Shown: positions 1 to 30,817 of the stretch, one piece after another
Numbering within the stretch: position 1 is the first letter of the stretch
Layout: each line of letters opens with the position of its first letter
Virus record (IMG/VR): IMGVR_UViG_3300031974_002416
Span: 1 to 30,817 of that record
DNA: 30,817 nucleotides
Strand: one strand, 5' to 3'
Origin: a virus
Notes under the pieces: model-generated
Databases searched by the model: none
What the model was told of the DNA's origin: nothing
The model's input: only the letters and a program-made list of their open reading frames with translations
Translations under genes and position numbers: made by a program

Positions 1-663
1 AGCCTCTTTTGCAAGGCGTTGCTGACGGCGCGTGTTAGCCTTACCAAAGTTCCCCTCCGCATAGCTACTGCTCAACCCCTCGGCGATACTGCCCAGCGTA
101 CCCACGCCCTGAGCGATGTAGGCCGCCCGGTCCTCCTCGGCGTCGCGTATAGCTTCCTGTGCTCCCGCCGCCTCTTCCATGGCGATACCCGCAAGCTGCT
201 GCTGGCGACGCTTGTCCTCGTCAGCCACGAGCCTATTCAGCTCATCCATCTGCTGAGCCTGCTGGGCACGGATGGCCGCCTGCTGCTGTCCCTGCGCCAT
301 TTGGATGCGGCCCGCTGTAGCTGCCGCACCACGGCTTGAGCCCTCGACAGCGGATTGCAAGCCCGTGGCCCCAGAAACGAGGAGCGCCTCACGCATAAGC
401 TCGTACGGCTCCTTGGCAATGGACAACTGCTCGTAGGCGTTCACATCGACGCGCTTCCTCGCCTCTTCAATAGCCTTGTCCGCTGCCCGCTGCGCAGCCT
501 CACCGCGCTTGCGTGCCTTGTTGGCATCGCTGAAAGACTTGGCGCCGCCGTAAATGGTCGTGCCCGCGCCGATACCGGCGGCTATCATAGCACCCGTCCC
601 AACACTCGCTGCCGCAGTGGCGCCGAAAGCACCTAAGCCTGTAGCTAGAATTACTCCTGACAT
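1..663 (-). CDS. Putative internal virion (DNA ejection) protein, 3' part outside window
   Basis: The reading frame is open for 221 codons from the ATG at 663 to the window edge, so the C-terminus is missing. Residues about 5-45 are a Gly/Ala-rich hydrophobic stretch with glycine-zipper character (ATGLGAFGATAAASVG and what follows). The rest is predicted helical, rich in Ala, Gln, Glu and Arg (AQGQQQAAIRAQQAQQM). This plan, a membrane-active N-terminus followed by long polar helices, matches T7 gp14-like and P22 ejection proteins carried inside podovirus heads. The start overlaps the 3' end of the upstream gene by 13 bases. Function is inferred from composition and position; no specific motif proves it. 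Confidence 0.7.
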   Translation of the reverse strand, partial: MSGVILATGLGAFGATAAASVGTGAMIAAGIGAGTTIYGGAKSFSDANKARKRGEAAQRAADKAIEEARKRVDVNAYEQLSIAKEPYELMREALLVSGATGLQSAVEGSSRGAAATAGRIQMAQGQQQAAIRAQQAQQMDELNRLVADEDKRRQQQLAGIAMEEAAGAQEAIRDAEEDRAAYIAQGVGTLGSIAEGLSSSYAEGNFGKANTRRQQRLAKEA

Positions 664-1130
664 AGTTTCTTTTGAATTACGGCCTCCGGAAGTTCCCGGA
701 AGTCCATGGTATACACCTCTTTCTCCGCCTCTTCAATGGTCTTGGCATCGGTGCGATACACGCACGCCCACCGTACATCCTCATGGATATACGCCACCCG
801 CTGCGTGCCCGTCTCGGTATGTACTACCATAGGGGCCTTGACGCGCTTGACCTCACCTGTATCCATCAGCAAAGACATCTCACCCTCCAAGAAGAAGGAC
901 GGGTGGTTCTGCTTGTGGATGAAGCTTACGACGAGCTGGCCGGCAGGCATGAAAATCTCACGCGTATACAGGCCGTTCTCCAGCTTATGTGTCACAGGCA
1001 TCAGAGCCTGCATAGCTTCGGTATGGTGCTCTACAGTCTCATTCAAACCCACGAGCGCCTTCTGCAAATCCTCAATGGATTCCCAAAGCAAACCGCGCTG
1101 AGTATGGATGTTATGCAGAATCTCTTCCAT
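651..1130 (-). CDS. Cupin-like conserved phage protein
   Basis: A protein of 159 residues from the ATG at 1130; a TTG lies immediately upstream at 1133, but ATG is preferred. Residues about 1-40 are helical and probably coiled coil. Residues about 50-130 read as a small beta-barrel of the cupin type: TREIFMPAGQLVVSFIHK, then an NHPSFFLEGEMSLL segment with His and Glu placed like a cupin first motif, a VKAPMVVHTETGTQR turn and the second-motif-like AYIHEDVRWACVY. Similar cupin-like proteins occur in the tail regions of marine phages from my memory of the family. Substrate or metal is unknown. It sits between a virion protein gene and the ejection-like protein, so a virion-associated role is possible. 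Confidence 0.65.
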   Translation of the reverse strand: MEEILHNIHTQRGLLWESIEDLQKALVGLNETVEHHTEAMQALMPVTHKLENGLYTREIFMPAGQLVVSFIHKQNHPSFFLEGEMSLLMDTGEVKRVKAPMVVHTETGTQRVAYIHEDVRWACVYRTDAKTIEEAEKEVYTMDFRELPEAVIQKKLCQE

Positions 1131-1148
1131 CAACTATAAAAGTAAGGC

Positions 1149-1955
1149 TTACCCGGGATACGACTTCATCACCTCCGACCGCGCTACAAACAGCTCTACA
1201 GCATCTGTATCGGTATTGGTCAGGGTGAAGACTCCATAGTGCCCAAGCAAGCCGTGCGACTCTGCCACTTGGTTCTTGATGCCAACCCAAAGCGGGTCGT
1301 TGATGCCGGGGGCTACACCACTGCCGTCATGGGTGACGCGGTTGATGCCAGCGGGGAGGTCGACCTCGATATTGGTCACCACGCCAGCGAAAGTGATGGT
1401 GTCATAGTCAGGAGGAAGGGCATAGTAGAAATAGTCATCGACACTCAAGATGCTTCCGATATCTACGGTGAGCGGGAAGTTGACTACGTTACCTACCACC
1501 GTCTGGCTCTTGCCGATACCGTTGAGGGAGCGCAGGGCGTAGTCGTCGGGCTCGGCGGGGTTGTTGTTCACCGTACGTACAAACGCGAACCAGTCGCCCT
1601 CCTTGCGCTCGAAGTAGCCTACGTCGATAAAGCGTCCGTCCTGCTGGTCGCTGGTCATCGTCGCTGCCCACGGCCTGTTGCCCTCGTACTGCAACGTCTT
1701 GAAAATCTTGTTGACGATAGGCTCGTCGTTGAAGACGCTCGTGATGGTGCTGGGGTATGCTGCCGGCTCGCCCTCCCCGTCTACGGGTAGGCCGTAGAAG
1801 TTGTTGCGCACCTCGTTAGTGTTGTGCCTCCAAACATTGCCACCGCTGAACGTGTACAGGTACTGGTTCATACCCTGTATCCACTCAGGCTCAAAGGAGT
1901 AGAACGAAGGCCAACCCTCAGCAGGCGGGCTATATGTCAGCGTGTAGTTAGGCAT
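1149..1955 (-). CDS. Conserved phage virion-associated protein of unknown function
   Basis: A protein of 268 residues starting at an ATG that overlaps the TAA of the preceding gene by one base (TAATG), suggesting translational coupling. The N-terminal third is aromatic-rich, with GWPSFYSFEPEWIQGMNQYL followed by a WRHNTNEVRNNFYG motif. I recall closely similar N-termini in structural-region proteins of marine phages, but no biochemical role. The middle has beta-type segments (GDWFAFVRTVNNN, FAGVVTNIEVDLPAG). There is no signal peptide or membrane segment. Its place after the lectin-tailed 1568-residue protein and its 137-residue partner fits a tail or attachment component. Function not assigned. 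Confidence 0.75.
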   Translation of the reverse strand: MPNYTLTYSPPAEGWPSFYSFEPEWIQGMNQYLYTFSGGNVWRHNTNEVRNNFYGLPVDGEGEPAAYPSTITSVFNDEPIVNKIFKTLQYEGNRPWAATMTSDQQDGRFIDVGYFERKEGDWFAFVRTVNNNPAEPDDYALRSLNGIGKSQTVVGNVVNFPLTVDIGSILSVDDYFYYALPPDYDTITFAGVVTNIEVDLPAGINRVTHDGSGVAPGINDPLWVGIKNQVAESHGLLGHYGVFTLTNTDTDAVELFVARSEVMKSYPG

Positions 1956-2368
1956 TATGGGTCAATAGGGTCAGGCAACCACCCCTCCGCCTCGGCTTCG
2001 ACCTCGGTGAGTTGGGTCGAGGTGGACGGGATGAGCTGCCCAAAGGGTACGGTGCCGCCACGATTGGCGTCGATGTATGCCACCAGCCCATCCTTCTCCG
2101 CTTGCGGCACTTCCGGCAGGAGTGCGAGGAGGTTGGTGAGGTCCACGTCCGGGTGGATTTTCACCTCTTCATCTGTCTGCCCTACGATAGCCACCTGCCC
2201 CGTCGTGGGGTGGGTGATGCGCGGGTAGTAGAATTGGGTGACGTCATTGGGGGATTGTACCGACAGCGGGCGGCGTAGGCGCCACACTTCGCGGTCGATA
2301 GCTTCGGCGCGTTCTGCGGAATCCATTCCGGGAATCGTCGCTTCTACGGGGAGGTATACGGTTGCCAT
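1955..2368 (-). CDS. Small partner of lectin-like tail protein, paralogue of the 23162-23578 product
   Basis: A protein of 137 residues, ATG at 2368, three bases after the stop of the 1568-residue gene. It is clearly paralogous to the 138-residue product at 23162-23578: both begin M-x-x-VYLPV, share a PNDxTxxxxP segment, an AIVGxTxExVxIxPxVDLT core, an ANxGGxVPFxxLIP motif and a LTExEAxAEGW C-terminus. Both genes directly follow a gene whose protein ends in the same lectin-like domain. That fixed pairing suggests a dedicated chaperone, assembly factor or subunit for the domain, by analogy with tail-fibre assembly proteins. This role is inference; the family itself I do not recognise. Confidence 0.8.
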   Translation of the reverse strand: MATVYLPVEATIPGMDSAERAEAIDREVWRLRRPLSVQSPNDVTQFYYPRITHPTTGQVAIVGQTDEEVKIHPDVDLTNLLALLPEVPQAEKDGLVAYIDANRGGTVPFGQLIPSTSTQLTEVEAEAEGWLPDPIDP

Positions 2369-2371
2369 GTC

Positions 2372-5300
2372 TTAATAAATCGAGAAATACCCGTTGATGT
2401 CTGTCTCTATGCCGGTGCGGTTGCTGCTTTGGTCGCTTGGCCACAATACTATTTCTTGCATTGTGCCATCCCACGGATTGCCGCCAGTTGGATAGTCTCC
2501 AATCTTTTCGCTTCCATCAAAAGCGCTAGTATTCAACGTTGCCGTGGTACTTGCTTTGACATTGTCAATCCAAAAACCAGCATGGCCCAATGTACTGCCG
2601 GCAATCATCGTGCTAAGGTGCTGGCTTTGATCGTAAGCACTGTGAGTAATAGAGGTGTTACCATACCAAAATTGTGCGTTGCCTGATTGGTACCAATGCC
2701 ACCACCTAGGCGAAATACTCAAAGCAAACTGCATGTGGCTGCTTGTAGTGGCGTCATTAGTGGCAACCGTAAAGGAACTGAAATTATTAGCGTTGCCAGT
2801 TATGGTAAAATCAAACGTGTCGGTGCTAAAACTGAGCGCCGGCTTCCCGTTCTCGGTAATCACCGCAGTGCCGTTGTATATCTGCGGTTGCTGGGTTGTT
2901 GTGCTTTGCGTGGCGTTGTTCGAGCCTGCTTGGTCGTACCACGTGACCACGTACCCGTTCGCGCTCCCGCAATGGGACGCGATGGCCGCCAAATCCAAAT
3001 CTCCATTGGAGTCGTATCCGATGTCCGTCTCCGTATCGCCTGAGTCCTCACGGATGCGCATGAGGTTGGTAGCCGAGGACGCAATGCGCCGCACCGAATA
3101 CCCCGCAGCCGCGCCCGTATAGGTGTCGAGCAAAAAGCTTGCAGGCGGAGGTGTCGAGCCGTTCGAATAATCCCAGATTAGATAGAGGTACTCGTCGGTA
3201 GTGTTTGGCATCAAGAAGTCAGCCGTGTACAGGGGGTCAGCGCCGGTGGGGGCGAGTTTTGTTAGCGCGGGGTCCGCAAGGAGGGTGACGATATCAGCTT
3301 GCGTGTAGTTCGTGCTACTCCGAAGCAGGCCCAACCTATCAACAGCACGCAGGATGTAGTTGTCGGGGTTCAGGCGGTTGTACATCATCGTAACCGTACT
3401 GCCGTCAATCGGGCCTAGGTTGCTACCCTGAGATACGGTGTACTCCTGCCAGTCAGAGATGATGGGGTTGACGCCACCATCAAACGTAACAGCAGTACTA
3501 CTCAAGGGCGAGACGAAAGTTCCGTCTTGCCACTGGAATTCGCTGTGGATAGACTGGCCTCGGTAGGTGTCTCGGCTGACTGTAATCAAGCGGACGTTTA
3601 AGTCTTGTGCATTGGGGCACTTGACCTGAACCTGAATGATGAACCGCCCTGAGCCCGTGTAGTTAAGGTCTATACCAACGCTGTTGTCAGTAATCGAATT
3701 CTTGTTGACGTCAGGAACCGAGGGCTGAGAGGTAGACGTAATAGGACCGGTGATTACACTAGTACCAGAGGGCGTGTTGGGGTATGTGGTGGTAATGGTA
3801 GCCTCGTCGCCAGCCTCAGCTTCAACGACAATGTAGTCTACAGATACGGGTCCAACGGTATTGCCCAAATTCACGCAGAAACTTTGCTCAGTCGGAGTAA
3901 GCAAGAACGTCTGTATCGTATTGCACTCGATGCAATCCTCCTGACCCGGCAAGAAAATCTCGTTGCTGGCCAAGACGTACTCGTTCATATACGGGTCGTA
4001 GCCACCGAGCTTCTGCGTGTTGAAGTCGGCAATGAACATATCGCGGAACCAGCTCCGCATACCGTTCTCGCTGATGACCTCGAGCTGCTCTTTCTGCCCA
4101 TCGCCGTACAGGTGTATGACGGCACCCCGCTTGGCGTCGGTAAAGAACTTGTGTGGCCCCCACTCCGCAAAGCTCTCGGGGTTGTTGCTGATGCCGAAGT
4201 CCTCGACGCGGGCTACCTGCGTACCCAATACCTCAGGCACAGATGCAATCAGGCTCTCGCCAGTGGTGTCAGTAAGGAGGTTCTTGCCTGCCAAGACGTA
4301 GCTAATCTTATCCTCCTGCAACGTGAGGATATCTGTGCGCCTACCGAACAGCTTCTCTACAGGCCCATAGCTGTCCTCCAGTGGCTTGAAGTTGAGCAAG
4401 CCAAGGTTGAACTCATTGAGCTTATTGATGTTCGTCTCATCGTTGATGACGCCGCTGTACGTCAGGTCAGCAAAGCGCCGCACCTCAGAGAAACGCTCAT
4501 CGCTAGTCGTAGTAACGCGGTTGCCAAGCGTAAGCGGTTTGCCTTTAATCGAGTCACGAATCTTGTAGCTCTCGACACCATTGCCGTAGCTGAAGCAGTT
4601 GAAGAAAGCCGTGTCTACAATGCCCGGCTGCCCCGTGGCATTGATTTGATTTTGAACATTACCGTAGTGATTTCCAAATGGGTCAATCGTATACGATGCG
4701 CTCGACTCATACCACAGGTCGGGCAGCGCGGGTGTGGGTTCCGTCTCGAAGGTGATGGTTTGTGTAGCCCGCGTTATAGAAAGGCTCGCCTTGACCCTAG
4801 ACCTACGGTTGGGGCTGTTGCCACCGCTTACACCACCGCATTTCTGAACGCCGTAGATAACAAGCCATGGGCCTCCCGCGCCACCTTGGTCAGTCCATAG
4901 CATGACTGTCCCCGTATTAGCTGGAACACCAAAAGTGTCTGTATCGGGTCCGGTATACTCAGGCAAGACCGTCATTTCCGGAGGGTTTCCATTGACGTCT
5001 CCCGTAAATCCTTCCGCTGCCTCGATGGTGGCAATCACGTCGTTGGGCGTGGAAGTTCCGTAAAACCAATCTATGATGTCATTATAATCCGTCTCCACCT
5101 CCCACGTGTGGTCGAAGTCGAGGGTCAGTTTTTCGCAGCCGCCGCTTCCGTCGCCACGGCCTTGGCGGGTAAGGCTGAACGTAAGGCGGATGCGGCTGCC
5201 TGCGGGAACAGGGTTGAGGACACTAAGGGTTTTGTCGTTGAACTTATATACGAGAACAGGATAGTCTCCGGGGTCAAATTGACCGTTCTCTGTCCTTTGG

Positions 5301-7078
5301 TCCGAGCCTCCGTTGGTGCCTGCCGATTGCTCCCCGGGAGCTGTGTTTTGAAGAACAAGCCCACTAGAATTCTCCGCTGGTCCGTACGCGAAGTCCGGGT
5401 TCATCTTCATATATGTACCACCAATAGCAGGTATAGGGGTGGTTCCGGTATCGTCAAGCTCACCCACTGCAAAGGTTTTCTTTTCTAACGCCTCAGCATA
5501 GGTGCAGGAAGTGACCGCACCAGCGGAGTCGCTTTTTACAATGTACCTGTCCCCCTTCTCAACCTTGGCCGCGTTCTCCCCTTCGAGCAAGAAGTAAACA
5601 TCAATCACATCAGGCTCAGGTAAAAGCGGGTCCGGAACGGGCCACACAAAAAATTGGTTGGTGTAGATGGTCTCATACAGGTCGGTGTCAGGCTTGATGA
5701 CAAACTTGTATCGAGAAGCCCACGACGGAGCCAGCATAAGGGATGGTATCGTAACCCGAATCTGATTCTGGAAGATGGAGTCGCCACACTCTAGCTCAAC
5801 CTTATTGTTAGGAGCAACAAGGGCAGTGCTAGACCTACCAAACTCGTCCATGTACACAATGCCAATCTCATAGACTCGATTGCTGTGCAAGCTAGGGGCC
5901 GAAAACGTAGGCTGAGCACTCGAGGTCTCTGCGTCCAATGGCGTTTGAAGCAATGTCGCATTGAACCCAAGCTTAACGGTTTGGCCGTTCAGGTTGCGCA
6001 TATTGTACCCCTCGAGGTAGTTGCCATAGACAATCCTATTGCCCATAAGCGTCTGCGCCTTGGCCCGGCGTGGGACGTTATCGTACAGCCGTAGTATCTC
6101 GCTCTCGGGAAGGATGGTAAAAATCTTCCGCTTGCTAAACTGAATGGTGTAGTCGGAGTTATCCGTCAAGGCCGAGTCCGCCTTGTCCACCTTCTCAATG
6201 ACGCGGATGATATTGTCATCCATCTCCTTGAACAGGATGTCGATACCCTTTACCAAAGAGCTGCCTGTACGTACAGTAACGTCACATACCTGAACGGAGT
6301 TGACCATACCCTCGTTGAGGTATGACTCGGTAGTGAAAGCAAAGGGCTCGCTCTCAAAGATGGGGGCACTAAACTGTGACGTGGCCGAGTACTCGTTGTT
6401 GGCATATTCCCAACGGTATCCAAAGCACAGAAACCTGTCCTCCATATAGTCCTCGCGGGACACCACATCAACAGCAGTAACCACAGGAGCTGCATTGGGT
6501 GGTCGCTTGATGACGAGGATATCGTCGCCCAAAAGACCACCATCAACAAAAGCCACGGGCTCAGGGTAGGCCGTAGTCACATTGATGCGCCGAGGGGCGT
6601 TAAAGTCGTCGGTAAAAAACAACAGGTCGTCAACCAAATTGACGCCAGTGATAAGATACTGCGGGTCGAAGTTGAGGGTTGTAGTTGTGCCCGTAGGGTC
6701 AGTAGGGTCTTCGATGCTAACTACGTGATACGTAAGCAGATTGCTACGCATATTGTACGAGACGATGAGGTCAAGCTTGCCCGTAGCGCCTTCAGTAAAA
6801 GCAGGGTCGTGGACAAACCAGTACATGGTCTCGTTAGCCCCATCGCTATACGCCCCAAGGCAGGTGGCGTTGTCACTCAAGGGCGTTCCCGTAGGGGGGT
6901 ACACCAGCGTAGTGAGCTGGGTATTGCCCTTGCTGTTCTCTACCGCTCCAATCTCCGACTCCTCCGTGGAGCCCATACGGATATTCTGCGCGTCGATATA
7001 CTCTCCTTGGGGAACAAGGCGCTCGTCGACGCTCTTGTTCATGCGCCCCTTGATGAAGTTCCGGATGAGGTTTGCCAT
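2372..7078 (-). CDS. Giant virion protein (stabilisation/tail type) with C-terminal lectin-like domain
   Basis: A protein of 1568 residues, ATG at 7078 overlapping the upstream stop (TAATG). The N-terminus carries DERLVPQGEYIDAQNIRMG followed by an SEIGAVEN segment, a signature of marine-podovirus structural proteins that I associate with P22 gp10-like stabilisation proteins and beta-propeller tail components. Residues about 1-1100 are beta-rich and Asn/Thr/Gly-rich with no long helices, so it is not a tape measure. Residues about 1315-1568 form a separate domain: GAAAGYSVRRI, TWYDQAGSNNATQ, PQIYNGTAV and a final DQSSNRTGIETDINGYFSIY. This resembles the concanavalin-like fold of GH54 arabinofuranosidase-type domains found in phage adhesins. 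The domain recurs twice in the 23575-25260 product. Probable role: tail hub or needle with a glycan-binding tip. Confidence 0.85.
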   Translation of the reverse strand: MANLIRNFIKGRMNKSVDERLVPQGEYIDAQNIRMGSTEESEIGAVENSKGNTQLTTLVYPPTGTPLSDNATCLGAYSDGANETMYWFVHDPAFTEGATGKLDLIVSYNMRSNLLTYHVVSIEDPTDPTGTTTTLNFDPQYLITGVNLVDDLLFFTDDFNAPRRINVTTAYPEPVAFVDGGLLGDDILVIKRPPNAAPVVTAVDVVSREDYMEDRFLCFGYRWEYANNEYSATSQFSAPIFESEPFAFTTESYLNEGMVNSVQVCDVTVRTGSSLVKGIDILFKEMDDNIIRVIEKVDKADSALTDNSDYTIQFSKRKIFTILPESEILRLYDNVPRRAKAQTLMGNRIVYGNYLEGYNMRNLNGQTVKLGFNATLLQTPLDAETSSAQPTFSAPSLHSNRVYEIGIVYMDEFGRSSTALVAPNNKVELECGDSIFQNQIRVTIPSLMLAPSWASRYKFVIKPDTDLYETIYTNQFFVWPVPDPLLPEPDVIDVYFLLEGENAAKVEKGDRYIVKSDSAGAVTSCTYAEALEKKTFAVGELDDTGTTPIPAIGGTYMKMNPDFAYGPAENSSGLVLQNTAPGEQSAGTNGGSDQRTENGQFDPGDYPVLVYKFNDKTLSVLNPVPAGSRIRLTFSLTRQGRGDGSGGCEKLTLDFDHTWEVETDYNDIIDWFYGTSTPNDVIATIEAAEGFTGDVNGNPPEMTVLPEYTGPDTDTFGVPANTGTVMLWTDQGGAGGPWLVIYGVQKCGGVSGGNSPNRRSRVKASLSITRATQTITFETEPTPALPDLWYESSASYTIDPFGNHYGNVQNQINATGQPGIVDTAFFNCFSYGNGVESYKIRDSIKGKPLTLGNRVTTTSDERFSEVRRFADLTYSGVINDETNINKLNEFNLGLLNFKPLEDSYGPVEKLFGRRTDILTLQEDKISYVLAGKNLLTDTTGESLIASVPEVLGTQVARVEDFGISNNPESFAEWGPHKFFTDAKRGAVIHLYGDGQKEQLEVISENGMRSWFRDMFIADFNTQKLGGYDPYMNEYVLASNEIFLPGQEDCIECNTIQTFLLTPTEQSFCVNLGNTVGPVSVDYIVVEAEAGDEATITTTYPNTPSGTSVITGPITSTSQPSVPDVNKNSITDNSVGIDLNYTGSGRFIIQVQVKCPNAQDLNVRLITVSRDTYRGQSIHSEFQWQDGTFVSPLSSTAVTFDGGVNPIISDWQEYTVSQGSNLGPIDGSTVTMMYNRLNPDNYILRAVDRLGLLRSSTNYTQADIVTLLADPALTKLAPTGADPLYTADFLMPNTTDEYLYLIWDYSNGSTPPPASFLLDTYTGAAAGYSVRRIASSATNLMRIREDSGDTETDIGYDSNGDLDLAAIASHCGSANGYVVTWYDQAGSNNATQSTTTQQPQIYNGTAVITENGKPALSFSTDTFDFTITGNANNFSSFTVATNDATTSSHMQFALSISPRWWHWYQSGNAQFWYGNTSITHSAYDQSQHLSTMIAGSTLGHAGFWIDNVKASTTATLNTSAFDGSEKIGDYPTGGNPWDGTMQEIVLWPSDQSSNRTGIETDINGYFSIY

Positions 7079-8001
7079 TACTTAATCCACTTTTCGCGAC
7101 CACGCAGGTTCATAAGCAACCGTCCCGGGTGGATATTGCTCATGCGAATCTTGGCGTTGCGTAACAAAGCGGTCTTCTTTTTGCGGGCTCGGCCTACGAT
7201 GTACTCCTGTACGCCCAGCTTGGCGTCAAGGATAGCGTACTGGATGTACGCATAGACGTACTCCTCGAAGAGCTTGTTCACGCTAATCTGACTGTTGTCC
7301 CCGTTCTCCATGCCGTCGCTGACATACTCGAGGATGCACAGCTCGTCAGCCATACCGCTGCTGAAATTGATGACACCCGCACGCTTGTCAATCTTAAAGG
7401 TCGGGTTGGCGTTGGCGGTCTCGGTGTTCAAGCCATACCGCGCTCCGATAGCCCAATCGAAATACCATGTGCCCTCGTAGCAGTACCCAAGCTCCCCGTC
7501 GAGGGGGCTGTTCTCGTTGAGGTATATGCTCTGCTTGGTACCCTTGATACGGTCGTAGTCGATGGTCGAGTCTTGGGGGCGGAGGATGCCTCCGTTTTGG
7601 TCAAACAGGATGCGACAATCGTTGTCTTGCAAATACGCCGAGCTCCAGTTCGTCTGGATGTTCTCCGTTAACGGCCGAAGGATTCCGTCCTTATACAGAG
7701 AAATACGCACCCAGTTCACGTAGTCGGGAGGAAGCACAAAGCGCAAGTTGTCGCAGACGCTGAGCTCGAGAATCTTAATCTCCTTCATCGCGTCGTAGTT
7801 GAGCTCTTGGATAGCCCGCTTGGCGTGGAAGAGAATCTTGTACCGCTCCTCGTTGTTGACCAAAGAATGGTTGCCGTTGTACATCAACATGAAATTGTTG
7901 ACAATGTCTTGCAACGAGACGTACTGGTAGCTACCCCAGTTGGCATCCTCGGGGAGGGCGCCGTTATTCTCGTAATACTGATACTCTGTGATATACGGCA
8001 T
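7078..8001 (-). CDS. Probable head-tail adaptor or tail tube protein
   Basis: A protein of 307 residues starting at an ATG coupled to the upstream gene through TAATG. An N-terminal helical part (ERYKILFHAKRAIQELNYD) is followed by a beta-rich stretch (LRFVLPPDYVNWVRISLYKD) and a basic helical C-terminus (VGRARKKKTALLRNAKIR, ending GREKWIK). The order of a helix bundle and a DYVNWVRI-type strand reminds me of gp11-like adaptor or tail tubular proteins of marine podoviruses, and the position between another neck-type protein and the giant tail protein agrees. The assignment is by pattern and context only; a minor virion protein is the alternative. Confidence 0.75.
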   Translation of the reverse strand: MPYITEYQYYENNGALPEDANWGSYQYVSLQDIVNNFMLMYNGNHSLVNNEERYKILFHAKRAIQELNYDAMKEIKILELSVCDNLRFVLPPDYVNWVRISLYKDGILRPLTENIQTNWSSAYLQDNDCRILFDQNGGILRPQDSTIDYDRIKGTKQSIYLNENSPLDGELGYCYEGTWYFDWAIGARYGLNTETANANPTFKIDKRAGVINFSSGMADELCILEYVSDGMENGDNSQISVNKLFEEYVYAYIQYAILDAKLGVQEYIVGRARKKKTALLRNAKIRMSNIHPGRLLMNLRGREKWIK

Positions 8002-8714
8002 TACTGTTGTTGTTCTTCGGCGTTAGCGAACTGATACACATCGCCTTCGCGGATGCTCATGCCAGCCATCTGCAAGATGCGATAAACCAAACGGGGCTCG
8101 TCTTCAATGGGCAGCTCGAAGTCTTGGTAGTCAGGCTGACTCTGGTCAAAGACCGGCTCGCCGCCAACAAGGGATACATACGTCCACTTCGGGTCGAAGG
8201 GATACCTGATGTACTGCGCCTGCACGTCGCCCGGCTGGTTGAAGGTCGCAGGGAAGACCGTGATGCTATCGCCCTGCAAGGTGTAGGCAGGGAACTGCGT
8301 AGAGGGGGCCGTCAGCAAGCTCGCGTTGAGCATGGTAATCTTACTGTGGCTTACCGGCTCGGCCTCGATGTCACCCGCCAGAACTTTGTTGAGGAGGTAG
8401 TAGTCGTCGCCCGTGGTGGTTAAGCTCGGGGTGAAGAATACGTTTGGTGTCGCCGGGTCGGGGGATTGCGTCAGCGGGTTGGTAACCGAGAAGACGTTGA
8501 TGGCTTCGCTGATACCCTTGCTCATGTCCGCATACTCCGTACCCGACATGCGGGCGTTCTCTGCGTTGATGGCCTTGTTGAGGTCGGTGAAGTAGCTCTC
8601 AAAGATTTCAAGCTGTGCCTGCTTAGCATACAGGTTGAAGTCCGAGGGAGAGATGTATCCGTAGTTGTTCTTGTTCAGAATGGATAATACGGTTTGACGG
8701 ACTGAATCAATCAT
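8001..8714 (-). CDS. Probable neck/adaptor virion protein
   Basis: A protein of 237 residues, ATG at 8714; its stop overlaps the start of the next gene (TAATG). The N-terminus, with SVRQTVLSILNKNNYGYISP and then SDFNLYAKQAQLEIFE, is predicted helical and is a conserved start in marine phage neck proteins that I recall without a firm function. A beta-rich middle (ITMLNASLL, YTLQGDSITVFP, QAQYIRYPFDPKW) is followed by a helical C-terminus ending in EEQQQ. It is the first gene after the strong terminator at 8751-8726, so it must be read either by readthrough or from a promoter not obvious in the short gap. Adaptor or tail completion protein is the likeliest role. Confidence 0.75.
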   Translation of the reverse strand: MIDSVRQTVLSILNKNNYGYISPSDFNLYAKQAQLEIFESYFTDLNKAINAENARMSGTEYADMSKGISEAINVFSVTNPLTQSPDPATPNVFFTPSLTTTGDDYYLLNKVLAGDIEAEPVSHSKITMLNASLLTAPSTQFPAYTLQGDSITVFPATFNQPGDVQAQYIRYPFDPKWTYVSLVGGEPVFDQSQPDYQDFELPIEDEPRLVYRILQMAGMSIREGDVYQFANAEEQQQ

Positions 8715-8725
8715 TGCCTAAAGAT

Positions 8726-8751
8726 AAAAAAGCCGCCCGAAGGCGGCTTTT
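8726..8751 (-). terminator. Rho-independent terminator with UUCG tetraloop
   Basis: On the minus strand the sequence forms GCCGCC-TTCG-GGCGGC, extended by AAAA/TTTT pairs, and the stem is followed by a run of six T then ATC. A G/C-rich stem closed by a UUCG tetraloop and a U tract is a textbook intrinsic terminator. It lies in the 59-base gap between the 8774-9664 gene and the 8001-8714 gene, all transcribed leftwards, so it would cut the late operon in two or attenuate it. The A run on the other side could also give weak termination on the plus strand. Confidence 0.9.
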
Positions 8752-8773
8752 CATAAAACTCAAAGGGTCGGGC

Positions 8774-9664
8774 TTAATACATATAAGCGCCGGGCTCATC
8801 GAAAATGGCCACCCAATTGTCGGAATAAGTCCCCGTACACAAATTTTCAATACGGTTACAGATGTCATCAATACGAATTTTCATCTGGTCCATATTGGCG
8901 TTGTACGGAGAAATTACATATGAATCCCACGGCTCCAGCCATTTTCCGCCGGGCAGCCTCGAGGGTTGCCACCAGATGTCGAACGTGCCGTAATTAATCC
9001 CGTAGAAGATGTTCATGTGGCGGGTGTCCTTCAAAGCAAGCCTGCTTACCACCCCGTCTTGACCCATGAAAAAATAGTTACCCGGCACAAAGGCGACGGG
9101 CTTGTCAAGCTTCAGCGTCACATCATCAACCACTTGTACCACTCGGTATTCAGGGAGCGGCAATCCGGGATTATTCCCCTCTCCATCATACCACCACTGG
9201 ACGTAGTCCGGAGCTCCTCCCTTTGCAGTAAACCTAGTTGGGTTTGTGGTGCTGGCATCAACCACCTGAAGAAGGTATGCAGAATCGTGGTTTCCATCCC
9301 GATACGCAACGAACGTAGGTTCTACTGGTGTGTAGTTGGCGGGGTCTGTGATGTCACCCCCATCAAAGTACAGATTGCAAAACCCGTTATCGTTCATCCC
9401 CCCGATAGCACCATCAAAGGTTACTGTAGTGGTTGTAACCTCAGTAACATATACGTGAGGTGTATACCAGTCCCTGTTGAAGACCAAGTCTCCTACCTGA
9501 AAGATTGTGGTGAAATCAGTTACCGTTGAACTCAAAACATTTGTTGCGGAGTCCCATGTGTCGCTGGCGTTTAAGAACTGATACTCTGCATCGGGCGCGT
9601 ATGGGTCTGGGTCTGCATTAAACCCGGCAGTTTGCTGCTTTACCCCAAAATACAAGTCTGTCAT
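8774..9664 (-). CDS. Hypothetical virion protein, beta-rich
   Basis: A protein of 296 residues, ATG at 9664. Residues about 1-200 are beta-rich and Thr/Asp-rich (TWDSATNVLSSTVTDF, VYVTEVTTTTVTFDGAIGG, YRVVQVVDDVTLKLDKPVAF). The C-terminal 80 residues are aromatic-rich, then helical (DNMDQ-like NANMDQMKIRIDDICNRIEN), ending DNWVAIFDEPGAYMY. No catalytic motif, signal peptide or membrane segment is visible. It is the last gene before a strong terminator and lies in a row of three structural-region genes separated by 3-6 bases. A neck, tail or head-decoration role is plausible from position only. Confidence 0.7.
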   Translation of the reverse strand: MTDLYFGVKQQTAGFNADPDPYAPDAEYQFLNASDTWDSATNVLSSTVTDFTTIFQVGDLVFNRDWYTPHVYVTEVTTTTVTFDGAIGGMNDNGFCNLYFDGGDITDPANYTPVEPTFVAYRDGNHDSAYLLQVVDASTTNPTRFTAKGGAPDYVQWWYDGEGNNPGLPLPEYRVVQVVDDVTLKLDKPVAFVPGNYFFMGQDGVVSRLALKDTRHMNIFYGINYGTFDIWWQPSRLPGGKWLEPWDSYVISPYNANMDQMKIRIDDICNRIENLCTGTYSDNWVAIFDEPGAYMY

Positions 9665-9667
9665 AGC

Positions 9668-10045
9668 TTAGTTGTTAATGCTGGTAAGGTCGTACGTATT
9701 AAACAAAACTGGCGGTGCAGTAGGAGGATAATAGATGGCGGAGTCGCTTTCAAAAGCATTTCGAATTTGCTCCGTCAACCATATAACAACATTGTTGTCG
9801 ACTTGAGAGGCCACCAAATCAAGCTTAACATACTGAGTGCTCGACGACTGTAAAGTATTTATTAGGTATCCCTCTCTGAAGTAAATCTTTATTTCTTCAT
9901 TGCTGTCGCCCTCATCGACGTACAGTACGTCAGTGATGTTTAACAGAAGACAAGGTGACGTTGCACTATCAGGGAATGGAACGTCGTTGTAATACAAATG
10001 ACCGCCCCAATAGTCAAGGCGTAAAAACTTCAATTCTGGATTCAT
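9668..10045 (-). CDS. Hypothetical protein in the neck/tail gene cluster
   Basis: A protein of 125 residues, ATG at 10045, three bases upstream of the next gene. The sequence is mixed alpha/beta with an aromatic-rich N-terminus (LRLDYWGGHLYYNDVPF), a central acidic loop (YVDEGDSNEEIKIYF) and a helical segment (VVIWLTEQIRNAFESDS). I do not recognise the family. The compact size, lack of membrane segments and position between capsid and tail genes would fit a head-completion or neck protein, but nothing in the sequence settles it. Confidence 0.65.
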   Translation of the reverse strand: MNPELKFLRLDYWGGHLYYNDVPFPDSATSPCLLLNITDVLYVDEGDSNEEIKIYFREGYLINTLQSSSTQYVKLDLVASQVDNNVVIWLTEQIRNAFESDSAIYYPPTAPPVLFNTYDLTSINN

Positions 10046-10051
10046 ATCGTT

Positions 10052-10405
10052 TTACTTGGGTGGGGCAACATTTTCGTCCCCAATCGTAACAGCCTCGATA
10101 GGATAGTCAAAAGGAATGGGTTCACCGTACATCGGAGCGCCGGGACTGTTGGCTGCCGTATACATCTTGTTCAACCAATTTATCGTTTCAAGCGCAGATG
10201 GGCGTGAGGGATACGCGTCAGGAATCTTAATATAGGTTTGACCAAGTTGACCCCCGGTGTTTGTGGTGTTTCCACAAAAACCACCGATTAAATAATTGCT
10301 AACGTCGAAATAGGTGCCAACGCCGCCCATCCTTGCGGGGACGTATACGTTGTACGGTTCCCCACTCAAAGGAGAATCAACACGTATAGTCATAAAGTTC
10401 ATCAT
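10052..10405 (-). CDS. Hypothetical protein in the neck/tail gene cluster
   Basis: A protein of up to 117 residues. Three in-frame ATGs compete for the start, at 10405, 10402 and 10393; the last gives a protein beginning MTIRVDSPLSGEP, and no ribosome-binding sequence decides between them. The product has a Gly-rich middle (ARMGGVGTYFDVSNYL, GGFCGNTTNTGG), a short helix around ALETINWLNKMYTAAN and a Pro-rich end. I do not recognise it. It is 6 bases from the next gene and 13 from the previous one, so it belongs to the same transcription unit as its neighbours. Confidence 0.6.
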   Translation of the reverse strand: MMNFMTIRVDSPLSGEPYNVYVPARMGGVGTYFDVSNYLIGGFCGNTTNTGGQLGQTYIKIPDAYPSRPSALETINWLNKMYTAANSPGAPMYGEPIPFDYPIEAVTIGDENVAPPK

Positions 10406-10418
10406 GCGTGTGAAGATA

Positions 10419-11150
10419 CTATTCTGAAATTAAAGTATCGAGAGCACGGAGCGTGTCCAGACCCTCGTCACTGAGGAGGTACGAAGTGGCTAAAGCCACA
10501 GGGTCTTCACCGAAAGGAATGGTCAGAAGCTTGCGCTTGTTGGTAGGGCCGTTGAACCAAATCTCCGTCTTGTTGCGGCGGAAAGACAGAAGCTTATCGT
10601 CAAAGAACTTCTGAATCTTAGACTGCAACTTCAGGTCCGGGTCGTTGGCTATACGCATAAAGGTCTCAGGGTCGCGACGGACATAGACCATCATATCGCG
10701 GCGCAACTCAGACGTAGTAAGGCGAGAGGGGTCGATACCCAATAGGATGCGGGATACGTGCTCTAGGGCCTCGATGCTCATGTTCTTGCACTCCACCAAA
10801 GCGTCTAGCTCAAGGTTCATCTGCTCGACCTCAGCACCAGCATCGCGCTCATTATTGACTTCCTCGTACTTGACACCGTTCATAGGGTGGTAGTGGAGGA
10901 ACTCTTGGAGTACAGGGTTTGATTTTGGTACATGCAAAAAACCATCTTCGAAAACGATGGGCTCTACAATTGCATTGCCGTCCTGCTCGTCCTCGAAAGG
11001 ACTCTTTTGGTTTCTGGCGTAACGAAGGGGCCGGTTCTCGCCTTTCTTTTCGTCCCAATACAGGAGGGGTTTGTTGGCGCTTCCGCGACCGGGAATCATA
11101 AATGCCAACGGGGCTTTGCCTCGCGTGAGGCGGTACACTTTATTTTCCAT
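10419..11150 (-). CDS. Conserved phage protein downstream of the capsid gene, helical
   Basis: A protein of 243 residues, ATG at 11150 preceded by an AT-rich leader with no Shine-Dalgarno sequence. The N-terminus has YRLTRGKAPLAFMIPGRGS and then NRPLRYARNQKSPFEDEQDG, a conserved stretch I remember from marine phage genomes without a function. The middle is acidic and helical (ERDAGAEVEQMNLELDALVE) and a basic segment follows (FFDDKLLSFRRNKTEIWFNG). It is the first gene after the major capsid protein, separated by a 62-base gap that holds a hairpin, so it is probably made at a different level from the capsid. Role unknown; structural or assembly-related by position. Confidence 0.75.
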   Translation of the reverse strand: MENKVYRLTRGKAPLAFMIPGRGSANKPLLYWDEKKGENRPLRYARNQKSPFEDEQDGNAIVEPIVFEDGFLHVPKSNPVLQEFLHYHPMNGVKYEEVNNERDAGAEVEQMNLELDALVECKNMSIEALEHVSRILLGIDPSRLTTSELRRDMMVYVRRDPETFMRIANDPDLKLQSKIQKFFDDKLLSFRRNKTEIWFNGPTNKRKLLTIPFGEDPVALATSYLLSDEGLDTLRALDTLISE

Positions 11151-11174
11151 GATAATTTATTTAAGGGTGGATAA

Positions 11175-11197
11175 GGGGGACACCCATTGTGCCCCCC
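11175..11197 (-). terminator. Imperfect GC hairpin after the major capsid gene
   Basis: The gap between the capsid stop and the next gene contains GGGGGACAC (plus strand, 11175-11183) facing GTGCCCCC (11189-11196), a stem with one bulged base and a 5-base loop. On the minus strand the stem is followed by TTATCC rather than a full U tract. It may act as an attenuator that lowers expression of downstream genes relative to capsid, or as an mRNA 3'-end stabiliser. No strong terminator signature, so this is a modest call. Confidence 0.45.
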
Positions 11198-11212
11198 ATA
11201 TCCGAGTCAGAA

Positions 11213-12682
11213 TCAGTCTTGGAACAAGAAGAAGTTGTTCGCTCCCATGGTGCAAACAGCACGCTCAGAGAGGAAGTGAACTTCCATTGCGTCAACCTCA
11301 TTGTTCATGGCGCCTCCAGCAGAACCCGTAATCCAAGTCTTGTACCGGCGGTCCTCAGTTTCTGAGGCGCGGTAGCGGACGTGGAGGAACGGACGCTTGG
11401 CGTTCTTTCCGAGAATCTGGTCATACACCGTAGTGCTGCCAGCGGGGACCATCATGCCGTTGATGCCGCCTGAAGCGAGACCACCGCGCATGGTTGGGTC
11501 GTTCAGGTACTTCCAGTCAGACTTGTAGAAGTCGTAACCACGGCGGAAGCCCGTGAAGCCAAGGTTGAGAGCCATCTGCTCGTCGTTGTCGAACAGACCG
11601 TAGCTCGTACCGCCGGCACCGTAGCTGTTCTGTGCAGCCAGCATGTCGTCGATAGCGAAGCTGAAGTCGCGGTTGACAAAGATGACGTTCTCCTCAATCG
11701 CACCCTGCTTATCCAAGCGAGAGATGATAGAGTCGAAGTCAGCCAGAGCGGTGGGGATACCACCGGACCAGACGTTACCACGGTTCTCCAGTACGTAGAA
11801 GATGCCTTCGGTACCCTTGTTGCCGATAGCACCACCGGTGTATCCAGCCTGCGTTACAGTGGCCGAAGCAGCAGCCGAGCCGGCCTCAGCGGGAACAGCC
11901 TCGAGCATAGAGGTCTCGAGGTAGTCGTCGAAGCGGAGACGGGTCTCGTGCTCGGACTTCAGGTACCACAGGTATCCGTTAGCACCGTTCTCGGTGGTCA
12001 CTTCAATCCATCCAATCTGAGCCATGTCAGAGCCGTTAACAGCGTAACGGTCCTTCAGGATGATAGGACTAGTCTCGAAGATTTGGTCCTCAGCCTCGAG
12101 GGAGCCAGACATGCCGGCGCCGCCCTTAGCAAACTCAGAACCGTAGATGAATACGGTAACGTCAGAACTACCGGCACCTGTACCTGCGGCAACAAGACCA
12201 CCGGCTTCGTAGAAGGCAACCTCAAACGTGTTTGCGGCGGTGTCTACGTTAATGACGATACCCTTGTTACTGCCAACGCCACTGTTCTGGTCAATCATAA
12301 CAGTTTGACCGATACGAATAGCGATGGTGTCGTAGCTACCGGTAGCGACCGAACCTGCTGGACCGTTGAGGGCGTCGTTGACTTGGAACGTAGCGTCGGC
12401 GGCGCCAAGAGCAGCGGCGGTACCTACCTCTGTATACTTGGTGTGGAGGCGTCCCTGCTCTGCCCACTTGATGAGGTCAGAGTTGGACGGCATCTCTGCA
12501 CCAACCATGCGAAGGAAGGATGAGACCGTACGGTTGCCATAACGCTCGAACTCCTTCTCGTAAGTATCAGGGAGATACTGATTGAGGAAGTCGAAATTGT
12601 TGATGTAGTTCGTTGCAAGGGGAACCTGCTCGGAACTGGGTTGGAGTTGATACCCCGGGGTTACTTGGACTGAACCAGCCAT
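11213..12682 (-). CDS. Major capsid protein
   Basis: A protein of 489 residues, ATG at 12682, six bases after the scaffold-like gene. The call rests on gene order (TerL, portal, acidic scaffold, this gene), size and composition. The N-terminus has a flexible extended arm (VTPGYQLQPSSEQVPLATNY) followed by a helical FERYGNRTVSSFLRMVGAEM. The middle carries Gly/Ala/Thr-rich beta segments (residues about 80-185) that could be an inserted surface domain. The C-terminal third has the mixed alpha/beta feel of HK97-type shells (ENVIFVNRDFSFAIDDMLAA, NLGFTGFRRGYDFYKSDW, MEVHFLSERAVCTMGANN). No protease gene was seen. The leader is purine-rich without a Shine-Dalgarno sequence. This is a likely client of the phage chaperonin, by analogy with T4 gp23, which needs GroEL with gp31. 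Confidence 0.88.
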   Translation of the reverse strand: MAGSVQVTPGYQLQPSSEQVPLATNYINNFDFLNQYLPDTYEKEFERYGNRTVSSFLRMVGAEMPSNSDLIKWAEQGRLHTKYTEVGTAAALGAADATFQVNDALNGPAGSVATGSYDTIAIRIGQTVMIDQNSGVGSNKGIVINVDTAANTFEVAFYEAGGLVAAGTGAGSSDVTVFIYGSEFAKGGAGMSGSLEAEDQIFETSPIILKDRYAVNGSDMAQIGWIEVTTENGANGYLWYLKSEHETRLRFDDYLETSMLEAVPAEAGSAAASATVTQAGYTGGAIGNKGTEGIFYVLENRGNVWSGGIPTALADFDSIISRLDKQGAIEENVIFVNRDFSFAIDDMLAAQNSYGAGGTSYGLFDNDEQMALNLGFTGFRRGYDFYKSDWKYLNDPTMRGGLASGGINGMMVPAGSTTVYDQILGKNAKRPFLHVRYRASETEDRRYKTWITGSAGGAMNNEVDAMEVHFLSERAVCTMGANNFFLFQD

Positions 12683-12688
12683 TTTTTC

Positions 12689-13750
12689 TTAGGATTTGTT
12701 TCTTGGACTACGAATTTTTAGGCCCCGACTCGAAGTAGGAGTCACGGCCCGAACTTTGAATTCCCCCTTAGAAACAGCCTGTGGAGTGGTACGCTCGGAC
12801 ATGTTGATGTTTTTCGTCTTACGCATAACGTCATCCACCGCAGCCGCTTTGCCTTGCTCGTAAAAGAACTCGGCAAATTTCTCGGGGTTCATCGCGACAG
12901 CCAAAGACTTATGGTATCCTGCGGCATCCTTGACCAAGCCCTGCTCGTCCAGATACTTGCTTAACCAAGCTTCGGGAGTTTGCTGCAACTTCTTCAATTC
13001 ACCACGGTCACCGGGAGAATACACGTAGGACTTGTCGTTGAGGTTGAACTCGAAACCCTTGAACTGTTCACTGAACACCTCGCTGGTCTTCTCATCAAAC
13101 CACTCCTTCCTGCGCTTCTGCTCCTCTTGGATAGTCTTCGCCTGTTCAACATATTGCTTGTAAGCTTGATACTCTTCGGAGTTCTCCAGAGAACCTGCGC
13201 CCCTTGACTCAAGAGGTGCTTGGTATTTCTCCTTCTGTTCCTCGAAAAACTTTCGAGCTTTAGCAACAGCTTTCTTCTTGGCTAATTTAGCCTTTTTGAT
13301 TTCGGCCTCGTCATCGAGGTCTTCATCAAACTTGTACTCCTCCATCATCATCTCCACGTCGTCCTCGTCAAAGGCTTCTTCGGTGATAAGGAGGTATTCT
13401 TTTAGCAGTGAATCTCCGTCAGCCTCCTCAAGGTTGCGGTTCACCTTCATAAAGTCTTCGAGACCACGACCGGTCTCCTGCTTGTATTTGTAATACGCAG
13501 CTACATCTTCAGGCAGCTCGGGTGCCGTCTCGCGAGCCTCATTCAGCTCGTCAAGAGAGTTAATCTCCCGACCGTAGCGCTCGCTCAAAAACGACCGCAC
13601 CTCATCCTCCGACAAGCCGGCTGGCTCTTCGGGCTCAGGTGTGGGCTCCTCGCCGCTGACTTCTGCCTCGTGCTTGTCAAGCAGCTCTTGTTCAACTTGC
13701 TGCGTAGACTTTGCTTCGACCTCCCCAATCTCTCTTACTTTGATTTCCAT
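12689..13750 (-). CDS. Capsid scaffolding protein
   Basis: A protein of 353 residues, ATG at 13750 with an A/T-rich leader and no Shine-Dalgarno sequence. It is highly charged and helical. The N-terminal half is strongly acidic (EEPTPEPEEPAGLSEDEV, EEAFDEDDVEMMMEEY), the middle is Lys/Glu-rich coiled coil (AKLAKKKAVAKARKFFEEQ, AKTIQEEQKRRKEWFDEK), and the last 30 residues are basic and Ser/Thr-rich (TPTSSRGLKIRSPRNKS). An acidic helical body with a basic C-terminal tail just upstream of the capsid gene is the usual plan of phage scaffolding proteins, whose basic tail contacts the shell. No serine-protease motif is visible, so a protease-scaffold fusion is unlikely. Confidence 0.82.
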   Translation of the reverse strand: MEIKVREIGEVEAKSTQQVEQELLDKHEAEVSGEEPTPEPEEPAGLSEDEVRSFLSERYGREINSLDELNEARETAPELPEDVAAYYKYKQETGRGLEDFMKVNRNLEEADGDSLLKEYLLITEEAFDEDDVEMMMEEYKFDEDLDDEAEIKKAKLAKKKAVAKARKFFEEQKEKYQAPLESRGAGSLENSEEYQAYKQYVEQAKTIQEEQKRRKEWFDEKTSEVFSEQFKGFEFNLNDKSYVYSPGDRGELKKLQQTPEAWLSKYLDEQGLVKDAAGYHKSLAVAMNPEKFAEFFYEQGKAAAVDDVMRKTKNINMSERTTPQAVSKGEFKVRAVTPTSSRGLKIRSPRNKS

Positions 13751-13761
13751 TTATTTATAAT

Positions 13762-16197
13762 TTATCGTGGACTAAATTCTGCCAAGTCGAAGCCGTCCAA
13801 GCTGTCTTCGTTCGACTCGAAATTCATGGGCGGCAAGTTATTCTTCCGCTGGTCAATCAACTTACTCTGCTCAGTATTTTGTTGACTAATGCGTTTTGAC
13901 TTAGCCTCCTCACGCTTGTCCTCACGCGCCTGTAGCTGCTGCTCCTGCATACCGTGCAACTGCAAGTTGTATTGGAACTCAAGGTCCATAAGCTGCGCCT
14001 TGGCTTGAGCTTCGGCTTGCATCTTCTCAATCTCGAAGGCAATCTCGGCCTGCTTGACCTGCATCTTACTTTGGGCCTCAGCTTGAATCTTCTGCATAGC
14101 CGTCTGCGCAGCCATCTGCTGTGACTGCATATTAGACTGCGCCTGCATCTGCTGCTGCTGGAGCTGGAACGTACGCTCCTCCTCCTGCTTTGCGGCACGC
14201 TTAATCTTCAAGAGTTGGTTGGCAAGCTTGATATTCTTAATCTCACGGATGTCAATAGCGTCCTCAAGGTCGATACCACCCTTACTCAAAGCCATTTGGA
14301 TATTGGCCTCAAGCTGTGCACGCTCCTCCTCGTCGGGGCTGACCTCGATGAAGATTCCGAAGTCGTACAGGTAGAGCTCGTTAATCTCCCGTAGGATACT
14401 GACGTTGTACTTGCCAATCTGGTTTACGAACTCGTCCTTGAAGTCGGCGTACTCCAAGATGTCGCTGACACGGTACGTAAGGGCCTCAGCCAGAGACCGG
14501 AACATATACAGGCTCCCGTCCAGAATATGGCGGGTAGCCGTATTGCTATTGGCCGCAGCCAGCTTCTGCAATCCGACAAGGCTATGCGGGTCGGGCGTAC
14601 TTCCGTCGCGGGCCTCGTTGAGTCCCGTTACGTCACGAATCATCTGCAAGTAGTGATTCATATTGCCAATGAGCATCTGCGTCTTAGCAGCACCGCTGTT
14701 GCTATTGAGCTCTTGGATAGGAACCTTGCCCTGATTGTACTCCCCGTCCTGAGTGTATGACCTTCCAATAACGCTACCCGTTTGGAAGTATAGCCGCAAG
14801 GCATCCTCAGGGTTGTATGCGTTGCCGCCACCAAGGTCGACCTCGTTGAGTCCATCCGCGTCGATATACACGCCGTCGGGAACGGTGCGCGAGATAACCT
14901 GCTGGAGCTTGAGGTGCGTAATCTGTATGAGGTCGGCGAAAGGAATCATACGCCGCGTAAGCGACTCGATGACACCCTTGTACATACGTGGAGCCGTAGC
15001 CACGTAGTTCGGCAGCGCGTGCTGGCTGGCAGACTTCGGGCGCACCATATTGTGGGCCACCTCCCACTTGAGCAGGATGTTGGTGCCCATCACCATAACG
15101 CCATCATACCATACGTCGATGGTCTTCTCGACCTTCTCGTAGTTGCCCTCCTCCATCATCTCCTCGGGAGGGTTGAACTGGTCGTCCTTTTCAATAACGC
15201 GGGCTCCGTCGCCTTCTAGCTTCTTCTTCTTGTAGACAATCTTCTTGGTCGTCTTGTAGTTGAAGTACATCAACGTAGCCGTATCGCGGTAGAAGATGTC
15301 GTTCTCGTAGAACTGAGCTACGTTGTAGTAGTCGTACCAGCTTTGGCTGTACTTGCTAATTTCTTCCAAGTCCTCGTTGGTGAGGCTCGGGTCAATCTTC
15401 ATAAGCTCCGTGATAGGGAGCGTCTTAATCTCCCCCCAGTAGAAACAGTCTTTGAAATATGGGTCCTCGGTATAGCTGTACACTATGTTGGCCGGGTCCA
15501 CATACGAAACTTGTACGCCCGAGCCGGGAAGGAACTCGTGCTTGGTAACACCAATTCCCAATACGGTGAGGTCGTAGTCGACGCGCTTACGCAGGTCGGT
15601 GTAGTGGTTTTCCTCAAGGATGGTGTTGATAGCTTCTTCCTCAGCAATCTCAATAGCCGGTTTGTAGTTGAGCTGCATATAGACCTGCAACTCCTCATCG
15701 GTGCCGGGAAGGTCTTCGGGGTTCATAGTGAACGGGTCGACGCCTGTCTTCTGCTGGATAATCTCCAACACAGGCTTGGCGACCATCTGCCCCTCAATCA
15801 TATCCTGATACTTGCTGCGCTTAGCTTGCGACAAAGCATCTTGAGCGTACGCCTTGACCTTGAAGACGCGCTCGGACATACCGTTGACTACGATGTCAAT
15901 AAACTTCGGTAGGATAGGTACAGGCGTCCAGTCCAGATTGAGGTACGAGAGGTCACCGTCGATAGCCAGCTCGTTCTTGTACTTGGCGATACTCTGCTCG
16001 CCACGAGCGTAGAGGCGCAAACGGTTGAAGTCACGCCACTGATTGTAGAAGCGACACTGGTTGCCATCCCTCTTGAACCACTCGTACTGAATGGCTTGAC
16101 CGACCATGAGGCCATACTCGTCACTAGCCTTCTCCGCGTCAGAAACAAACTGACTGGGGAAGCCCGCGCTAGAGATGTTGACTTTAACGTCTTTCAT
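13762..16197 (-). CDS. Portal protein
   Basis: A protein of 811 residues, ATG at 16197, overlapping the 3' end of terL by 14 bases. It forms the dodecameric gateway for DNA in the capsid vertex. Supporting features: position directly after TerL, size typical of podovirus portals, an N-terminal helical part with FYNQWRDFNRLRLYARGEQS, a wing/stem-like core with SYVDPANIVYSYTEDPYFKD, and a long Gln/Met/Ala-rich helical C-terminus (residues about 670-760, for example LQQQQMQAQSNMQSQQMAA), which matches the helical barrel seen in long portals. An AGGAG sits 8 bases before the ATG but lies inside the terL coding sequence, so it may be chance. Confidence 0.92.
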   Translation of the reverse strand: MKDVKVNISSAGFPSQFVSDAEKASDEYGLMVGQAIQYEWFKRDGNQCRFYNQWRDFNRLRLYARGEQSIAKYKNELAIDGDLSYLNLDWTPVPILPKFIDIVVNGMSERVFKVKAYAQDALSQAKRSKYQDMIEGQMVAKPVLEIIQQKTGVDPFTMNPEDLPGTDEELQVYMQLNYKPAIEIAEEEAINTILEENHYTDLRKRVDYDLTVLGIGVTKHEFLPGSGVQVSYVDPANIVYSYTEDPYFKDCFYWGEIKTLPITELMKIDPSLTNEDLEEISKYSQSWYDYYNVAQFYENDIFYRDTATLMYFNYKTTKKIVYKKKKLEGDGARVIEKDDQFNPPEEMMEEGNYEKVEKTIDVWYDGVMVMGTNILLKWEVAHNMVRPKSASQHALPNYVATAPRMYKGVIESLTRRMIPFADLIQITHLKLQQVISRTVPDGVYIDADGLNEVDLGGGNAYNPEDALRLYFQTGSVIGRSYTQDGEYNQGKVPIQELNSNSGAAKTQMLIGNMNHYLQMIRDVTGLNEARDGSTPDPHSLVGLQKLAAANSNTATRHILDGSLYMFRSLAEALTYRVSDILEYADFKDEFVNQIGKYNVSILREINELYLYDFGIFIEVSPDEEERAQLEANIQMALSKGGIDLEDAIDIREIKNIKLANQLLKIKRAAKQEEERTFQLQQQQMQAQSNMQSQQMAAQTAMQKIQAEAQSKMQVKQAEIAFEIEKMQAEAQAKAQLMDLEFQYNLQLHGMQEQQLQAREDKREEAKSKRISQQNTEQSKLIDQRKNNLPPMNFESNEDSLDGFDLAEFSPR

Positions 16198-18421
16198 TCA
16201 ACTCGCTCCTGTAACCACGATTGTTATACCTAGGCAAGGTAATACTTATTGATGTCTTCTTATTCTCAGGAGTATAGAGGTGCTTTTGGTTAGCCATAAT
16301 AGCCAGCCCACTACTTATGGTGGCGTCGAAAGCAGTCCTGTTACTGATATCAAACCGAGCCCAATCCTCTAGTGTTCTAACAAAAGGCATCTCGCCCATC
16401 TCGCCGGGGTCGCGGAACGCACCCTCCATATCTATGCCCACATGCTTTTCTATGTAGCTCTCGATAGCTGCGGCGTGAGCCTGCTTAACGTCCTCGCTAC
16501 TGTTGGGTATGCCACCCAGCTCGCGCTCGGTCTTGCTCAGTTTGTTGAGATGCTTGTCCGGACGGTTCATACAGAACCCACGGTACCCACGGTTCTTGAA
16601 GTGGTATAGTAGCCTAGGCTTGTTGTTCTCAATCAAGATGGGCATGCCATAGAAAACGCACGCCATAAGCACCTCCTCGAAAAATATCTCTGCCGTCTGT
16701 GGCCTAGCGACATATTCCAAGAAGAACTGGTTCGTAGGCGCATCGTCCATGTGGAACTTGGTCATTCCGTGAAGAGCACCATTAGAACCACCACCACCCA
16801 CAGTACCACTAATATCGTAGGAGTCACATCCAAAAGAGCCAAGGTGTTCATTGCCGGGATACTTTACGCCTCGCTTCTCTAACCATCGGTTCTGCATACC
16901 CGACTTGGGGAACCACGATACATTAAACCTGCCACGCTTATCAGGACTAAAAATAACCCTCGTGTCTTTGACGCCGTTCTCCCAACGGAACGACCCGCGC
17001 GTGAGGTAGTGCTCCTTGACAAGGCTATCGGCGTAGTCTATCTGCTGGTAAATCTTGGTGAGGTTGAACAAGCTCTGCTTGCTCTCGTCACGGAAAGCAT
17101 GCGACTCGGTGCGCGGAAACTGACGGTAAAATTCGTTAAGGGCGTCAGCGTCGCTCTTCATACTCTCTACCTCCGCCTCCCAGTAGTCGATAGCGCCAGA
17201 TTTAATCTTCTCCCCGTCGACGCCTTTGATGGGCTTCTCAGGAGCACGGAACACGGGGTGACCATACTGGTCTATAAACCCCTCCATATTGTACTCCATA
17301 GGAATGAAGAGGGAATACATGCCGCTCCTAGTCTGACCGTTGGCGTTGCGTACGCTGGGGTCGGAGTCTTCGTATAGCTTCTTGAAGTTCGAGCCGCCCT
17401 TAGCCAAAGCGTTAGACGTCGAGCCCATCAAGCACTTGCCGATAATCTTGCTACCGAGCCTCAAGCACGTCTTGGTAACTCGCCAGTTGTTGAGGATGTT
17501 GTTGGGCTTAATCCACTTTCCGCTCTCGTCGTGGACGAGGAGGAGGAGCTTCTCTCCGTCGTAGGAGTTGTCGTCGGTGTTCTTCCAGTCGATGGTCGTG
17601 TCCAGTCCGAAAATCTCTTCGTCCTCCACATCGTACATGTTCTTCTTTGTAATCTTCGAAGCAGGTATACGAAACGCCAGTTCCGTTTTCGGCTTATCCA
17701 TGCCGTCCTGTATCGGTTTGAAGAAGAATGGAAGGCGGTTCGCAATGGGAACCACCTTGTCGGTGAACATTTTCTTGGCGTCCGCACCCGTCTTAGAGAG
17801 TATACCAACCCGTGAATCTTTCGCTAGTGTGCCAGTGTTTACGCACTCCGACGAACCCATGAACGAAAAACCAGAGCGGCGAATCTTGAGGTACGCCATA
17901 CCGAAGCAGCGAGGGTCCGCCTTGCACGCTTCCCAGAAGATAAAGAATATCCTGTTCGCCTCACGGAAATCTGGATACCCTACGTCGATACTCGTCCACT
18001 GCAAATACATGTAGTGGGCACCCGTGATGTACGTGGGTACGCCGTTGTTGTAGAACCAGTGGCCGTCCTCGCGACGGTCGAACTCGCTTTCGATATAGTC
18101 TACCCAGTTGGCTTTGAACGCCTTGGGCATATCGTTCCACTGGAAGATGCTCTGTATGCGGCTCAGCTCCTTGGGGAGCTCCTGACGTACCCAACGGTTC
18201 TTGCCGTCCGGCAGGTCTTTGGGAGCCGGGGGCAGGGCGATATTAACACCGTTGATGTTTATGATATCTCCTACCTGTCCGGTCTTGGAGATGACCACGA
18301 TGTCATACTTCTCGTTGTAACCGTAGAGCCACGTCTTAGCGCGGTTCTTGTTCTTCAATACCGTCTTGGATACAAGACCCTTGACTACGGTATATAGCTT
18401 ATCTGGACCGTCGTTCTGCAA
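16184..18421 (-). CDS. terL: Terminase large subunit
   Basis: A packaging ATPase and nuclease of 745 residues. The first possible start is a TTG at 18421, overlapping the upstream gene by 23 bases; no upstream ATG or GTG exists in frame, and the N-terminus LYTVVKGLVSKTVLKNKNR looks native. The ATPase domain shows a deviant Walker A around residues 177-188 (YLKIRRSGFSFM), a Walker B at about 291-299 (KLLLLVHDE, with the catalytic Glu) and a coupling motif at about 332-335 (MGST). The nuclease domain shows GSFGCDSYDISGT (Asp at about 533 and 536) and PILIENNK (Glu at about 598), consistent with an RNase H-like fold. It sits between TerS and portal as usual. Confidence 0.96.
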   Translation of the reverse strand: MQNDGPDKLYTVVKGLVSKTVLKNKNRAKTWLYGYNEKYDIVVISKTGQVGDIININGVNIALPPAPKDLPDGKNRWVRQELPKELSRIQSIFQWNDMPKAFKANWVDYIESEFDRREDGHWFYNNGVPTYITGAHYMYLQWTSIDVGYPDFREANRIFFIFWEACKADPRCFGMAYLKIRRSGFSFMGSSECVNTGTLAKDSRVGILSKTGADAKKMFTDKVVPIANRLPFFFKPIQDGMDKPKTELAFRIPASKITKKNMYDVEDEEIFGLDTTIDWKNTDDNSYDGEKLLLLVHDESGKWIKPNNILNNWRVTKTCLRLGSKIIGKCLMGSTSNALAKGGSNFKKLYEDSDPSVRNANGQTRSGMYSLFIPMEYNMEGFIDQYGHPVFRAPEKPIKGVDGEKIKSGAIDYWEAEVESMKSDADALNEFYRQFPRTESHAFRDESKQSLFNLTKIYQQIDYADSLVKEHYLTRGSFRWENGVKDTRVIFSPDKRGRFNVSWFPKSGMQNRWLEKRGVKYPGNEHLGSFGCDSYDISGTVGGGGSNGALHGMTKFHMDDAPTNQFFLEYVARPQTAEIFFEEVLMACVFYGMPILIENNKPRLLYHFKNRGYRGFCMNRPDKHLNKLSKTERELGGIPNSSEDVKQAHAAAIESYIEKHVGIDMEGAFRDPGEMGEMPFVRTLEDWARFDISNRTAFDATISSGLAIMANQKHLYTPENKKTSISITLPRYNNRGYRSELNERR

Positions 18422-18674
18422 AACCCACTTTCGTTTCCGTCTGGGTTGTGTCCAACTCCAATTCCTCCTCCTCGGAGTCTATGCGATTCAAAATCTCCAG
18501 AGCGTCGAAGATGGCAAGCTTCTTAGTAGCTGCCGCATTCTTCAGTCTGTCCGCCGCAAGGTCATCGTCTTCGCCGGGCTTGAGTATGTCTTCCTGAGCA
18601 ACCTTGATGAGCTGCTCAACCGCTACGCGCCCCGCCGCGATAATGCGTTCCTTTAGCTTTCTTGAATCTTGCAT
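18399..18674 (-). CDS. Probable terminase small subunit
   Basis: A protein of 91 residues, ATG at 18674, overlapping the upstream gene by 22 bases and terL by 23. It is almost entirely helical: KLKERIIAAGRVAVEQLIKV, then an acidic stretch DILKPGEDDDLAADRLKNAA and an acidic run EEEELELD before a basic end FAERRSR. The immediate coupling to terL and a small helical protein with a charged tail fit a small terminase, which recognises phage DNA and feeds TerL. I recall near-identical small proteins in front of terL in related phages. A recognisable helix-turn-helix is not clear from reading alone. Confidence 0.75.
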   Translation of the reverse strand: MQDSRKLKERIIAAGRVAVEQLIKVAQEDILKPGEDDDLAADRLKNAAATKKLAIFDALEILNRIDSEEEELELDTTQTETKVGFAERRSR

Positions 18675-19204
18675 GTTATTTGGTGGTCGAACATCCGATA
18701 CAACTTCTCCCCATCGACAGTGAACTCGTACTCGCTATCAGGTTTGAAGGTTACCATATCCCCGGACTCAATTCCTTGGGACAAAAGATAATCATTGGGA
18801 AATCGCATTATACCGACCAGAGGTTCCTCTGTCAACGGCTTGAAGATGATAGATTCTTCAGGGGGTACAGGCTGCACAAAGCAATACCTATCGTGGGGAT
18901 GCCACTCGCCAGACGAGCGCCACATATAGAATTGGTCGAAGTCAACAAGGAATAGGTCGTCTTTCAGAAAGCTCCTACCACTCTTCCTACGGCCCTTCAT
19001 ATCGTTGTAGTACTTGAACACATTGTGGTGCACAAGCAACGTATCGCCGATGGCAATGGGACCCTCATAGCCCAACGGAAGGGCTACAACCTCCCCCTCA
19101 CGGTTTGCGAAGCGGTGGTCCTCCTCACTCGTACTTACGATGAGGTCGCCCTTGGTATTGTTGTATCTGTGTCCCCGAACTACAAATTGATTGACCGCTC
19201 TCAA
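18653..19204 (-). CDS. Tandem GroES-like (Cpn10-type) protein, two domains
   Basis: A protein of 183 residues if it starts at the TTG at 19204, which overlaps the upstream stop as TTGA. It reads as two GroES-type beta-barrels in a row. Domain 1 (about 3-95): NQFVVRG aligns with the first GroES strand, then a loop NNTKGDLIVS like the GroES mobile loop with its hydrophobic tripeptide, GEVVALP like GEVLAVG, and AIGDTLLVH like KVGDIVIF. Domain 2 (about 104-180): HDRYCFVQPV like HDRVIVKR, a loop with SIIF, GIMRFPN, then ESGDMVTFKP, VDGEKLYRMFDHQITCKI like the GroES C-terminal hairpin. Tandem Cpn10 domains are known from plastid Cpn20. It lies just before TerS, far from groES. Probable co-chaperonin for the phage GroEL or host GroEL; inference from manual alignment. 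Confidence 0.72.
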   Translation of the reverse strand: MRAVNQFVVRGHRYNNTKGDLIVSTSEEDHRFANREGEVVALPLGYEGPIAIGDTLLVHHNVFKYYNDMKGRRKSGRSFLKDDLFLVDFDQFYMWRSSGEWHPHDRYCFVQPVPPEESIIFKPLTEEPLVGIMRFPNDYLLSQGIESGDMVTFKPDSEYEFTVDGEKLYRMFDHQITCKIQES

Positions 19205-19422
19205 AAGTTGATATTGTATTCTACTGAAGTGGGCATCATCGTGAACTCCTTCCACAAAACCACGATGTCACCACTTTCAATATAGATGAGGATACCCCCG
19301 GTCTCCTCGTTGTATTTAATTAAATGCACATGGTGGGACCCACCGAGAACCGGCTGCCCCACCACGTAACACATAGAGTCCTTATAGTTAGGACCAAAAC
19401 AAACCTTCCTGATGTCCGTCAC
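19201..19422 (-). CDS. Conserved small phage protein, 73 residues
   Basis: Starts at a GTG (19422) that overlaps the upstream TGA as GTGA. The sequence begins TDIRKVCFGPNYKDSMCYVV, followed by a GGSHHVHLIK segment and a beta-like ILIYIESGDIVVLWKEF. I recall this as a conserved small protein in marine phages with no known role. It has one Cys in each of the first two strands and a pair of His, so metal binding is possible but not shown. It is translationally coupled to the fibre gene before it and to the tandem GroES-like gene after it. Confidence 0.75.
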   Translation of the reverse strand: MTDIRKVCFGPNYKDSMCYVVGQPVLGGSHHVHLIKYNEETGGILIYIESGDIVVLWKEFTMMPTSVEYNINF

Positions 19423-20705
19423 AACGCAACAATACGATACGTAATGTCAAGTGTGATATCGCCACCGCCCGGAGTGTTGACAACGCCGTCCAAGTAAAAG
19501 TCTAAAGAAGCAGCGTCGTTCATAAGAGGCGCTGACGTTTGTGTCATAGCTCGAGCCGTAGAGGCTGGCAAATTCAGCACAGAAGCCGGCGTAGTAAACT
19601 GGGCGCCAGAGGTGTTTGTGTACAGGCCAAAGTTGCCAGTGACATTGTATGTGGGAGCGACATATCCATAAGAGAACGAAGCCGCAATAACAAGTACCGC
19701 GTTGCCCGCACCCGGGGAGGGGACAAGAGCAACGCCCGTGCCGAAACCACCCAGCGTCGCGATGGTAGCTGCATCAATCTGAACGCGAACAGAACGCACC
19801 GTTTGGTCCTGCCAAACCACTCCGGGGAGGGCGTCGTCCTTAACAAGGATTTGTCCCGTCGTACCAGCAAAGCTGCTGTTGTCCAGAACATTGCCCAACA
19901 GCTCAAGCTGGTTGGTAACCTGTAGGTTGTATCCCTGACCCGAGGAGCTCCACGTAGCGTCCTGAACGAGGACGTTGCCTTGGAGAGCTACAAAAGAATT
20001 GCCCACACCCGTAAGGGAGATGGAGTCGTTAGCGGTGTTGCCCACCGTAAGTACCGACTGCAAGTCTTGGTCGGGCTGACCGTCGCCGTTGCTGACATCT
20101 GTAACGCGACCGTACGCATCGACAGTGACGTTGGCGTTGGTGTATGAGCCCGGAACAAGAGGAGCGGGTAGCGCCTCAAGGTCGATGGTACCCGTAGCCG
20201 TAATAGGACCTCCGGTAAGACCAATGCCCGTGTCTATTTGAGTGACCGTACCGCCGGGGCCGGCACCACCAGTAGACTCAATGGTGATAACGCTATTTCC
20301 GTCATCAGTAATAATGGTGTTCGGTCCGGGCGCGAGTGTGATATTCCCGTCAAGACCGTTCAGGGTGACCACCGGGGTGCCGTTGTTAATAGCCGTAACG
20401 CGACCATAGGCATCTACGGTAACCTCAGAGAAGGTATATGTGCCCGGCTGAAGCGTGAACGGGGGGCCGAGCTCAAGGTTCTCAAGACCAACAGTGACAG
20501 CTCCGTCAGAGGTGGTGACCTTAACACCATTGATTCCCGTAACGGAAGTGACCACCCCGTTCTCATTAATAACGAAAGAGGCGATACCATCAATGGTGAA
20601 GTTCTTGGTCGCATTACCATCACTGACGTCGGTTCCGATGACTTTGTCACCAGTGCCCGGCGCAACTATGGGATACTCCCCGTTAGGACTACTAATCTTA
20701 GCCAT
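19419..20705 (-). CDS. Tail fibre-like virion protein
   Basis: A protein of 428 residues from the ATG at 20705; the open frame extends upstream to 20858 but that part is occupied by another gene in a different frame, and the MAKISSPNGEYP start is native-looking. It is Gly/Thr/Asn/Val-rich and beta-structured, with a repeated unit of PGxYTxxxVTVDAYGRVT (around residues 88-105 and 188-205; DNA around 20390-20440 and 20095-20150). Repeats of the VDxxGRV type are common in trimeric phage fibres. The C-terminal 130 residues lack the repeat and end in a short beta sandwich-like segment (DFYLDGVVNTPGGGDITLDI), a possible receptor or head-binding tip. Fibre or head-decoration fibre is the likely role. 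Confidence 0.8.
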   Translation of the reverse strand: MAKISSPNGEYPIVAPGTGDKVIGTDVSDGNATKNFTIDGIASFVINENGVVTSVTGINGVKVTTSDGAVTVGLENLELGPPFTLQPGTYTFSEVTVDAYGRVTAINNGTPVVTLNGLDGNITLAPGPNTIITDDGNSVITIESTGGAGPGGTVTQIDTGIGLTGGPITATGTIDLEALPAPLVPGSYTNANVTVDAYGRVTDVSNGDGQPDQDLQSVLTVGNTANDSISLTGVGNSFVALQGNVLVQDATWSSSGQGYNLQVTNQLELLGNVLDNSSFAGTTGQILVKDDALPGVVWQDQTVRSVRVQIDAATIATLGGFGTGVALVPSPGAGNAVLVIAASFSYGYVAPTYNVTGNFGLYTNTSGAQFTTPASVLNLPASTARAMTQTSAPLMNDAASLDFYLDGVVNTPGGGDITLDITYRIVAL

Positions 20706-20862
20706 TCTTACGACGGTCGCCAGTAATAGCAGTAATAAGGATATCGATATAGCCAAATACAGCATTGTCAGAATCCGTTGGAGTGAGATTGACGATAACC
20801 TTAATAAAAGCCATCGCGGCGATGAGCAGCTCAATCCAGTGTTCGGTGATGAAGTCAATCAT
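20698..20862 (-). CDS. Holin candidate, 54 residues
   Basis: A small gene with ATG at 20862, overlapping the amidase stop by 8 bases and the fibre start by 8 bases. The product has a hydrophobic segment at about residues 9-26 (WIELLIAAMAFIKVIVNL), a short polar loop (TPTDSDN), a second weakly hydrophobic stretch (VFGYIDILITAI) and a charged tail (GDRRKNG). Size, membrane topology and position next to the endolysin fit a holin or pinholin, which times lysis by permeabilising the inner membrane. I recall similar FIKVIVNLTP proteins near lysis genes in flavobacterial phages. Function is inferred from context. Confidence 0.72.
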   Translation of the reverse strand: MIDFITEHWIELLIAAMAFIKVIVNLTPTDSDNAVFGYIDILITAITGDRRKNG

Positions 20863-21280
20863 GGTCAACAAGATAAGGGAGTTTTTCTGATACGATAAAT
20901 GACGGACACGCTTTATTGCTGAACTCGTTGTGCCCGTGCAAGGTCAAAGGTCCGAAAAGATTCCTTAGCGAGGTGACCACCTTGTACAGGCTGAAAAGCT
21001 GCTGGTGCGTCATCGTGTCCTTCGGCTTGCCGTCAGCATCAGTACCGCCAATGTACACCACACCAACAGAATCTTTATTGTGCCCACGGACGTGGGCGCC
21101 AGCGAGGTCAAGAGGTCGGCCCTGCTCAATACTTCCGTCGAGTCTGATAACATAGTGGTATCCAATATCCCGCCAGTTCCTCGGTGGCGAGGTGTGCCAG
21201 CGGCGAATCTCTTCGGTGGTGACGTCACGCCCCTCCGGGGTGGCAGAGCAATGCAGTATGATGCGCTTGAGCTCCCTCAC
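20855..21280 (-). CDS. N-acetylmuramoyl-L-alanine amidase (endolysin, T7 lysozyme type)
   Basis: A protein of 141 residues starting at GTG 21280, overlapping the upstream stop as GTGA. It cleaves the amide bond between muramic acid and L-alanine in peptidoglycan. Signature residues of the Amidase_2 family are all present: the Zn ligands His10 (ILHCSAT), His117 (HGHNEF) and Cys125 (NKACPSF), the catalytic-type Tyr41 in GYHYVI and Lys123. AGAHVRGHNKDSVGVVYIGG is the usual central strand-loop. Length is close to T7 lysozyme (151). There is no signal peptide, so access to the wall would need a holin, and two small membrane proteins lie on either side. Confidence 0.95.
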   Translation of the reverse strand: MRELKRIILHCSATPEGRDVTTEEIRRWHTSPPRNWRDIGYHYVIRLDGSIEQGRPLDLAGAHVRGHNKDSVGVVYIGGTDADGKPKDTMTHQQLFSLYKVVTSLRNLFGPLTLHGHNEFSNKACPSFIVSEKLPYLVDHD

Positions 21281-21486
21281 TTGATTCCCTTCTGTGCCAG
21301 TAGAATCTTCAGCTCGTCGACAGCAGTGACCAGCTTCTCCAGCATACTCATCACCTGTAGCTCCTGCTTCTCCAGCATGGCGATGCGGCCCTTGAGCTTG
21401 CCCACCTCCGTCTGGAGCTTGAAGTATACACCTATCAGAGCGCCCGCAAGGGTGAGGATTTCGAATAAACTAATGGCATTAGGCAT
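21277..21486 (-). CDS. Small membrane-anchored coiled-coil protein, lysis-associated
   Basis: A protein of 69 residues, ATG at 21486. Residues about 5-22 are hydrophobic (ISLFEILTLAGALIGVYF) and residues about 24-66 form a heptad-like amphipathic helix (VGKLKGRIAMLEKQELQVM, then SMLEKLVTAVDELKILL). The N-in or N-out single-span plus coiled-coil plan is common among small lysis-cassette proteins such as spanin-like or holin-regulating proteins; XhlA-type proteins have the reverse order. It is coupled to the amidase through GTGA. Lysis role inferred from neighbourhood. Confidence 0.75.
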   Translation of the reverse strand: MPNAISLFEILTLAGALIGVYFKLQTEVGKLKGRIAMLEKQELQVMSMLEKLVTAVDELKILLAQKGIK

Positions 21487-21572
21487 GATGCGTTCCTTTC
21501 ATAATCAGGAGCCTCAAACACCACCTTGTAGGAATTGTGACCCCCGCCTATGTAAATGTACTGAAGCTGCAT
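21435..21572 (-). CDS. Possible tiny gene of 45 residues between fibre and lysis genes
   Basis: An ATG at 21572 lies one base after the stop of the 339-residue gene and opens a frame of 45 codons that starts MQLQYIYIGGGHNSYKVVFE and overlaps the next gene by 52 bases. The first 30 residues look protein-like (beta strand, Gly loop, strand), and without it the 87-base gap would be empty, which is unusual in this packed region. The long overlap with the membrane protein gene counts against it. No family recognised. Confidence 0.35.
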   Translation of the reverse strand: MQLQYIYIGGGHNSYKVVFEAPDYERNASCLMPLVYSKSSPLRAL

Positions 21573-21573
21573 T

Positions 21574-22593
21574 TTATGGTGTCCACGAAATAGTTCCGCC
21601 CCAATTCCAGCCGTGGGTGTTTTGCAGGTTCAAGTAAGCGTTGTAAGCAGCATTGTAGCTGGCGATGTTCATGCTCCTTGGTGTAGTTGGAGTAACGCTA
21701 AAGCATAAGGAGGCATTAACACCTGAATTTATTGTCGACAACCCATCCCAGTACAGGATTTGTGTTGACACCTGCGCGTCAGTAATGTTGGAGCCGATAT
21801 ACATATTTTCAGCCTTGGTTGGACAAGCTCCCGAATCCCAGAGTATAATAGACTGCGCACTTGAGAAAAGACCGGTATAGTCTAACTCTCCTGATAAAGG
21901 CTGCAAGTTCCAAGCCGCAGCAATAGGTTGAGTAAGACTATCAGTACTCCTGAACCAGCCGTCATAGTTTCCTACGTCTGGAGACCAATTAAGAAGCTTG
22001 GTGGAATTCATGAGCTCCCAACGAGAGAACATATTTTGGGTTCTGGACGGAGTCGCATACCACTCCTCCCAGTTCGGCTCGTCGTTAGCCGACCAAGTAG
22101 ACATTGGAGGCTCATAGAAAAAAGAATCAAACCCACTGTACTGTGCTTTCCAGTTGTGTATGTCTGTAAGTTTTCTGCCTCCAAAATTTGCACTTGTGTA
22201 AGAAACAAGACGCGAGCCTAAAATTCGCATCCGAACAGAAGTTGTAGCGGGGTCGAACGGATTTCCACGACCCGGGTCTGGGTCTGCTACTGTTATTACT
22301 GTCAGACCTCCTACGGAACCGGATGCGCTTTCCCAATCAAGTGTCCTGCCCGCGTCGTTTGCTGTGGGAAGAGTATAGATGTCTTGATAAACGGCTCCTG
22401 TAGTGTCCCTTACTACAGCAAAATACATTCCGCCGGGGCCGTTGTTGGAGTTCGCGTCTATAGAAGGGTCGAACTCAAGGTCGAGCCACTGCACTTCTAC
22501 ACCGCTTTTATATTGATGTGGAGTCGTAGTAGCACCAGAAATACTAGACGTTCTGACAACTGAAACACCAGAAGATTGACGAGCAAGAGCCAT
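21574..22593 (-). CDS. Trp-rich putative attachment or virion surface protein
   Basis: A protein of 339 residues, ATG at 22593 coupled to the upstream stop (TAATG). Residues about 1-130 are beta-rich (SGVEVQWLDLEFDPSIDAN, GMYFAVVRDTTGAVYQD, TSVRMRILGSRLVSYTS). The C-terminal 200 residues are unusually rich in Trp, Ser and Asn (FYEPPMSTWSANDEPNWEEW, MNSTKLLNWSPDVGNYDGWF) and end with NTHGWNWGGTISWTP. The F/W-spaced pattern recalls surface-exposed repeat proteins but I cannot name the family. Its place among fibre candidates and next to the lysis cassette supports a role in adsorption. Confidence 0.7.
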   Translation of the reverse strand: MALARQSSGVSVVRTSSISGATTTPHQYKSGVEVQWLDLEFDPSIDANSNNGPGGMYFAVVRDTTGAVYQDIYTLPTANDAGRTLDWESASGSVGGLTVITVADPDPGRGNPFDPATTSVRMRILGSRLVSYTSANFGGRKLTDIHNWKAQYSGFDSFFYEPPMSTWSANDEPNWEEWYATPSRTQNMFSRWELMNSTKLLNWSPDVGNYDGWFRSTDSLTQPIAAAWNLQPLSGELDYTGLFSSAQSIILWDSGACPTKAENMYIGSNITDAQVSTQILYWDGLSTINSGVNASLCFSVTPTTPRSMNIASYNAAYNAYLNLQNTHGWNWGGTISWTP

Positions 22594-23162
22594 TACGCAA
22601 GGACAATCCAGTCAGCACTGGGGTCAAAGTAGATAAGTCCAGCCGTATCAATAGTATACCCAGCTACCCGAACAACCTCTCCAGTCCCCGTAGGAGGAGT
22701 AATGGTAAGGGCACCGCTGGTACCGACGTAGAGGACGTCGCCAGCAGAAGCTCCGGCAGGGTTAGCGGAAAGCTGGATGATGCCGTCCTTCATCATGTTC
22801 ACAGCCGTACCCGTATCAGTAGCCACAGCAATCATGCCCGTAGAGGTGCCTACAGCAGTGTTGTCCGCAGCAGCCCAATCGCCGTTCCAGTAGTACACCG
22901 TTCCAGCAGCAACGCTCGCAGCACCACCAATCTTTAGGTCGGTACCCTCGTGGTCGCCAGTGGCAGCATACGCAGCGTCGCGTACCGTAAAGTCTATCTT
23001 CTCACCCTCGGTAGCTCCCCCACCACCACCACCGACACTGTCGATGATATCCTGCATGGTGTAAATCTCCCGCAAGCCGTCGGCCTGCGCAGAGCCACGC
23101 TCTACCGTAGGGGTGTCCGCGTTGAGCGTGTGGAACTTCTGGTTTGATGGTATGATTGCCAT
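22593..23162 (-). CDS. Modular virion decoration/fibre protein with shared N-terminal module
   Basis: A protein of 189 residues, ATG at 23162 coupled through TAATG. The first 38 residues (KFHTL..., VERGSAQADGLREIYTMQDI) match the start of the 26169-26621 product, suggesting a common virion-binding module. A glycine linker (VGGGGGGA) follows. Residues about 55-189 are beta-rich with YYWNGDWAAADNTAV, then NPAGASAGDVLYVGTSGALT and VVRVAGYTIDTAGLIYFDPS, a stretch typical of small marine phage fibre or collar domains as I recall them. No catalytic residues. A trimeric decoration or short fibre protein is the best guess. Confidence 0.75.
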   Translation of the reverse strand: MAIIPSNQKFHTLNADTPTVERGSAQADGLREIYTMQDIIDSVGGGGGGATEGEKIDFTVRDAAYAATGDHEGTDLKIGGAASVAAGTVYYWNGDWAAADNTAVGTSTGMIAVATDTGTAVNMMKDGIIQLSANPAGASAGDVLYVGTSGALTITPPTGTGEVVRVAGYTIDTAGLIYFDPSADWIVLA

Positions 23163-23578
23163 TATTCTGGGTCTACGTTAGGGTCGGGCCAGCCCTCGGC
23201 GATAGCCTCGGCTTCGGTGAGCTGGACAGAGCTGGGGGGGATGAGGTTTTCGAAAGGTACGTATCCTCCTTTATTCGCTTCGACGTACAGCGTAAGCAAC
23301 GCCTTTTCCTCATCGGTAACATTAGGGAGGATAGACAGCAAAACGGTCAAGTCCACCTCAGGACTGATGTATACCTGCTCCGTAGTCTCACCTACGATAG
23401 CAGCCATATCGTCGCTAGGGCGAATCGAGATAGGGAACAACTGCCGCGTAGCGTCGTTGGGGTCTTGGATGCTCGCCGGCCTGTACAGGTTCCAACACTG
23501 CTCGTCGATAGCCAGCGCCTGCTCGGCACTGGTCATCTCATCGGGGATGCCGTCGACGGGGAGGTAGACTATGCTCAT
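23162..23578 (-). CDS. Small partner of lectin-like fibre, paralogue of the 1955-2368 product
   Basis: A protein of 138 residues, ATG at 23578 overlapping the stop of the double-lectin gene as ATGA, so its synthesis is probably coupled to that protein. It shares long stretches with the 137-residue product at 1955-2368: IVYLPVDG against TVYLPVEA, IVGETTEQVYISPEVDLT against IVGQTDEEVKIHPDVDLT, EANKGGYVPFENLIPPS against DANRGGTVPFGQLIPST, and the same EAEA/EGW end. Acidic, mixed alpha/beta, no membrane part. The recurring pairing with the lectin-like domain suggests an assembly chaperone or bound subunit; this is inference. Confidence 0.8.
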   Translation of the reverse strand: MSIVYLPVDGIPDEMTSAEQALAIDEQCWNLYRPASIQDPNDATRQLFPISIRPSDDMAAIVGETTEQVYISPEVDLTVLLSILPNVTDEEKALLTLYVEANKGGYVPFENLIPPSSVQLTEAEAIAEGWPDPNVDPE

Positions 23579-25260
23579 GGGATAGAGTAGTAAGTCATGA
23601 TATTCGTCTCGATGGCGGTGCGGTTGCTGGATTGGTCAGCCGACCAAAACACAACCTCTTGTATCCCTCCGTCCAAACCATTGGAACTATTGCTCAACGC
23701 ATTGAGCGTAACAGTATCGGTGAAATTTCTTGTTGTGCTGCTCGTATTGCCGTTGTAATGAAATTCAGCATCATCATTAACGTCTCTAATCAATGCAGCT
23801 AAATATTGCGCACCCGAAGCGACAGACCAAGCCCAAGTATAGAAACCGTTAATGCGCGTCCTAAACTGCGATGTGCTTATTGGCGCCCATTGGTTATTAT
23901 TTGGGCCGATTAGTGTCCATGAAGATGTAGTAGCTTCATTTTGTGCTACCCAAAAAGCAGACAATTCACTTGAAGGTGACCACGTTGTGTAGGTCATAAA
24001 GGTGGCGCCGCTAAATGTCACAGATGGCTTGCCATTCAATGTTGTGACCGCCGTACCGTCGTAAATCTGCGGCTGATTGACCGGAGTAATCTGAGTAGCG
24101 TGGTTTGACTGTCCGCTTTGGTCGTACCACCGGGAGACCGTAAGAACATCTGAGCCGCCGAACGCTACGATGGCTGCCTCGTCAAGGTCACCCCCGGCAG
24201 TGAAGCCGATGTCAAGCTCGTCGTAAGGAGGAGCATCCTTCCTTACTCTCATGCACTTAATAGCCGTGTTGCTAAGCTTACGAACGCTGTATGCTGCCGC
24301 AGCGCCACTGTAGTCAGCCAAGAACCCGCTAGAGTAATACGGGAGGTTGGTGAACTGGTAGTAGTCGTTGATACTGTTATTGATACTCTCGTTATTCGAG
24401 ACCCCGTAGTTCGGCAAGTGGATAATCTCCGAGATATCAAAAGTGTTGTAGCCCTCAGTCCCGTTTACCCGTGCGCCTAGTGCGACGTTGTATGGGTCCG
24501 TGCGATAGGTTGTACTTGAAACATAAGTCCCAAACTCAGTCCCGTTGCCAACCAAAGTATTGATGTTCCCACTTGGATTAAACTGAGCGTTCAGAATAAA
24601 CTGAAGGTTGTCAGGAACGGGGGTGCTCGGTATCTGAACGGAAGTTGCCGGTCCGGGTTGCTGAACGTAAGTGTTTGTATTGTAAGCAAGACCCCACCTA
24701 GCTCCACTAGTGGTGGGCCCGGCCTGACTGTTCCAGAAGTACCGGTCGCCACCGCTAGTGAGAGGACCATGTAAGACAAGGAACACGTCCATGTCGCCAG
24801 CCGTAGAAAGACTGACCGGGTCGGTTATCAACCACTCGCCGGGACCGCCGAGTGCGGTGCGGAAGATACGGACGCAAGGCTTGCCGCTTGTGCTTGTCGT
24901 GACGGCGGCTCCATCATAGATGGTGGGTAGGTACGCGTCGTTCGACTGCTCAAGGTCAAAGCCACCGCCCGATTGGTCATACCACGTCTTGACCGTAAGC
25001 TCGCTGCCACCAGAAAACGTAGCCAAAGCATTGACGTCGATAAGGCCATTGCTATCGAAACCAATACCTTGAGTAGCACCATCGCTGACGCGGCGGACCA
25101 ACATGCAGTCACCGCTGTACGTAGAGTTGAGCTTGCGGACGCTATACGCTACAGCGGCAGTAACGCTGTCCAAAGGCGGCGTGTACGGAGGAGGGGTGGG
25201 CCCCGGTCCCCCGCCTACGCCCTGACGGGCGCCGACGGCGTTCTGTATCGCAATCCACAT
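23575..25260 (-). CDS. Putative adhesin with two tandem lectin-like domains
   Basis: A protein of 561 residues, ATG at 25260. A short N-terminal helix (WIAIQNAVGAR) and a Gly/Pro linker (GGPGPTPPPYTPP) lead into two related domains, about residues 33-300 and 312-561. Each has AAxAYSVRKL near its start, then C-M-x-V/x-R, GFxxxGxxDxxA, a TVxxWYDQSG segment and a P-x-IYDGxAV strand; the second ends DQSSNRTAIETNIMTYYSIP. The second is especially close to the C-terminus of the 1568-residue tail protein. The fold is probably the concanavalin-like sandwich of GH54-type arabinofuranosidase domains, used here for glycan binding rather than proven hydrolysis. Receptor-binding fibre is the likely role. 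Confidence 0.82.
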   Translation of the reverse strand: MWIAIQNAVGARQGVGGGPGPTPPPYTPPLDSVTAAVAYSVRKLNSTYSGDCMLVRRVSDGATQGIGFDSNGLIDVNALATFSGGSELTVKTWYDQSGGGFDLEQSNDAYLPTIYDGAAVTTSTSGKPCVRIFRTALGGPGEWLITDPVSLSTAGDMDVFLVLHGPLTSGGDRYFWNSQAGPTTSGARWGLAYNTNTYVQQPGPATSVQIPSTPVPDNLQFILNAQFNPSGNINTLVGNGTEFGTYVSSTTYRTDPYNVALGARVNGTEGYNTFDISEIIHLPNYGVSNNESINNSINDYYQFTNLPYYSSGFLADYSGAAAAYSVRKLSNTAIKCMRVRKDAPPYDELDIGFTAGGDLDEAAIVAFGGSDVLTVSRWYDQSGQSNHATQITPVNQPQIYDGTAVTTLNGKPSVTFSGATFMTYTTWSPSSELSAFWVAQNEATTSSWTLIGPNNNQWAPISTSQFRTRINGFYTWAWSVASGAQYLAALIRDVNDDAEFHYNGNTSSTTRNFTDTVTLNALSNSSNGLDGGIQEVVFWSADQSSNRTAIETNIMTYYSIP

Positions 25261-25261
25261 G

Positions 25262-25723
25262 TCACCACAGGGCTAGGATGTCCGTAGCCGTGGTGTCCGT
25301 AGCGAAAACACGCTTGACCTGAACAGGAACGAAAGAACCAGCAGGGATGCCCACGAACGTGACGTCGTCGTTGCCAGCAGTCAAAACACGCACGTTGCCC
25401 GTATTGCCAGCATACAAGACGCAGCCTTGATTGTCGTCGGCGTAGAGGACGTAGTCCTCAGACGCGGCCATAATGTTGGCCGAAATAGTAAGGACCGTAG
25501 CGCTATCGACAGAACGAACCACAGCAGACGTGCCGTCGGTGGTGTTGTACACAATAAAGCCCACTAGGCTGGAAGTGAACGCAGCCGTGCTGTCGACAAG
25601 CTTGCTCGGGACAGCGCCGTCAGTAGTGCCGCTAACGGAAGGACCCGCAACATTCGGGATGTTAATAGTGTCGCTCGGGACAACAGTGAGCGCACGCTCG
25701 ACTTGTAACTTTTGATATGCCAT
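25262..25723 (-). CDS. Small beta-rich virion protein, possible decoration protein
   Basis: A protein of 153 residues from the ATG at 25723, which overlaps the TAA of the preceding tiny gene (TAATG); the frame is open further upstream to 25771 but that would run through that gene. It starts MAYQKLQVERALTVVPSDT, followed by INIPNVAG, a type of start I recall from structural-region proteins of marine phages. The body is Val/Thr/Ala-rich beta structure (STAAFTSSLVGFIVYNTTDG, VLYAGNTGNVRVLTAGND) and the end is VKRVFATDTTATDILALW. Decoration or minor tail protein by composition and context. Confidence 0.72.
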   Translation of the reverse strand: MAYQKLQVERALTVVPSDTINIPNVAGPSVSGTTDGAVPSKLVDSTAAFTSSLVGFIVYNTTDGTSAVVRSVDSATVLTISANIMAASEDYVLYADDNQGCVLYAGNTGNVRVLTAGNDDVTFVGIPAGSFVPVQVKRVFATDTTATDILALW

Positions 25724-25869
25724 TAGCTGTATGGGAACATTCGGTTTAGACTGTCCTTGCGACGACCGCAACCGCAGTCCCTATCGCCAGATACCTTATC
25801 GACAACTTTCTTGATGCCGGTAGCCTTGGTGACCTTCTCAATAGTATCGCCCAGTCCTTTGCTTTTCAT
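25723..25869 (-). CDS. Conserved small phage protein with CGC motif, 48 residues
   Basis: ATG at 25869; the stop overlaps the next start as TAATG. The product begins MKSKGLGDTIEKVTKATGIK, continues with a basic helix (KVVDKVSG) and has a Cys-Gly-Cys-Gly-Arg-Arg motif before the end DSLNRMFPYS. I recall very similar short proteins in flavobacterial and marine phages, always uncharacterised. The two closely spaced Cys could bind a metal or form a redox pair, though two ligands alone are not enough for a zinc site in a monomer. Too short for domain assignment. Confidence 0.72.
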   Translation of the reverse strand: MKSKGLGDTIEKVTKATGIKKVVDKVSGDRDCGCGRRKDSLNRMFPYS

Positions 25870-25878
25870 GCACCTAAG

Positions 25879-26169
25879 TTAATACTTTCCCTTTCTTCCC
25901 TTAGGGCTGCTCTTAGTGCTTCCGCCCTTGCCGGCCCACAAGTTCTTGCACGCCCAGTGCCGGGCCGTAAGCTTGCTCTTGGCAGTGCCACACTTGTGTC
26001 GAGCCTTGAAACTCTTACGCGCAGCAGCACTGTAGTTGTGCCCGTAGCCCTTGGCCCCGAAATGGATAATCTTCTCCTTGCCGCCCTCGCAAGCTTTGAC
26101 CATTTTCTTCTTGCCAGCGCTCGTACTGGGACGAGGCTTGTTGCAAGGCATATCTTTCTTACTTGCCAT
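25879..26169 (-). CDS. Conserved basic Cys/His-containing phage protein, 96 residues
   Basis: ATG at 26169, overlapping the upstream TGA by one base (TGATG); the frame is open to 26199, but the MASKKDMPCNKPRPS start fits the operon spacing. The product is very basic. It contains IIHFGAKGYGHNYS, then AARKSFKARHKCGTAKSKLT and ARHWACKNLW. The KSFxARHxC...RxWxCKxxW pattern is widespread in phage and giant-virus proteins, often at the ends of structural or prohead proteins; its conserved Cys and His residues could bind a metal. Function unknown. DNA binding inside the head is one possibility given the charge. Confidence 0.75.
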   Translation of the reverse strand: MASKKDMPCNKPRPSTSAGKKKMVKACEGGKEKIIHFGAKGYGHNYSAAARKSFKARHKCGTAKSKLTARHWACKNLWAGKGGSTKSSPKGRKGKY

Positions 26170-26621
26170 CAGTGTGCTTTTGCTTGGATAACAATCCACT
26201 CCGTGCCGTTCGACCAGAGGGTAACGCCGTTATATGCTTTGTTAATCTCATAGCCCGCGACGTCACCATCAATAGTGCCGCCGCCAGAAGCCACGATGAC
26301 AACCTTGTGGCTCGCCCCGACAGGGAACGTACCGTCGTTGACAACACGGATAAGGCGATACTCAGCCTCAACAGCAGTAGGGACAGTAATGGTATATGTG
26401 CCCGAACCGCCGCTCCAAGAAACGTCGATGGTGTTCGCTGGGTCCGTATACGTTAGGCTCCCGCCCGGGGTGGCCGTAACGAAAAAAGGAACCGCACTCG
26501 TCTGGCGTACGTCCTCGATGGTGTACGCATCGCGCAAAGCGTCACGATTGGCACTGCCACGGTCCGTAGTGTCAACGCTCGGGGCGACGCCGTGAAATTT
26601 TGTCCCGTCGGGTATGGGCAC
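26169..26621 (-). CDS. Modular virion protein sharing its N-terminus with the 22593-23162 product
   Basis: A protein of 150 residues. GTG at 26621 is the only usable start before an in-frame stop, so it is well determined. The first 40 residues (KFHGVAPSVDTTDRGSANRD, then ALRDAYTIEDV) parallel the N-terminus of the 189-residue protein at 22593-23162. The C-terminal part is different: TATPGGSLTYTDPANTIDVS, a Gly-rich turn, AEYRLIRVVNDGTFPVGASH and a final WSNGTEWIVIQAKAH, which reads as a small beta sandwich. The shared N-terminus followed by different C-terminal heads suggests alternative decorations plugged into the same virion site. Confidence 0.75.
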   Translation of the reverse strand: MPIPDGTKFHGVAPSVDTTDRGSANRDALRDAYTIEDVRQTSAVPFFVTATPGGSLTYTDPANTIDVSWSGGSGTYTITVPTAVEAEYRLIRVVNDGTFPVGASHKVVIVASGGGTIDGDVAGYEINKAYNGVTLWSNGTEWIVIQAKAH

Positions 26622-26715
26622 GTCTAATAGCTTTTCCCGCCTTACGTAAGGCGATTTTCAAAACCGTTCGCGGAATGCGCCGCGAAAGGAACTTTAGAAT
26701 CTTACTTAGACGCAC
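26572..26715 (-). CDS. Possible basic amphipathic peptide gene, 47 residues
   Basis: A GTG at 26715 near the end of the 33-residue gene opens a frame whose product starts RLSKILKFLSRRIPRTVLKI, continues ALRKAGKAIRRA and ends in an Arg-rich tail. The first 33 residues form a regular basic amphipathic helix, which is more protein-like than expected from a random gap. It would overlap the following gene by 50 bases, and two inverted repeats lie inside it, so it may equally be a non-coding spacer. Low confidence. Confidence 0.3.
   Translation of the reverse strand: MRLSKILKFLSRRIPRTVLKIALRKAGKAIRRAHTRRDKISRRRPER
26638..26686. promoter_or_regulatory. Perfect 16-bp palindrome and adjacent 7-bp hairpin
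   Basis: The 80-base spacer between the 33-residue and the 150-residue genes holds CGCCTTACGTAAGGCG (26638-26653), which is its own reverse complement, and TTCGCGG/CCGCGAA separated by six bases (26667-26686). On the minus strand the 7-bp hairpin comes first and is followed four to five bases later by TTTT, so it could be a weak terminator or attenuator; the zero-spacer palindrome is more like a dimeric protein-binding site or a site avoided or modified by restriction systems. Neither role is shown. Confidence 0.4.
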
Positions 26716-26803
26716 GGTTGGGACGAGGGGGGATGGCAGTCTTATTCCGGATTGCCTCACGACGGGCCTTGACCCATTCCAACATTTGCTTTTGCTTACT
26801 CAT
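26702..26803 (-). CDS. Tiny basic protein, 33 residues
   Basis: ATG at 26803 after an AT-rich leader (TAATTATTTTTGAGC) without a Shine-Dalgarno sequence. The product is MSKQKQMLEWVKARREAIRN followed by KTAIPPRPNRASK: a helical basic start and a Pro/Arg tail. I do not recognise it. It fits the series of very small basic genes in this region in size, composition and strand, with 12 bases to the upstream gene. Confidence 0.6.
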   Translation of the reverse strand: MSKQKQMLEWVKARREAIRNKTAIPPRPNRASK

Positions 26804-26815
26804 GCTCAAAAATAA

Positions 26816-27055
26816 TTATTTACGACTAACCCTTGCGGCCTTCGTGTTTGATACAAACTGTTTCCTCTTCCCCTGAGCTTTCTTCTTGCGTGCCGTCTTG
26901 GCCCGCTGGGCTTTGCTCAGACGCTTTGCCTTAGACAGGGGCAAGCACCTGTCGGGGTTCTTCTTGTTCTTGCTCGTGCCGCACTCGCCCTTGATGCTGC
27001 CATCGAGACCGATGCGCACCCACTTCTCGTCACGCCACTTCTTGAGCTCGCCCAT
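26816..27055 (-). CDS. Small Lys/Arg-rich conserved protein, 79 residues
   Basis: ATG at 27055, coupled to the previous tiny gene by TAATG. The start GELKKWRDEKWVRIGLDGSI is followed by a short segment with two Cys (GECGTSKNKKNPDRCLPLSK), then a strongly basic helix (AKRLSKAQRAKTARKKKAQG). MGEx-K-KW-DEKW starts followed by a Cys-x-C loop and an RAKTA-type basic tail recur in marine phage and virus genomes as I recall, without a known function. Charge suggests nucleic-acid contact, possibly packaged with the genome. Confidence 0.75.
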   Translation of the reverse strand: MGELKKWRDEKWVRIGLDGSIKGECGTSKNKKNPDRCLPLSKAKRLSKAQRAKTARKKKAQGKRKQFVSNTKAARVSRK

Positions 27056-27129
27056 TACTTCTTCTTGGGCTTCATAGTCTTAGCCTTCACCTTAGCCGTA
27101 CACGGCTTGCCATATCCTTTCTTAGGCAT
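27055..27129 (-). CDS. Tiny Lys-rich protein, 24 residues
   Basis: ATG at 27129 overlapping an upstream TAA and ending in a TAA that overlaps the next ATG, so it is held in the reading relay by TAATG on both sides. Product MPKKGYGKPCTAKVKAKTMK plus PKKK. It shares its first four residues and the DNA before them with the 60-residue gene at 27161-27343 as part of a 31-bp exact repeat. The perfect coupling on both sides is the main evidence that it is translated. Role unknown. Confidence 0.6.
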   Translation of the reverse strand: MPKKGYGKPCTAKVKAKTMKPKKK

Positions 27130-27148
27130 TATTTCTTTCCGTAGTTAG
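27118..27148. repeat. 31-bp exact direct repeat, copy 1
   Basis: Identical to 27332-27362. Read on the minus strand it covers the codons NYGKK, a TAATG junction and MPKK. Copy 1 belongs to the decayed gene remnant at 27129-27161 and the start of the 24-residue gene; copy 2 to the intact 47-residue gene and the start of the 60-residue gene. Confidence 0.95.
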
Positions 27149-27161
27149 TCCTGCCTGCCGT
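27129..27161 (-). pseudogene. Remnant of a duplicated 47-residue gene with an in-frame 111-bp deletion
   Basis: Eleven codons reading TAGRTNYGKK and a stop. They equal the first five codons of the intact 47-residue gene at 27343-27486 (15 of 17 bases match between 27145-27161 and 27470-27486, with the ATG changed to ACG) fused to its last five codons and stop, which are part of a 31-bp exact repeat. The junction is at TTAG, a 4-base motif present at both ends of the missing part in the intact copy (27359-27362 and 27470-27473), so the loss is exactly 111 bases, or 37 codons. This is a tandem duplication followed by a short-homology deletion and loss of the start codon. Confidence 0.85.
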
Positions 27162-27343
27162 TAGTATTCATAAGGACCCGGCTTCGGGTTTTTCGGGGAC
27201 GCAGTTTTTTTCCCTTGCATAACCTGATTGTGAGATGGCGGCAAAGGAATGTCCCTGCCCTTGGGAGATACAGTTGCATAAGGAACCATAAGGAGCTTTT
27301 GCATCTTCTGAATCTTTGTCTTCTTGTGAGGTTTCTTAGGCAT
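27161..27343 (-). CDS. Small basic protein, 60 residues
   Basis: ATG at 27343 coupled to the stop of the 47-residue gene by TAATG. The product starts MPKKPHKKTKIQKMQKLLMV and then has a motif GRDIPLPPSHNQVMQGKK and a Pro/Lys-rich end NPKPGPYEY. A RDIPLP motif also closes the 148-residue basic protein at 27562-28008, hinting at a shared short binding motif. Its own stop TAA once overlapped the ATG of the decayed gene copy (now TAACG). Function unknown; probably a DNA-contacting or virion-packaged peptide by charge. Confidence 0.68.
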   Translation of the reverse strand: MPKKPHKKTKIQKMQKLLMVPYATVSPKGRDIPLPPSHNQVMQGKKTASPKNPKPGPYEY

Positions 27344-27362
27344 TATTTCTTTCCGTAGTTAG
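27332..27362. repeat. 31-bp exact direct repeat, copy 2
   Basis: Identical to 27118-27148, 214 bp away. It spans the last codons of the intact 47-residue gene and the first codons of the 60-residue gene. Together the two copies mark the edges of an old tandem duplication of a two-gene unit. Confidence 0.95.
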
Positions 27363-27486
27363 GGTCCTTGCAATACTTGCTCGCAGCCATGTTGGCATAC
27401 GCGCTAGGGTAACGGTCAAAAGTCCGCTTAGCCCAAGCAATGCCCGCAGGGCAAATCTTGTTCTTTTTCTTAGTCCTACCTGCCAT
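27343..27486 (-). CDS. Conserved small phage protein of the CPxGxAxAKRxF...YPSAYAN type, 47 residues
   Basis: ATG at 27486. After a basic start (AGRTKKKNK) comes ICPAGIAWAKRTFDRYPSAY and then ANMAASKYCKDPNYGKK. The C-P-x-G-x-A-x-A-K-R-x-F-x-x-YPSAYAN-x-x-A-x-x-C pattern is widespread in marine phages and giant viruses as a stand-alone small protein, always uncharacterised in my memory. Two Cys about 30 residues apart bracket the motif and may stabilise or bind metal. The start overlaps the preceding small gene by 11 bases, and its stop overlaps the next ATG. Confidence 0.8.
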   Translation of the reverse strand: MAGRTKKKNKICPAGIAWAKRTFDRYPSAYANMAASKYCKDPNYGKK

Positions 27487-27565
27487 ACTTAGCTATCAAT
27501 ATACAGATGGCGGCCCCGACCATTCCGAGGCACACCATTCTGTATGCAAACTCTTTGCGGGTCAA
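27476..27565 (-). CDS. Tiny single-span membrane protein, 29 residues
   Basis: A TTG at 27565 overlaps the preceding stop as TTGA, the same arrangement as the tandem GroES-like gene. The product starts TRKEFAYRM and continues VCLGMVGAAICILIAKYGR, one hydrophobic segment of about 17 residues with basic residues at both ends. An internal ATG would leave only the hydrophobic part. It fills an otherwise empty gap of 75 bases. Possible small membrane or lysis-modulating peptide; evidence is modest. Confidence 0.5.
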   Translation of the reverse strand: MTRKEFAYRMVCLGMVGAAICILIAKYGR

Positions 27566-28008
27566 AAGCTGCTCTTGGGGAGCGGGATGTCGCGGCGCAT
27601 AATCGCGGCCCTATAAAGCTTTCCGGAGCCGCGCTTGGTGCGGCCATCTTTTGTTTTGACTCCGCCGCCTTTTGTTTTTGTCATACTTCCACTATTAGCG
27701 GTTCGACGATACTTAGTCTTTGCTCCAGCATTCGTCTGCATTTCCGTCTCAACAAAAGTGCCACCACGACCAGTGGCAGTCTTCATTTTATCTGTCGTGC
27801 GTCCGCCTTGCTTTATTTTATAACCTGTGGCGAGGGTTCGGCCACGGTCCGAAACCGTGGTGCTTTTTTTCTTAATAGGAGTTTTACCGTCGACCCCCCT
27901 TTTCTTGGTCTTGGTTTTTGTAACGGTGGTGCCACCTTTTGCGTAGGTGACTGTCTTGTTTTTGACGCCGTCCGATTTGGACTTGCTCACTGTGCGAAAC
28001 TTAGGCAT
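27562..28008 (-). CDS. Lys/Thr/Gly-rich basic low-complexity protein, 148 residues
   Basis: ATG at 28008. The whole protein is a low-complexity mixture of Lys, Thr, Gly and Arg (VTYAKGGTTVTKTKTKKRG, KKKSTTVSDRGRTLATGYK, TGRGGTFVETEMQTNAG) with little hydrophobic core until a short end RAAIMRRDIPLPKSSF. Extended Thr/Lys beta-type repeats with Gly suggest a disordered or fibrous nucleic-acid-binding protein. The terminal RDIPLP is shared with the 60-residue protein. It is the first gene of the leftward small-gene chain and faces the plus-strand gene 28 bases away. Confidence 0.72.
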   Translation of the reverse strand: MPKFRTVSKSKSDGVKNKTVTYAKGGTTVTKTKTKKRGVDGKTPIKKKSTTVSDRGRTLATGYKIKQGGRTTDKMKTATGRGGTFVETEMQTNAGAKTKYRRTANSGSMTKTKGGGVKTKDGRTKRGSGKLYRAAIMRRDIPLPKSSF

Positions 28009-28036
28009 GATAGATATCTTGTGCCAGCAAATTACA

Positions 28037-28459
28037 ATGAACTATTTAAAGTACTGGCGGGTAGTCCGCTACTTCATCCAAGCCAAATACGGCATCACCC
28101 AGCCCGACCTAGAGATGATGCTGTTCCTATATGACGAGCCCTACTTCACCAAAGCGAAGTTCAAGGAGTTCAACAAAGTCTTCTCGTGGGACAAAGACCG
28201 CTTCGAGCGCCTCCGCCGAAATGGATGGGTGGAGAAAGTATCGGTGGAGTCGAAGTCGAGACTCGGGGTCTATAACCTCACCTACAAAGCCAAGCGCGTA
28301 GTAGGGTACGCATATGCCATACTCCATGGCAAAGAGTTCCCCACCGATGACCAGAACAACCCAGTCTTCAAAAGAGATTGCTCATTTACCGATAAGATGT
28401 ACCGGAAGGTGATGATGCAAATCAATGAAGAACAACGACAACATCGCGCTCCGAAATGA
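28037..28459 (+). CDS. Possible winged-helix DNA-binding protein, only plus-strand gene
   Basis: A protein of 140 residues from ATG 28037 (an ATG at 28007 in the same frame would add ten residues but would overlap the divergent start codon). The N-terminal half is helical with YWRVVRYFIQAKYGITQPDL, a likely first and second helix, then LFLYDEPYFTKAKFKEFNKV and FERLRRNGWVEKVSVESKSR, a helix followed by a beta wing as in MarR-like winged helices; LGVYNLTYKAKRVVGYAYAI follows. If so, it may regulate transcription of one of its divergent or convergent neighbours. Its 3' end overlaps groES on the other strand by 38 bases. Function is inferred. Confidence 0.75.
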   Translation: MNYLKYWRVVRYFIQAKYGITQPDLEMMLFLYDEPYFTKAKFKEFNKVFSWDKDRFERLRRNGWVEKVSVESKSRLGVYNLTYKAKRVVGYAYAILHGKEFPTDDQNNPVFKRDCSFTDKMYRKVMMQINEEQRQHRAPK

Positions 28460-28682
28460 TGGTACGCGCAACACCATCAATCAACATGGTGTAGCTCGCT
28501 CGCTTGTCGTAGTACAACTCCTCGCCAGCATGGATGCTGGTCACGTCAGTGCCTGAAGCCACAACAACGCCACGACCGTAGCGCATCTGGTCGGCGTCCT
28601 CAGCGCTCAAGAGCAACCCGCTGCTAGTGGTGGTCTCCTCCTTGATGGCGTCGATGACGATGTATTTCCCTATTGGACGCAT
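28422..28682 (-). CDS. groES: GroES-like co-chaperonin
   Basis: A protein of 86 residues, ATG at 28682, a little shorter than bacterial GroES (97). It should cap a GroEL ring and close the folding chamber. Visible features: first strand KYIVIDAI, a mobile loop of about residues 15-30 (EETTTSSGLLLSAEDAD) with the hydrophobic triplet LLL in place of IVL, then GRGVVVASGTDV, AGEELYYDKRA and a C-terminal hairpin DGVARTIISERDVVVVLH. It follows the 85-residue gene by a 13-base overlap and groEL before that, giving an order groEL - gene - groES, opposite to the usual bacterial groES-groEL. Its end overlaps the plus-strand gene. Confidence 0.9.
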   Translation of the reverse strand: MRPIGKYIVIDAIKEETTTSSGLLLSAEDADQMRYGRGVVVASGTDVTSIHAGEELYYDKRASYTMLIDGVARTIISERDVVVVLH

Positions 28683-28927
28683 TGTATGAATAGTGGTGTG
28701 AGAGGGCCCACATACGCGCCCCCGATATTAAAGTCAAAGTACTCTACCGCCTCGTCGGACTCCATGTCATGGTCAACGACAAGTATCTCAAGGATGCGCC
28801 CGATATCGTAGCACACGCGCCACCCGTCCTCAACCTCAGTGAGGCCAAGGATGGCGTCGTCGAAACCATCGGCGAAAATGGCCTTGCTGTCGATAGCAGC
28901 CAACCAAAGCTCAATCTTCTCTCTCAT
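28670..28927 (-). CDS. Conserved phage protein between groEL and groES, 85 residues
   Basis: ATG at 28927 overlapping the groEL stop as ATGA. The product starts REKIELWLAAIDSKAIFADG and contains FDDAILGLTEVEDGWRVCYD, a helical RILEILVVDHDMESDEAVEY and the end FDFNIGGAYVGPLTPLFIQC plus VQ. The DGFDxAIxGxxxxxxRVxYxxxxxxExL...EAxEYxxFNxxGAYVGxxTP pattern is common in phages of many hosts as an orphan protein of unknown function. In this genome it is locked between two chaperonin genes by overlaps on both sides, so it is co-expressed with them and may act with them, but the family is not otherwise tied to chaperonins in my knowledge. Confidence 0.85.
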   Translation of the reverse strand: MREKIELWLAAIDSKAIFADGFDDAILGLTEVEDGWRVCYDIGRILEILVVDHDMESDEAVEYFDFNIGGAYVGPLTPLFIQCVQ

Positions 28928-30462
28928 GCCCGTGCAAGTGTAATGATAGCCTTGGTGCTCAAGATGGTGACCGCAACGCTGACCGCGTTCTGCAAAGCCG
29001 TCTTGGTAACGCGCGTAGGGTCGATGATGCCCATGTCGACAAGGTCGCCATACTGACCCGTCTTTACGTCGTAGCCCCACCCGTCGTCGCACATAGTGTA
29101 GTCGTAGCTCGAACCAGCGTTAGCCATTATCTGGTCCATGGGTGCGCACAAAGCTTCACGCAACACTTCAGCCGCAGGGCCCTTACGGTCTAGTAACCAG
29201 CGACTTACGTTGTATAGGGTGACCCCACCGCCGGGAAGGACGCCGTCTTGCATAGCAGCACGAACGGCGCACACAGCGTCGTCGACCCTATCGTATAACT
29301 CCTTCTGCTCTAGGTCAGTATGGCCCCCAACCTCAATCACTCCTACACCACCGACGAGGCCAGCGATGCGCTGGTTGATGAACTCTTTGTCCCCTTTCTT
29401 CTTAGCCAGCTTGTACGCCTCCTGCAACTCAGCGATGCGCGTATCAACGCCATCGGCACGCTCGTCCTTGACGATGATGGTCTCGCTGCGGCTAACAACA
29501 ACGCGGTCCGCATACCCAAGGTCGTCGAAGCCAATCAAAGACAGGTCGTCGCCAGTACGCTCCGAGAAGTAGGTGGCCCCAACAGTGACGGCTAGGTCTT
29601 GCATAAGCTCGTGCTGCTTGTATCCGAAGTTGGGAGGCGGAACCACGCAGACCTTGAGGCCCTTCTTGACCACATTGGCAGCAAGGGTATTGACCACGTG
29701 AGTGCTGCACGGAGCCACGATAAGTAGCTTCTTCCCCTCCCGAATAATAGGAGCCAAGACGTTCTCAATAGCAAGGATGTTGCTCACGTCGCCGTCGCAC
29801 ACCATAACGTGGCAGCCCTCCAAGACACACTCGTCGCGGCTCTGGTCGTTGATGAAAAGCTCGCTGGCATAACCACGGTCGAGCTTGAGGCCATGCGTAA
29901 CGCTGAAGCCCGTCTCGCTGGTCATACTCTTCTCAACCGTAACAACACCGTCCTTGCCCACCTTGCCATACACGTCAGCGATAAGCTTCCCGATGCCCTT
30001 GTCATTATTGGCAGAGATAGTAGCCACGCTACGCAAGTGCTTCTTGGTCAGCCGCCGACTCCGCCGGTCGAGCTCCGCAAGGACGTCTTTGGTAAGAGCA
30101 ACAAGCTCCCGCAACATATCCGTCTTGTTGGCATCGTCGAGCGCAGTGAGACCACCCTTGACCAAAGCTTCCGCCAAGACAATACTCGTAGTAGTACCAT
30201 CGCCCGCCTCACTAGCCGTCCTGTCCGCCGCTTCCTTCATCATACGTACCGCCAAGTTCTCGACAGGGTCCAACAGGTCCACAGCCTTAGCCACAGTGAC
30301 GCCGTCCTTGGTGACCGTAATACCATGCGTATGGTTGGGGCTTTCGATAAGTACAGTCTGCCCGCTCGGGCCAAGAGTAGACTTGACCGCCTTCGATAAT
30401 TGCTCAATGCCACGGATGAGCTTGTCACCTTCGAAGTGAAGGTCCTTAGGTATTTCATTCAT
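28924..30462 (-). CDS. groEL: Phage-encoded GroEL chaperonin
   Basis: A protein of 512 residues from the ATG at 30462 (the frame is open to 30501, but the MNEIPKDLHFEGD start aligns with GroEL). ATP-site motifs are intact: TLGP (29-32), TKDG with Asp53 (E. coli Asp52), GDGTTT (87-92, Asp88), RVDD with Asp395 (E. coli Asp398), and DGVLPGGG (406-413). In the apical domain RGYASELFIN replaces RGYLSPYFIN, so of the substrate-binding trio Tyr199/Tyr203/Phe204 the middle one is Leu. The protein ends soon after the last core strands (LSTKAIITLARA) and lacks the bacterial GGM-type tail. It should form an active, ATP-driven folding ring, probably for phage virion proteins. Length is about 35 residues below the bacterial norm. 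Confidence 0.96.
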   Translation of the reverse strand: MNEIPKDLHFEGDKLIRGIEQLSKAVKSTLGPSGQTVLIESPNHTHGITVTKDGVTVAKAVDLLDPVENLAVRMMKEAADRTASEAGDGTTTSIVLAEALVKGGLTALDDANKTDMLRELVALTKDVLAELDRRSRRLTKKHLRSVATISANNDKGIGKLIADVYGKVGKDGVVTVEKSMTSETGFSVTHGLKLDRGYASELFINDQSRDECVLEGCHVMVCDGDVSNILAIENVLAPIIREGKKLLIVAPCSTHVVNTLAANVVKKGLKVCVVPPPNFGYKQHELMQDLAVTVGATYFSERTGDDLSLIGFDDLGYADRVVVSRSETIIVKDERADGVDTRIAELQEAYKLAKKKGDKEFINQRIAGLVGGVGVIEVGGHTDLEQKELYDRVDDAVCAVRAAMQDGVLPGGGVTLYNVSRWLLDRKGPAAEVLREALCAPMDQIMANAGSSYDYTMCDDGWGYDVKTGQYGDLVDMGIIDPTRVTKTALQNAVSVAVTILSTKAIITLARA

Positions 30463-30484
30463 AGTGCTGGCGAAGGTACATGCG

Positions 30485-30515
30485 GGCGCAACGAGAATCA
30501 ATAAAGGCTTGCGCC
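30485..30515 (-). promoter_or_regulatory. Possible leader hairpin of the groEL transcript
   Basis: GGCGCAA (30485-30491) and TTGCGCC (30509-30515) are perfect 7-bp inverted repeats separated by 17 bases, ending 23 bases before the groEL ATG. It does not match the CIRCE element (TTAGCACTC-N9-GAGTGCTAA), so HrcA control is not indicated. It could be a 5' stem-loop in the mRNA leader that affects stability or translation. Confidence 0.4.
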
Positions 30516-30523
30516 TTCATCTA

Positions 30524-30702
<179 letters not shown>

Positions 30703-30708
30703 AACGAA

Positions 30709-30734
30709 CACACCCCGGACGTTTCCGGGGTGTG
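30709..30734. terminator. Strong GC hairpin, probable terminator of the upstream unit
   Basis: CACACCCCGG and CCGGGGTGTG form a perfect 10-bp stem with a 6-base loop. On the minus strand it is followed by TTCGTTTGTG, moderately T-rich; on the plus strand no T run follows. It probably ends leftward transcription entering from beyond the right edge, before the control region of the groEL operon. Confidence 0.6.
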
Positions 30735-30817
30735 CCACTTAACCAAATTGCGTGAGCACTTGCCTGCTCGCTAGGGGAAGGTAACATTTTCGGCACAGGT
30801 GTATAGGGGTTTTGGGT

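Follow-up and report, generated by a model that had tools for sequence, protein, structure and literature searches.

A phage-specific GroEL-GroES pair encoded in reversed order, with altered grip surfaces, an open lid and a second, predicted tandem GroES-like gene

The window analysed here, which corresponds to the whole IMG/VR virus record IMGVR_UViG_3300031974_002416 (30,817 bases) of a marine bacterial virus, carries a phage-specific and conserved chaperonin pair, in which groEL precedes groES. We consider it probable, at about 0.78, that this pair forms a phage-dedicated group I chaperonin folding virion proteins. Hundreds of marine phage contigs carry a GroEL of this type and, if its groove, its roofless lid and a predicted tandem lid-like protein make up a capsid-dedicated chamber, these phages would represent a natural experiment on the adaptation of a chaperonin to few clients.

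The locus lies on the minus strand and comprises groEL (28924-30462, 512 residues, ATG at 30462), an 85-residue 'DGFD' gene (28670-28927) and groES (28422-28682, 86 residues). The groEL stop and the start of the 85-residue gene overlap by 4 bp (ATGA), and groES starts inside the 85-residue gene, with an overlap of 13 bp. The original prediction was right as to the order, sizes and coordinates of these three genes, and its claim that the phage carries both a full GroEL with intact ATPase residues and a GroES-sized partner is confirmed by Pfam scores over the cut-offs and by a residue table. It had also described the chaperonin locus as complete, which holds for the GroEL/GroES pair but is too narrow, since a second, tandem GroES-like gene adjoins the terminase genes. 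The inserted 85-residue gene is the least informative part of the locus. Upstream of groEL, a run of GA dinucleotides (30554-30586) and a strong terminator-like hairpin of 13 pairs (30707-30736, minus strand), located between groEL and the record end, were noticed.

The groEL product matches PF00118 (Cpn60_TCP1) in Pfam over residues 22-508 (E 3.5e-49, 168 bits against a curated cut-off of 34.3) and phrog_5725 in PHROGs (E 2.5e-127), and its best solved relative is a reconstructed ancestor chaperonin of Fibrobacteres-Chlorobi-Bacteroidetes, followed by bacterial GroELs. The ATPase residues T30, G32, K51, D52, G86-D87-G88-T89-T90-T91, D398 and D495 (E. coli numbering) are intact, and D52, D87 and D398 are present in 85 out of 85 phage GroEL sequences. 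With its full-length Cpn60 domain, these three aspartates and the GDGTTT motif, the protein is a group I chaperonin subunit (GroEL/Cpn60), beside which a Cpn10 lid gene is encoded. The GGM tail is missing from its C-terminus, as originally noticed. The residues found between the rings in E. coli (R452, E461, S463 and V464) all differ in the window GroEL, and R452, which is present in 79 of 80 bacteria, is lost across the viral set, so that the protein may form one ring or two. In one relative (L016, GroEL at 5881-7374), an apparent alignment gap near E. coli residues 414-416 may be a deletion or an assembly fault.

The substrate groove was compared, in E. coli numbering, between 80 bacterial and 69 viral GroEL sequences. 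At position 203, Tyr is present in all 80 bacteria, and Leu or Met in all 69 viral proteins; the Leu of the window had been correctly pointed out in the original prediction. Position 234 is hydrophobic (L234) in 80/80 bacteria and Glu in 69/69 viral GroELs, position 263, Val in 80/80 bacteria, has become Ala in 68/69 viral proteins, and position 264, Val in 78/80, has become Ala in 69/69. These four changes (Y203L/M, L234E, V263A and V264A) are thus fixed or nearly so in the viral GroELs and absent from the bacterial ones, and Y203L is a smaller change than L234E, V263A or V264A. Furthermore, all viral sequences have Asn in place of A260 and Ile in place of A241; Y360 is lost, while F204 and L237 are kept, as is Y199 in 67 of 69. 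From GroEL mutagenesis, we take L234 and the two Val-to-Ala sites to be where E. coli GroEL binds its clients and GroES. The changes at these sites, read in the light of established GroEL work, may tune the protein to phage clients, as was originally proposed, and the fixed set of replacements makes client and lid recognition by GroEL directly testable.

With regard to the co-chaperonin, the groES product matches PF00166 (Cpn10; E 1.2e-8, 35.3 bits against a curated cut-off of 21.1) and phrog_3188 (E 8e-12), and carries, in addition to the GroES/Cpn10 domain, a mobile loop, SGLLLS. The roof hairpin of the dome is typical of GroES/Cpn10 proteins, although not strictly defining. Alignment with bacterial proteins revealed the absence of this hairpin (E. 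coli residues 50-57) from 63 out of 63 viral GroES, the window protein included; a shortened hairpin is also found in roughly one in three of the bacterial sequences. The loop tip, G-I-V-L in bacteria, is mostly G-L-L-L in the viral set, and the loop segment comprises 20 residues in viral proteins versus 18 in most bacteria. In addition, Y71, a position occupied by Tyr or Trp in 77 of 79 bacteria, is lost in the viral set. Since the GroEL groove (Y203L, L234E, V263A and V264A) and the GroES tip (I-V-L to L-L-L) change together, the phage GroEL and GroES are probably matched to each other rather than to host partners.

In the mechanism that we infer, the GroEL rings would bind unfolded virion proteins of the phage, of which the likeliest clients would be the capsid protein of about 53 kDa and other structural proteins from the late genes of the same strand. 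ATP binding would then recruit the phage's own GroES lid, and folding would proceed in a chamber with a more open dome, the roof hairpin being gone. The groEL-first order and the overlaps would couple the translation of ring and lid, and the 85-residue gene would be a passenger in a slot tolerant to inserts.

The conservation of the locus was investigated by an IMG/VR scan, which returned 465 GroEL-encoding relatives, the best 80 of which were examined. Both genes were found in 82 phage loci, among them the window itself, MW202828 and an elemo phage of Flavobacterium, and in every one of these loci groES follows groEL on the same strand. The pair is contiguous or overlapping in 14 loci, and in 56 a distance above 120 bp separates the two, owing to small genes located in between. 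Phages phi38:1 and immuto have groES first, so the groEL-first order is not common to all phages. In the bacterial control, groES is upstream of groEL in 78 of 80 loci, in agreement with the groES-groEL order originally stated for bacterial operons, and the window therefore presents the reverse of the bacterial groE operon.

This opposite order already argues against a host-derived cargo, that is, a bacterial groE operon acquired recently as an auxiliary gene supporting host proteostasis. Host genes do occur in phages, and a Vibrio phage GroEL (L233) nests beside that of E. coli in our tree. This tree, a maximum-likelihood reconstruction from 78 GroELs, was obtained by a quick search and contains several long branches (phi38:1, Panino, elemo and crAss-like), so that exact sister groups and deeper relations are unsure. 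The window GroEL falls within a clade of 26 viral sequences (SH-aLRT 99) with a stem of 1.47 changes per column, and a second supported branch (95) separates it from all 43 bacterial sequences, within or next to which three further phage GroELs are placed. Even the best bacterial matches share no more than 35-40% identity with the window GroEL. Since its clade consists of viruses only and leaves out every bacterium sampled, the window GroEL is not recent cargo; the tree rules out its recent acquisition from bacteria, and we regard a host-derived operon as highly improbable. The original prediction had called for such a phylogeny and for a search for the locus order, naming as counter-evidence the nesting of the genes inside one bacterial lineage or the absence of the order from all related phages. 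As groEL comes first in all the viral relatives examined that have both genes, and the tree keeps the window GroEL out of the bacterial lineages, neither was encountered, though the 85-residue gene lies between groEL and groES in only 23 of 80 loci. We also considered that the proteins might have left folding for another role, for instance as parts of the virion, or as a decoy acting on chaperonin-dependent processes of the host. The hydrophobic groove residues with which E. coli GroEL holds its clients are changed in every viral member. Moreover, mass spectrometry has revealed the GroEL of phi38:1 both in infected cells and in free-virion samples, and in the latter it was one of the proteins carrying methylation (PMC13288928). 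However, phage preparations may carry over abundant cytosolic complexes, and a non-folding role would require neither the retention of the ATPase residues nor the maintenance of groEL and groES together, which makes such a role unlikely. It is possible that the altered groove gives weaker or different binding, or that encapsulation does not take place, as reported for the phage EL chaperonin (PMC7185714). We retain as the preferred reading a chaperonin dedicated to the folding of virion proteins, which is also favoured by the occurrence of the phi38:1 GroEL in infected cells and free-virion samples and by the structural module shared with that phage.

A further question concerns the 85-residue gene, an acidic protein (pI 4.05) of the phrog_13182 family, in which its function is unassigned. 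Its position, and the overlaps with both groEL and groES, could reflect a functional third component of the chaperonin, either an adaptor or a regulator. In favour of this, the gene is kept in the nearest relatives of the window (L006-L013 and L016), and no other ORF family found in the slot has entered it as frequently (21 loci for this family, 10 for the next). Nevertheless, the family is absent from 57 of the 80 groEL loci, being always between groEL and groES in the 23 others, and also occurs in 62 loci without groEL, with many different neighbours. Members are found in Bacillus herelleviruses, and in phage DSL-LC04 the gene sits between primase and helicase, where it likewise overlaps both neighbours. 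The slot itself holds 36 ORF clusters in total, and the slot copies were rejected as a single clade (p-AU 0.0004, from a short alignment with some long branches). In phi38:1, a different, unrelated gene separates the chaperonin genes. We consequently find a third chaperonin component quite unlikely, and the absences, the groEL-free loci and the non-monophyletic slot copies rule out a fixed operon part; the original description of the inserted gene as conserved is not upheld for this promiscuous family. The gene is not a chaperonin part, and is most readily seen as a small, mobile phage gene that a permissive slot has taken up on more than one occasion. A correspondence with phi38:1 gp006 was also envisaged and ruled out, similarity being absent. 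The AF2 model of the protein (pLDDT 95.4) has no Foldseek match in the PDB at E <= 0.001 and none above Z 2.8 with VIA-align, which does not prove a new fold; in BFVD, it matches 18 viral proteins at E <= 0.001, none with known function.

On the other side of groES, a convergent gene (28037-28459, plus strand, 140 residues, phrog_17028) overlaps the groES end by its last 38 bp. A relative of this gene faces groES in 82 loci, and the overlap measures 32-39 bp in 71 of these loci, 55 of which have exactly 35 bp. When groES codons specifying identical residues are compared, codon identity reaches 0.70 within the overlap versus 0.43 elsewhere (Mann-Whitney p 0.0003), which fits a coding constraint on both strands. 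In some relatives (L073, L076, L077 and L058-L060), the overlap amounts to only 4-8 bp and the C-terminus of the convergent product is different; a long overlap is therefore not obligatory. The sequence, together with weak matches of family members to SarA/Rot, PadR and HTH_45, suggests a winged-helix regulator, and we would venture as a guess that it times chaperonin expression.

The second co-chaperonin-like gene (18653-19204, minus strand) is located just upstream of the terminase genes and matches phrog_13932, annotated as 'co-chaperonin GroES' (E 9e-20). Its likely start is a TTG near 19204, giving 183 residues, since several relatives have stops further upstream; an alternative upstream GTG would give 200 residues. 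The AF2 model (pLDDT 76.8, with a low-scoring N-terminal loop) has as its best PDB match the Chlamydomonas Cpn20 7ekq_R (Foldseek E 3.5e-5; VIA Z 9.9, rmsd 5.1, 154 residues aligned over residues 3-181), and its C-terminal half matches GroES with Z 8 to 9. In profile searches, the match to GroES has an E value of 0.0003 for the C-terminal half and of no better than 0.04 for the N-terminal half, so that the tandem assignment rests on the fold match. The gene is thus predicted to encode two GroES folds head to tail, an arrangement present in the model. It co-occurs with GroEL in 23 out of 23 GroEL-bearing, near-full-length contigs of 55-65 kb, and, of 14 contigs found via the tandem gene, 8 carry GroEL, most of the others being short. 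Its homologue in phi38:1 is gp089 (E 2e-26). Among the matches listed in a literature search, there was no phage tandem GroES.

Chloroplasts build seven-domain rings in which single and tandem co-chaperonins are mixed, and Cpn20 with Cpn10 resembles the window in combining tandem domains, here predicted, with a single-domain GroES (PMC5780408). The similarity in sequence to chloroplast Cpn20 is low, and only the first domain of the window protein seems to keep a glycine-hydrophobic stretch resembling a mobile loop. We tentatively raise the possibility that the phage GroEL ring is capped jointly by single-domain and tandem GroES, for instance by three single and two tandem proteins giving seven domains. 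If true, this would represent an independently evolved mixed lid, possibly providing different chambers for different virion proteins. Alternatively, the tandem gene may encode a neck or assembly protein that has a GroES fold.

Eleven genes of the window are collinear with gp089-gp099 of phi38:1 (E 1.5e-6 to 7.5e-167), forming a phi38:1-like terminase, portal, capsid and tail module that places the phage near the phi38:1 group. On the minus strand, they include those for the terminase large subunit (16184-18421; phrog_6681, E 5e-182; gp090, E 2.5e-133) and the portal protein (13762-16197; phrog_6547, E 6.5e-145; gp091, E 7.5e-167). The product of 11213-12682 (minus strand, 489 residues, 52.7 kDa, phrog_13704) is probably the major capsid protein, judging from its match to gp093 (E 3.7e-106) and its position two genes after the portal. 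Three genes without a PHROG match (296, 125 and 117 residues; 8774-10405, minus strand) lie between the homologues of gp095 and gp094, two genes that are direct neighbours in phi38:1.

Like the window, phi38:1 (Cellulophaga, Pervagoviridae; chaperonin genes gp005, gp007 and gp089) encodes GroEL, Cpn10 and, directly before the terminase, a 194-residue 'co-chaperonin GroES', but its order is groES, a 90-residue gene and groEL, and its GroEL is about 37% identical to that of the window. Closer is the uncultured Podoviridae sp. ctfjg026 from Manatee Spring (MW202828), with a GroEL 56.6% identical, the same groEL-groES order, a convergent gene annotated as 'repressor protein' with a 35-bp overlap, and a tandem GroES upstream of the terminase; unlike the window, it lacks the 85-residue insert, and in its annotation groEL and groES share 44 bp. 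Nishimura et al. (PMC5332604) reported in 2017 marine GroELs in the phi38:1 group, related to the Cellulophaga phage GroEL, and the window record probably belongs to the same population. The passages considered do not deal with gene order, alterations of groove and roof, the slot or a tandem GroES; the study of virioplankton chaperonins by Marine et al. 2017, as cited in PMC8390657, may overlap with these observations.

Phage chaperonins as such are already known; the combination of reversed order, altered grip surfaces and a double-length second lid-like gene seems not to have been described before. The GroEL-like proteins of phages EL, OBP and AR9 are much more distant. All three are reported to work without a co-chaperonin, those of OBP and AR9 as single rings (PMC9598537), and that of EL reportedly does not encapsulate (PMC7185714), whereas the window phage encodes a lid. 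T4 gp31 offers a parallel for this lid, as it is devoid of roof loops and has longer flexible loops, generally believed to allow GroEL-gp31 to fold the 56 kDa gp23 (PMC6318259). Both are phage lids without roof loops, and the capsid client of about 56 kDa in T4 compares with the probable 52.7 kDa capsid protein of the window. Compared with the longer loops of gp31, the loop segment of the window-type GroES exceeds that of most bacteria by only about two residues, and T4 borrows the GroEL of its host, whereas the window phage encodes its own.
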